64,000 nucleotides of DNA, taken from the NCBI GenBank assembly GCA_944474755.1, contig OX104123.1, positions 21,781,083-21,845,082 of the forward strand, read 5' to 3'. The position numbers and the translations under genes are program-made. Numbering within the stretch: position 1 is the stretch's first letter; every line of letters begins with the position of its first letter. The notes under the pieces were generated by a model, which was not told the origin of the DNA, did no database searches, and saw only the letters and a list, made by a program, of their open reading frames with translations. Positions 1 to 64,000 of the stretch are shown piece after piece. The DNA comes from Limnoperna fortunei. Taxonomy: Eukaryota; Mollusca; Bivalvia; Mytilida; Modiolidae.

Positions 1-3000
1 CAGCCCGGCACTCCGTATTCTTCTCAACGTACTTCTTCAACCAGGGGCTTTGCGTGAACTGGATGGCTCGATGGATTTTCTTCAGCTTCATCCCCCTGGC
101 GAGGTACTTCTTCAGATTCACATAGTGAACCACGTATTTCTCCCGGTCGTGGAGGTTGGCCACCAGTTTTCTTACTCCATTGATCTCCACGGACTCCGGC
201 GCCAGAGGGTAATCGTTATGATGGTCGTGGAGCCCCCTGGGGTACTCGAGGTCCACTTCCAGGATGTAGCCCTTTGCATCCTCCTCTCCGATCGTACTAA
301 GGTCTGGAACCTCCGAGGGATCCGTCCACTTGAAGTCTCCCGTGGGTAGAGTTCGCATCATCGCCCATCCGTAGAGGTTGTTCGCGTCCAGGTACATGAG
401 GTAGTTGGTCGGTTTACTTGGGTCGTGCCCCGTCACGTAGGGATTGTTCGCTCGGGCATATCTCTTTGACGCCATAGTGAGACCTCCTCGGATGCCCTTT
501 TCGATCATGAGTAGCATATCAGGATCGGAGATCAGATCTAGTTGGATGTCGCTGACCTTGAGTGCTGCATCATAGGCAAGCCCTGGTGCGGTGTAGTAGT
601 GCGCCGGGTCGAGTCCATAATGCTTCAGGCAGATGTTGCGGAAGTTCTCGAAAACATCAGCGAGCAAGATCACGTCCGTCTTCAAGTATAGGTCGTGATA
701 CTCCCGCATGGTCGAGATTCCCCAATCCCTCCAGACCTTCTGAGCATGGGCATAATCAGCGTCACTGATGTCTTCCTTCGTGAGCGCGCTATAGAAGTCC
801 TTCTTCGCCGGTAGTTGGGGGTCCTGGAGTCTCTCAAACTTATCCATGTAATCGTATGGATATACCCCCTTACGTAGCAGTAGATCCAGATTGCCTTCCT
901 TCTGCCCTTTCGCCGTGAGTGGTATGTCATATCCTTCATCCATCTCTTTGACTGTGAAGGTAATGTCCGCTCCAACGACCTGCTTCACCTTCTCGCTGCA
1001 GCCTTGGAGGATTTCAGTCAGTCTGGTGTGCGTCATCTCGTTCTTGTGAATCATCAATCCATCAAAAACGAGCGCTCCCACTTCGATTCCTTGTTCAGTC
1101 AGGTAATCGAAGGCTGCCATCAAGGCCTTGTTTTCCAGGGAGCACATGACGTAATTCACGGTGGTTCCCTTGATGTTGTAGTCTGTGAGTCGCCTTGCCT
1201 TGGATTCGCGGGCACGCTCATGTAGGTCCGGGTTCAGCTTGGTCACCTCCTCCATGATAGTTCTCATTCCCTCATAGTACTCCTTGAACCAAGCGGGTGC
1301 ATCCTCCTCCAGTCTGATCGCCTTCCCGTTAATGATGGCTAGGAGGGTAATCTTGGCTTCGTCCCGCGTGATCCCTTGGTATGCCATCAGATCTGCGGTC
1401 AGTTTCTCCCGGTTGGCAATGTAAGCATCGAGCCCGGTGCACTCAATGCCGTTTTCATGGCAGTACCAGGAGAGTAGGGTTGGGTGCGCGTTCTTCATGT
1501 CGATATCGATCATGTGGTCTGCGCAGAGGGTATGGCGGATGCGGCGAGTCATATTCTGCAGACCCATCTTCTCGCTGGTCCAGTATCTTCCGAAACCGTT
1601 CAGCTGGTGGTATCGCATGGGGCGTTCACCCAGAGCGTTGGTGCGATCCAGGTAATCTTGCAGTAACGTCAGTTGGGCATCCTTTTCGAGCTTCCGCCCC
1701 TTGATGTATCGACTCCCAAGTTCATACTCTTCCGGATGCGTCACGATGTACTCCAGTTTCTGTCGGTCGATGACCTCGCGTAGGGTAATGTTTCGACCAT
1801 TCTCCGACGTGAACTCGCCCACCTTGAAGAGCTCGGGGTTCATTGGCACTGCACCAAATTCTCGCCGCATGTCGGTGAATGCCTCGACCGGCGTTGCCTC
1901 GACTAGGCTCTGGAGACTGGCATTCATGAATTTGAAGCTGTCAATGAAGCGCAAGTATAGGTATTGCGTCTTCGTCTTTCCTTTCTTATCCTTGTACTCT
2001 CCAATCGGTACGCTCTTCGTGAAGGAGATGTAGCGCTCTTCCGTGTTGGGGATGCAGTCGATCTTACCTTCGGTTCTGCCCAGGTTCTTGATGAAGAGGT
2101 GACTGTCATACCCCGCCAAGTTATGGAAAATCACGGGGACGAATTTGGATGCCTTGAAGTTCAGATTGCAGTCGCTATGGGCTGCCCCTCTGAACTTACC
2201 TGTGAAGTGGCAGTGGTCCTTCACTTTGTCCTCGCCGAGCTCTTGGTGGCAGATGGTGCAGTGGGTGGTTTCCTCGAATGCTTTCTTGTCCTCCTCTGTC
2301 ATCACCATGGGCTTCTTGAAGTCGTTCTGTTGGTAAATGTCACGGACGTCTTTCGTCAACCGATCCACAAAAAACTGGGCCACGTCTTCTCCTTCCTGCT
2401 GCATGGTGTAAATCACCGGTTTCTTTGCGTATACGGTCTCGTCGAAGCACTTGATGTAGTAGCAGAACCCCGATGGTATGTGCTTCTGGAGGATTTTGGT
2501 AGCTCCACCTACCGCGGGTTCCTCTTCCATCTTCACTTTGGTTGTGAAGCACTCGAAATCGGCGTAGACCACGAATGGTACTTTCATCGACCGGGCATGG
2601 TTCTTGAAACTGACCTTACTTCCTTCGTCCGGCATCTCAACTTTTACTGCCTGCTTCTGGCTGCAGTATTCCATGTGACGGTCCAGGAGATCTTGCCGGG
2701 TGAAATGGTTTAGGCACCGGCGGCAGAAGTAAGCTTCCCCATCATGCTTGGTCACCTGCGCCGTCAAGAGTCGTGAGAGGTTCTTTACCCAACTGTAGTG
2801 TTTTGTCTCTTCATCCCCCAATAGCATGAGGTCCACATGCTTCGCTCCGGTGTGATCACTATTGGATATCCTCAGCGGGTAGACGCCTTCATTCTTCTTA
2901 TTCTCGAACCCAAAGACGTTCACCTTGATCCCTTCGTTAAGTCTCTCGAACTTATCAATCGCCCGGAGTGAGACTGGGAATTCTATCGTATCGAACCTTA

Positions 3001-4024
3001 GTTCATCCTTCCACCTTGCATACTGGCCCACGCGGTTAGCATGCTTCTGATCCACCTCGTCGTGGTGAAGCGCCGAGAGGATTGCCCATCGAAAGCACTC
3101 CTGATCGTCATTCTGCACATTCACGATTGCCTTTTTGCCCGCAAGCTTCTTGGGCAGGGGTATGTAAGAGCTGCCGGCCAGTGGCTTGAATTCGTTCAGT
3201 TGAATTTCCATATTCTCAATGCGCCCAAAGGTCCACCCACTTCCATTTTCCTGGAAATTCGCCATGCTCTCCTTGATCTTGTCCATCATCTGTTCTATCG
3301 CCTGATCCAAATCTACCGACTCAGTGATGGTGAATACGGCGGATCGGAAATATGTATCAGCATTCTCGTTCTCACCTGGATTCGTGGGGTTGATCTTCAC
3401 CATCTCCACCTTGAGGACTAGTTCCACTTTCAACCCCTTCTTCTCTGCTAGACCTGCTGCAATCGTATTTCGAATGGGTTCCCAGCTCACTTGAATAAAC
3501 GTCTCGACGTCGTGCTTCTTCAGAGGTTTGATGATCACTGTGCCGAACACTCCCCCCAACGCCTCTCGCTTATCCTGCACATCGATCTCATGCCCGGCAT
3601 CTTCAAGGCTCTGTTTCACCCGCTCTACTAATTCCTCCTTTCTCAGTTTCGAGTATTTGGTAACCCCCCTTCGCCTAGCCATAGCCATGAGCTGCTTCTT
3701 GTTGAGCACCTCTTGACGAATGAACCGTCGACCTGTGGACGATTCAATGAGTCTCACCAAGGCAGTCTTATTCTTCCTACTGTACCCCCTCAACCCCTCC
3801 TCTTTAGCAATTTCACGAAGCTTCCGGACGGTTTCAACTACCCGGAACTTACCCCCAATCGGCTGATCATCTTCGTCTTGCTGTGGGGTGTTATGGGTAT
3901 GTCTCCAGCAAAGACCATTTCTACCCGGTTTGCTTCTGCAGAACTGACCTTTCTTCCTTTTCAAGGGTGCTCCGCAGGTTCGTTGGACTCCCCCCACTGA
4001 CATCTCAATAGTTTCAGTGTTCAT
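1..4024 (-). CDS. Protein-primed family B DNA polymerase with an inserted family-A-like (TV-Pol-like) domain, partial
   Basis: Replicative polymerase of the element, 1341 codons without a stop; the C-terminus lies off the left edge. The start at 4024 is chosen because a TAA stop directly precedes it in frame; Met8 is an alternative. Visible order: Cys/His cluster (C17, C29, C39, H42); two SAP-like helical repeats (about 60-95 and 107-140); C2HC zinc finger (C434, C437, H450, C454); Exo I D489-x-E491; endonuclease-VII-like Cys/His segment (C589, C592, H604, H606, C619); Exo II FHNLAGYD (N635, D640); FIDSFKFM near 695; a foreign insert of about 320 residues (724-1042); KGVYPYDYMD; Exo III YLKTD (Y1113, D1117); GIRGG (1177-1181); palm motif A LDANNLYG (D1213). 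Motif B and the DTDS motif C lie beyond the window. The insert carries DIDMKNAHP (840-848) and FDG (987-989), signatures of TV-Pol polymerases. PolB and Polinton-type assignment are near certain from the motifs; the identity of the insert is an inference. Confidence 0.93.
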   Translation of the reverse strand, partial: MNTETIEMSVGGVQRTCGAPLKRKKGQFCRSKPGRNGLCWRHTHNTPQQDEDDQPIGGKFRVVETVRKLREIAKEEGLRGYSRKNKTALVRLIESSTGRRFIRQEVLNKKQLMAMARRRGVTKYSKLRKEELVERVKQSLEDAGHEIDVQDKREALGGVFGTVIIKPLKKHDVETFIQVSWEPIRNTIAAGLAEKKGLKVELVLKVEMVKINPTNPGENENADTYFRSAVFTITESVDLDQAIEQMMDKIKESMANFQENGSGWTFGRIENMEIQLNEFKPLAGSSYIPLPKKLAGKKAIVNVQNDDQECFRWAILSALHHDEVDQKHANRVGQYARWKDELRFDTIEFPVSLRAIDKFERLNEGIKVNVFGFENKKNEGVYPLRISNSDHTGAKHVDLMLLGDEETKHYSWVKNLSRLLTAQVTKHDGEAYFCRRCLNHFTRQDLLDRHMEYCSQKQAVKVEMPDEGSKVSFKNHARSMKVPFVVYADFECFTTKVKMEEEPAVGGATKILQKHIPSGFCYYIKCFDETVYAKKPVIYTMQQEGEDVAQFFVDRLTKDVRDIYQQNDFKKPMVMTEEDKKAFEETTHCTICHQELGEDKVKDHCHFTGKFRGAAHSDCNLNFKASKFVPVIFHNLAGYDSHLFIKNLGRTEGKIDCIPNTEERYISFTKSVPIGEYKDKKGKTKTQYLYLRFIDSFKFMNASLQSLVEATPVEAFTDMRREFGAVPMNPELFKVGEFTSENGRNITLREVIDRQKLEYIVTHPEEYELGSRYIKGRKLEKDAQLTLLQDYLDRTNALGERPMRYHQLNGFGRYWTSEKMGLQNMTRRIRHTLCADHMIDIDMKNAHPTLLSWYCHENGIECTGLDAYIANREKLTADLMAYQGITRDEAKITLLAIINGKAIRLEEDAPAWFKEYYEGMRTIMEEVTKLNPDLHERARESKARRLTDYNIKGTTVNYVMCSLENKALMAAFDYLTEQGIEVGALVFDGLMIHKNEMTHTRLTEILQGCSEKVKQVVGADITFTVKEMDEGYDIPLTAKGQKEGNLDLLLRKGVYPYDYMDKFERLQDPQLPAKKDFYSALTKEDISDADYAHAQKVWRDWGISTMREYHDLYLKTDVILLADVFENFRNICLKHYGLDPAHYYTAPGLAYDAALKVSDIQLDLISDPDMLLMIEKGIRGGLTMASKRYARANNPYVTGHDPSKPTNYLMYLDANNLYGWAMMRTLPTGDFKWTDPSEVPDLSTIGEEDAKGYILEVDLEYPRGLHDHHNDYPLAPESVEINGVRKLVANLHDREKYVVHYVNLKKYLARGMKLKKIHRAIQFTQSPWLKKYVEKNTECRA

Positions 4025-4033
4025 TTATATATA

Positions 4034-4057
4034 TACCCTATCTTTCAATGTTTCTAA
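4034..4057 (-). promoter_or_regulatory. Promoter-like motif upstream of the PolB gene
   Basis: Read on the minus strand: TTAGAAA, 8 bases, GATAGGGTA, then a TATATATAA run that leads straight into the PolB ATG. The same two blocks with the same 8-base gap precede the 145-codon gene at 4696-4719. The rest of the two upstream regions differs, so the shared blocks are probably a cis signal for the element's own transcription programme. Confidence 0.6.
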
Positions 4058-4198
4058 ACTAAATTTTTCAATTTTAGGAGGCAGTCGATCCCTCGTATAC
4101 CTTCTCTATCAATCCCTTCACATGAGAGTTCGTCTGCACCACCCAATTTTCCTTTCCGAATCCTCACTGATTGCCACCCCCGCCTTGGATACCTTTTT

Positions 4199-4231
4199 TT
4201 TTTCCGATGAGGAAATCCCCCATCGGAAAAA
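4199..4231 (-). terminator. Stem-loop after the 145-codon gene, possible 3'-end signal
   Basis: Perfect 11-bp arms (TTTTTCCGATG and CATCGGAAAAA) around an 11-base loop. In the direction of transcription the hairpin begins 18 bases after the stop codon of the 4250-4687 gene. Hairpins just after stop codons mark mRNA 3' ends in mimiviruses and their virophages; applying that here is inference. The remaining 4058-4249 spacer shows no convincing gene. Confidence 0.45.
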
Positions 4232-4249
4232 GTTTCTACCAACCTGTTG

Positions 4250-4687
4250 TTACCAGATTTCAACGTCGAAGTACTCATATCCAGTCTTCTTCGACCTCTT
4301 CTTGCCTTTGTTATTAATCTTGAGAGTATTCCAATTTTCCTTTCGTATTCCCTTCAACACTCCTATCACCCTCGCGCACGCCCAGACCTTGAATGTCTCG
4401 CCCTCACTCTCCCATGTCAAGATCACGCCTGGTCCATAGGCTCCTTTTACCTCCCAGCCATCTACAACGTTGAATGTCTCCTCCGGTAGTTCTCTCCACT
4501 TCAGGACTGGTGATCCACGCTTGACCTCGGTTCTCTTCCTTCCCTCTCCATCGCTTTCCTGAATTTCAGGTTCCTTTGCAGTTTCAATCTGCAATGTCTG
4601 GAAGCTCTTCTCAATCTCTTCAATACCTTTACATCGGGGCTGTAGGAGTCTGACGTGTCTGACCACGTTGACTGTTTCAGGATTCAT
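4250..4687 (-). CDS. Small Polinton-element gene, 145 aa; possible OB-fold ssDNA-binding-like protein
   Basis: Intronless ORF upstream of PolB on the same strand, with similar GC-rich codon use. It starts at an ATG 8 bases after the promoter-like motif and ends at TAA 4250-4252. The N-terminal 65 residues are charged and low in hydrophobic content. The C-terminal half alternates beta-like hydrophobic stretches (ELPEETFNVVDGWEVKGAYG, GVILTW, FKVWACARVIGVL), followed by a lysine-rich loop and a short terminal strand. That pattern resembles small OB-fold single-strand-binding proteins, which would suit a replication-linked gene next to PolB, but no diagnostic motif proves it. No signal peptide or membrane segment is seen. 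That it is a real gene is well supported by the shared promoter motif and the following hairpin; its function is not established. Confidence 0.7.
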   Translation of the reverse strand: MNPETVNVVRHVRLLQPRCKGIEEIEKSFQTLQIETAKEPEIQESDGEGRKRTEVKRGSPVLKWRELPEETFNVVDGWEVKGAYGPGVILTWESEGETFKVWACARVIGVLKGIRKENWNTLKINNKGKKRSKKTGYEYFDVEIW

Positions 4688-4695
4688 ATTGTATC

Positions 4696-4719
4696 TACCC
4701 TATCGTTCCTTCTTTCTAA
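4696..4719 (-). promoter_or_regulatory. Promoter-like motif upstream of the 145-codon gene
   Basis: Minus strand: TTAGAAA, 8 bases, GATAGGGTA, then GATACAAT and the ATG at 4687. Same blocks and spacing as the motif in front of PolB. The remaining 130 bases to the element end at 4849 show no gene and presumably hold the terminal repeat. Confidence 0.6.
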
Positions 4720-4849
4720 GGTGTTATTTCAATTTCTGATTCCTGTGTCCGGTTTTGTATGAGGGTTTGATCCGTTTGCACAAAACCTTGATTTTTCCGG
4801 ATTTCAAGCAGACTTTTTCCTTGTGGGGCAGAACTGTCATTTCCATACT

Positions 4850-4855
4850 ACTTAT
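4850..4855. other. Candidate target site duplication (ACTTAT) at the Polinton boundary
   Basis: First six host bases after the element terminus. Copy 2 of the host gene has a similar uninterrupted site (AATTAT) at the aligned position. Polintons duplicate 6 bp; the partner copy would lie at the other end of the element, outside the window. Confidence 0.4.
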
Positions 4856-4945
4856 CTTTAAAATTGTTTTTCTTAGTGTAATTCTCTAGTTTTTATAATA
4901 TCTGTCAACAGGAAACCCGATTGCGATCGTTTGTGTGCAAAAAAG

Positions 4946-7900
4946 ATGTGCAACTATCTTCAACTGGTGTCAGTTTTGACGATTTTTTCAGGTATATCCC
5001 TTAACTTCTAATTACAACGTTCCCAAGTGGTCATTTAAGAGCTTAGGATATTAAATCTATCAAACACAGCCAACTTTTACATCAAAAGTTTGATTTTTCT
5101 TTCGTTTTGGGAACAAACGGACTTGCTATGTTTGTCTGATACAAAATACTTTTTTAGTTTGTTTTAGCAATTAACATTACCTACAGTGTCGTTACACTTA
5201 ATTCTACAGATTAATTAGTTGCTTGCTTAACTTCCATTGAGCTGTATTTTCGCAATAATAATCCAATTCAAAAGTGTCCAGAACAAGAAAGGGGTCCTTG
5301 TTGCGCAAGGAGTGTTGACTGTAAAAACAAATTGCCCACTAATGTGTGCAAATATACCTACCGTATTACAATAATGAGATTGCGTTTCCTTTCCGCCTCC
5401 GTCAAAAAGACGTCAATACATAAGTTTATTTTTATTAAACCTAATATTGCTTAAGCATTTTATAATAACACGTGACCACTTTATTTTATATCGATTTATG
5501 TAGTGTGTAGCGGTTACCACTGTCCACCTCCGACATTCTTGTTTATAAACGGTAGAATGTTAGACTTCAGCTGCCCGCCGGGGTATAACGTCCTCAGAAA
5601 CGGTACATCAGGATGGTGTGTACCCGGTAAGTTCTAGTTATTCTTTCGCGAGATTTGTGTTGTTCAATACTACATTTTTAAAGATTATTTAGGCTATAAC
5701 ATTAGTTTTATGTAATTAGTTCAGCTTTGTTTTGTGTATTAAACTTAACGAAGACGCTTATTATATAATAAGTGAACCACAAAAATCGAAAAATTACATG
5801 ATACTTTTATGTCAGTAGTAAAAACTATTGGCTAGTAGCAAAGCCATGTGTATCTGTTTGGGTTACGTTGTAGTATCCAATACCGCCATACAAAACGACA
5901 ATAGGTGGTAATAAATAGAGCGTTTTATAAAATAATGTCGTGAATGAATGTAACGGTAAAACTAAATACCAAACGCCAAGGAAACAGTCAAAAGAGATAA
6001 ATCAAAGTCCAAGAAACTGGCAAATGTTAGAACCAACAACCAAACATAAAGCAATGGTCCTGACGTTGTGCAGGCATTTCAAACAAAATGGAAATGTTTG
6101 AGAATTTACTTCAGTTCGAAAGGTAAAACGAGAAATATTTCAGCTATGTCCCATACATAAACAAATTAGCAACAATAAATCAACAGTCAAAGAGGAACGG
6201 ACAAATGTGAACGAAACTTAGACTACATTTATATTGAAAACAAATTGAAATAGATTGATTGAATGTCTGCTTTACGTCCAGCGAGCAGTATTTCAGCTAT
6301 ATTCAGGACGGGAACAAGTTAAAAAATAATAAATCAACGGAAAATGGGGGTTGGGTTGGATAGATAACAGGGAATAAATTTAGACTGCCACTGGAAAAGT
6401 ATGGAGTTTTGGGTAGGGGCGGAAATTTTAGCTATTTGTAGCGGCTACAATGAGCCTACTCTTTTTCGAATCTACAAAAGGGGTCTTTATCGTGCAAGGA
6501 GCGTGGCACACTCCAAACACGTTACCCAATACGCTCCGCGGTCAGGCTTTCCGTATTATGACCTGGCAACCCCCAACGAGAGGGTCTCCATTATCCACCG
6601 GCCGGGGACGCGCTGGGCTGCTCTGTGGGTCGAGCACTGGGAACGCTCCCAGTATGGTCCCAGAAATTGCAATAGAAGAAATGTTGACATGAACTTAATC
6701 ATCATACATATATTATTATGACTAACTATGTTGAATAATATTTCCTCAGAACTCAGAACGCATGCGACATTGATATTATAATTATTTAACAAATATGAAA
6801 GAACAGCAAAGTAACATAAATAGTTGTGAAATTTACTCCGTTAATTTGAATTTCAGCATTGTTCAGCTTAGTTATGGAGGCGTTTTATTATTTGATATAA
6901 GGGGCTGTTAAGGTAAAACACGACCTTCTCAATGTTTGTAGATTTAAGTCCGAGTCGACTAGAGCATTGACACAGTAACAGGCAATCTAATCGCTGACAC
7001 GCTGATCAAAAGTAGATAACTAACTACTCGGCCGCCAAAGCCGATAGTAATTTAAGAAGAATCAAATTTGCAAGAAAAAATGATCTCAGTATTCAGGAGA
7101 AAACCTATCGTTACACAACTGGCGTAATCACTCCGTACTGAATTGTGTGGTTTGAAAAAGAGCTACGGATTAGTTATTTTGTGTTGTTTTTTATTACTTT
7201 TACATTTGATCGAAATAATGCAATGCTTGACATGCTTCAAATTATTGATTGATATTGAATTTTCGCTTAACTTCCAGCGGGCAATATTACAGTACTTGAG
7301 ATTGAAGACGCAACACTTTTATCAATCAGTCAGCGATCCGTCAGCGTTCCAAAATCCGTCACCAATCAGTTATCAATCAGTCAGATCAGTCAAATCGTTC
7401 CCAATCCGTCAGATCGTTCCCAATTCGTCCATCCGTCAATTGACGGATTTGGAAAGATTTGACTGATCTGACGGATTGATTTGGACTGATCGCTCCAATC
7501 CGTCCATTTAACTTCCGGTTAGTAAAATTAATATTTCGAAATGTGAAAATTCGTTTCACTCGCAAATATTAGAAGTATAAAAATGTCAACTGTTATGTCC
7601 TCATTGATGGATCGTTTTATCTAATATTAAGGCTAAAACTGGTCTAAAGTTATTAATTAAAAAAAATGGAAATTCCCCCAATCTATTACCAATGCATCTG
7701 TGACGAAATATAAACATTACATAGTGTAACAAAATAATTAAAACAAAGTAAATTTAAAAACGCACACACACAATGACTTTAAAAAAGCATCTAGCGTTTC
7801 AAGGCGCACGTCCGTATTTTGAAAGCGGAAAACGTCTAAAACTGGTCTAAAGATATTAATTAAAAAAAATGGAAAATTCCCCCAATCTATTACCAATGCA

Positions 7901-10900
7901 TCTGTGACGAAATATAAACATTACATAGTGTAACAAAATAATTAAAACAAAGTAAATTTAAAAACGCACACACACAATGACTTTAAAAAAGCATCTAGCG
8001 TTTCAAGGCGCAAGTCCGTATTTTGAAAGCGGAAAACGTCTAGTCTAAAGTTATAAATGATAAATGGAAATCCCCCCCCACCCCCCCCCCACGAAAAAAA
8101 TCTATCACTAATGCATCTTTGACGGCATATAAACATCACATAGTGTCATTTTATTAAAAAATAATTAAAGAAAGAAATTAAAAAAAAACCACACACACAA
8201 TAAATTCACAAAATATTTGACATCGCATGTAAAGGCGTACATCTCGTATTGGTCTTCGAAAAGTTTTAAAGCGAAAAAGCGAGAAACACGAAAAACGTGA
8301 ACGCGAAATCGTAACATTTTTCCACTTCGCCTTTTCGCGTTAGCATTATATGTATGTTTGAAGTTTGTTTAACACTATTTTTAAAAAATTATATTAGTTT
8401 ATATAATATGACGTCGAGTGTTTATTGGGAAGAGCTGGAGTACCCAACGAAACAGCAAAGTTTCGACAGGAAAACTGGTGCTCTTTGCAAATTTATAGGG
8501 TTGTGTCGAGCACACCATCTCGCTGTTAGGATCAAACATACAACTTGGTAATCAATAATAGGTTACTGCTACCTTAACCTCCGAGGTCGGGTCGTGGTTT
8601 TTTTTTATTGTAAACGCTTAAAAAGATCATTGGTCGTGGTTTGATCAGTTTTTTTCTTTGCCACAGTTCCTATGAATTCCGGTGTATAAGAATAAGATTT
8701 ACGACAAAAGCGAAAACATCTATTTATATATTTTATTAACTACCTCATAGTGTCAGATGAATTTACACAAATTAAATAAAGAATAAACTTATGTGCCACA
8801 GTTCCTAAAAATTCCGCTGTATAATACTGAATAAGATTCACGACAAAAGCAGAAATATCTCACTGTGTCACATGAATTTACAGAGAATTCAATCTCAAAT
8901 AAAGAATAAGGGGCCTCGTTGGCCGAGTGATCAAGGTAGTACAAGTCTTATGTTGATTGAACACTTTAAATCATTGTACATACCCTTGTCAGGGAGCATT
9001 CATGCGGGGGTGTGGTGGGCGAGACCCGGAATTTTGCAAAAGCATAGATAACGGGAGGAGTTCGTCTACTATTGATCACGTGGTCTGTCAACACAGAGAT
9101 TGTGGGTTCGATTCTCACTGCAGGCAGGGTGTATTCGACTCCAATCTTAATTGACAAGGATTTTCCTACCGCAGGTCGGGGGTTTTTCTTCGGGTACTCC
9201 GGCTTCCTACCACAATAAAAACACCATTCAAACAAACAAACAAATAAAGAATAAACTACTGTGCCACAATTCCTAAGAATTCCGGTGTATAATACTGAAT
9301 ACGATTTACGACAAAAGCGGAAACATCTATTTATATATTTTATTCACTATCTCATTGTGTCACATGAATTTACACAGAATTAAATCTCAAATAAAGATTA
9401 AACTATACTAACAGCGTTTGTATATCGAAGCTTATGAGTTAAAAATGCGAACATGTAAGCGTGATACGAAAATCAATTTTGCTTTCGCATTTTAGCCGTC
9501 GCAATTGTTTATTTTACGATTTCTTTTAAAGTCATTCTACAATTAATGATATATAAGTATAAACGGTTTCCTTTGAATTGGGAAATACTTGAAATTGGTT
9601 GATAGTTTAACAGAGCTGCCAAGCGCGTCCTAAGCTGGCAGACATGGGATGTTCTCCCGTTATTTATATTTTTTTTTTGGGGGGGGGGGTGGTTCAGGTC
9701 ATATTAAAATTGCCGCGAACCATAGTGACATGTTTAGAGAGTGTCACGCTCCTTGTACGAAAAAAAAGTAAATCTTACTCCCCAACCCATGCCCCATATT
9801 TTTCAAAATTGCCCTTTTGTCCATCTTTCTCTAATTGATTGAAGGAGCCGAGTGGTGATGTTAGTTCATCAACTATTGATCACGTGGTCTGTCAACACGG
9901 AGGTTTCGTGTTCGAATCTCACTGCAGGCAGGGTGCACTCGACTTAATTGAAAGGGAGCCAGTTTTCCTACTGGAGGACAGGTGTTTTATCCAGGTATTT
10001 AACTTATTCTCGTTATGAATAGAGCTGAAATACTCTCGCTGAAAGAAAAGCAAACAATCAATCAATACAATAAGTTATTGTTTAAATTGATTGATTGATT
10101 GATTGATTGATGTTTAACGTCCAGCAAGCAATATTTCAGCTATATTCAGGACGTGAACAATTTTATAAATTGATGATGTTTAGTAATTAGAAAGTTGGCA
10201 TAGAAACAACCCTGTCGAAATATAGTAAAACTGTAATCTCACACAATAGTATGAGGGTATATACACATAAAAATAACGTGATTAACATAATAAAATATGA
10301 AATAACAGCATAGTTATGATACAAGATTATATTTTATTATACAAATTAATTTCTGTTAAGAACTGTAGAATTTTGTCGCCAGCGACAGTTGTAAACAAAT
10401 TAAAGTAAGAATCCACAGTATAAAAACATTCCCGAATGTGGGCCACATCCACACAGTCCATCAAGACATGCCTGATTGTGTATGGACAGTTGCATAGCAC
10501 ACACTCGGGTCGTTCATCGTTATTTAAAATATAACTATGAGTCGTCCTGGTATGACCAAGACGACACCTGGTTATAACAACTTGGTCTCGACGACTTCTA
10601 AAACAATTAAAATTATTTTTGTGAAGTAGTGGCTGGATCTCATGAAGTTTGTTATGAACCTCTAGATACCAACCACTCTGCCACAAACGAGAAATATATT
10701 TAAAAATTAATTCTTTAAAATCAGTAAAAGGTATGGCACAATTAATAATATTGTTATTCAAGGCCTTTTTGGCCTCCTCGTCCACGACTGTGTTCCCATG
10801 GATTCCCACATGGCTTGGGATCAAGAAAAACACAACCTCTTTACCCAAAGCTACAAGGGCTTTGTAAATTTGAATAATTTTTAAAATATTAGGGTTCATA

Positions 10901-13900
10901 ACTTTGAAGTTTTCAATAGCAAGAAGACATGACAGAGAATCGGAGCAGATAATAAATTTGTGCTCGTCTGACGAAGCAGCTATTTTCATTGCAAGAAGAA
11001 TAGCTTGCGCCTCAGCAGTAAATACAGATGAGGCAGACGGGAGACGACGAGTTTCAACACGCTCTCCGAAGACAGCGGCTGAAGCAACTTTATCTTCGTC
11101 TTTTGACCCGTCTGTATAAATAGTACTATAATCAGGATAACACGATTTAATTTCTGCAAAATGTTGTTGTATTATTAAATGGTTTGTGTCGGACTTTTTA
11201 TATTTTCTTAGATCATAAATAAATACTGGTTTGGGGTTTAACCAAGGAGGATTATGTGGAATTTCAATAGCAGCAATTTCATCTAAATTTATACCAGAGT
11301 TGTTCAAATGAGGTTTTATTCTGATTCCAAAAGGTTGAATTTTATTTGGATGTTTTTCAAAAATATTTTCGTAAAGAGGTTTGAAAACACAGTCGTGGGC
11401 CGGGTTGCCAGGATACGCCTTCAATTTGGTTGCATATTGCAAAGCGAGCTTAACTCTTCTTTGATACAAAGAAGGCTCGTTTGCTTCTACATATAAACTA
11501 TTTACAGGTGTGGTTCTAAAAGCTCCAAGACATAGTCGCAATCCCTGATGGTGTATAGTATCAAGGATTTTGACATACGACTTGCGAGCAGAACCATAAA
11601 TAAAACAACCGTAATCCAATTTCGATCGAACCAGCGATCTGTAAAGATTCAGTAAAACATCGCACTCAGCACCCCAGTGGGCACTGGATACGACTTTTAA
11701 AATATCTAATGCTTTAAGGCATTTATTTTTTAACATTTTGATATGGGGTAGAAAGGTTAGCCTAGAATCAAATATGAGACCAAGAAAAGTAGTTTCTTTT
11801 ACAATTTTGATAGGATTATTATATAATTTTAATTCGGGGTCAGGATGCATCTTTCGTTTATTACAAAAATGCATCCCAACGGTTTTTACAGTGGAGAATT
11901 TAAAACCATTCTCCATTGCCCATTTCTCTATTCTATTTAAACATAACTGGAGTTGACGTTCAATATTATTCATGTTTTTTCCTCGGTAACATATGAGGAA
12001 GTCGTCAACATAAAGAGAACCATCAATATTATCTTTCAAAACCTGAGCAAGGCTATTAATTTTGATACTAAATAAAGTGACAGAAAGGATGCTTCCCTGA
12101 GGAACACCCATTTCCTGTTCAAAAGGGTCAGATAAAGTAGAATTGACCCTAACTTTAAATTCTCTGTCAGATAAAAAGTTTGAAATAAAGGTAGGAAGTC
12201 TACCTTTCAACCCCATATCAAAAAGATCTTTTAAAATACCATATTTCCATGTTGTGTCATACGCTTTTTCTAAATCGAAAAAGACAGACACAACATGCTC
12301 ATTTTTTGCAAAGGCGTTTCGAATATACGTTTCGAAACGTACAAGATGATCTAGGGTACTTCGCCCTTGTCTAAAACCACACTGAATATTAGAAAGTAGA
12401 TTGTTGGATTCTAAAAACCAGACAAGGCGATCGTTGATCATCCTTTCCATGGTTTTACAAAGACAGCTTGTGAGGGCTATAGGCCGATAGTTGGACGCTT
12501 CCGAGTGATCTTTTCCTGGTTTTGGAATAGGCACAACAGTGGCCATTTTCCAAATAGATGGTAAGTCACCCGTTTCCCAAATGTTGTTAAGAAGATTTAG
12601 AAGACATTGGAGAGAAGATTGTGGTAGATGTTTGAGAAGTTGATAATGGATGTCATCTGGACCACATGCTGTATCGTGAGATTTGTTCAATGAAGTTTTT
12701 AGCTCTTCCAAAGAAAAAGGTTTATTATAATCTTCTAAATTTTTTGACTGGAAATTGAGCTTTGATTTTTCTTTTTGAATTTTGATCCGCTGAAAAGTGG
12801 GATGATAATTTTCAGCAGATGAGTGTGTTGCAAATGTTTCGGCCAATTTATTTGATATGTCTGACTCTGATGTTAACAAGTCTTGTCCATCCTTTAAATG
12901 ATGGACATTTACTTTACTGTTTTTACCTTTAATTTTACGAATCATGTTCCAAATGTTATTCATGGGGGTATGGTTATTCAGTTTAGAAACAAAGTTACGC
13001 CAAGACGTGCGTCGTCTTTGTTTCGTTACCCTGCGAGCTTTCGCTCGAAAAATTCGGAAAAGGTTAAGATTATTTTGAGTTGGGTGTTTATTAAAGCGTC
13101 TTTCGGCCTTTTTCCGGTCTTTAATAGCGTCCTCACAGCTGTCATCGAACCATGGTTTACTAGGATGTTTTGGATTTGTCGAGGTCTTAGGAATAGTTTC
13201 GTCAGCAATTGAAATAAGTGTTTCATTGAATTTTAAAATTGGATCAGAAATAGTTTCAAAAGTATCCGAGTTAAGTCGCTCTATACAGAGTTGTTCAAAT
13301 AGAGGCCAATTGGCCTTGCCAAATTTATACCGAGCGACTCGTTCTGTGTTTGAAGAGTGTAAAGATTCCAAGATAATGGGAAATGATCACTGCCACAGAG
13401 ATCGTCATGGACTTTCCATGAGAAATCGGGCAACAGAGAAGGATCTGCTATTGTAAGATCAATAGCCGAATATGATCCATTCCCAGGATGTAAATATGTA
13501 TTTGATCCATCATTAAAAATACACAGATCTTCCTGATTCATTAAGCCTTCAATAATTTTACCTTTATCGTTTATTGTGTTACTGCCCCATAAAGGGTTGT
13601 GTCCGTTGAAGTCCCCAAGTAATATATAAGGGGCCGGAAGCTGATCAGTAAGATGTTTCAACTGATTTAAATTTAATGAAGAATTTGGAGGGATATACAC
13701 AGAGCATAAAGTAATTGTTTTGTCTAAAGATATTCTAACAGCAACCGCCTGAAGATCAGTGTCGAGATCTACAGGGCTATGTAGAACTTGGTCTTTTACA
13801 AGAATGGTAGAACCGCCAGCAGCTCTATCATTCTCGTCTACATATGTGCTGTATATAGAGTAGTTTTTTAAAGATATGTTATCACTTCGTTTTAGGTGGG

Positions 13901-16900
13901 ATTCTTGGAGGCAAAATGCAACAGGAAGAAAGGCTTGAACTAATAAAGTAATTTCAAGAAAATTAATCTTAAGACCTCGACAATTCCATTGTATTAATGT
14001 ATCCATTATGGTCTGCGAATAGGGGAATAGTTGACAGTTTTTTGGGGCTATTCCGCCGGTTTCTGCTGGGGGACCTACTTTTAGATCCAGTATCTGGGGG
14101 TAGTGTATCCATGGGATCGCCCCAGATAGTAGTGTCTAGATGATCTAGACTTCCAAACCTGTTGTGGACCTTAATGGGATCTCTCAGCAGTTTTGGAGTA
14201 CGATCTCCTTTTTGATTTGAGTTTTTATTTGAATTTGAATTGGAGTGATTGAGAGGGTGTTGAAGACGTAGTAGATGCCGAAGGCGTAGAAGTTTGAGAT
14301 GCCGAAGTTTTTCGAGAGGATGTAATTATTTTATCAGTGGTTTGAGCCGGTAGTCTTGTTGGGTCTTTTTGATCTATAGGCCAGGTGATCAAAGTTTGCG
14401 TTTCTGATGTTACATAAACGCGTTTGGTCACACTGGCGTATGATGTGGCAGAAGATGATGGATTACTCGCCGAACTGTACTGACGACGAGCCTCAGGGTA
14501 GCTGATGTTTTTTTCGATTTTTAATTTTTGAATGTCCTTCTCTTTTCTAAAGTGTTGACAGTCTTTTGAGGAGGACATGTGGGCTTCACCACAGTCAGCA
14601 CATTTAGGAGTTTTAGTACAGGTAAAGCCCTCATGTCCTGGCTCTGCACATCGAAAACATACGAGTGATCCCCTACACTGTCCTTTTCCGTGTCCGAATT
14701 TCTGACATTTAAAGCAGCGCACAGGGTTGGGAATGTATGCGCTCACTTTAATGTTTTGGAGACCGATTTTGATAGATTGGGGGACAGTTGGGGTGTTGAA
14801 ATTCAGAAGGAAGGTGTTCAGTTTAACCTGAACACCTTGTCTGTTGGCAATAAATCTTTAAACTTTTGTAATTCCCTGAGGTTGCAATTCCGTGCAAATT
14901 TCCTCGTCAGTAAGTTCGGCGAGATCATCGTCACGATAATGAATGATTCCTTGACTTGAGTTTAATGTCCTATGGGGGGAGGCCGAAATTTCTAAATCTA
15001 TAATTTTGGTTAATTTAAATAAGTTCAAGGATTGGTGTTTTTTGTTGCATTCAATGAGAAGAGCACCAGATTTCATCTTGGTGACATTCTTGACATCTCC
15101 TGCACAACCTTTTATCAATTTTTCAATAACGAATGGAGAGACTTTAGTTATTGGTTTACTAGGATCTTTGCTCGATAATACAATAAATCTTGACCAGAAG
15201 TCTTCCTCAACCATTTCTTCAAGCGGCAAGTCATTTTTTCTTTTTTTTGGACCATTTTTTATTTGTGTTTCAGAAGCCATGATGAGAAGAATGCGGTTCA
15301 CCACCCTTGTCACCCACCCGCCACGGAGTGCCAACAGGGGCGATGCTTGGTCTCTGCGGATAACCAGCAGAAAGCATCGGGTGTTCCAAGGGTGGTATAC
15401 TCAAATAGATGAATTTCTTCACGAACGTAAGCTTCGTGCCAGAGTTAACTGGCGAAACAACCGTTCGAAACTCTGTCTACTTGATTGACCCATGAGCCAC
15501 CGCCTTCTTAACAGCTTGTAACTGAACAAGTTTTGTAGTAAGATTTACAAGATATGATCAAGTGATCAGAAGAATGACGACAAGCTTGTTAAGGGCTCGG
15601 CATGACCAGCCGATTGACCGAACCGGGTCCATCCGGTCTCCCGTCTAGTTGAAGTCAGGGCCAAAGTGGTGTATTGAAAATTAAACCCGCTGACCCGCAC
15701 TAATGGATGCAGCAGAGAGTGATCTCTCAACCACCAGGATCCCTTCCTCCACCATCACGGGTTGCAACACACGGCAAACATGTCGCCTCTATAAAGCTGA
15801 GGAAGCTTTGCCCTTCAGCCACCGCCTTCTTTGTGAATCCTTAAAGGAAGCTGTCTATCAACTGGTTAATACATTTCATGGAATAGTTTGAAAAGAAATA
15901 AATGTAATAGAAAAGCTAAAATGAGAAGGATTCACAAAGGACAAGACGTGACATGCCGATTCATCGAAGTCAGGGCTAACTCGATTTCCCGTCTAGAAAA
16001 AGTACGGGTTCAGTAGGTTATCGGGACCGTTTACCCGGCCTACTGAAGTCCCGTCCTGTAATCGACACGGGTCGCAACACACGGCAAGTGTTGCCTCTGT
16101 TAGCAGACTCTTACTGCAGGCTGAGGAAGCCGTGGGCTTATTCTCCTGTGCCCCGGGTCCCACACGGGGTTTGTTTAAATTGAATGACACTCTTTTAAAG
16201 GCAAGTTTTGACATGGTTCTGTTTCATCGACATCATGACACTGTAATGACAATGTTAAGACCTAAACAATTTATTACGTTTTGTTAAAAAAATTACTATT
16301 TCGTACTGAAACATGTGTCTATCTGTAACACATTTTTACGCTTAACCTCAGTATTCGCAGACAATTCTCCCCGGCGTTATTGGGGCCTAGGTGGCTGATT
16401 GGTTAGTCATCTACTAGTTGTCACATGCCTGTCAACAGGTTGCCGATTTTCGAACGACTGCAGATAGGGTGCCCCCGACTCCACTTTAATTGACAAAAGA
16501 CTGTCGGTTTTTTACCTGTACTCCGGCTTTCTCCCACCCCACCCCCAATAAAAAATGGACGCCATGAAACAGATGGAGCAATCCAGCGTAATTTATGTAT
16601 ACTTTTCTAAACAAATTTTATTGCCTGTCCAATAAAACCTGCGACAAGAATTGCTGTATATTTTACAATACAACTTTTGTTTAGTAAACAATGCGTTTTA
16701 ATTGACAATGATTGTTTAACAGTTGAACAATTGTTATACACAACAGTTTTATAATTGTATTTAAAATGTTGTAGACAAAATAAAAACACGCAGGCATACA
16801 TTTAAGTAACTAATAATGATGTCAAAAAGAGGCCACGTTCTTTCCTAAATGTGAAATAAATCTGTTACTAATTGGGGGAGTCGGATCGGCTTAATAAATG

Positions 16901-19900
16901 ATAAAAAATATACATGTAACAGGTCGCAAAAAATCACGAGTAGCGGGAATAAAAAAAAGATAATCAATAATAATGGATTACGAAAAAAAAACATTTACCT
17001 CTTCGTTACTGATGTGCCTTAAATAGGTTTACAGGACTCGGTTCCCTGATATGTCCTGCTTTAAAAAAATGTGCTTAATTATATAATATAAAGAAAAAAA
17101 TTTTTCTTTAAATATGTTTATTTATTCATTTAGAACGAGACATTGTATTAACAATTCTTTTAAACGCATGTTTTTATTTTATTATAAAAAAGATATAATA
17201 AATGCATATATTATATACAAATGACGCCGCAGAATCCGTTTTATCTTTAAATTATTAATTTATACGAATCCGTCAATAAACTAACCGATTTATGCATATA
17301 ATTAAATGACGGATTCTGGATCGCACTGATTGGACTGATCGCACTGATCGCTGACGGTTACCAAGGTAATGACGAATTCATAATTTTTGACGGATGTCGT
17401 CATCATCAATCAGTCAGCGATCCGTCAGCGTTCCAAAATCCGTCAGCAATCAGTTATCAATCAGTCAAAGTGTTGCGTTTACGGGTGCAAGTACTGTACA
17501 GCTATATTAATGATCAGTTCAATGACATTTTATTACGTATAAAGTAATTGGAAGGAGCATATAATGCATCCTTTTTAGCGTTCTCCTTTTCAAAATCTAC
17601 AGAAAGTCTTTTATGCACAAGGAGCATGTAACTCTCTAAACACAATATGGTCCGAGCTTCAGTTTTTATAATCATAACAAGACAACCTCCGCTCTGGAAG
17701 CCCTCATGTGCTGATGATTCAGTCGAGCGTTAAGAACACTCTCAGTGTGGCCCCAGAGAAAAAAGGGAACAACAAACTTTAAACGACATGCAATGTGACA
17801 ATGTATAAAATGTCGTGCTGATCGCGATATTAAGTTCTCCATTTGTTTTAAAGCTTTACCCGATTGCTCAAACGACATGGAAGATCCACCATTTAACTCC
17901 ACATGTAGATGTAATAATCAAACGACAGTTGTTGGAGGGAGAGGCGAAATTGATTGTGCTGGTAAGTTTTTCATAATTTTTAGCTATGCTGCCTAAGATT
18001 GCAAGTTTATAGAATACGACCTATTTTTCGTTTTATTGGAACACTTATTCTTCTTTCTAAATAACATGTCATGAAAACTTAAATATTTTAAAATGATAAA
18101 TTGATTACTTCCTATCCAGCGAGCAGTATTGCAGCAATATAGTGATCAGGTAAAACACACATAATCAGTTGGAAATGGTTGTTGGCTAACGGGAAAAGAC
18201 ATACAATGTATTTTGATTGATTGATTGATTAATTAATGGTGTTTAACGCCCGAGCAGCAATATTTCAGCTATATTCGGGCGATGAACATGAAATGAATGA
18301 TCAAATGAACATGAAATGATGATGAATGAAAATGGGATGGGACACAAGGAAAAATAGGGGTAACGGATTTTAGATTGCCACTGGCAAATGGGAGGATGGA
18401 TAGGGTCGGGCAATTCAGCCTCCTGTGGCGGGAACGAAATCCCTACTCATAGCGAATACTACAGCAGCGTTCTTTAACGTGCGAGGAACGTGGTATTTTT
18501 CCCAACACGGTCCACTAATATGGTTTGCGGTCAGGTTTTCCGTATTATGGCCTGACAACCCCAGCTTGCCAGGGGTACCCCATTCAACCACCTGGGGCAC
18601 ACATCCCAGTCGGTCTTTAGACAAACCGACCTGACACGCCGGTCAGGGTACTGGGCGCTATTTAGTCGCCTTTTACGACAAGCTAGCGCGACTGCGGTCT
18701 ATTCTACAATTCTATTAACGGTTCTACAATGTATTTTGGTCAGTGTTATAAACCTATTTAGTTTTGAACTACTTTAACATACATAACTTTAACATACATT
18801 GTGCTAAGCATTCTCCAAACAGGCTTACTACTATGAACTCGGACCATGCTTTCCGTATTGTATTGTAACTTTTTAACCCTCTATCAAAAAAAAGGCGCAC
18901 ATTATCCACCATCGGAGCGTTCCACACATCAAACGTGATTTGAGACGATTTTAGCTTAAAGTTAGGCTAGCAATATTTATACTTGTATTCGAAACGAGAG
19001 GGCCTCCCTTAGCCGCCACCTGGGGGCGCGCCTTGCAGATCTGTGTGTCGAAAATTGTATTGAACAAAGTGGAAATTCCCTTTTATTCATATTGTTTATC
19101 TTAATTATTATTTATTTACTTCAGATATTAGAAGGAAATCTGTAAGTATTGTTCGTCTCATTTGAAGCGCAATACGCTAGGTGGTTCATTTCTCATGTAT
19201 GTTAATGTAATGTAATTATATTTTTATTCTAATGATTTTTTTTTGTACTTCTACACATTTTAAATGCGTATGCTTTGTAATTAAAGGTCGCTTTTTAAAA
19301 TCAGCTTAATATTTAAATTTCGATTTCATATTAAATTTTGATTCTTTAGTAGTTGCTTAAAAGTAAACCACAGAAAATCTTTGCTTTTAGATTACTGCAA
19401 ATACTTGATTATTCTAATGTATATAAATTGTAGAATTTGTGTTGTTCGATTAATGATTGTGCAGCTAACGAATGCTGTGCGGTAGCTGCCCCTGGGAAAG
19501 CGGTTGGAGTATGCAGAAGACTTGGATCGACAAACGAAAGTAAGTTTATACTTCATACTCATAGATTGTTCATCAATTAGGTTTGTATTTAAGATATCAG
19601 ATTTTGTTTGAGTGGTGTGAAAAGCCGCTTTCAGCATTGGAGTGGAAGACGTGTACCAAGAGAAAAACCCTACCTTCGGAAAGAAAACTGAAAAACCTAT
19701 ACAATTTATTTAACTCGAAAACACGCTGCCTGCTTTAAGTCTCGAATTTTAAAACTATCAAAAACCAAATAAATCCATAATCTTGTTACGCATCTGTGAA
19801 AAATAAAGAAATAATTTAGTCTACATCCGCCGTGACGTCATCTATTTGAAATGCAGACAATGATTGCAAAATTTATTTAGTGTATCCTCAAAAAAACGTT

Positions 19901-21374
19901 GAATAACAAAATAGTAAATATTATTTATTTATTTATTAAACATGACATTGATATAGTAGAAAATTGCTAAGATTGGCGTTAAATCCTAATCAAACAAATA
20001 AACAAACAAACATCTACTTAGTAATCAGTCAGCGTTGAGAACGATGTGAAACTTTTTCGTTTTAAACAAGAAAATTAACAAACAATTGGAATGGGAATTG
20101 TTGACTGAATGTTGGCTTTATGTCCAGAGATAAATATTTGGTCGTTCAGGATAAGAACCATATTACAACAAGAAACCAAAGGGGAAAAGGGGGTGGACCA
20201 AAGGGAACTAAATCTTTGACATACATTGGAAAATGGAGCATTGGTTAGGGACAGAAAATTTAAGACTTCTGTAGAACTTAAATAAGCCTAATCTTTCTAT
20301 ATTTAAACGTGGTATTTATCATGCAAGGAAGAAGACCGTCTGTTGACCGCCGTCAGGCCTCTCGTATGCCTACACCAACGAGATGGATTCCCATATCCGC
20401 CACTTAGAAACGCGATGGGCAGCTTGGTAAGGCGAGCACCAAGAACCCTGGAAAAATTTCTACACAAAAATATTGCAGCATACGCTGTGCACAAAGTGCT
20501 CGAAAGTTACTTGTGTTTTAGTTATAATTTGCGATATATCTTGGAACTGGACCTGTTAATTTTTTTAATATTTAATTTCAGGATGCAATATCTTTGTAAG
20601 CAGTGATAAAAGAAATGTTGGTTATTGTGATTGTTTTGCTCCTCTAAAATGCAGATACAATCTTGCTGATGACGCAACCGGTACGTTTGTTATTTAATTT
20701 TACTATCAGTTAATAACTGATTGATTGGATAGTCCGCATAAAGACGTTACGTATTATGACCCGACAAACCCTCCTCCCCCCAAATTTACATCCCCTAAAT
20801 TATCCCTATCGTTAATTCACATTCCGTTATATAGGTCTCTTCATATCAATAAAACTAAAAAATATATTTGATGTCCAGTTGAATTAATTCGACGAGCAGC
20901 TGTCAGTGTCGAGCACTGGAAAGCCTTTCCTTTATCCTGACTTCCGACATGCATTTTTAGAGAACCTGTCGTTTGTGTTTTTTAAGAAGTTATTAAATGT
21001 TTAATTAATTAATTAATTAATTAATTAATTAATTAATCATTAATTGATTAAATGTTTTGCTGTTTTTGTTTCTCACTCGTTTTGGAAGTCTGGGTATTAT
21101 TCTAGAATTAACTTTTTATGTCCTTGATATATAATTGGTTTTTTTTTAAAGTACATACGAATGCACTTGTGTATAACCGTCACAAAACTGATGTTAAATT
21201 GTCAAATAAGTTTTTGATTTTAATAATATTTGTAAACATCGGTTATAAGTCCTTTTTGCATAATGTCAAAATGTTCTCACATTAAATTATGTATTGTATT
21301 TTTATGTACTATTGAGTCTTCGTTGTGTCCTAATTCAAAATTTTGTTACTTTTTTAGGTATATGCGGACCTTGA
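4946..21374 (+). CDS. Secreted cysteine-rich protein with prokineticin-like C-terminus, copy 1 (complete, 155 aa)
   Basis: Coding exons: 4946-4991, 5504-5626, 17854-17961, 19465-19539, 20582-20680, 21358-21374. They total 468 nt, and every intron is phase 1 with GT/AG ends. The untranslated part of the first exon begins near 4912 after CAACAG. Exon 1 gives a short hydrophobic signal peptide starting MCNYLQLV. Exons 2-3 hold eight cysteines (C17, 22, 39, 54, 61, 74, 76, 91) with N-glycosylation sites near 48, 71 and 78. Exons 4-6 give CC-x11-C-x9-C-x13-C-x-C-x5-C-x11-C (C96 to C153), the prokineticin/AVIT/astakine framework; known family members are secreted signalling ligands, or venom peptides in some animals. 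The N-terminal domain is unrecognised. Intron 2 is swollen to 12 kb by nested transposons. A Polinton-like element lies 96 bases upstream of the ATG and splits off the promoter. The gene model is strong because three copies agree; function is inferred from cysteine spacing only. Confidence 0.85.
6254..6665 (-). mobile_element. Short non-autonomous retroelement, family B (full)
   Basis: About 410 bp, flanked by near-identical repeats ATTGAAATAG and ATTGCAATAG; the site is unoccupied in copy 3 (near 60825). On the minus strand it starts near CTGGGACCATACTGGG and ends with a tail of about 55 bp plus TCAA repeats shared with the LINE at 10091-16170, which suggests that the LINE enzyme mobilised it. 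It lies in intron 2 of copy 1. The open frames across it are shadows. Confidence 0.7.
7321..7510. repeat. Subterminal ATCCGTCA/ATCAGTCA repeat cluster, left end
   Basis: Several copies of ATCCGTCA or its complement TGACGGAT, interspersed with ATCAGTCA, just inside the left inverted repeat. About 60 bases from 7321 recur in the same orientation at 17408. Such clusters often bind a transposase. Confidence 0.6.
7633..8270. repeat. Tandem repeat of about 203 bp, three units
   Basis: Units begin near 7633, 7836 and 8040. The first two are nearly identical; the third is diverged and holds C-rich homopolymers around 8070-8092. They lie inside the TA-flanked element. No coding frame is supported. 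Confidence 0.8.
8662..9400. repeat. Tandem repeat of about 130 bp, three units, split by a SINE
   Basis: Units containing GCCACAGTTCCTA and TTTACGACAAAAGC begin near 8662, 8794 and 9255. The second and third are separated by the SINE at 8910-9241. Confidence 0.75.
8910..9241 (+). mobile_element. tRNA-derived SINE (family A) with internal insert
   Basis: Head GGGGCCTCGTTGGCCGAGTG resembles a tRNA 5' half with A box; GGTTCGATTC gives the B box; the 3' end is AACAAACAAA-rich. The 13-bp target duplication AAATAAAGAATAA is at 8897-8909 and 9242-9254. About 115 extra bases sit between head and body, with no match elsewhere in the window. Confidence 0.85.
9842..10070 (+). mobile_element. Degenerate tRNA-derived SINE (family A)
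   Basis: GAGCCGAGTGG head remnant, GATCACGTGGTCTGTCAACA and the B-box region are recognisable; the 3' part is decayed. The LINE inserted just past its 3' end. Confidence 0.6.
10327..13371 (-). pseudogene. LINE ORF2, reverse transcriptase and RNase H part
   Basis: Open frame of 1014 codons, the distal part of ORF2. The upstream endonuclease part lies in another frame because of a one-base shift near 13375, so the listed 5' end is simply the first start-like codon after the shift. RT landmarks: FFDLEKAYD near residue 366, QGSIL, and catalytic YVDD near 455. RNase H landmarks: YTDGSK near 752, CSDSLSCL near 810 and PSHVGIHGN near 858. The end carries CRLGHT followed by C-x2-C...H...C, typical of this superfamily. 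The gene product would reverse-transcribe LINE RNA at nicked chromosomal DNA in the nucleus. Confidence 0.9.
13281..14006 (-). pseudogene. LINE ORF2, apurinic-like endonuclease part
   Basis: Starts MDTLIQWNCRGL, the usual beginning of ORF2. Endonuclease motifs in order are QESHL, GDFNGHNPLWGS and SDHFP, with the catalytic glutamate, aspartate and histidine present. After SDHFP, near 13375, the frame slips and the following residues (to 13281) are out of frame; the RT part continues in the other frame. This is a single-base lesion in an otherwise clean ORF2 of about 1220 codons. Confidence 0.88.
14225..15280 (-). pseudogene. LINE ORF1, gag-like RNA-binding protein with one nonsense codon
   Basis: Start chosen at MASETQIKNG (15280); an upstream in-frame TTG is less likely. 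The lysine-rich N-terminus is followed by an RRM/PRE-like region, then three zinc knuckles: CFKCQKFGHGKGQC, CFRCAEPGHEGFTC and CADCGEAHMSSSKDC. The tail is serine- and threonine-rich. A TAA at 14858-14860 interrupts the frame, but both halves are in the same frame, so one substitution separates this copy from an intact ORF1 of about 351 codons. ORF1 proteins coat LINE RNA in ribonucleoprotein particles. Confidence 0.85.
15490..16165 (-). repeat. LINE 5' UTR: two tandem structured modules of about 330 bp
   Basis: Both modules share CTTCCTCAGC, TTGCCGTGTGTTGC, CCCTGACTTC, CTAGACGGGA and the closing AGAAGGCGGTGGCT. Each ends in a stem-loop: 15829-15842 pairs perfectly with 15926-15939 (14 bp), and 15507-15519 pairs with 15580-15593 (one bulge). 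Stem sequences differ between modules. A third hairpin pairs 16009-16017 with 16039-16047. This is probably the promoter and/or RNA-structure region of the LINE. The short open frames here are not genes. Confidence 0.75.
16380..16560 (+). mobile_element. Degenerate tRNA-derived SINE (family A)
   Basis: Head GGGGCCTAGGTGGCTGATTGG and the later GACTCCACTTTAATTGACAA and CTCCGGCTTTCTCCC segments match family A; the rest is decayed. From here to about 17200 the TA-flanked element shows nothing else recognisable. Confidence 0.6.
17230..17470. repeat. Subterminal ATCCGTCA/TGACGGAT repeat cluster, right end
   Basis: At least six copies of the motif in both orientations beside the right inverted repeat, including a direct copy of the left-end segment at 17408-17466. 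It mirrors the cluster at 7321-7510. Confidence 0.6.
18216..18724 (-). mobile_element. Non-autonomous retroelement, family C
   Basis: About 510 bp with 14-bp target duplication TACAATGTATTTTG at 18202-18215 and 18725-18738. Copies 2 and 3 of the host gene hold the empty site near 39796 and 62213. Nearly identical to the copy at 22230, so recently active. The tail region is a variant of the LINE tail (CCCGAGCAGCAATATTTCAG on the plus strand). The 69-codon frame inside recurs in both copies and is not a gene. Confidence 0.85.
21001..21036. repeat. TTAA tetranucleotide microsatellite
   Basis: Nine consecutive TTAA units in the last intron of copy 1, absent from copy 2. Confidence 0.9.
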
Positions 21375-22104
21375 ATTATTGAAATTGGAATTTAATTTGT
21401 TACATGAACGAAAAAGTTTTTAAAACAAATTTTACCATCTTGAAGTTTGTATTTACTGATTTGTATTTCATAACATTAAATTATCATGCGGCATCCATTA
21501 CCCTATTTTTCCTCAAGTTAGTATTCTTGACCAACAATTCACCCACTAAATGCACAAACACAAGACAACAATGTGTTACGGAAGTTAACGTTTTGTAGCG
21601 GTTAAAGCGAGTCTACTTTTATTGAAATCTATAAAAAGGGTTCTTTATCGTGCAAGGCGCGTATTACTCTCTTAAAACGTTACCCACTGCGGTACGGATT
21701 TCTGTATCATTACCTAACAACCCCGCCCCCTCCCAAAAAAAACGAGTGGGCAAAACTGTGGGTAGAGCAACGTGGACCCTCACACTGTGTTTAGAGCTTG
21801 ATCAATAGAAGATGAATAAGTACATTAGCCACTCTAGTACTAGACGATAAGAATCCTTGAACGGTACGCTTTTAGAAGTGTTATACGAAGATCAGGGCTA
21901 ACCAAAATGTACTTTTTGTAAAGCATTTGATGTTCAAAGCACATTCATTGTGCGGGTCAGGTTATTTATTAAAGTTTGCCGGTCAAATTAAGTGGGGAGT
22001 ACATACAAATTAAGTTCGACTAAATATCGGAAGTATTTTTATTCACTAGTTTCCCCAATACATATTTATAAATACAATAATAACTTGGTTTCGCCACCGT
22101 TTAT

Positions 22105-22850
22105 GATTGATTGACTGGACGTTTGCTTTACGTCCGGCGAGCAGTATTTCAGCTATATTAGGACGGGAACAAGTTAACAAACAATAAATCAATTAAAAAG
22201 AGGGATGGGACAGAGGGAACAAAATTTGATTGATTGATTGATTGATTAATGGTGTTTAACGCCCGAGCAGCAATATTTCAGCTATATTCAGGCGATGAAC
22301 ATGAAATGGATGATAAAATGAACATGAAATGATGATTAATGAAAATGGGATGGGACACAAGGAAAAATATGGGTAACGGATTTTAGATTGCCACTGGCAA
22401 ATGGGAGGATGGATAGGGTCGGGCAATTTAGCCTCCTGTAGCGGGATCGAAATCCCTACTCATAGCGAATACTACAGCAGCGTTCTTTAACGTGCGAGGA
22501 ACGTGGCAGTTTTCCCAACACGGTGCACTAATATGGTTTGCGGTCAGGTTTTCCGTATTATGGCCTGACAACCCCAGCTTGCCAGGGGTACCCCATTCAA
22601 CCACCTGGGGCACACATCCCAGTCGGTCTTTAGGCAAACCGACCTGACACGCCGGTCAGGGTACTGGGCGCTATTTAGTCGCCTTTTACGACAAGCTAGC
22701 GCGACTGCGGTCTATTCTTTTAGCCACCCGGATCCCGCACGGGGCGGAACAAAATTTGACTGCCACTGGAAAAGTACGGAGTATTGGGTAGAGTCGGAGA
22801 ATTTAGCATTTTGTAGCGGCTACAATGAACCTACTCTTTTTCGAAATCTA
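22105..22850 (-). mobile_element. Older family B element interrupted by a family C element
   Basis: GTTTGCTTTACGTCCGGCGAGCAG... to 22229 and AACAAAATTTGACTGCCACTGG... from 22746 are the two halves of one family B copy, split by the element at 22230-22745. Confidence 0.75.
22230..22745 (-). mobile_element. Non-autonomous retroelement, family C (full length)
   Basis: Perfect 14-bp target duplication GGAACAAAATTTGA at 22216-22229 and 22746-22759. On the minus strand the element begins near CCCCGTGCGGGATCCGGG, resembling the first bases of the 10091-16170 LINE (CCCCGTGTGGGACCCGGG), and ends with TCAA repeats. It therefore resembles the LINE at both ends. Confidence 0.88.
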
Positions 22851-22854
22851 CAAA

Positions 22855-24010
22855 CCAGCGATCAATATAGATAAAGAAAAATATTGCACTCAGCACCCCA
22901 GTCGATGCTGGCTACGACGTTTAAAATATTAAATGCCTATAAGCATTTTATTTTTAACATTTTGATATGGGGTAGAACGGTTAGTCTTGAATCAAATATG
23001 AGAACAAGAAAAAAATAGTTTCCTTTTCAATTTTGATGGGATTATTATGTAATTTAAATTTAGGATCTAGACGCATCTTTCGTTTATTACAAAAATGCAT
23101 TCCAACGATTTTCCAGTGGAGAATTTAAAACCATTCCCCATCGCCAATTTCTCTATTCTATTTCAACATAACTGCAGTAGACGTTCAATATTACTAATGT
23201 TTTTCCTCGGTAACATATGAGGAAATTGTCAACGTATATAGAAGAATCAACATTATCTTTTAAAACTTTAGCAAGGCTATTAATTTTGATACCGAATAAA
23301 GTGATATATAGGATGCTTCCCAGTGGAGCACCCATCTCCTGTTCAAAAAAGTTAGATGAAGTACAATATACCCTAACTTTAAATTCCCTGTCAGATAAAA
23401 AGTTTGATATAAAGGTATGAAGTCTCCCTTTAAACCCCGTATTTAAAAAACGATGCTTTAAAATACCATATTTCCATGTTGTGTCCTTGCTTTTTCTAAA
23501 TCGAAAAATTGTTCAAAGAAATTTTTAGCTCTTCCAAAGAAAAAGGTCTATTATAATCTCCTAAATTTTTTGACAGGAAATTAGGCTTTGATGTTTATTT
23601 TTTTAATTTTGATTCGCTGAAAATTGGAATGTATGCCATTAGCTTTACTGTTTTTACCTTTAATTTTACGAATCATGTTCCAAATTTTATTCATAGGGGT
23701 ATAGTTATTTAATTTAAAAACAAAGTTTTACAAATCAGTGTTAAGATCAACACGACTATGCAAAACTTGATCTTGTATAAGAATGGTAGAGCAGCCAGCA
23801 GCTCTATCATTCTCGCCTACATATGCGCTGTATATAGAGTAGTTTTTTTATTATTTCGCTGGGATTCTTGGAGACAAAATGCAACAGGAAGAAAGACTTG
23901 AACTAGTAATGTAATTTCAAGAAAAGTAATCTAAAGACCTGCACAAGTCCATTGTATTATTGTACCCATTATGGTTTGTGAATAGGGGAATAGTTGAAAG
24001 TTGGGGAAGA
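22855..24010 (-). pseudogene. Decayed LINE ORF2 fragment
   Basis: Matches the RT and endonuclease parts of the full LINE from CCAGCGATC (11628 equivalent) up to the ORF2 start region (14008 equivalent), with large internal deletions and frameshifts. A remnant of the YVDD block is readable as YVDN. Confidence 0.8.
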
Positions 24011-24559
24011 TATTTCGAGTGATACCACTCTCGTTCTTGCTGTTCTCTCAAATGACGGGTAAGCTAGAAAAATGTAATGCCAAATACAATTCCCCTCTCT
24101 GCCACACGTCAAATTTATGGGATACTAAAAATTTATTTTTGTGACGATTATTTTGTTGTTAAAAAGTTTTCAGTATAACATACCGGAACAATTGTTTAAA
24201 GACAATGTTGCATTAGGTCACGAGTAATGAATATAATACCAAACTCTTTCTTTGTCGGACTTTCTCTTTGATAAAATTTTTTTAAAAGTAAGAACGAAAC
24301 GAATGGGTATGCATCGAGGTGTCTGGGCAAGTTGAAGCTATAAATATACATGAAGGCATAAAATATCATTAAATTGCAAATTTTAAAAAAAACTAGTCAA
24401 TTAGTTTAATCACTTTTTTATTTTCTTGGAAACTGAAAGCAGAACAAAAAATAACAGTTTAAAATTGTACCGCTTTATGGACATTCAGAAGAATGCTTAG
24501 AAAGTAAACACACATCCGAAACCAGACACCAGTTGTTAAGCTACTCCTGTTAACCAGAA
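24011..24559. other. AT-rich intergenic DNA, nothing recognised
   Basis: No open frame with family motifs, no splice-consistent exon and no repeat recurring in the window was seen here. Confidence 0.5.
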
Positions 24560-25060
24560 TGGTTTTTTTTAATACAACTGCAATCCGTTTGTTCTCATGA
24601 CATGATTTTTTAACATGTTTCATGAGGCAGCTCTAGTTGTGTGTACTATGCAAGAACACCACAGAAATCGTGTTTATAGGAACATGACTGGAAAGACCTT
24701 ATTGTATTTCTTATGATTATTTTTTTTCGTAAAAGATAGAAGCAGACAATAAATGGGAAAAATTATTTTCTTATCAAGACGTTCATTTGGTACATTTGGC
24801 GTTTCAGTTAATCGGTTTTATGGTTTAAACTTGAAAACGGTTAGAGATAATATATTAAACATATAGGTGTAACATGATCAGAATGATAAAAGCTTTAATT
24901 TGAGTCAAAGGTCATAGGTCAAGGTCATAACATAGTAACGCAGTAACTGTTAATCAAGATGATATACTTTACCAAAATATGTCATTTCATGACCGAAAGT
25001 GACTTTTCTTTCCTAGCAACGGGCATTAAAGTCCTTAACAACGCGGGTATGTTAAGGCCC
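24560..25060. repeat. Dispersed repeat, copy 1 (partner at 30890-31330)
   Basis: Shares AGCAGACAATAA, TTCATTTGGTACATTTGGCG, GTTAATCGGTTTTATGGT and GGTCATAGGTCAAGG with the second copy. Also carries the GGAAAGACCTT motif. No coding frame. Family unknown. Confidence 0.65.
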
Positions 25061-28000
25061 TTTCGGTTGATTTTTTAAAACCAGTTATTTCCCTTTACTG
25101 AAGCAACGTCAATGGCGTCGCTTCCATGGCAACGTATAGTTGCGTCGATAATAATTTTGGTTTAGTACGCGTATATGCAACATTAAATCGAATACGTATA
25201 TGTGTAGTACGATGTCTAACAGTGACAGAAAGCGTTAAACACATTTAATTTGTAGTAATATTGGGAGTATTATTAATGAAACTGATTATTTTCGATCCGT
25301 TCTTGATTGCCCATATTTGGAAGATCTCAATCGCAGAGAAGCTTTAGAATGATACACGATGACGATGAAAAAACACAGAGCACATGGAACCATCAAATAC
25401 GACAGGAAAGCAGATGATGTATAGTGGTAAGTTTACTGTTATGTCTTAATTTGATACTTAGGGGGTGGTCAGTTTCAAATGTGGCGATAGTTTCATATAA
25501 GTTATAGGTTAATTTAGACTTGCGGCTGTGGACGATGTCGTTGTCGACAAATCATGTATTCGTTTTATATAATTGTGTATATACATATATGTACCTGTAT
25601 AAATGTGTCTTTTAAATGCAAATGAAAAAAACTACTTTACTTTATTATACTTAACTCAGACAATGCTTGTGACATAATAATGTATACCCCCCCCCCCCCC
25701 CAAATTTGCAAATTCCAAAGACTAACATGGCTTAGGGATAATTGACCTCCCCTTTCCAAATTTCCAACACATGTTTCCCCACAACCGGTAAACACCAAAT
25801 TACAAGAAAATTAAGTTAACAAAATAACCAAACCAATTTTGTTTTCATTTAAGAGTTACCTAATATTTTTCAATAATTTGAAGGATGTTGGGTTCAGTTA
25901 ATATATTAATATTTAAATACTAAAATGGCCTATTGATCTTTACTTTGTTAAAATAGTGTGCTTATGGTTAGGATGTACATTGTAAAGGTAATTTTGAATA
26001 GGTGTTTTAAAAAGTAAAGTTGTCAATGTACCCCAATGTGGAACAAGACCCTATTTAAAGTTATGTTCCTTCAATGTTACAATAAACGAGCAGTTTCGTG
26101 TTATAATAATGTAATAATTAACCAATTGTTGTAAACTAACAAGTGTTTACATTTAGGTCTACCATGTTTTCAGAATATACTTGCATGACTTGCTGGTACC
26201 TTAAACTTAGTTAGCACCACTGACAAACTTTGTAAACTAGAAACCTTTATGACACTATGGTTTTTTTCTATTACAATTTTACAAAAAAAATGCTTCTGGA
26301 TTGTGTTATTTAAATCAACATTTTCATACCATGTGATAATTTCTGTGAATTCAGAACCACATACAATTTTTTTCACAATATACTTTATATTGCATTCCCT
26401 CACAAAAAGCTGTACATTCTTATAAAGACGTGCATGTTAAACTCTCTAGTCTCTTAGGCTTGTGCAAAAAAAATATATATTTTTCAATATGAAGGTTTGA
26501 TGCAGTTTGATTCTGAAACCAATAAAACTTTATATTTACTAGTATGTATTAAAGCCATATGCGTACACGCTATATTTTAATTTTTTTGCAGGTTTACCAT
26601 GTTCACTACCACCACAACATACTTAAAGTGCAAGTAAAGGCTTTAGCTGTATTACAGGAATATAATATGTAGAACCAGTTGTAGTTACTAAATAATATAA
26701 TGAATAAAGTAATTTTCCCTCCTGCCTTGTCCAAATGCATAAAAGTAAAAAGCCAATTACAGAGGTAAGGAAAAATTATGTTTTAAAAGTAATTCTTTCA
26801 TATTAGTATAACCTTACTTTTCCACTATCTTATTCTTGGTATGAAAGAATTGCATTTTATTGTAAAAACAAACAAGTACATATACATATTATGTGTTTAA
26901 TTGAGGATTCATAATAAGACATACTGTATATTGAACTTTCACCAGGTTTCCATTCAGTTGACAGATGTTTGTTTTAGTCCATTCTACTTTACTAGTTAAA
27001 TCATACTTGTTTTATTCACACATTTCTTTTTCTTATTTATCTTAAATTATAATGGTGTGGCAATTCACAAAAATGGCATTTATTGTCTGTTTGCATGACT
27101 CATGCATGGGGCATTTACATATATACAGCAAACTATAAAGTGCTTTCATTTCTTCCCTCCCTAAAAAAAAGACTAGTTGTGTGCAGGGATTTTAGAGTGG
27201 ACAGGTACTCTTACTCGCCCAAGGTCATTAAGAGTACCAGCAGCTGAAATTAGTTAACCCGCAAAAAATAATTCATAAAAAGTCCGAAACCTTTTTGATA
27301 CCTTCGACATATTGGAAAGTACCTCCTGGTATTAAAAACTTTGAAACCTTTGTCAGTGTTACTACATGTAGTTTGTAGCTTTGTATACATGCTATCAGTA
27401 TGACCAGTGTTAAACACAACACTCACTGATTGAAAAAGGATTAATGACCCTGAGTGATCTGTTACAAATACTAGTTCATCTGTCTACAATCATGGATCTG
27501 GCATTGCTTTTATAATCTTGTCCCAATCAGTTTGATCTGGAATCGATAATTGAATTATATCAATCTGTTTATTTAGAGATAGATGCTTTTCTGTAAATAT
27601 AAAAATTAAAGGAATATTATGGTATACTTTCATTCGTGGATAAATTACTGTTTTTTAAAAACAATACCTTGCTGTTACAAAATAGAGCATTTCAGAAATT
27701 TTTTATTGAAATATTTAAATTAAAATTAGAAAAAAATAGAAGATACCAATTAGTAATCAGGAAAAGTCCAAGAAATACAAATCCTTGTTTAAACAAGAGT
27801 AGAGAGCGACAAAACTAACAGACACACAGCACAAAAAAGTAACACAAACCCCACCAAGAACCTGGGGCGAGACCAGGTACTCTGGAGGGTAAGCAATTAC
27901 TGCTCTACGTATTGCTCAGGTAATCTGGTAAAAAATTTTTATTTAAAAATGCTATTCAATTTCACAATCTCTGTAATATATATATTGTTTTAAGATTCAT

Positions 28001-28734
28001 ATTAATTAAAAGTATTTATCACTTATTATTGTTCTGGTTATTTTTAAGGGACGAGGTTTCAAACTTTTGGCTGAAATACACAGACTTGAACAGAGATGAC
28101 AGCTGTCAACTATGTTTAAAAACATTTAACTAATGTGGTGAAAATCAGCTTATTCTCTTCCTGGATATTGTGCATAATTAAGCTTACACTAATTGGCGAA
28201 ATCTTAAAAGCAGTTAGAAACCTATATTAATACTACTATGTAAACAACAGTTTCGAACTATAGAACATAATCTGTTTAATTCAGTCCTGCAAGACCAAAA
28301 AATCTGCTTTTTTTGAACTAGACGTGTAGTTAAATTAAAACCTACTGATTAAGTTCTATATTTCATATTTTCTCCTGCTAAATAAAATTTCATTTAATAG
28401 TTTTGAGTATATGGAACAAAATATTAGTTGTACCTGTAATAAGGTGGATCATTCTCTGAATTTTAATTTAATTTGTCACAGACACAGAACATTTGATTGA
28501 TAGCTAAACGAGCATGGTAAGAGAGAAGTAGGTGTCTGGTCAGTGTGGAATGGATGGATCCAATTGAAGGCAGGTTATGCGAGCGCTTCTTTTTATGTGA
28601 AGACCAGAAGTGACTATATATTGATTACAGGAAGGCACGAAATAAGATACATTTAAGTATGCAGTACATTATTTTTGTTCTTACCATAATACAGATAATT
28701 GCTTCCTTGGTATTTAAGAACTTCCGTCATCTGG
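25061..28734. other. AT-rich intergenic DNA without a supported gene
   Basis: A locally CpG-richer stretch near 25100-25200 contains TTCCATGGCAAC, an X-box-like half site, and short frames near 25220-25435 end at a GTAAG. No coherent exon chain follows. A C homopolymer lies near 25688. The remainder is AT-rich with only short frames. Confidence 0.4.
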
Positions 28735-28930
28735 GTTTTGTTTAAATTCAGTGTTTAACACCACTCTTTCAGCAATTTTCCAGCTATAACATGCTGCCAG
28801 TTTTTATTTAAAGAGTACCTGATGAAAACCCCATCCTTACAGCAAGGAAACTGGCAATCCTTGTTAATTCAAGTTGCGAGTTGAGCACACCCTGCCTGCA
28901 TTAAAACTATAACCTTAGTAATTGAAAGGC
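28735..28930 (-). mobile_element. Degenerate tRNA-derived SINE (family A)
   Basis: GTTTAACACCACTCTTTCAG, AACTGGCAATCCTTGTTAAT and CACACCCTGCCTGC match the reverse complement of family A; the tRNA head is lost. Confidence 0.55.
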
Positions 28931-29263
28931 ACATGATCAATATATCAGACAATTTGCTTACTTAACTACTGTGCTGTTTAGTACCCATACAGCCTACCAC
29001 TAACTTACATGGAAGACGAGGGCGTGTACTTTTTTTTACAGAACTTTAACTTTCCTATTGAGTAAATATTGGTACGAAGGATCAGAAACAAAATATTCTC
29101 TGGTTACAATCTTTTTTGTTTGGTGCAGATGAACAACAAACTCAATTGTAATCAACACATAAAGATATGAACATCTATACATTGATTGATTATTTGTTGT
29201 TTAACGTCCAGCAAGCAGTATTTCAGAACATCTATACAGAAAAATCACATGGAAACTAACCAA

Positions 29264-29522
29264 AAAATGTTTTTGTTTGTATGATGTTTAACGCCACTTT
29301 ATGCAATTTTTCAGCTATGTCATGTCGTCCAGTTTTTATTGGGGGTGGAAGCCTGAGAGAACCTCCAACCTTTGGTAGAAAAACTGGCAATCCTTGTGAA
29401 ATAAGATTGGAGTCGAGTACACCCTGCCCCCAGTGAGACTCGAACCCGCAACCTCAGTGTTGGCAGACCACGTGATCTATAGTAGACGAACTGCCTTAAC
29501 CACTCGGCCACCGAGGCCCCTT
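29264..29522 (-). mobile_element. tRNA-derived SINE (family A)
   Basis: Near full length; ends at CCACTCGGCCACCGAGGCCCC, the complement of the tRNA-like head. The B-box complement GAGACTCGAACCCGC is intact. The 63-codon open frame across it is a shadow. Confidence 0.85.
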
Positions 29523-30659
29523 AAAAAATGAGAGCTAAAATCAAGGGATGATTACAAATCTCCATTCAGACAAACTTGTAAATCACAAAACTAAAAACAA
29601 CAAAAACTTGATTAACTGGAAGCCAATAAAAACCAAGGGTGCACGGGACGCACAAACTGTTCAATGCATGGCACATATTCTGAATAAAAATATATCTATT
29701 TCTGTATATTTTACATCTAAAAATATATTATATCGGTGAAACATGAAATATTGCTAGGGTCTCCATCATTGATTGAACCTTCCATCCCCAGCTGAGGCAA
29801 CATTTCATGGTCTACAGTTACAGTATAGTATTACCTCGTTCTTAATTTAGATCTTCAATATCTTTCATTTTATTTTTAGGCTTGGTAGCCGTTCTGATCC
29901 ATAATGTTGATCGTTTTACTTTTAGTATTCGTGCAAATAAAGGAAAAGTTTTTGTCCACATTCTATTTTGCCACGATAATTTGCAATATCGCCATTTAGA
30001 CATGTTTTTCTGTGTGAATTCGACAACCAAAAGGTGGTCACAGAGAACAAACGAAAGTGGTTTACCCCCCCCCCCCCCCCCTATTTATAGGTCATTATGC
30101 ATTGAAATGTGTTCATGTCAATGATTCTAATGTGAACACCTTATAAAACTTTAATTTACTTTATATATAAAATAGACATAAATGCACGACACGTTACATT
30201 GAAGATGAAAACGTTTTATGTTGTATGTTCGTGCTGTCTAAACTTGTTAATAGCCGTCTCCCCTGGTACTTAATCATGCAAACGTTTGTAAGCAATGACC
30301 TTCATTTTTCTCATTGTAGACGTCAACTTACTTTGGTCAGCCCTACCTTTTTTATCGTACTAATTAACACTTGTTATGTATCATTCTTTTTGGAAAACCA
30401 GCAAGAATCGTTCTTTAAATGGCGATAAATCCTCGCATGTATTTATACAGTGCTATTTGCTGAAGAATGTCAGTAATGCATGGGCTTGTTGCATCGTCGA
30501 TAGTTTTTCATGGATTTAATTATTTTCCAGCAACCTGCATGACTATCGCCAGTTTATGAATACAACTAGATACAATTACGAATGTATTGGTGAAATTTCA
30601 TGCTACAAAAATGACATTAAAAGATAGGGCCAACGCGAAATATAAAATTCGTAGTTATT
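29523..30659. other. Intergenic DNA, nothing recognised
   Basis: Contains a C homopolymer near 30066 and short unsupported frames only. Confidence 0.45.
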
Positions 30660-31610
30660 TTTGGCAGAAGACCTCTTTCTTTACTCAAATGACTCATTTT
30701 TAAAACTGGAAGTGACATCTTGTGCTAAGCAACAGACACAAAAGCTCATAGCATCTCATATATTTCAGAGGAACAGAGGGAAAGACCTTCTCATTCGTTC
30801 TCAGAACAAATGGCGGTTTAATTTTAATTATCGTTTTTGTCTGTATATATTATCCTATAATGGAATGAAATCAAGTTTTACGGGTGTCTTACTTATAATT
30901 GCATAATGACATAATTTTAAACATGTTTCAATAGGCAGTTCTGATTTTGTGTACTATGCAAGAACACTAAGGAACATGGACTGGAAAAGACCTTATTGTA
31001 TTTCTAATGATTATTAAGGTCTTTCCCACTACAGTGGAAAGACCTTCTTATCTTTCTTATGATAATTATTTTTTTCGTAAAAAATAGAAGCAGACAATAA
31101 GTGGGAAGAAAACTTCTCTTATCAAGACCTTCATTTGGTACATTTGGCGTTTCGGTTAATCGGTTTTATGGTGAAAACTTGAAAATCGTTAGAGACAATA
31201 AAGTAAACATATAGGTGTAACATGATGATTAGAAAAAGAACTTTAATTTGATCCAAAGATCAAAGGTCATAGGTCAAGGCCATACCATAGCAACTGACAA
31301 TTTTTTTTAGCAATCATATATTTTTATAACCAAGATGAATACAAGTGTTTAACAACCATCTATTTTTGCCTGGGGACCACATTCATTACTCAAATTACTC
31401 ATTTTTATAACTAGAAGTGACATTTTGTGCTAAGCAACAGACACAAAAGCTCATAGCATCTAATATATTTTAGAGGAACAGTGAGAAAGAACTTCTCATT
31501 TGTTCCCAGAATAAATAACGGTTTAATTTTAATTACATTTTTGTCTGTTTATATTATCATATCATGGAATGAAATCAAGTTTTACGGGTGTCTTACTTAT
31601 AATTGAATAA
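30660..31610. repeat. Direct repeat pair flanking a dispersed repeat
   Basis: A block of about 230 bp at 30680-30905 recurs at 31381-31607 (shared GCTAAGCAACAGACACAAAA, GTTTTACGGGTGTCTTACTT). Between them lies the second copy of the 24560 repeat, with a hairpin AAGGTCTTTCC/GGAAAGACCTT at 31016-31045. Probably one composite transposon-like unit. Confidence 0.65.
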
Positions 31611-31734
31611 TTATAATTTTCACGTCCTGAATGTGACAGAAATATTGCTTGATAGACGTAAAACCACATCCAAGCATTCAAAATGTTAAAACAACAAATG
31701 TCTTTAGGCGTTAGATCGTTTAAAGGTTGTATCT

Positions 31735-32960
31735 AGCACTGGCTGAGGTTCGGATTTCGAAGTTTTACTTCATTTAAATAGATTGCTAGCTCGATTTAAA
31801 TTAGATTATGGTTGCTTTATAAACAGTTCTGCTCGCAAGTCATATGTAAATTTCTTGATACAGTTTACCGTCAGGGATTGCGACTGTATCTTGTAACGTG
31901 TAGAAACACACCTGTTCAAAGTTGTATGTTGAAGCATGCGAACCTTCTTTTTATCAAAGAACAAAGCTCGCTCTGCAATTTTTTCAACTTTATTAAACTT
32001 ATATCCAACCAATCCAGTCTATAACTGTGTTTTACACCTCTTTAGGAACATTTGTAAAGAATATCATAATAAAATTCCACCTTTTGGCCTAAGAGTCAAA
32101 TCTCATTTGAAAATTCTGGTATAAATTTACACAAAAGTGTTCCTACCGAAATTCCTCCTAATTCTCTATGCTTAAAAATGCATTAAAAGTCCAAAACAAA
32201 CCTACTTACAATTTAACAGAACTTGGAATTTAATCTTACTATCCCGACCATAACGCAATTTATGCAGGTGGATAAAAGGACGGAGATAAAGTTGTTTCAG
32301 CAATGTCTAGTAAGGGCGTGTTGAAACTCCGTTTTTCATCCGCTTCTTAAATAAATCTAGTGCACGAGCATAAGCTGCTTTTCTGGCACCTTAAGTTTGT
32401 TGCCTCGTCAGATTAAGTGATTTTCAACTTCGAATTTAAATGTATATTTCTAAGTTATGGCAGACTTGTAAGAATCTCGAGGATCATAAAAATAACATAT
32501 TGATATCCAACCACTAATTCGCCATGTCGTAGAGACCAAGTATTTTTAACTGGGCGTGTCTTAGCTATACCAAGATGACACACAATTATATTTTAAATGG
32601 TGAAACACGACCTGATACTATCAAACATGTCTATGATGGACTGTGTTTGCGGCCCAAAATCTTGAACGTTATTATTCTGTATATTTTTATTTGTTTACAA
32701 CTATTGCTGGCGACAAAATTTTACAGAAAGTTTATTTGTAATAAAAATATAAATCTTTAAACATAACTATGCTGTTATTTCATTTTTAAAAATTGTTAAT
32801 TACTTTATTCGTTGTAATGTATATACCCTCATTCTATATGAGGTTTGTTTTATTTCATTTCAAAAATGTATTAAGATCAATTTATAACATTATTCACGTC
32901 CTGAATATAGCTAAAATATTGTTTACTGGTCGTTAAGCATTATTCAATCAATCAATAAAA
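31735..32960 (+). pseudogene. Decayed LINE 3' half (RT end, RNase H, tail)
   Basis: Matches the thumb, RNase H and C-terminal zinc region of the full LINE, with many frameshifts, and ends with a tail variant and TCAA repeats near 32950. Shared with 53622-54960, so it predates the gene duplication. Confidence 0.8.
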
Positions 32961-33040
32961 AAATTGCAAATACAGAAGGTATCTAAAGTTTACAACGCTC
33001 ACCTGTAGGCAAGCTGCTTCTTCATATTATTCTTTTTAGG

Positions 33041-33236
33041 AACTGGGACCATACTGGGACGGTTCCCAGTGCTCGACCCACAGAGCAGCCCAGCGCGTCC
33101 CCGGGTGGCGGATAGTGTGACCCATCCCACATCCATTTTTAGTTTACTTATTGTTCGTTAACTTGTTCCCGTCCTGAATATAGCTGCAATTCTGCTCGCT
33201 GGACATAAAGCAGACATCCAATCAATCAATCAAATT
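33041..33236 (+). mobile_element. Family B retroelement, internally deleted
   Basis: Carries the family B start (AACTGGGACCATACTGGGAC) and its LINE-like tail with TCAA repeats, but only about 190 bp in all. The paralogous site near 55030 is empty, so it inserted after the duplication. Confidence 0.75.
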
Positions 33237-34189
33237 TTTTTAGAAAAAGGAAATTCGGCTATTTGAAAGAACAATAAAGAAAATCAAGAAATAAAGATAC
33301 AATTAATCTTAATATTAGAGAATTGTAATGGAAAGGCAGTAACTTGCACAAGTTACAAGAAAAATGCGATGTGGACTAAATGTCAACGACACAATAATTA
33401 AGTCAACAGTTACACATAAATTATTCACAATTAACATTTATTTTATTTTTAACTTTTGTTAGCAACTTCGGATTTCAATAAGGCTGCGTTTTAAACTCTC
33501 CCATATCCTAATACCGTTTTTTTTGTTGTCTCTGAACTTGAAATCTTCGAAAAAGATGTTTTCGACAGCCTTTTGTTCAAATAGAAACTTTTAATGGTTT
33601 TTTTGTTCTAATTACATCGATGTTATTTTTTATGTAATGAATTAGCCGTAATATTTTTATACATTACTATATCAAAAAGTAACCAAAATTCCGAACGACT
33701 TTCTTGGTGCAAGGGATATTAAAACAAAAAAAACACATTTCAATTGCGATGAGATAACAGTGATCGCATGCGTCTAACAAGAATTTAATTTGGCGCTGCC
33801 TAATTAAAAAGGGATCTTGTCATGTTAACACAACACTGATTGATTTATTAGGTGCGTATGTCCAGCTACTAGTATTTCAGCTATATCCAGGTAGAGGTAA
33901 AATTAACAAATAATAAAATTATTTTGGACAGGAAATGAACTGACAAAATTTGATTAAAACTAAAGAAGTGTTAATAGTTAGGTTGGGACGGAGAAGTATC
34001 CCAAGGCAGTGAAGAGCGCCACGGGTTTATCTACAGTTCAGTATTGGCCTGGAGTAGATATTTCAGACAATTTTAACTTCTATAATCTATACTTGGACCA
34101 TACTGCGAGTATTTACATTACTCGACCCCCATACATAGTCACCGCGTCAGAGATGGCGAATTATAGAGGGCCTTTTTGTTTGCAGGGTT

Positions 34190-34620
34190 TTGATTGATCC
34201 TATGTTTACTTCATGTAAAGCGAGCAGTCATTCAGCTATATTTACAATGCGAACAAGTTTAAAATAACAAATCAATTGACATAAGGGGTGGAATGGAACA
34301 TAGGGAACACCATTTTGACTGGCGCTGGATAGTATAGAATATTGGGTAGGGGCGGAGAATTTAGCTTTTTGTAACGGTTACAATAAGAGTCCTCTTTTTT
34401 TCAAATCTATAACAGGAAAGGGATCTATTGTGCGATGGAGTTTGGCACTCTCCAAAAAATATTACCCACTATGCTCCGCGGCAAGGTTTTGCGTATTGTG
34501 TCCTCACCACTTCAACGAGAGAATCTCCCATATCCGTCCCGCTGAGAAGCTCTGTGGGTCGAGCACTAGAAACCCCCTCCAGTATAGTCCCAGTGTTGAA
34601 TTGGGTTTGAAGGTCATAAT
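34190..34620 (-). mobile_element. Old family B element
   Basis: GCGAGCAGTCATTCAGCTATATTTAC through GGTCGAGCACTAGAAACC matches family B with many changes. The same decayed copy is at 56110-56480 in the other duplication unit. Confidence 0.6.
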
Positions 34621-36960
34621 ACTTAAGGCCTGAAAGAAGACCGAAATATTAGTATTAACGTGTTTGGACGATGAAGACCTCCTTTTTAGACTTTCTAAAA
34701 AAGAAGGTCAATAAAGCTCATGCGACTTTCCTAGTGACCAACAAACAGATAAATGACAAGCAGATTTGTGTTTTTTCTCTAAAGTTTTACCATGCTATGA
34801 TAGCTCACAATACTATCCACAGCTCATATCAAGTGAGAGGATAGAGGAGGAGACCTTTTGAAGGTGGGATTTTTATGATTTTAATACGGAAAGCCTGAAT
34901 AGGACCAAGGTGGACTATTTGTTTCGGTTGATTGGATGTTTGCTTTACGTCTAGGGAACTTAATGCAGCTATATACAGTACAAGAACAAGTTAACAAACG
35001 AAAAATCGACAAAAGAAAGGGGTGGCATGGGAAATTGGAAACACTATTAGGTAGGGGCGGAAAATCTAGTCGTTTGTAGCGGCTACAATGAGTGCTAGTA
35101 GTTTGGAGGATAAAGACCTCTTTTGTAGATTTACAGAGCGGGAACGCTCAATATAACGCTTACGAATTGCCAAAAGATCCCGTCGGATAGACAACATGCA
35201 ACCTTTTTGGTACTTTTATAAAGAAAAATATAATAACTACATCAATCTGCATTATGCAAAATAGAAAAAGCAACCAATAAAATACGGTCTGTTTTTGCCT
35301 GGATGTATGATAAAATGAAGGCCTTTGGTTTTTCATTCCTTTTACGGAACTAATTATATAACAACATTAACTAATACACCTGGCTTGCTATTATGTTTTT
35401 GTTCTTGTACTCCGAAAATACTCAATTTTAATTTTAGCGTCAGCAATCATTGATCAAGAAAGTTAAATTGTAGAATAATGTCTGGCTAGCAGTATTACAT
35501 CAATTTGTAGTACAATAACAGGTGTAGTAAAAAAAAATAACTTCACTGACATAAGAAAGCGTTGACTGAAGCACATTTTTAATGAAGCGTGGTAGCATTG
35601 AGAAATGCAAAAAATTATTCTTAAACTTCTGTAACGGCTTAAACCAACAGAAATCTGGGATACTGATGAAAGAAATACGAAATGTAAATATAAACAAATC
35701 AATTAAATATATGTTTATTTGTTTTGAATGATGTTTAAGCCACTTTACGCTATTTTTTAACCTGTTACGGTGTAATTTATTGGGACCCTTTAAGGTTTAA
35801 GTTGAAAACACATTTCCTTAAGTGAGACTAGAGATCGCATCGCAATCTACAATATATTACTACAATTCGCCTTCTCTCGTCAGCATCCAGTAAAAGAATC
35901 TATTGAACGTGAGATGTGGCTGTGTCGAAGGTTTAGGTATTTTGAACTATACTTCCAACCCGCCCACTTGAAAAAAGTTTCTTTCTTTTATCCGCCTTAC
36001 GATGACATTCAGCGCAGCTCTGTTAATCCCTACTATCATCCACAAAGGCACCACCCAACCAGTGAGCGCTAAATTTTTAGGGTACAAATTTAATAAACAA
36101 TAATTCTTCCGGGAAAGAGTTGACCTGACTAGAACAAATTATGACTTCCATCTAAACAAATATGGAGGGGAGTTAACCATGTATTCAGTTAGAACGAGCC
36201 CGGTCTCTTTCAAAAAATTACAAAAAGTGTCGTGGCACTCTCCCAACACGTTATCTGCTGTTGTCCTAAGACAGGCTTCCTACAAGTAACCTAAAACCTC
36301 ACTTCTTCAGCTTGTCTTCCTCTATTTACCTTCCGCCAACACGTGGGGCCCCAGCGTAAAAACACAGCTAAATTTTAATGAAAGAGGTATTTGATGGTAA
36401 ATATATTTTGACTAATAATCAAAGATATTATATCCATCTGATGTTTATTGTCAAGATGTTTACGTGACATAAACGACCTACGCATGTAATATAAACACTT
36501 TGACTTAAAACTTTTATTTATATTAGAATTATGATGTGTTAAAGGGCAAATCCGGTTACAGATGCACAAGATTATAAGTGCTGTAATTATCTAATAATGA
36601 CAATCTATGCAGGATACATCTTCTTTATGTATGCGCAAAATTAGATTTTATGGCAGCCAGCAATTTACGAACAATTATTACTCAACGATGAAAATTTTTA
36701 TCGATTGCTTTCCGTTTTGAAAGCAATCATTCTTTAAAGAATAAATAAAAATTCTGGTCCTGTAGTTTGTTTTAAAAAAAAACATTTCTCCGTATGAGAT
36801 AATGCAAATGAAGCAAGCAGTGTCCGCCTCGTGCCGGAAAACCACAAAAAATGTTAAAGTACAAACAAATTAGTGCTACCCTACACCTGGCTGTTCTTGA
36901 TACTTTTGATCTGTAATAATCATGCATTCCTAATAAACATTTATTGATTGGATGATTTTT
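34621..36960. other. Upstream DNA of gene copy 2 without recognised gene
   Basis: Aligned over most of its length with 56480-58455 upstream of copy 3. Another decayed family B-like segment is near 34925-35140. No exon is supported. Long conservation alone follows from recent duplication. Confidence 0.45.
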
Positions 36961-36970
36961 GTGTGCCATG

Positions 36971-37039
36971 CTATATAAAGACGAATTCTTCATACGCCAC
37001 TTACAAGTCTCAAAGACCTAGTCGAATTTAAGACTGAAA
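36971..37039 (+). promoter_or_regulatory. TATA box and 5' UTR exon of gene copy 2
   Basis: CTATATAAAG at 36971-36980 is followed about 25-30 bases later by a short conserved segment that ends in GAAA before a strong GTAAGT donor at 37040. The matching acceptor is CAACAG just before 38034, giving a 5' UTR intron of about 1 kb. Copy 3 has the same layout. The start site is estimated from the TATA box, not seen. Confidence 0.6.
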
Positions 37040-38067
37040 GTAAGTATAATTAAATGCAAATTTAAAAACGTTTAATGTTTGACCGTATCTTTGTTAATTT
37101 TAAATAAGAATGTAGCATTTTTTGCAAACATGTCCATGATTGTAGCTTTGTTCACGTAGGAATGTCTAAAATCAAAATATTTTACGAGGTCAAGGGCTAA
37201 CAAATTACCACTAATATTTTACTGCAGACTGAGACTGTCTGACTCGCGTTTGTTTTGAAAGGATTGTTCTCATGTTGAAGCTCGGCTGTTTTCAAATTGT
37301 ACTACGGCTTTTATAAGAGTGACTACTTCAGAAATAAAATACATAATATAAAGAAATGGAAGTGACGTAAGAAGTACTCTAATATGACGCGCTTTGAACG
37401 CTTTGAGACCACAACCCAGTTGAAAAAGATTTATGTATGAGCATCACACGACGGGTAGTGCTTGTCTCTAAGGGCTGTTAAATTATGAAATTAATGTCGA
37501 CTCGTACGCTGATGCGATTGACGTACTGATCTTATAAAAGTAAACACGAGCTTTAATTATCCGCTACAATATATTGTGTGTTTCTTCGACGAATCGGCCA
37601 GCAAATGGTGTTGACTATATACGATATTTTTGAAGTGCCGTTATTGTTGTTATAGAAAAGAAAATATTACATTGACAGTAATAAAACACCGCGATTTCTC
37701 AGTGAAATAAATTCTGGGTAATCATATGTGAAATAAATTGAGTTTTTTTCATTCCCCGAAAGTGACGTCAAAATGAGTGTCTTAAACGACGTCTCTATTA
37801 AACATTGACGTGCAAGAACATTTAAAACAAAGTTCCTTTAAGTTTTCGGCGATATATTAAATTTTCTTGCACTTGTGTAATTTGACGCATTCTACGGTAC
37901 CCGTGATCATATTTGCATTCGGCGCAATTGATTATTCTACAATACTTTACTGAGGGAATTATTTTTTTAATAATTATCTTAAAAATTGTTTTTCTTAGTG
38001 CAATTTTCTAATTTTTATAACTTCTCTCAACAGCAAACCCGATTGCGATTGTTTGTGTGCAAGAAAG

Positions 38068-41000
38068 ATGTGCAACTATCTTCAACTGGTGTCAGTTTTG
38101 ACGATTTTTTCAGGTATATCCCTTAACTTCTAATTACAACGTTCCCAAGTGGTCATTTAAGAGCTTAGGATATTAAATCTATCAAACACAGCCAACTTTT
38201 ACATCAAAAGTTTGATTTTTCTTTCGTTTTAGGAACAAACGGACTTACTATGTTTGTCTGATATAAAATACTTTTTTAATTTGTTTTAGCAAATAACATT
38301 ACCAACAGTGTCGTTACACTTAAATCTACAGATTAATTATTTGCTTGCTTAACTTCCAGTGAGCAGTATTTTCGCAATATTAATCCAATTAAAAAGTTAG
38401 CAAGTTTCCAGAACAAGAAAGGGGGCCTTTGTTGCGCAAGGAGTGTTAACTGTAAAAACAAATTGCCTACCAATGTCTGCAGACATACCTACCGTATTAC
38501 AATATTCAGATTGCTTTTCCTTTCCGCCACCGCGGTAGTAAGATGTGTTATTGTTGATCTGCGGTAGTTTTGACATAGATACAAAAATGTACAAATATCT
38601 TTCAAAAAGTCGTCAATATATAAGTGAATTTTTATATAACCTGATATTGCCTATGCATTCTATAATATCACGTGACCACTTCTTATTGATTTATGTAGTG
38701 TGTAGCGGTTATCACTGTCCACCTCCGACAACCTTGTTTATAAACGGTAGAATGTTAGACTTTAGCTGCCCGCCGGGGTATAACGTCATCAGAAACGCTA
38801 CAACAGGATGGTGTGTACCCGGTAAGTTTTAATTATTCTTTCACGAGAATATTGTTGTTCAATACCAAATTTTAAAAAATCATTAAGGCTACAACCTTTA
38901 TTTTATGTACCTAGTTCAGCTTTGTTTTGTGTATTAAACTTAACAAAATAGCTTCACAAAAATCGAGACAGTACATCATATTTTTATGTCAGTAGTAAAA
39001 ACTAATCGCTTTTAGAAACAGAGTATTTTATCATTACAAAACGACGATAGGTGGGAATAATTAGAGCGTTTTATAAAAAGGTCGTGAATGAATGAAGGTA
39101 AAAAACAATACCGAACGCTAAGGAAAATGTCAAGACAAATAAAAGTCCAAGAAACTTTTGAACCAACACTCAAAAATAAAGCAACTACAGCAATGTTCCT
39201 GACTTTGTACAGGCATTTCAGACAAAATGGTAGCTTCAACCAGACTTTTCGGCAATGTTTTAGAATTAATTACAGTTCGAAAGGTAAAGCGAGATATATT
39301 TCAGCTATGTTCCATATAGAACAAATTAGGAACAATGAATTATCTTGCTGATCGTGCTATTAAGTTCTACATTTGTTTTAAAGCTTTACCCGATTGCTCA
39401 AACGACATGGAAGATCCACCATTCAACTCCACGTGTAGATGTAATAATCAAACGACAGTTGTTGGAGGGAGAGGCGAAATTGATTGTGCTGGTAAGTTTT
39501 TCATAATTTATAGCCGGGATCAATCAGCTATGCTTCCTAAGAGTGCAAGGTTAATAGAATATCGACCTATTTTTCGTTTTATTGTTTAATTTCTTTTGAG
39601 AATATATCGCCACGATTCAATATGCGAAACACTAATTTTCTGTATATCACATGTAACGAAAACTGAAATATTTTTAAATTGATACATTTGATTAGTTGCT
39701 TACTTCCTGTCCAGCAAGCAGTATTTGCAGCAATATTATGATCAAGTAACAAACACATAATCAGTTGAAAATGGTTGTTGACAAACGGGTTAAGACATAC
39801 AATGTATTTTGGTAAGTGTTATAAACCTATTCCATTTTGAACTTCTTTAACCTGCATTGTGCGTAACATTTTCAAAACAAGCTAACCAATATGAACTCAG
39901 ACAATGCCTTCCGTATTGTATAGTAACTAGTAAACCTCTGACAAAAATGACACACACTATCCGCCAGGTCAGCCTTCCAAATACACATCAAATGTGATTT
40001 AATTACACGGTTTTAGCTTCAAGTTCAGCTAGCAAAATTTCAGCTGGTATTCAGAACGATAGGGCGTCCCCTAGCCGCTACCTGGGCACGCGCTTGGCAG
40101 ATCTGTTTGTCGAGAAATGTATTAAACAAAATGGAAATTCCCTTTTATAAATATTATTTATTTAAGTTTGTATAAATTTACTTCAGATGTTAGAAGGAAA
40201 TCTGTAAGTATTGTTCATTTCATTTGAAGCTCATTCCGCTTGGTTGTTGATTTCTAATGTATGCTAATATTTTACATGAATATAATTATATTTTTTTTTC
40301 TAATGATGTTTTTTGTACTTCTACACAATTTAACTACGCTTATTTTGAAATATAAGGTCGATGTTTTAAATTCAGCTTTATATTTAAATTTCATTTACAT
40401 TTGAGATTTTGATTCATTATTAGTTGCTTAAAACCACAGAAGACGTTTGCTTTAAGAATACTGCAAAAGGAAAATTATTCTGTGGTATATAAATTGTAGA
40501 ATTTGTGTTGTTCGATTAATGATTGTGCAGCTAACGAATGCTGTGCGGTAGCTGCCCCTGGGAAAGCTGTAGGAGTATGCAGAAGACTTGGATCGACAAA
40601 CGAAAGTAAGTTTATACTTTATACACATAGATTGTTTTTTGGTTAACAATTAGGTTTGTATTTTATAGAAATATATATACGGTATCAGATTTTGTTTGAG
40701 TGGTGTGTAAACCAACTTTTAGAAATTTTTAGTTATAACAAGTCGTCCAAATTGTGTTTTTTTGGGAGGGGTGGGGGTGGAAGCCGTGTACCAAGAGAAA
40801 ACCCCTACCTTCGGAAGGAAAACTTAAAAAAACTAGTCAATAAATTTATGTCGAAAACACGCTGCCTGCTTTGAGGTGGGAATTTTAAACTATCAAATGC
40901 AACATATATCCATAATCTTGTATCGCATCTGTATAAAATATTTGTTTGTGTGAATGGTGTTTTAACGCCACTTTCAGCAATTTTCAGCTATTTCATGGCG

Positions 41001-42598
41001 TCCAGTTTTTATTGGGGGAGGAAGCCGGAGTACCCGGAGAGAACCCCCGACCTGCGGTAGGAAAACTGGCAATCCTTGTCAATTAAGATTGGAGTCGAGT
41101 ACACCTGTATAAAATAAAGAAATAATTTAGACTACATCCGCCGTGATGTCATCTATTTGGAATGCAGACAATGCTTGCAAAATGTTTTTAGTATAACTTC
41201 AAATAAAACCTAAAATAACAAACTATTAAATAAAATATTTACTTATTTATTAAAAATGACGTTGATATAGTAGAAAATTGCTAAGATTGGGGTTACACCC
41301 TTATCAAACAAATAAACAAACATACATCTACATACATATAAGTAATAAATTAACGTTGAGAAGGATGTGAACCTTTTTCGATTTAAACAAGAAAATTAAC
41401 AAACAACTGGAATGAGAATTTTTGACTGAATGTTGGCTTTACGTCCAGGGAGAAATATTAAGAGGTGGTGGACCAAAGGGAACTAAATTTTGACATACCA
41501 TAGAATATGGAGAATTGGTTAGGAACGGAAAATTTAAGATTTTTGTAGAAGTTTAAATGAGCCTAATCTTTCTATTTCTAAAAGTGGTATTTATCATGCA
41601 AGAAAGAAGACCGTCTGTTGACCGCGGTCAGGCTTTCCGTATGCTTACACCAACAAGATGGTTTCCCATATCCGCCACTTAGAAACGCGATGGGCAGCTT
41701 GGTAGAGCGAGCACAAAGAACCCTGGAAAAATTTCTACACAAAAGTGTTGTAGCATACGCTGTGCACAAGGTGCTCTAAAGTTACTTAGGTGTAGTTATA
41801 ATTTGCGATATCTCTTGGAACTGTTAATGTTTTGAAAATACATCTGTTTGAATATTTAATTTCAGGATGCAATATCTTTGTAAGCAGTGATAAAAGAAAT
41901 GTTGGTTATTGTGATTGTTTTGCTCCTCTAAAATGCAGATACAATCTTGCTGATGACGCAACCGGTACGTTTGTTATTTAATTTTGCTATCAGTTAATAA
42001 TTGATTGATTTGATGGTCCGCGATAAGACTTTCCGTATTATGACCTGACAATCCCCCCCACCCCAAATAGACATCCCCTAAATTATCGTTATCGTTATTT
42101 CATATTCCGGTAAATAGGTCTCTTCATATCAATAATATTTGATACCCAATTAAATTAATTGGCTGTGCAACTGTCTGTGTCGAGCACTGAAAAGCCTTTT
42201 CTTTATCCCGACTTCCGACATGCATTTTTAGAGAGCCTTTTTTAGTGTTTTTAAGAAGTCATGGATTAGATTTTTTACTGTCTTTGTTTTATCACTCGTT
42301 TTAAATGCGTATTTGTCAAGGATAAACTTTTTATGCTTTGACATCTTTGATATAGAATTTGTATTTTTATTAAGTACATACACTGCACTTATGTATAACT
42401 GCACACAGCTGATGTTAAATTTGGCAATTAAGTTTTTTTTATAAATAATAATATTGGTAAACATCGGGTATTAGTCCTTATTCATATTGTCAAAATGTTC
42501 TTACATTAAATTCTGTATTGTATTTTTATGCACTATTGAGTCTTTATTGTGTCTTAATGCACAATTTTGTTATTTTTGTAGGTATTTGCGGACCTTGA
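38068..42598 (+). CDS. Secreted cysteine-rich protein with prokineticin-like C-terminus, copy 2 (complete)
   Basis: Coding exons: 38068-38113, 38699-38821, 39384-39491, 40531-40605, 41866-41964, 42582-42598. Lengths and phases are identical to copy 1. The protein differs from copy 1 only at a few positions in exon 2 (for example IRNATTGWC against LRNGTSGWC). The exon starting at 41866 matches its copy 1 counterpart base for base, while introns differ by many substitutions and indels, so coding sequence is under constraint or gene conversion. Intron 2 is only about 560 bp here, which makes this the compact reference for the family. It lies inside the segmental duplication with its own TATA box and 5' UTR exon. 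An ATTAAA shortly after the TGA may serve as polyadenylation signal. Confidence 0.87.
40945..41107 (-). mobile_element. tRNA-derived SINE (family A), 5'-truncated
   Basis: Body and 3' tail complement (GAATGGTGTTTTAACGCCAC to GATTGGAGTCGAGTACACC) without the tRNA head. It is missing at the matching place in copies 1 and 3, where CATCTGTGAAAAATAAAG-type sequence is uninterrupted, so it is copy 2-specific. Confidence 0.75.
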
Positions 42599-43283
42599 AA
42601 TTGGAATGTAATGTGTCATATGAACTGAAAAGTTATTAAAACAAATTTTACCATCTTGAAGTTTGTATTTACTCGTATCACATAACATTAGGTTATTTAG
42701 CGTGCAATCGGCATCCATTACCCTATTTTCCGATAAGTTAGTAATCTTGGCTAACATATTACCCACTCAATGCCCAAACACAATTGAATATTAACGTATT
42801 TTCAAGACAACAATATGTTAAGGACGTTAACTTTTTTGTAGCGGCTAAAAAGAGCCTACTTCTATTAAAATCTATAAAAGGGGTTCTTTATCGTGCCACT
42901 CTCTTAAAACGTTACCCAATATGGTCCGCGGTACGGCTTTCTGTATCATTACCTGACAACCCCAGCCAAAACGAGTGGGCACAGCTGTGTGGATAGAGAG
43001 CATAGTGAACCCTCACAGTATTTTCCCCGCGTGATCAATAGAAGATGAATAACTACATAAACCACTGTCCCATAAGAATTCTTGAACGGTACGGTTTAGA
43101 ATTGTTATAAGAAGATCAGGACGAACCAAAATGTACTTTTTGTATATCATTTGATGTTCAAAGCACATCCATTGTGCCAGTCCCATTATTTATTAAAATT
43201 TGGATGAGTACATACAAAGTTAATATATGAAAGATTTTCTATTCACTTGTTTCCCCAAGACTTATTTTTAAATACAATAACTT

Positions 43284-43964
43284 GGGGCATCTGAGCTATT
43301 CTCATCACATGGCGTCCGTCGTTGCCGTAGTCGGCTGTCAACTTTTCACATTACAATTTCCTTCTCCATAACTGCTACGCCATCGCAATAAAACATGGCC
43401 GGAATGCTCATTGGTTGGTTGTACTTTTTATTGATCACGTATTTAACATGGCTTCTGAGGCAATCAATGCGTTTTGACTGGTTCAATTTAAAATAATCTC
43501 ACAAACTGCTGGTCAGATCGATTCCAAATACTGCATAATTGTCCTTTAATGGTTGTCAATAAGTTTTAGTGCCGATCCAAAATTCAAAAATACCGCCACG
43601 GTGGCACAAAGCTTAACATAGGACCTCATGAAAAAACATACAAACAACATCTTTTACGAAACTGTTCCACACAATTCAATCAAAGCATACAGAAATAGAG
43701 AAGTGGTGTATTATTTTGAGTTTTCAGGGCCGATTGGAAATTTAACATGGCTGCCAGCTTTAAATGTACTCTAAATGCCCGAGACTTCAAAAATCTATCT
43801 GTGAAAGTATTGTTATATTGTAAAAATGTACTAAGATGGATCTTTTCTAATTTTTAGAATTTTTTGTGACGATCCAAATTTAAACACGGTCACAACATAT
43901 CTTAACACATGACAGGTATACAAACTGCACCTCCCCAAAAAGACCTCGGGGCACTGGAGAATAG
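43284..43964. other. Spacer DNA with a dispersed-repeat-like block
   Basis: CATGGCGTCCGTCGTTGCCG and the CTTCTCCATAACTGC segment look like a repeat type common in bivalve genomes, recalled by sight only. No gene is supported. Confidence 0.4.
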
Positions 43965-44260
43965 GCCACAGCTTCTTCAGCTTGCAGTAAGAGTCTGCCA
44001 ATAGACAATATTTGCCGTGTGGTGCGATATGCGTCAATTACAGGATGGGATTTTAGAAGGCTGTTCTTGATAACCTACTGAATCCTTATTTTTTTCTAGG
44101 CGGGAAATCGAGACAGCTCCGACTTCCATGAATAGGCATGTCTAGTCTTGCCCTTTATGAATCCTTCTCATTTAAGCTACAATATTACATTTTTTCCTTT
44201 CAAATTATGGAAATTCTTTCTTCAGACAGCTTCCTTACCCAATTCGCCAAGAATAACTGG
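43965..44260 (+). repeat. Fragment of the LINE 5' UTR module
   Basis: CTTGCAGTAAGAGTCTGCC, TTGCCGTGTGGTGCGA, TTACAGGATGGGA, GAATCCTTCTCATTTAAGC and GACAGCTTCCTT occur in the same order as in the LINE 5' UTR (15850-16140, other strand), but diverged. No ORF1 follows. Confidence 0.7.
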
Positions 44261-44559
44261 AAAAGTGATTGAACAAAATGAATACAATTTAAACTTGTGT
44301 TTTTAAAGAACTTATTGATGACGAGTAAATACTTTTTAGTTTACAATTGACGCATTGATGCTACTTTATTTCTTTATGTAATACACATTCTCCCGCACGT
44401 TCTCTCTTTTATGTATCAAAAAGTCTGTTTCTTTACCTGAAATCCTAGTAGTAGTTAGAATTTTGAAACCAATGATTTTATAAGTGTTACTACAAGATCT
44501 GGACAGAAATGTTGAGATCCCGTCCATCGTGCGAACCTCGACGTGTTTAGAAAATATGA

Positions 44560-44920
44560 TTTGATTAGATGTTTCCTTTACGTCTAGCGAGTAATATTTC
44601 AGCTATATTGAGGACAATAACTTAATCAATTTATAAAAAAATGAACCAAAGGAAAAAAAATTCAATGCACTGGAAAAGTATGAGGTATGGTTAGGGGCGG
44701 AAAAATAAGCCTTTTGTAGCTGCTAAAACGAGCTTACTATTATTGATAGCTACAAAAAGCGTGCAAAGAGCGTGAGACTCTCCGAACACGCTATCGACTG
44801 TAGTCGCAGTCATGCTGTCCGTACTTTATCCCCAACGATATATTCGCCACCTGGGGACGCGCTGAGCACAGTAAACACTCATCGTATAGTTTGAGAATTT
44901 TGGAAGAATATGGTTTGGAT
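44560..44920 (-). mobile_element. Old family B element
   Basis: GTTTCCTTTACGTCTAGCGAG, AGCTATATTGAGGACA, GGTTAGGGGCGG and ACCTGGGGACGCGCTGAGC match family B with heavy decay. Confidence 0.55.
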
Positions 44921-45019
44921 TTTTTCTCTTTTATTCGTCAAACAAAATAGTAAACTATAAGGTTGCACGCTCATAGGTTAGAGCTTGCAGTCAACTATGC
45001 CATGAACAATGTCTGTAAG

Positions 45020-45240
45020 ACATTTGCTTCCTTAGCTCCATGGGGTTGGAGTTCAAGTTTCTCAGTAGTCAGTACGGTGTGCTTAATTCCAACCTTACTG
45101 GACAATGATTGTCAGTTTTCCTACCGAAGGTCTAGGATTTTTTGCCGGTACTCTGGCTTCCTCCCCACAATAAAACTGGATGTTATGATACAGCTACAAA
45201 TTTTGGAAAGTTGCTTTAATAACCATTCAAACAAACAATC
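45020..45240 (+). mobile_element. Degenerate tRNA-derived SINE (family A)
   Basis: GTCAGTTTTCCTACCGAAGG, GGTACTCTGGCTTCCTCCCC and AACCATTCAAACAAACAA are recognisable; the head is poorly kept. Confidence 0.6.
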
Positions 45241-46039
45241 TTTACGTACATTCTGTCGTAAGAAACTAAATTTACTACCACATTTTCTTACTTTGAGTTA
45301 TCACTTTGTCAAGCATAGTATTTTTTCGAGGGAATCTGTCCAATTACACAATTAAATTTTGGCCTGTAATAAATTTGTGTGCACATAAATGGTAGAACTT
45401 TAACTAGTTTTTATATATTTGTTTTTTTTTCATTCAGTAATGATTTTTATGTTCTAGATGTTTATATGTAAATATTTTTAAGAATCTGAATTGCAGGCAT
45501 ATACTATTTCTATAGAAAAGGACCAAAGCAGAGCAAACTTTTGAAATGAATCTGTGGTTCAAGATGGCTTCCACGCGCCGCGCAGAGAGCCATCTATAAA
45601 AAGGAATGCAACTTAAAACACGGTCACATGAAAATTTCAAAGCAAAAGGGCTTGCATCGCTTACGGGAGATATCACTTATATCACATTTATTATAGTTTG
45701 TAATGTATTGTTAATGTGGTTTATAATTTGTAATAGGACTTAACAGAGAACAAAAAAAACTGTTTATAACTTTTATGTTAATTTTGAACTTTAACTCAGA
45801 TATTTATTGATAGCACCAACAAGGCTTTTTCTCTGAAGTTTCAACTTTGTTTTGTGCTATCTGATCAAGTTGTCCTAAGAATATTGTTTTCAATCATTGA
45901 ATTTAAACTGTTTTGTAGGATACTTTTACGAATTTGTCAACTAGTGCTTTAAAAGAAAGAAAGCTAACTGGCAGACTTTATCTGCAGAATTATTGATGTT
46001 AAAGAATCAATAAATACATTAGATTTCTTCGAATACTGT

Positions 46040-46215
46040 TTAACGGCAGTTTTAATTGGGGGAGGAAGCCGGAGCACTCGGAGATACCCCGGACCGTTGG
46101 TAGGAAAACTGTTAACCCTTGTCAATTAAGATTGCAGTTGCGTACACCCTAGCCGCAGTGAAAATTGATTCCACAACATTAGTGTTGACAGCCACGAACT
46201 ACCTTAACCACTGGA
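46040..46215 (-). mobile_element. Degenerate tRNA-derived SINE (family A)
   Basis: AACGGCAGTTTTAATTGGGG, GAGGAAGCCGGAGCACTCGG and GGTAGGAAAACTGTTAACCC match the reverse complement of family A. Confidence 0.6.
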
Positions 46216-46495
46216 CCCAAATATATTAGAGTTGAAGAATGTTAAGGTATCAACAAAACTGCAAACTGGTTCATTAATTACATAAAAGAGAGGTTAAAAA
46301 CGCTGCTCAAATGATTATAATTTGTGTTTTCTTTAAAACATTTAGTAATATACATAACAAAAGAGGAAGCTGTGATTATTGCTAATTATTAAGCATAACA
46401 AGGTACCACTTTGAAAGGTAAACTGATATCGGTTTCATGGGGTTTCTCTTACATGTTTGTTCATTTTCCTATTCCACTATTGTTTTGTTTTGCAG

Positions 46496-46558
46496 TCCCA
46501 AAAAGCTATGAAAATGATGCTTCATGTTGATGAAGTGAGCAGCAGTGATGATGAGTAG
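46496..46558 (+). CDS. Possible terminal exon of an unidentified host gene
   Basis: A polypyrimidine-rich stretch and TTTTGCAG precede an open frame of 20 codons and TAG, encoding a Met/Lys-rich then acidic tail that ends VSSSDDE. AATAAA follows at 46614-46619. Acceptor, stop and polyadenylation signal in the right order look like a genuine last exon. No upstream exon could be matched, and the segment is outside the gene duplication, so it may instead be a gene fragment or chance. No family is recognised. Confidence 0.33.
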   Translation, partial: SQKAMKMMLHVDEVSSSDDE

Positions 46559-47589
46559 TATGATTACTCTGATTTCCTGTCAAACTAAAACCGTTTTTGG
46601 AAAAATTGTAATGAATAAATACAATGAAAAATAATCTTTTTTTTAACTTGCTGAAACAGATCGGGCTGTTTGATTGAGTGATTTATTGATCTTTGGTTAC
46701 GTCCGGCAAGCTATGTTTCAGAGATATTCAGGACGTGAAAATTAGATTAATTAAATTATTTAAAGAATATCCATTGTATTATTATAAAACGTGATATCTT
46801 ACACTAACACGATTAGATTGTACCGAAAAAGCAAAACTTAAACAATAAACGGTATGCAATATCACAATTAAGCTAAATTATATTTTCCTTTTTAAATAAA
46901 TTTCTCTTAACAAAACTGTAAAATTGTGTCGGCATCGACTAGTTCACAAAAATTATTAATTCAATTATGATGCACCAGATTATGTACTGGAAAAGTATTA
47001 AGTTTGCGTAGGTTTAAAAAAATTGCCTTCTGTTGTGGCTTAAACGACCCACTTTTATCGACATTTACGAAAAAAGTCTTTCGCACAAGGAGCGTGGTAA
47101 TCTACTAAACCGGTACCCACGCCACTTCAGAGTTTTCCCTCCGCAGCAATGCAGCCACACCATTTTCTTATTTGCTCTTCGAAGGAAAGCCTGACAGCGG
47201 TTAGAGTAAGTAACGTGTTTGCAGCGTGCCCTTCTTCATGAAGGCTAAAGACATCTTTTTCTAGATGTCTATAAAAGTAGTCCAGTTGCATCCGCTACAA
47301 AAGCCTAACCTTTAAACCTACCCTACCCAAACCTCATACTTTTCCAGTGGCATTCAAAATGTTTGCCCTTTTGATCTATTTTTCCGAATTGAATATAGAT
47401 ATATTTTGCTTAATATTTCTAGTCCCGAGATTCTGCTCGCTGGTCGTAAAGCGAACATCTAATTCATCAATCAAATTATTTTACTATTGAGCCCGATTAA
47501 AGTGTCGTTAGATAATATGGAGGACATAACTGCTTTGTTGGTAGTTTTGCAGTTCACATGCTTGAAAGAAACTGTTGATGATATTTCGG

Positions 47590-49330
47590 TTGATTGATTG
47601 TTGTTTAACGTCCAGCAAGCAATATTTCAGCTATATTCAGGACGTGAAATTAATTATAATTGGATTATGTAAACATATGCAAACATTAGACAACTCTCCC
47701 GTAGTACTAAAACATTATCTCATACAATAATATGAGCATATATACAGATAAAAAAGTTCGTAAACCAATAAAAATATATAGATCATAAATTGCAAGATAA
47801 ATTGAATTTTACTGTACAATGTAATTTCCTTTTAAAATTGTATAATTGTGTCGCCAGCGACAGTTGTAAACAAACTTCTGTAAGTACTTACAGTATAAAA
47901 ACGTTCCCGTATTTGTGCCACGTCAATACAGTCCATCAAGACATGCTTAATGGTTGTATGGACTGTTGCAATACACACATTTGGGCTCATTATTTAAAAT
48001 ATAAGTATGTGTCGTCCTGGTATTATCAAGACGTGTTAAAACAACTTGGTCTCTGCGACCTCTAAAACTTTTAAAATTACTTGGTTGCAGTAGTGGCTGA
48101 ATCTCAAAAAGTTTATTATGAACTAGGAGATCCCAACCACTCCCACAAATTAGAAATATAACGGTTTAAAATCAGTAAAAGGAATATTACAGTTACTGAT
48201 AACATCCTTTAGGGCATTTTTAGCCTCCTGATCCAAGACTGTGTTTCCACGGATTCCGACATGTCTGGGAATCCGGGGACCACGATCCGGATGCATCTTT
48301 TATTTATTGCAAAAATGCATCCCAACGGTTTGGACAGTGGATAATTTAAAACCATTCTCCATCCCCCATTTCTCTATTCTATTTCAACATAACTGCAGCT
48401 AGTGTTCAATATTCATGTTTTTTTCCTCGGTGACATATGAGGTAGTCGTCGACATATAGAGAATCTTCGATCATCGATTATCTTTTTAAACTTTAACAAG
48501 GCTATCAATTTTGATACTGAATAAAGTGATATAAAGGATGCTTCGCTGGGGAACACCCATCTCCTGTTCAAAAGTTTCACCTGAAGTAAAATTTAACCCA
48601 ACTTTAAATTCCCCGTCAGATAAAAATTCTGATATAAAGGTAGGAAGTCGACCTTTCAACCCCATATCAAAAGATCTTTTAAAATACAATATTTCTATGT
48701 TGTGTCATATGCTTTTTCTAAATCGAAAAAGACAGACACAACATGTCCATTTGTGGCAAATGCGTTTCGAATATACGTTTCGAAACGTACAAGATGATCT
48801 AGGGTACTTTGCCCTTGCCTGAATCCACATAGGATATTTGAAATTTGGTGGTTAGATTCTAAAAGCCAGACAAGGTGATCGGTGGTCATCTTTTAGATGG
48901 TTTTACAAAAACAGAGTTTGAGGGCTATAGGCCGATGGTTTGACGCTTCTGAGTGATTTTTTCATGGTTTTGGAATAGGCCCAACAGTGGCCATTTTCCA
49001 AATATATGGTAAGTCACCCGTTTCCCAAATGTTGCCTAGAATATTAAGAAAGCACTGGAGAGAAGATTATGGTAGATGTTTGAGAAGTTTATAATGGATG
49101 TCATCTGGACCACATGCTGTATCGTGAGATTTGTTCACAGAAGGTTTTAGCTCTTCCAATCTTCTAATTTTGTTGACAGGAAAGTAGGTTTTGATTTTTC
49201 TTTTTGAATTTTGATCCGCTGAAAATTGGGAAGATAATTTTCAGCAGAGATTTTTGCAAATGTTTCGGCTAATATTAGATATGCCTGACTCTGATGTTAA
49301 CAAGTCTTGTCCATCCTTTAAAATGAGGGA
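47590..49330 (-). pseudogene. Decayed LINE (ORF2 with internal deletion, intact-looking tail)
   Basis: Starts at the 3' tail (GTTTAACGTCCAGCAAGCAA) and runs through the C-terminal zinc region, then jumps near 48280 to the RT domain, losing most of RNase H and thumb. RT blocks such as GQSTLDHLVRFETYIRNAF and SVFFDLEKAYDTT are readable between frameshifts. Confidence 0.82.
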
Positions 49331-49339
49331 CATTTGCTT

Positions 49340-49660
49340 TAGTCGCTGTTCATCATATGATACTATAGGATAAAGCAATATGCAAAATATCAGGCTTCCT
49401 CACCCTTAAGTTGCTTAGAAAACTGTGATGGAAATTTCTCATGTATCATGTGTAAAAATCTAAGTATACAGTAAGAAGGAAGTAGATGACCAAGGAACAG
49501 AAAATCACTACACACCATATGGTACTATAGGATAAAACAATATGCAAAATATCAGGCTTCTGCATCTTATAGTTGCTTGAGACATTATATGTAATTGTAG
49601 ACGGACAAGGGTAAAACAATATACCCCCTCTTCTTCGATGCAGGGGTATAAAAATATAGT
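49340..49660. repeat. Short direct repeats in spacer
   Basis: TACTATAGGATAAAGCAATA and TACTATAGGATAAAACAATA, each followed by TGCAAAATATCAGGCTTC, lie about 165 bases apart. ATACCCCCTCTTCTTCG follows near 49620. No gene. Confidence 0.5.
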
Positions 49661-49714
49661 AGTACATATATACACAACTACATTAAACCTATACCTAGTT
49701 TCATAATATTCTCA

Positions 49715-50371
49715 GGGGCCTCGGTGGCCGAGTGGTTAAGGTAGCTTGTCTATTAATGCAGGGGTCACCACACTCTAAAAAAGTAGGGAAAAGTGACTTC
49801 TCCCTAGCACCAAAACAGGGAGAAGTGAGGCCCTGATAGGTTGACTTCAGTGAGAAGTCAGGGTAACCGTACAAATATTTAATTTTCGCAGTAGTTACAT
49901 ACATTTTTCATTATTATACCCCCCCAACTTGTTTGGGGGGTATATAGGAATCACCCTATCTGTCTGTCTGATATGATATCAGAGGGTCAATAAAAATATT
50001 TCATGCACATCTACATATAATGTTCTTCCTTTATGCTAAGTTTCATTAAATTTCTTAAAGCGGTTTAGGAGTTGCGCTTACAAGGGATGTGGACAGAAGG
50101 ACAGACAGACACGGTGATTCCTTTATACGGTCCCCTGACTTCTCCCTGACTACTGATCAAGTGGTGTGTCAGCACTGAGATTGCTGGTTCGAGATTCACT
50201 GGGGGCAGGGTGTGTTCAATTAGAATCCTAATTGACAAGGACTGCCAGTTTTCCTACCGAAAGTCAGAGGTTTTCTTCGGGTACTCCAGCTTCCTCCCCC
50301 AATAAAAACTAGACGCCATGATATAGCTGAAAAAATTATGAAAGTGGCGTTAAACAACATTCAAAGAAACA
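49715..50371 (+). mobile_element. tRNA-derived SINE (family A) split by an insertion
   Basis: An excellent head, GGGGCCTCGGTGGCCGAGTG, stops at about 49755 and the body resumes at about 50148 (ACTGATCAAGTGGTGTGTCA) through to the 3' tail. The 390-bp filler includes the small inverted-repeat element at 49940-50128. Confidence 0.75.
49940..50128. mobile_element. Small terminal-inverted-repeat element (MITE-like)
   Basis: Ends GTATATAGGAATCACC...TCTGTCTGTC and GACAGACAGACACGGTGATTCCTTTATAC are inverted copies of about 30 bp. About 190 bp, no coding frame. A C7/G6 hairpin (ACCCCCCCAACTTGTTTGGGGGGT) abuts the left end. Confidence 0.65.
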
Positions 50372-51275
50372 TAATATTATCTGCATTAGTTTCAGAGGTG
50401 TTGTGCTGACAAAATGTGTATGTGACTTAAAAAAGTAGGACAGGATAAAAACAATGTCTCTCTAAACCAAAGTGGGGGAGACAAAAAATAAATCTGAAAG
50501 ATGATTGCAATTCTTTGTCATCTACAGACATGGCTATTACAATTATATTGAAGTACTAGTTCATTTGAATTACTTGTTTATTTTTGTTTCTTAGCTTATA
50601 ACATATACATGCGTCAAAGAAAACAAGAATATTCAATTCAAAATGGCATTATAATACTTCAATACATAACAGTTAGCAGTTAAAAGTCCCAGGTACAAGG
50701 CACCTATTTTCTAAAACATTTCCCCTATTGTAAAAATAATCAAGCAGGAATCAATTTGAGTTTTCCATCATTGCTGCAACACTAAATGTGTATTTTTACA
50801 GTACATGTCTCCTTTAAAGTTCCACTTACTGCTCTTTTCCATATTTTCTTTGCAATGAAACATGCATTATTCAAAATAGCAGACATAAGAAGTCTTCTCT
50901 AAATATTGCGAAGGTTTCAAATGTACTGGTGACATCAGACAGACATTTACAACATGTGTATCTGAAATTATTTTCAACTTGGCTAAAGTAATAAATATCA
51001 AAACAGAACTTAGTCTTTATTATTTAATAATTACTTCGACAAACAAAATATTATATGTTCAAATATTCAAACAAAATATTATACATAAACCTTAATTTTC
51101 CTGTATTTCACGATATTGGCTGTGCACACAAATATCCATGCACATTGTTTATCTGTTGGTTTACTTATCAGTTTACTTTCCGGTATTTGTTTTGCTTACA
51201 TTTATAGAAGTCAGAAATTCAAATTCATTTGTGTGTTGATGTAAACCTATTGACCACGACATTTCAAGTAAAAAA
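50372..51275. other. AT-rich spacer, nothing recognised
   Basis: No gene, splice-consistent exon or window-repeated element was seen. Confidence 0.5.
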
Positions 51276-51563
51276 TTGATTGATTGATTGATTGGATGTC
51301 TGCTTTACGTCCAGCGAGCAGTATCTCAGCTATATTCAGGACGGAAACAAGTTAACAAACAATAAATCAACGGAAAATATGGGTGGGATGGGTCACAGGG
51401 AATACAATTTTGACTGCCACTAGAAAAGTATGGAGTTTTGGGTAGGGGCGGAAATTTAGCCTTTTGTAGCGGCTACAATGAGCCTACTCTTTTTCGAAAT
51501 CTACAAAAGGGGTCTTTATCGTGCAAGGAGCGTGGCACTCTCCAAACACGTTACCCACTACGG
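51276..51563 (-). mobile_element. Family B retroelement, 5'-truncated, young
   Basis: Very similar to 6254-6665, with a clean tail of GATT repeats, but the start region after ACGTTACCCACTACGGT is missing, as expected from incomplete reverse transcription. Confidence 0.8.
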
Positions 51564-51893
51564 TAAACACATACTTGGTAAAAACAGAGCCTCATTACAA
51601 ATTAAATGCAAGTTAATTTAATTGAATGTAAACAAATATGCCTAGAAACATGCCTTAAAAGAAATATTATAGCATTAACAATGTTTCCAACTGTAAAACT
51701 TCGAAAATGTGAAAATAGAAAAAAGAAGAAGAAAAGAATCACAAATTGGTGCACACAGAGGACAAATTGTACCATAACGTGAACATTAGGTTTTCATTAA
51801 TTTTCAACTATATAATGTACAGTCATTTTTTGGGGAAATCAGTTTTATTAGTAGAGAAATTACCTTTCATTGTGTAATGTATACTACAAACAT

Positions 51894-52160
51894 TTTTTTG
51901 TTTGTTTGAATGGTGTTTTAACGCCACTTTCAGCAATTTTTCAGCTATATCATGGCGTCCAGTTTTTATTGGGGGAGGAAGCCGGACTACCCGGAGAGAA
52001 TCCCCGACCTGCGGTAGGAAAATTGGCAATCCTTGTCAATTAAGATTGGGGTCGAGTACACCCTGCCTGCAGTGAGAATCGAACCCGCAATCTCAGTGTT
52101 GACAGACCACGTGATCAATAGTAGACGAACTACCTTAACCACTCGGCCACCGCGGCCCCT
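51894..52160 (-). mobile_element. tRNA-derived SINE (family A), near consensus
   Basis: From GTTTGTTTGAATGGTGTTTT to CCACTCGGCCACCGCGGCCCC; A and B box complements and both ends are present. Good reference copy for the family. Confidence 0.88.
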
Positions 52161-53621
52161 ACTACAAAATTGTATCCAACTACACATCCATACATATTTA
52201 CATAAATAATTTACAGCTTACATGTATACTTCAATCAGGCTGCTCTTTTATTTTCCTCTAGATAATTATGTCACACAGGTAGTAATCGTAGCTTCTGTAA
52301 GAAATAAAATTACAGTACTGACTGAAGTTTAAAAAAATTTTAATGACAAAGTACATTTAAGGCAATTAAAATATTGGCATTACACAGGTAGTTCTGTACA
52401 TGTAATTGTGACATCTATAGTTCATCTATAAGGGTTACACACAACTTAACTATATGTGTTGAGTTAAATGGTCTAACAAGAGATGTTGCATGTTAGACCA
52501 GGTTATCTTCACATGATAAAAATCCCCATTTAAACACTGAAGAAGACTAAACTATGGTATAATATTTATGTTATGGAATTTATGCTACAGGCTTTTCTCT
52601 GTAATATGCTTGTAAACAAACTTGCACGGAGTGCTTGTTGTTTAACTTCCTTATCTGGGCAAAATTATTTTATAATCTGATTTTCTAAAATGCATTTTGT
52701 AATGTTCACACCATACAGTCTCGGACATATAGAGATAAACCTTGTAAAATAACGTAATATTTTACAAAAACACAGATTCTAAATTTCTTAATGATAATAA
52801 TTGTGTGTCTCATATTTGTATTGTTTAGTCATGTTAGTTGATGACCTTTAATTAATGTGTTTGTAGACTCGCATCAAACGAGTATCGTTTACTTCAGCAT
52901 AACATTCTGTCCATCTTTTAGAAAATTGCAACATTTACTACTAAGTTACAATTAAGTAAATTGCATAATTTAGGTTAAAATATTGGATTATTTAATCGGT
53001 AGAAGATATTGGAAGGGATCAAATGGTGTGGTTCCTTTTATTAAAATTCTACATGTCATACCAAACAATACCAACCATATAGACTTGATGTGTCCCAGTA
53101 AAAAAAATAAAATAATCATGTTTTAGTCTTTGTTTCATTCAATGATTCATCATTTCAAGTTCCAGCCCCGGGTAAAAAGAAACTACCGAACAAGATGCAC
53201 AATACTTATCGGTATTACAATAATCAGATTCAAAAGGAACTGTGTCTGTCTTGAAAATTTTTCAGGGGAATTTCGTCCGCCTTTTAAAATACCCGGAAAT
53301 ATCGAAGTGGGTTGAAAACTACATCATCAAACTAAACTTACTTTATTTCCAATATTAATTATGTATATGTATTCCCCCAAAACACTGCCACGTGTATCTA
53401 TATCGACTGCATAAAAAAGACCAAACGGAAGTTGACGCGCATATCGTTTGGCACGGTAAAATTACTCGAATACAGTTTGTTAAAGGAAAAAATAGTTGAT
53501 TATAAGCAAAATTATGCCAGTTTGTAAAATATAACGCATAGAAGTATTACAAACATACTTAAGTAATATTTATTTTGCGACATAACTTTTTTGTTTACAT
53601 TAAACTATGATGCGCCGCGAT
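52161..53621. other. AT-rich spacer, nothing recognised
   Basis: Short frames only, including one of 61 codons at 53130 without any recognisable motif. Confidence 0.5.
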
Positions 53622-54960
53622 AGTTCACCGTCAGGGATTGCGACTATATCATGTAGCGTTTAGAACCACACCTGTTCAAAGTTTGTATGTTGAAGCATGC
53701 GAACCTTCTTTATATCAAAGAACAAAGATCTCTCTGCAATTTTCGACTTTATTAAACTTATAACCAACCAATTCAGTCTATTACTGTGTTTTTACAGTAA
53801 ACCTCTTTACGAACATATTTTTAAATAAGATCCTAATAAAATTCAACCTTTTGGCCTAAGAATTAAATCTCATTGGAAAATTCTGGTATAAATTTAGATA
53901 AAATTGCTCCTACCGAAATTTCTCCTAATCCTCTATGCTTAAAAATGCAAAAAACGTCCAAAACAAACCCACTTATAATTCAACAAAACTTGAAGTTTAA
54001 TCGTACTATCCCGACCATAACGCATAATTTATGCAGGTGGATAAAAGGACGGAGATAAATGTCAAGGAATGGCGTGTTGAAACTGTCTGTTTTCTATCCG
54101 CTACTTAAATTTATCTAGTGCAGGAGCATAAGCTGCTTTTCTGGCACCTTACATTGGTTGCTTCGTCAGATTAAAGTAAATTTACTATCTGTTCAAATTT
54201 TTTGTTACAACTACAGGTTATTGAGAATTATTAAATTTAAAAATCCACTCATTTAAAAATAGTGTAAATTTATGGGAAAAGGAGTTATTTTTCTGAATTT
54301 TCAGTGCATGTGGGAATACACAGAATCACAATCGTGAACAAGTAGGCGAAGGCTGCCTTACAAGATGATATTATAAACGGTAAAATTCTCTTGAGTGATT
54401 TTAAACTGGAATTTAAATGTATATTTCTAGGTTATGGCAGACTCGTTAGGATCTCGAAGTTCATAAAAATAACATCTTGAGATCCAACCACTAATTCGCC
54501 ATGTCGTAGAGACCAAGTAGTTTTAACAGGGCGTGTCTTATCCATACCAAGATGACACACAATTATATTTTAAAAGGTGAAACACGACCCAAGTGTGTGT
54601 CATGCACAGACCGTATACCATCAAACATGTCTGGATGGACTGTGTTGACGTTGCCCAAAATCTGGAACGTTATTATACTGTATTTTTTTATTTTAATTTG
54701 TTTACAACTGTTGCTGGCGACACATTTTTACAGAAAGTCTATTTGTATTAAAAATATAAATCTATAAACATAACTATGCTGTTATTTCACTTTTATTAAT
54801 TTTTAATTACTTTATTCGTTGTAATTTATATACCCTCATTCTATATGAGGTTTGGTTTAATACATTTCAAAAATGTTGTTTGTTTCACGTCCTGAATATA
54901 GCTAAAACATTGTTTCTGGTCGTTAAGCATTATTCAATCAATCAATACAAAATTTACAAA
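53622..54960 (+). pseudogene. Decayed LINE 3' half, duplicate of the 31735 fragment
   Basis: Same blocks and tail as 31735-32960 but truncated slightly further at its 5' side and carrying an extra stretch near 54180-54400. It marks the left edge of the second duplication unit. Confidence 0.8.
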
Positions 54961-55996
54961 AACAGAAGGTATCTAAAGTTTGCAACGCTCACCTGTAGGT
55001 AATCTGCTTCTTCATATTATTCTTTTAGGAAAAGGAAATTCGACTATTTAAAAGAACAGTAAAAGAAAATCCAGAACTAACTATACAATTAATCTTAATA
55101 TTAGAAAATTGTAATGGAAAGGCAGTAACTTGCACAAGTAACAAGAAAAATGCGATGTGGACTACGACACAATAATTAAGTCAACAGTTACACATAAATT
55201 ATTCATAATTAACATTCATTTTATTTTAAACTTTTGTTAGCAACTTCGGATTTTAAATAAGGCTGCTTTTTAAATTTTCCCATATCCTAATACCGGTTTT
55301 TATGTTGGCGCTAAGGTTGAAATCTTCGATAAAGATGTTTTCGACAGCCTTTTGGTCAAATAGAAACTTTTAATGGATGTTTTGTTCTAATTACATCGAT
55401 GTTATTTTTCATACAATGAAATAGCCGTAATATTTTTATACATTACTATTTCAAAAAGTGACTAAATTCCCGACGACTTTCTTGGTGCAAGGGATATTGA
55501 AACGAAAAAAACATATTTCAATTGCGATCAGGTATCTGCGATCGCATCCGTCAAACAAGAATTTAATTTGGCGCTGCCTAAATTAAAAAAGAGCTTGTCA
55601 TGTTAACACAACACTGAATGATTTATTAGGTGCCTATGTCCAGCTACTAGTATTTCAGCTATCCAGGTAAAATTAACAAATAATAAAATTATTTTGGAAA
55701 GGAACTTTTCTGACAAAATTTGATTAAAACTCAAGAAGTATTAATAGTTAGGTTGGGACGGAGAAGTATCCTAAGGCAGTGAAGAGCGCCGCGGGTTGAT
55801 CTACAGTTCAGTATTGGCCTGGAGTAGATAATTTAGACAATTTAGACTTAGAAAATCTATACTTGGACCATACTGCGAGTATTTACATTGCTCGACCTCC
55901 ACACCATACATAGTCAGCGCGTCTGAGATGACGGATAATAGAGGCCCTTTTTGTTTGCAGGGTTTTGATTGATTCTATGTTTACTTCATGTAAAGT

Positions 55997-56100
55997 CCGG
56001 GTATTCCGGCTTCTTCCCCAATAAAAACTGGACGCCATGATATAGCTGAAAAATTGCTGAAAGTGGCGTTAAAAAACACCATTCAAACAAACAAACAAAA
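55997..56100 (+). mobile_element. 3' fragment of tRNA-derived SINE (family A)
   Basis: GTCCGGGTATTCCGGCTTCT to ACCATTCAAACAAACAAACA; the repeated TTACTTCATGTAAAG on both sides is a probable target duplication. Absent from the paralogous site near 34215. Confidence 0.75.
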
Positions 56101-56109
56101 CAAAAAACA

Positions 56110-56480
56110 AAAACTTCATGTAAAGCGAGAAGTCATTCAGCTATATTTACAACGCGAACAAGTTTAAAATAACAAATCAATTGACATGAGGGGTGCAATG
56201 GAACATAGGGAACAACATTTTGACTGGCGCTGGATAGTATAGAATATTGGGTAGGGGCGGAGAATGTAGCGGTTACAATAAGAGTCCTCTTTTTTGAAAA
56301 TCTATAAAAGGGGTCTATTGTGCGATGGAGTCTAGAGTCTCCAAACATGTTGCCCTCTATGCTCCGCGGCAAGATTTTCCGTATTATGACCTCACCACCC
56401 CAACGAGAGAATATTCCATATCCGTCCCGCTGAGCAGCTCTGTGGGTCGAGCACTAGAAACCCTCCCAGTATGGTGTCAG
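56110..56480 (-). mobile_element. Old family B element (duplicate of 34190)
   Basis: Same decayed copy as in the other duplication unit, with a few further deletions. Confidence 0.6.
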
Positions 56481-57317
56481 TGTTGAATTGGGTTTGAAGG
56501 TCATAATACATAAGGCCTGAAAGAAGACCGAAATACTAGTATTAACGTGTTTGGACGATGAAGACCTCATTTTTAGACTTTCTAAAAGAGAAGGTCAAAA
56601 TAGCTCTTGCGACTTTCCTAGTGACCAAAAAACAGCGTCAGATAAATGACAGATTTGTGTTTTTTCTCTAAAGTTGGACCATGCTATGATAGCTCTCAAT
56701 ACTATCAACAGCTGATACCCAGGGGCGGATAAATGAGACCTTTTGAAGGTGGGGTTTTAATGTAATACGGAAAGCCTGAATAGGACCAAATTCGACTACT
56801 TGTTTCGATTTATTGGATGTTTGCTTTACGTAAAGGGAACATTAATTCAGCTAAATACAATACAAGAACAAGTTAACAAACAATAAATCGACAAAAGAAA
56901 GGGGTAGGATGGGAAATTGGAAACACCATTAGGAAGGGGCGGAAAATCTAGTCATTGAGAAATGCAAAAAATGATTCCAAATCATCTTAAACAGCTGAAA
57001 TCTGGGATACTGATAAAAGACATACGAAATGTAAATATAAACAAATCAATTAAATATGTGTTTATTTGTTTTGAATGATGTTTAAAGCCACTTTCTCTAA
57101 TTTTGACGTAATATTTCAACCGCTTGACCGGTGTGGAAAATATAGTTCTCGTCACTAGTGAATTTGTTGGTTTAAAATAATAACGTCATAATAAGAACTC
57201 ATGACGTCATAAACAAATCACGTTCCGCGTATTCAAGTCATGAATGTAAAATTGGGGTTGGTAGGATTTGTACTTCATTTCGCAAATTTTACTACGTTTT
57301 AAAATTAAAGAAACAGA

Positions 57318-57470
57318 ATCTTACATTAGTACTCTTGGATTATCGGATTTCTCCAATCTGATAGTAAAATTATGGAAATTTAAGTCCTCGCCAAGGCTCG
57401 GATTTAAAATTCCATAATTTAACTATCTCGATTGGAGAAATCCGATAATCCACTCGTACCAATGTAAGAT
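57318..57470. repeat. Large near-perfect inverted repeat (hairpin element)
   Basis: Arms of about 65-70 bp, sharing GGATTATCGGATTTCTCCAA and its complement and AATTATGGAA, around a short centre near 57390. It lies in about 400 bp that is absent from the paralogous region near 35770, so it came with an insertion. Confidence 0.8.
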
Positions 57471-58468
57471 CCTATATTTACGCTATTTAATACGCAGTTA
57501 ATTTTTAGGCGGTTTTCATCTTCCCCATATTTAAGGTTTTAACACCTTTCCTTAAGTCAGAATGGAGATCTCATAGCAATCTACAATTCGTCTTCTCTCG
57601 TCAGCATCCATTAAAAGAATCTCTTGAACGTGGAATGTGGCCCCATCCAACCAGTCAGCGCTAAAGTTAAAGAGTACAAATTTAATAAACAATAAATCTT
57701 TCGGAAAGAGATGAACTGACTGGAACAAAACATGACTTCCAGTTAACCATGTCTTAGCAGTTACAATTCCGGTCTCTTTCGAAATTAACAAAGTGTCCTG
57801 GCACTCGCTCAACACGTTATCTTCTATTGTCCACAGACAGGCTTCTCACAAGTAACCTACTAAATAAACTCTTCAGCGGCTCCTGCTCTTTTAACCTCCC
57901 GCAAACATGGGGGGGGGGGCGTAAAAAACACAGCTTTTAATGAAAAAGGTATTTGATGTTAAACATATTTTGACTAATAATCAAAGATATAATATCCACG
58001 TGATGTTTATTGTTAAGATGTTTACGTGACACAAACGACCTACGCATGTGGAAAATAAACACTTACTTGAAACTTTTATTAGAATTTCGATGTTTTTACT
58101 TTAAAGGAAAAATCCGGTTACAGATGCTCAAGATAATAAGTGCTGAAATTATCTAATCATGACAATCTGTGCAGGATATATATATTTAATGTACGCGCAA
58201 AATTAGATTTTATGGTAAGCAGCAATTTATGAACAATTATTACTCAACGATGAAAATTGTTATCGATTGCTTTCAGTTTTGAAAGCAACCATACTTGAAA
58301 GAATAAATTAGTCCGCTAGTTCGTTTAAAAAACGTTTCTCCGTATGAGATCATGCAAATGAAGCAAACAATGTGCGCCTCGTGACGGAAAACCACAAACA
58401 CCTTAAGTGCAAACAAAGTATCGGGCTACCCTACCCCTGGCTGTACATGATACTTTTGTGTGCTATCC

Positions 58469-58536
58469 TATTTAAAGAGGAATTATTTATATGCCACTTA
58501 CAAGTATCAAACAAGTAGTTGAATTTAAGACTAAAA
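58469..58536 (+). promoter_or_regulatory. TATA-like box and 5' UTR exon of gene copy 3
   Basis: TATTTAAA at 58469-58476, then a segment similar to the copy 2 5' UTR exon ending at 58536 before GTAAGT. The acceptor before exon 1 is CAACAAG rather than CAACAG (exon from about 59391), a slightly poorer site than in copies 1 and 2. Confidence 0.5.
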
Positions 58537-59424
58537 GTAAGTATAATTAAATGCAAACTGAATGATTAATGTCTTCATATCTGGAGCACAATCAAAGGTG
58601 GTCCGTATTTATGTTAATTTTAAATAATAATGTAGCATTCTTTGCCAATGGGTCCATGAATTAAGCTTTTTGTAACGTTGTTCGCGTAGGAATGTCTAAA
58701 ATTAAAATATTTAAAGAGGTCATGGGATAACATATTACCACTTAATACTTTACTGCAGGCTGTCAGACATACGTTTTTCAACAGGATTGTTTTCATGTTG
58801 AAGGTCGGTGGTTTTCAAATAGTACCACGGCTTTTATAAGAGTGACTTATTACAAATAAAATACAAAATATAAAGAAATGGAAGTGACATAAAACACGTT
58901 CTATAATATGACGTGCTTTGAACGCTTCGAGACCACAACCGCAGTAAAAAAAGATTTATGTATGAACATCACGCGACCGCGATTCTATTATACAATAGAT
59001 ATTATTACATGGAAAGTTATGCGATACCGCGATTTCTTATTGCCATAAATTCTGATAATTAACATGACAATATACTGAGATCGTTCATTCCCTGGAAGTG
59101 ACGTCAAAACGAATGGCTAAAACATTGATGTGCAAGACCATTCAAAACAAAGTTCCTCTAAGTGTTCGGCGATGTATTAAATATTTCTCAATGAAATAAC
59201 CAGGATAACCCATAACGTAACGTGAATATTGAGCATATGATTACGGTACTCCTGATTACATTTCCAATATTCCCTCAACGTAATTGATTATCCTACAGTA
59301 ATTCTAATGAAATTATTTCTTTAAAAAGTATTTTAAAAATTGTTTTCCTTTGTGGTATTTTTATAATTTTATGTTTTTTTTTTCAACAAGAAACCACAGT
59401 AGCGATCGTTTGTGTGCAAGAAAA

Positions 59425-62400
59425 ATGTGGAACTATCTTCAACTGGTGTCGGTTTTGACAATTTTTTCAGGTATGTCCCTTATTTTCAAGTAAAACGATC
59501 CCAAGTGGTCAATCAATAGCACAGGATATTAAATATATCAAACACAGCCAACTTTTACTTCACAATTTTGGTTTTTTTCGTTTTAGGAACTAAAATAATT
59601 ATTATGCTGGTTTCATACTAAATACATTGAAGTTATTTTTTTTCTGTAGAATAAGTGGTAACGACCTAGGTAATGCATAAACAAAGATTAAGTAGTTGCG
59701 AGCAGTATTATAGCAATATTAATACGGTAAAATGTTAGCAAACCAGTAAACCAATTCAAGAAAAGCGTTGGATCAAAATGGCAGACAATTAAAATAACGT
59801 ATACTTGGTCAGGACCTAAACTTTATCCTTTTGAAGGGACTCCTTCTTTGTTTCGAGAACTGGAAAGGGGGGCATTTGTTACGCAAGGAGTGTTAACTGT
59901 AAAAACTAATCAAGTTGCCTACTAATATCCGTTCCTACCGTATTACAATAATGGGATTGCTTTTCCTTTTCGCCACCGCGGTAGTATGGTTCCAGTACGT
60001 AAAATATGAGCATTATTAAATTTGATGTGTTATTGTTTATCTGAGGTAGTTTTGATTTAGATATAAAATGTACAAATATCTTTAAAAAAAGTCGTAAATA
60101 TACAAGTGAATGTTTATTAAACCTAACATTCTATAATATCACTGTAAGTGAACACTTTATATTATTTTCGATTTATGTAGTGTGTAGCGGTTATCACTGT
60201 CCACCTCCAGCAAATTTGTTTTTAAACGGAAGAATTTTAGACTTCAGCTGCCCGTTGGGGTATAACGTCATCAAAAACAGTATAACAGGATGTTGTGTAC
60301 CCGGTAAGTTTAATTATTCTTTCGATAATTTTTGTTGCTTTATACAAAATTTTTCAATAATCATTTATTGCTACAAATGTTTTTTTTGAATTTGTTCATC
60401 TTTGTTTTGCGTATTAAACTTTACGAAACAGGTGATGTGAACAACAAAAATTGAACAGTACATCATACTTTTATGTCAGTAGTAAAAAATTACGGCTAGT
60501 ACCAACGCCATATTTATAACAAAACAACAATAGGTCTGATTTAAGATAACGTTTTATAAAAAATGTCGTTATTGAATTAGGGTTTTAACAAAATACCGAA
60601 CGCCAAGAAAACCGTACGGGCATTTCAAACAATGGTGCGTTAAACCAGGCTTAATTGGCAATGTTTAAGGGTTTATTACAGTTCGGAAGGTAAAGCGAGA
60701 TATATTTCAGCTATGCTCAAGTCAAGAACAAATTAGCACCAATAAATCAACAGTAAAAAAGGAACGGACAAATGTGAAGGAAATTCAGGCTACCATACAT
60801 TTATATTTAGAGCAAACTGCAATACAGTAATTGCTGACATGACCTACATCATTATTTTAAAGTTATGTTTATACATATATTATCATGACTAACTGTTTGA
60901 TGTTGAATAATATTTTCTCTGGATTCTAGTGCTTACGCATGCGATATTGGTATTATAATGATTTAACAAGAATGAAAGAACATCAAAATTACATAAATAG
61001 TTGTTAATGGTTACTTTGTTTGAAGGCATATTTAACTTGAATTTATGTGTACGTGTGCGACAGATCGCCATTTGAAGTTCACTCGCTTTTCTTGTCATTG
61101 TCCAATACAGTTGTGTTTTGCTTCCTCTATCTTGTCCTGAAGAAGGTCTTTTGACCTAAAGTACAAGAACCCGTTTTTATTGTTGCTGAATTTTTTATTT
61201 GTTTCGTTTTCTTTTTTATGTATTTTTTGTTTTTCCTTTTAACTGTGGCTTACCTTACCTTTATTATTGTAACTTGAATTTCAGCAATTGTTCACCTTAG
61301 TTATTGAGTTTTTTTTATTATTTGATATAAGGGGCTGGTAAGGTAAACCACGGCCTTCTCAATGCTTGTAAATTTACGTCCGAATCGACCAGACCCTTGA
61401 CACAGTAACAGGCATTTTCATCGTTGACAAGCTGATCAATAGCAGATGACTAACTACTCGGCCGCCAAAGCCAATAGTAATTTTAGAAGAATTAAATTTG
61501 CAAGAACAAAAATTATCGCAATATTCAGGAGTTTCGTTTACACAACTGTGTACTAACTCCTTACTGAATCGTGTGGTTCGAAAAATACCGCCCGTCTTTT
61601 TCTAATTATAACAAGACAACCTCCGATCTAAAAGCCCTCCTATAACTGCGACCGCGCTGTGGAGATGCTAAAGTCGAGCTTTGGGAACCCTCTCAGTATA
61701 GCCCCAGTGAAAAAAAAACAAACGTTAACCAACATGCATTGTGACTAGGTATAAATTGTCATACTGATCGTGCTATTAAGTTCTATATTTGTTTTAAAGC
61801 TTTACCCGATTGCTCGAACGACATGGAAGATCCTCCATTCAACTCCACATGTAGATGCAATAATCAAACGACGGTTGTTGGAGGGAGAGGCGAAATTGAT
61901 TGTGCCGGTTAGTTTTTATTTATAGCCGAGATCAATCTGCTTTTCTGCCTAAGAGTGCAAGGTTTATAGAATATCGACCTGTTTTTCCTATCATTGTTTA
62001 ATTTCTTTTGAAAGGTTATCGTCACGATTCATTATGCGGAACACTATTTTTTCTCACTAAATCACATGTCATGAAAACTTGAATATTTTTAAAAAATGAT
62101 TAATTGATGAGTTGATTACTTCATGTCCAGCGAGCAGTATTGCAACAATATTGTATTCAGGAAACACACAAAGAATCAGTTGGCAATGGTTATGGACTAA
62201 CGGGTTAGGACATACAATGTATTTTCGTCAGTGTTATAAACCTATTCCATTTTGAACTACTTTAACCGGCATTGTGAGTAGCATTCTCCAAACAAGCTAA
62301 CCACTATGAACTCAGACCATGCTTATGGTATTGTATTGTAAATTTTAACCCCTCAATCAAAAATAACACACACTATTCGCCAGGGCAGCCTTCCAAATAC

Positions 62401-63022
62401 ACATCAAATGTGATATGATTACATGATTTAAGTTTAAAGTTCAGCTAGCAATATTTTAGCTGGTATTCAGGACGAGAGGGCGTCCCAATGTCGCTACCTG
62501 GGGACGCGCTTGGCAGATCTGTGTTTCGAGAAATGTATTAAACAAAGTGGAAATTACCTTTTATTCATATTTTGTATTTTAATAATTAATAATTTACTTC
62601 AGATGTTAGAAGGAAATCTGTAAGTATTGTTCGTCTAATTTGAAGCTCAATACGCTTGGTTCTTTATTTCACATGTATGGTAAAACGTCAAATGAATATA
62701 TTAATATTTTTATTCTGATGACATTTGCGTACTTCTACACAATGTAATTATGCATGTTTTGTAATATAGATCGATTTTTTAAATTCAGTTTTATATTTTA
62801 ATTTCGTTTACATATTAAATTTTGATTCTTTAGTAGTTGCTTAAAAGTAAACCACAGAAATGTTTACATTAAGAAGACTGCAGATACTTGATTATTCTAA
62901 TGTATATACATTGTAGAATTTGTGTTGTTCGATTAATGATTGTGCAGCTAACGAATGCTGTGCGGTATCTGCCCCTGGGAAAGCGGTAGGAGTATGCAGA
63001 AGACTTGGATGGACAAACGAAA
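59425..63022 (+). CDS. Secreted cysteine-rich protein with prokineticin-like C-terminus, copy 3 (partial at right edge)
   Basis: Coding exons: 59425-59470, 60181-60303, 61800-61907, 62948-63022. The next exon is expected a little beyond 64000, because the last bases of the window match sequence about 120 bases before that exon in copies 1 and 2. Phases are conserved and all frames open. Differences from copies 1 and 2: Cys2 of the signal peptide is Trp; exon 2 is the most diverged and ends ITGCC, so Trp becomes an extra cysteine; the donor after exon 3 is GTTAGT instead of GTAAGT; Ser becomes Trp near the end of exon 4. The exon 3 protein is identical in all three copies. It may be a diverging functional paralogue or an early pseudogene with an odd cysteine. 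Confidence 0.78.
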
Positions 63023-64000
63023 GTAAGTATTTACTTCAGACACATATATTGTTGTCGGTCAACAATCAGGGTTGTATTTTATAGAAATATATTGAAGATA
63101 TAAGATTTTGTTTGAGTTGTGTGTAAAACCACTTTCAGCAATTTTTAGTTTTATCAAGTCGCGCAGTTTTAGTTGGGGGTAGAAGCCGTGTACCAAGGGA
63201 AAAACCCTACCTTTGGAAGAAAAACTTAAAAACCTAGTAAATTTATGTAAGTTGAAAAGACGCTTCCATCTTCGAGACGCGATTTTTAAAATGTCAAATA
63301 CAACATATATTCATAATCTTGTATCGCATCTGTGTGAAATATAGAAACAATTTAGACTTCATCCGCCGTGACGTTATCTATTTGGAATGCAGACAATGCT
63401 TGCAAAATTATTTACAACAACCTCAAAAAAACGTTCAATAACAAAATATTGAAGAAAATATTTATTAATTTATTAAACAGGACTTCGATATAGAAGAAAA
63501 TTGCTAAGATTGGCGTTATACCTTACTCAAACAAATAAACAAACATTAGTGTACGTTCAAGTAATAAATCAATGTTGAGAAAGATGTGAAGCGAACCTTT
63601 TTCGGTTTCCACAAGAAAAATTACAAACACTTGGAATGAGAATGGTTGTGGAATGGTGGCTTTACGTCCAGGGAGAAACATTTGGTCGTTCAGGGTAAGA
63701 ACAATCGGACAAACAAGAAACCAAAGGGGGAAAGGGGATGGACCAAAGGGAACTAAAAATTGTTACATACACTGGAATATGGAGTATTGCTTAGGGACGG
63801 AAAATTTAAGACTTCCGTAGAAGCTTAAATGAGCCTAATCTTTCTAAATATACTAAAAGTGATTTTATCGTGCAAAGTGGAAGACCATCTGTTTACCGCG
63901 GTCAGGCTTTTCGTATTCCTACACCAACGAGATGGTTATCTATATCCGCAATTAGAAACGCGATGGGCAGCTTGGTAGGACGAGCACCAAAAACCCTGGA

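What the first reader, a model, noticed from the sequence alone, without database searches (positions are those of the whole stretch)
857..1856. A second, family-A-like polymerase palm inserted inside a family B polymerase
Between Exo II (N635/D640) plus FIDSFKFM and the KGVYPYDYMD-Exo III block, this PolB carries about 320 extra residues (724-1042). Related Polinton polymerases, as I know them, have only a short linker there. The insert reads GRYW (812-815), RRIRHTL (827-833), DIDMKNAHP (840-848), an NREKL...GITRDEAK helix (871-891), INGK (898-901), ENKAL (964-968) and FDGLMI (987-992). DxDxxN-x-HP and FDG are the metal-binding palm signatures of TV-Pol, the superfamily A-related polymerase of transpovirons and virophages. 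All 1341 codons are open and the junctions read through, so it is one fused protein. One chain would hold a protein-primed PolB with exonuclease plus a second polymerase or primase-like centre. I know of no described Polinton polymerase with this layout.
Basis: partly seen in the sequence, partly recalled or inferred. Interest (0 to 1): 0.92.

Follow-up and report, generated by a model that had tools for sequence, protein, structure and literature searches.

The report
Family-A polymerase nested inside Polinton PolB
A virus-like mobile element in what is probably a bivalve genome carries a DNA polymerase with a complete second polymerase of another family inserted inside it, with the key catalytic residues of both kept, which matters because no paper we found describes such a two-in-one replicase.

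Summary
The minus-strand ORF 2..4024 (1341 codons, cut by the window edge) is a Polinton-type family B polymerase. Between Exo II and Exo III it carries about 320 extra residues where eight aligned relatives have 16-37 in all. The insert is a TV-Pol, a minimal family A polymerase, homologous to TV-Pols of helicase fusion proteins. Its model (pLDDT 91) matches Klenow, pol theta and T7 polymerase. The catalytic aspartates and template arginine are kept in all 16 aligned members of its clade, 15 of them with PolB flanks. It is as conserved as its host enzyme (82% against 79-80%). Of 105 TV-Pol relatives listed, 30 also carry PolB sequence, 28 of them bordering the insert at the same site; two others have it at a second site. 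A relative modelled as one chain matches both family A polymerases and phi29 polymerase. The inserts form one clade nested among origin-binding-helicase TV-Pols. Nine literature searches found no such polymerase. Most likely it is a bifunctional replicase; that the inner centre primes or fills gaps is inferred, not shown.

The parts
2..4024 (-). Polinton-type family B DNA polymerase, 1341 codons, 3' end beyond the window
   Evidence: relative P0002 of 1644 aa, 81% identical over the searched region
917..1810 (-). TV-Pol core (residues 739-1036): minimal family A polymerase inserted between Exo II and Exo III
1811..1891 (-). N-terminal junction (residues 712-738), less conserved, in part of low model confidence
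875..916 (-). C-terminal junction (residues 1037-1050), less conserved, in part of low model confidence
1580..1591 (-). GRYW; R813 is the invariant arginine, taken as the TV-Pol beta-hairpin arginine
   Evidence: motif definition in PMC2579912
1481..1507 (-). TV-Pol motif A DIDMKNAHP (D840, D842)
1325..1366 (-). TV-Pol fingers RxxxK...NG (R887, K891, N899, G900)
   Evidence: RxxxK definition in PMC2579912
1058..1066 (-). TV-Pol motif C FDG (D988)
2552..2566 (-). host PolB Exo I (YADFE)
2105..2125 (-). host PolB Exo II (HNLAGYD)
674..700 (-). host PolB Exo III (YHDLYLKTD)
368..388 (-). host PolB polymerase motif A (DANNLYG)
2162..2302 (-). Endonuclease VII-like zinc/HNH segment of the host PolB (just below Pfam's cut-off in this copy)
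   Evidence: PF02945, 22.5 bits, cut-off 23.6; 26.9 bits in P0002
2663..2725 (-). C2H2-like zinc finger of the host PolB
   Evidence: pattern match
3092..3112 (-). NDDQECF, candidate catalytic loop of the vOTU-like domain described for Polinton PolBs
   Evidence: pattern match only; domain description in PMC11071308
3599..3697 (-). Rho_N (SAP-like) domain, the better-scoring of two stretches
   Evidence: PF07498, 39.8 bits for the whole protein

Best explanation
This is a nested double replicase of a Polinton (Maverick) element. The outer enzyme is a protein-primed-type family B polymerase with the 3'-5' exonuclease motifs intact. The inner one is a complete TV-Pol (a minimal family A polymerase), set on flexible junctions into the loop between Exo II and Exo III. 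Shown here: the homology, the fold, the conservation of the catalytic residues of both centres, the protein-level conservation of the insert, and its recurrence in other elements and at a second site. Inferred: the inner centre is active and serves the same replication. The likeliest work is to make primers or to fill gaps on single-stranded DNA exposed by the outer polymerase's strand displacement, so that not every strand must start from a protein-primed end; tethering to an exonuclease might also give this otherwise proofreading-less polymerase editing in cis. The donor was probably a TV-Pol of the kind fused to origin-binding-protein helicases, found also in giant viruses, from which the polymerase part alone was moved into PolB.
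Against: No activity was measured. CCPol alone could not prime without its partner MP, and no MP-like part was looked for here. The insert-bearing PolBs are scattered among insert-less ones, so most sampled Polinton PolBs do without it. Some members of the clade have changes at conserved but not metal-binding sites: P0007 has PP for HP and K for E250, P0188 has S for N251, P0190 has NR for NG, P0187 has Q for R173. The whole-chain model is only moderate (pLDDT 69.1, pTM 0.60, 284 of 1162 residues under 50) and does not fix how the two polymerases sit. The modelled relative P0010 reads TDTDR instead of TDTDS at PolB motif C. A sequence profile of the family did not by itself find family A polymerases among PDB sequences; that link rests on the fold and on the published TV-Pol analysis.
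Confidence: 0.6

Rival explanations
1. Tolerated passenger: an active TV-Pol that spreads between PolB genes because it sits in a loop where it does little harm, by recombination or homing-like transfer, without serving its host enzyme.
For: Two insertion sites, both in loops of about 20 residues. Insert-bearing PolBs are not one clade on the exonuclease-side flank (p-AU 0.031) while the inserts are one clade (100/100). Homing endonuclease insertions in Polinton PolBs are on record (PMC11071308 passages).
Against: The palm-side flank does not reject one clade (p-AU 0.256). No endonuclease or self-splicing part was recognised within the insert. Full conservation of the metal-binding residues is more than tolerance needs. 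Insert-less relatives of the P0003/P0010 branch were not sampled.
Confidence: 0.25
2. Dead structural insert: the TV-Pol fold is kept as a DNA-binding or spacer domain but no longer polymerises.
For: No activity data exist for any insert. TV-Pols differ from classical family A enzymes (NG in place of the YG recalled for the O helix; CCPol lacks a catalytic glutamate).
Against: Both motif aspartates, the hairpin arginine and the fingers lysine are unchanged in 16 of 16 rows of the insert clade, 15 of them with PolB flanks.
Confidence: 0.08
3. Intron, intein or other element removed from the RNA or the protein.
For: It sits in a conserved gene and is missing from most listed relatives.
Against: It is conserved as protein at 82%, like its flanks. 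No donor-like or acceptor-like pattern at the borders in a simple scan. No intein family matched. The same domain is a normal N-terminal part of helicase proteins.
Confidence: 0.04
4. Assembly artefact joining two unrelated genes.
For: The window was not checked against reads.
Against: Other proteins carry the same junctions, some on contigs of megabases.
Confidence: 0.01

Closest known systems
TV-Pol-S3H (PolA-S3H) replication proteins of Sputnik-type virophages and Polinton-like viruses
   Same: Same polymerase domain with the same invariant residues; known from PMC2579912 (text), PMC3671162, PMC4642659 and PMC12220804 (passages)
   Different: There the domain is N-terminal to a helicase; here it lies inside a family B polymerase. 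PMC2579912 states that TV-Pols never show fusions to nuclease domains; here it sits within a 3'-5' exonuclease domain
TV-Pol fused to an origin-binding-protein (PF02399, SF2) helicase
   Same: Nearest TV-Pols by tree and identity, 38-47% over the aligned part for P0015-P0030; a Pyramimonas orientalis virus protein named for that helicase domain matches the insert's fold
   Different: No helicase part here; no PolB there
Polinton/Maverick protein-primed PolB (TP-vOTU-Exo-palm), PMC11071308 (passages)
   Same: The outer enzyme: Exo I-III, Pol A-C, phi29-like fold
   Different: The eight insert-less members aligned have 16-37 residues at the site
Helicase SF1-pPolB fusion of Oxyrrhis marina PLV (PMC12721341, outline and passages) and the Tlr1-type pPolB-S1H
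   Same: Multidomain fusion of a Polinton-related pPolB
   Different: The partner is a helicase placed at an end of the chain, not a second polymerase inserted within it
HelPrimPolB group of B-family polymerases (PMC7544198, one passage)
   Same: A PolB in one chain with a primase-polymerase domain
   Different: PrimPol is added N-terminally together with a helicase; here the partner is of family A and inserted
CCPol of SCCmec (PMC7581432, abstract and passages)
   Same: The one biochemically studied TV-Pol, according to that paper of 2020
   Different: A stand-alone gene that needs the separate protein MP to prime

Membership tests
TV-Pol | Two conserved metal-binding aspartates in an RRM-like palm | tested here: met
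   D840 (with D842) and D988; 61 of 61 rows
TV-Pol | Absolutely conserved arginine from a beta-hairpin before motif A | tested here: met
   R813 invariant in 61 of 61 rows; the model has strands 86-93 and 100-102 around it. The match to the published arginine is by position, not by superposition
TV-Pol | Fingers with an RxxxK motif | tested here: met
   R887-K891; K in 61 of 61 rows, R in 14 of 14 site-I rows and 1 of 2 site-II rows; in the helicase-fused rows R is often K
TV-Pol | N-terminal thumb of two antiparallel helices | tested here: inconclusive
TV-Pol | Family A polymerase fold | tested here: met
   Foldseek and VIA matches to Klenow, pol theta and T7 polymerase
TV-Pol | Primase and/or polymerase activity | not testable with these tools
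   needs biochemistry
Protein-primed family B polymerase of Polintons | Exo I, II, III and Pol A, B, C motifs | tested here: met
   Exo I-III and Pol A in the window; Pol B and C lie beyond the edge and are intact in P0002
Protein-primed family B polymerase of Polintons | phi29-like fold with TPR1 and TPR2 | tested here: inconclusive
   Five phi29 polymerase entries aligned over 403-461 residues in a relative's model; TPR1 and TPR2 were not inspected separately
Protein-primed family B polymerase of Polintons | N-terminal terminal-protein and vOTU-like domains | tested here: inconclusive
   Only a vOTU-like catalytic-loop pattern was seen; no fold test
Polinton/Maverick element | Integrase, capsid and packaging genes with terminal inverted repeats | not tested
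   The element runs out of the window at position 1. Of the window's other ORFs, five were scanned with Pfam and none matched such a gene. The window's genome could not be searched

The most novel reading that the evidence does not exclude
TV-Pol has been transplanted into protein-primed PolBs at two different loops, creating a new class of nested replicase with two active polymerase centres of different families and one exonuclease on a single chain. This lineage of animal mobile elements would then combine protein priming with its own primer-making or gap-filling, using a polymerase module taken from giant-virus-type origin-binding-helicase proteins.
Probability: 0.5. Interest if true: 0.92.

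Novelty: new variant of a known kind. Interest (0 to 1): 0.82.

Why it matters
Both parts are known, but a complete polymerase of one family nested inside a polymerase of another is not in any paper found in nine searches. It runs against the published generalisation that TV-Pols are never joined to nuclease domains (PMC2579912). It links Polintons with the replication genes of virophages and giant viruses through a transferred domain. It also gives a testable answer to how a protein-primed mobile element could start strands away from its ends: the two active sites can be assayed separately in one protein. If active, it would be a naturally evolved two-polymerase enzyme.

Tried and rejected
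Rejected: an ordinary PolB subdomain (insert-less relatives); a routine part of Polinton PolBs (118 of the 120 nearest listed lack it; 3587 further hits were not listed and not examined); chance motif matches; the weak PDB sequence matches to ketol-acid reductoisomerase and transcarbamylase and the weak Pfam matches DUF3155 (E 0.084) and NeqB_N (E 0.27), both under their cut-offs, which the fold does not support; intron or intein.

Led nowhere: IMG/VR scan with the insert alone, no match; IMG/VR scan with alignment A1 gave 5 loci on 4 contigs at 26-33% identity, whose gene context was not followed; GTDB genome contigs, 117 pattern matches, none a relative; phage records, none; Pfam and PHROGs do not name the insert; profile A1 against PDB sequences gave 6 matches, all outside the polymerase part of the profile (helicase and primase-helicase regions); Rfam, none. 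The Foldseek PDB job for the whole-chain model was not taken; VIA-align was used instead. The window's own genome was never searched: the genome search answered busy. So copy number, element ends and host were not established.

Limits: the protein searches collect only candidates sharing short words and of limited length, so counts are lower bounds, and the 105 relatives include near-copies. The insert-less sample is biased to the window's nearest relatives. Host-tree results differ (p-AU 0.031 on one flank, 0.256 on the other). For the exonuclease-flank tree 2 of 31 rows (P0005, P0188) were left out for short coverage. Alignment A1 holds the window's insert and 60 of the 105 relatives, chosen by hand. 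Group labels in the trees are mine, from precomputed Pfam where given: 'S3H' is the remainder and includes rows without PF19263 (such as P0049, P0060, P0062, P0064), and P0022 is counted as origin-binding type without a Pfam label. 'PolB-site I' includes P0190, which has no PolB flank. For one search, 8 of 61 rows were dropped: 6 for long branches, and P0044 and P0211, two origin-binding rows that fell beside S3H rows. With all 61 rows the origin-binding group is also broken, but the AU test was run only on the reduced set. P0202, with an S3H Pfam label, falls in the clade of origin-binding and PolB types.

Full report
WHAT IS THERE. The minus-strand ORF 2..4024 is open for 1341 codons and runs off the window's left edge. 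It has two Rho_N stretches and an Endonuclease VII-like segment (the latter just under Pfam's cut-off), a C2H2-like finger, Exo I, Exo II, Exo III and polymerase motif A. Motifs B and C are beyond the edge; in its closest relative, P0002 (1644 residues, 81% identical over the insert region), all six exonuclease and polymerase motifs are intact.

THE INSERT. Between residues 711 and 1051 the window protein has 339 residues. In eight insert-less PolBs the same interval has 16, 19, 20, 21, 21, 21, 21 and 37; in six other insert-bearing PolBs it has 329-390. The quoted motifs are at the quoted residues. The domain that recurs elsewhere is residues 739-1036, window 917-1810. Codon-position composition is close to that of the flanks, and no stop falls in frame against 21 and 12 in the other frames.

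HOW COMMON. A search with the exonuclease region (residues 430-720) gave 3707 PolB relatives. Of the 120 listed, P0002 and P0004 carry the insert; the other 118 show no trace of it at E <= 1, and their PolB match runs past the site (116 of 118 across profile positions 645-715, the other two to 701 and 708). Two searches with the inserted domain itself listed 105 different relatives. By a PolB profile 30 of these 105 also carry PolB sequence. In 13 of them PolB pieces lie on both sides; the upstream piece ends at profile position 665-681 and the downstream one starts at 670-683. Fifteen more are partial and show one border, at 676-679. The last two are P0194, whose insert runs short, and P0224, a scrambled gene model. 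So 28 of the 30 border the insert at the same site. Among the remaining relatives many are helicase fusions by their precomputed Pfam labels: origin-binding-protein type (PF02399) or S3H type (PF19263).

A SECOND SITE. P0011 has the same domain in another PolB: its PolB pieces match profile positions 875-1104 and 1126-1232, with the TV-Pol between, just after motif C (DTDS) (most sensitive settings; the default settings did not show them). P0187, 77% identical to P0011 over the searched region, starts just after that motif and has the same stretch before and after the domain as read by eye. So the domain has entered loops of about 20 residues at two places in PolBs.

SELECTION. Window against P0002: exonuclease part 79% (221 of 281), TV-Pol core 82% (244 of 298), palm part 80% (234 of 291), junctions 75% (18 of 24) and 57% (8 of 14), N-terminal 66% (192 of 291). 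The insert is kept like the catalytic core of its host, while the C-terminal joint drifts most. Against eight other insert-bearing relatives the core is 58-62% and the palm part 55-58%. Codon-level tests need DNA of relatives, which was not available.

ORIGIN. In a 61-row tree all 16 domains of PolB type form one clade (100/100), the 14 at site I a clade within it (98/96), and the two at site II another (100/99). After dropping 8 rows, the 16 origin-binding-helicase TV-Pols are not one clade without the PolB inserts (p-AU 0.009): the inserts come from within that type. Host PolB trees put insert-bearing enzymes in more than one place. Holding them together is rejected on the exonuclease flank (p-AU 0.031, 29 of 31 rows) and not rejected on the palm flank (p-AU 0.256, 31 rows). 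So transfer between PolBs is likely but not proven.

HOST. Three of the 105 relatives carry an organism's name: Mytilus coruscus (P0190), Mytilus edulis (P0224) and a MAG of Candidatus Thiodiazotropha (P0189). Thiodiazotropha is, from recall, a lucinid-clam symbiont. No relative was found in prokaryote species genomes or phage records at the sensitivity used.

MECHANISM. Shown: two polymerase folds, both sets of catalytic residues, protein-level conservation, recurrence. Inferred: both centres work. The only TV-Pol with biochemistry according to PMC7581432, SCCmec CCPol, extends primers, needs both metal-binding aspartates, lacks an editing exonuclease, and primes de novo only with its partner MP (abstract and passages). 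By analogy the inner centre is a DNA polymerase; priming is plausible but would need a helper or the host chain to bind the template. A role in priming or filling single strands exposed during strand displacement is the best guess. Editing in cis by the surrounding exonuclease is a second, untested possibility.

KNOWN OR NEW. Papers seen in passages: PMC3671162, PMC12220804, PMC4642659, PMC11071308, PMC11071296, PMC12721341 (outline 28, passages 29), PMC7544198, PMC8097293, PMC7581432. They describe TV-Pol or PolA with S3H, pPolB with SF1 helicase, PrimPol and helicase with PolB, and homing-endonuclease insertions in PolB. None of the passages describes a family A polymerase inside PolB, and nine searches listed no such paper. 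The library lacks most subscription journals, so print elsewhere is possible. The domains are known; the nested architecture appears new.

VERDICT. Probability that this is a TV-Pol fused in frame within a PolB: about 0.97. That it is a working bifunctional replicase: about 0.6.

Noticed in passing
window 10327-14006 (-): A non-LTR retrotransposon: ORFs with reverse transcriptase plus RNase H (PF00078, PF00075) and an endonuclease (PF14529, PF03372), the two ORFs overlapping in different frames.
   Followed up: partly
window 7633-8042: Two tandem copies of a 204-base unit, 98% alike.
   Followed up: no
window 4001-6000: GC falls from 0.51-0.53 in the polymerase to 0.38 and then 0.36, so the element's right end may lie near here; no terminal repeat could be tested because the other end is outside the window.
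   Followed up: no
P0190 (Mytilus coruscus gene model): A public bivalve gene model joins a MAM domain to the TV-Pol domain without PolB; the join falls near the domain's N-terminal border, which looks like gene prediction across an element.
   Followed up: partly
P0015-P0030, P0201, P0203: TV-Pols of about 1000 residues, nearly all labelled as fused to origin-binding-protein helicases (PF02399); not described in the passages I read.
   Followed up: partly
P0010, P0014, P0197: Insert-bearing PolB clusters with 320, 328 and 333 member sequences, suggesting large expansions in some genome.
   Followed up: no
P0204: A site-I insert with a much longer branch (0.92) in a PolB close by eye to the ordinary kind; possibly a separate acquisition.
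   Followed up: partly
L002 and L003: The same IMG/VR contig (41,736 bases) gives a TV-Pol relative near both ends, in opposite orientation, with loci of equal length and scores: long inverted terminal repeats or an assembly artefact.
   Followed up: no
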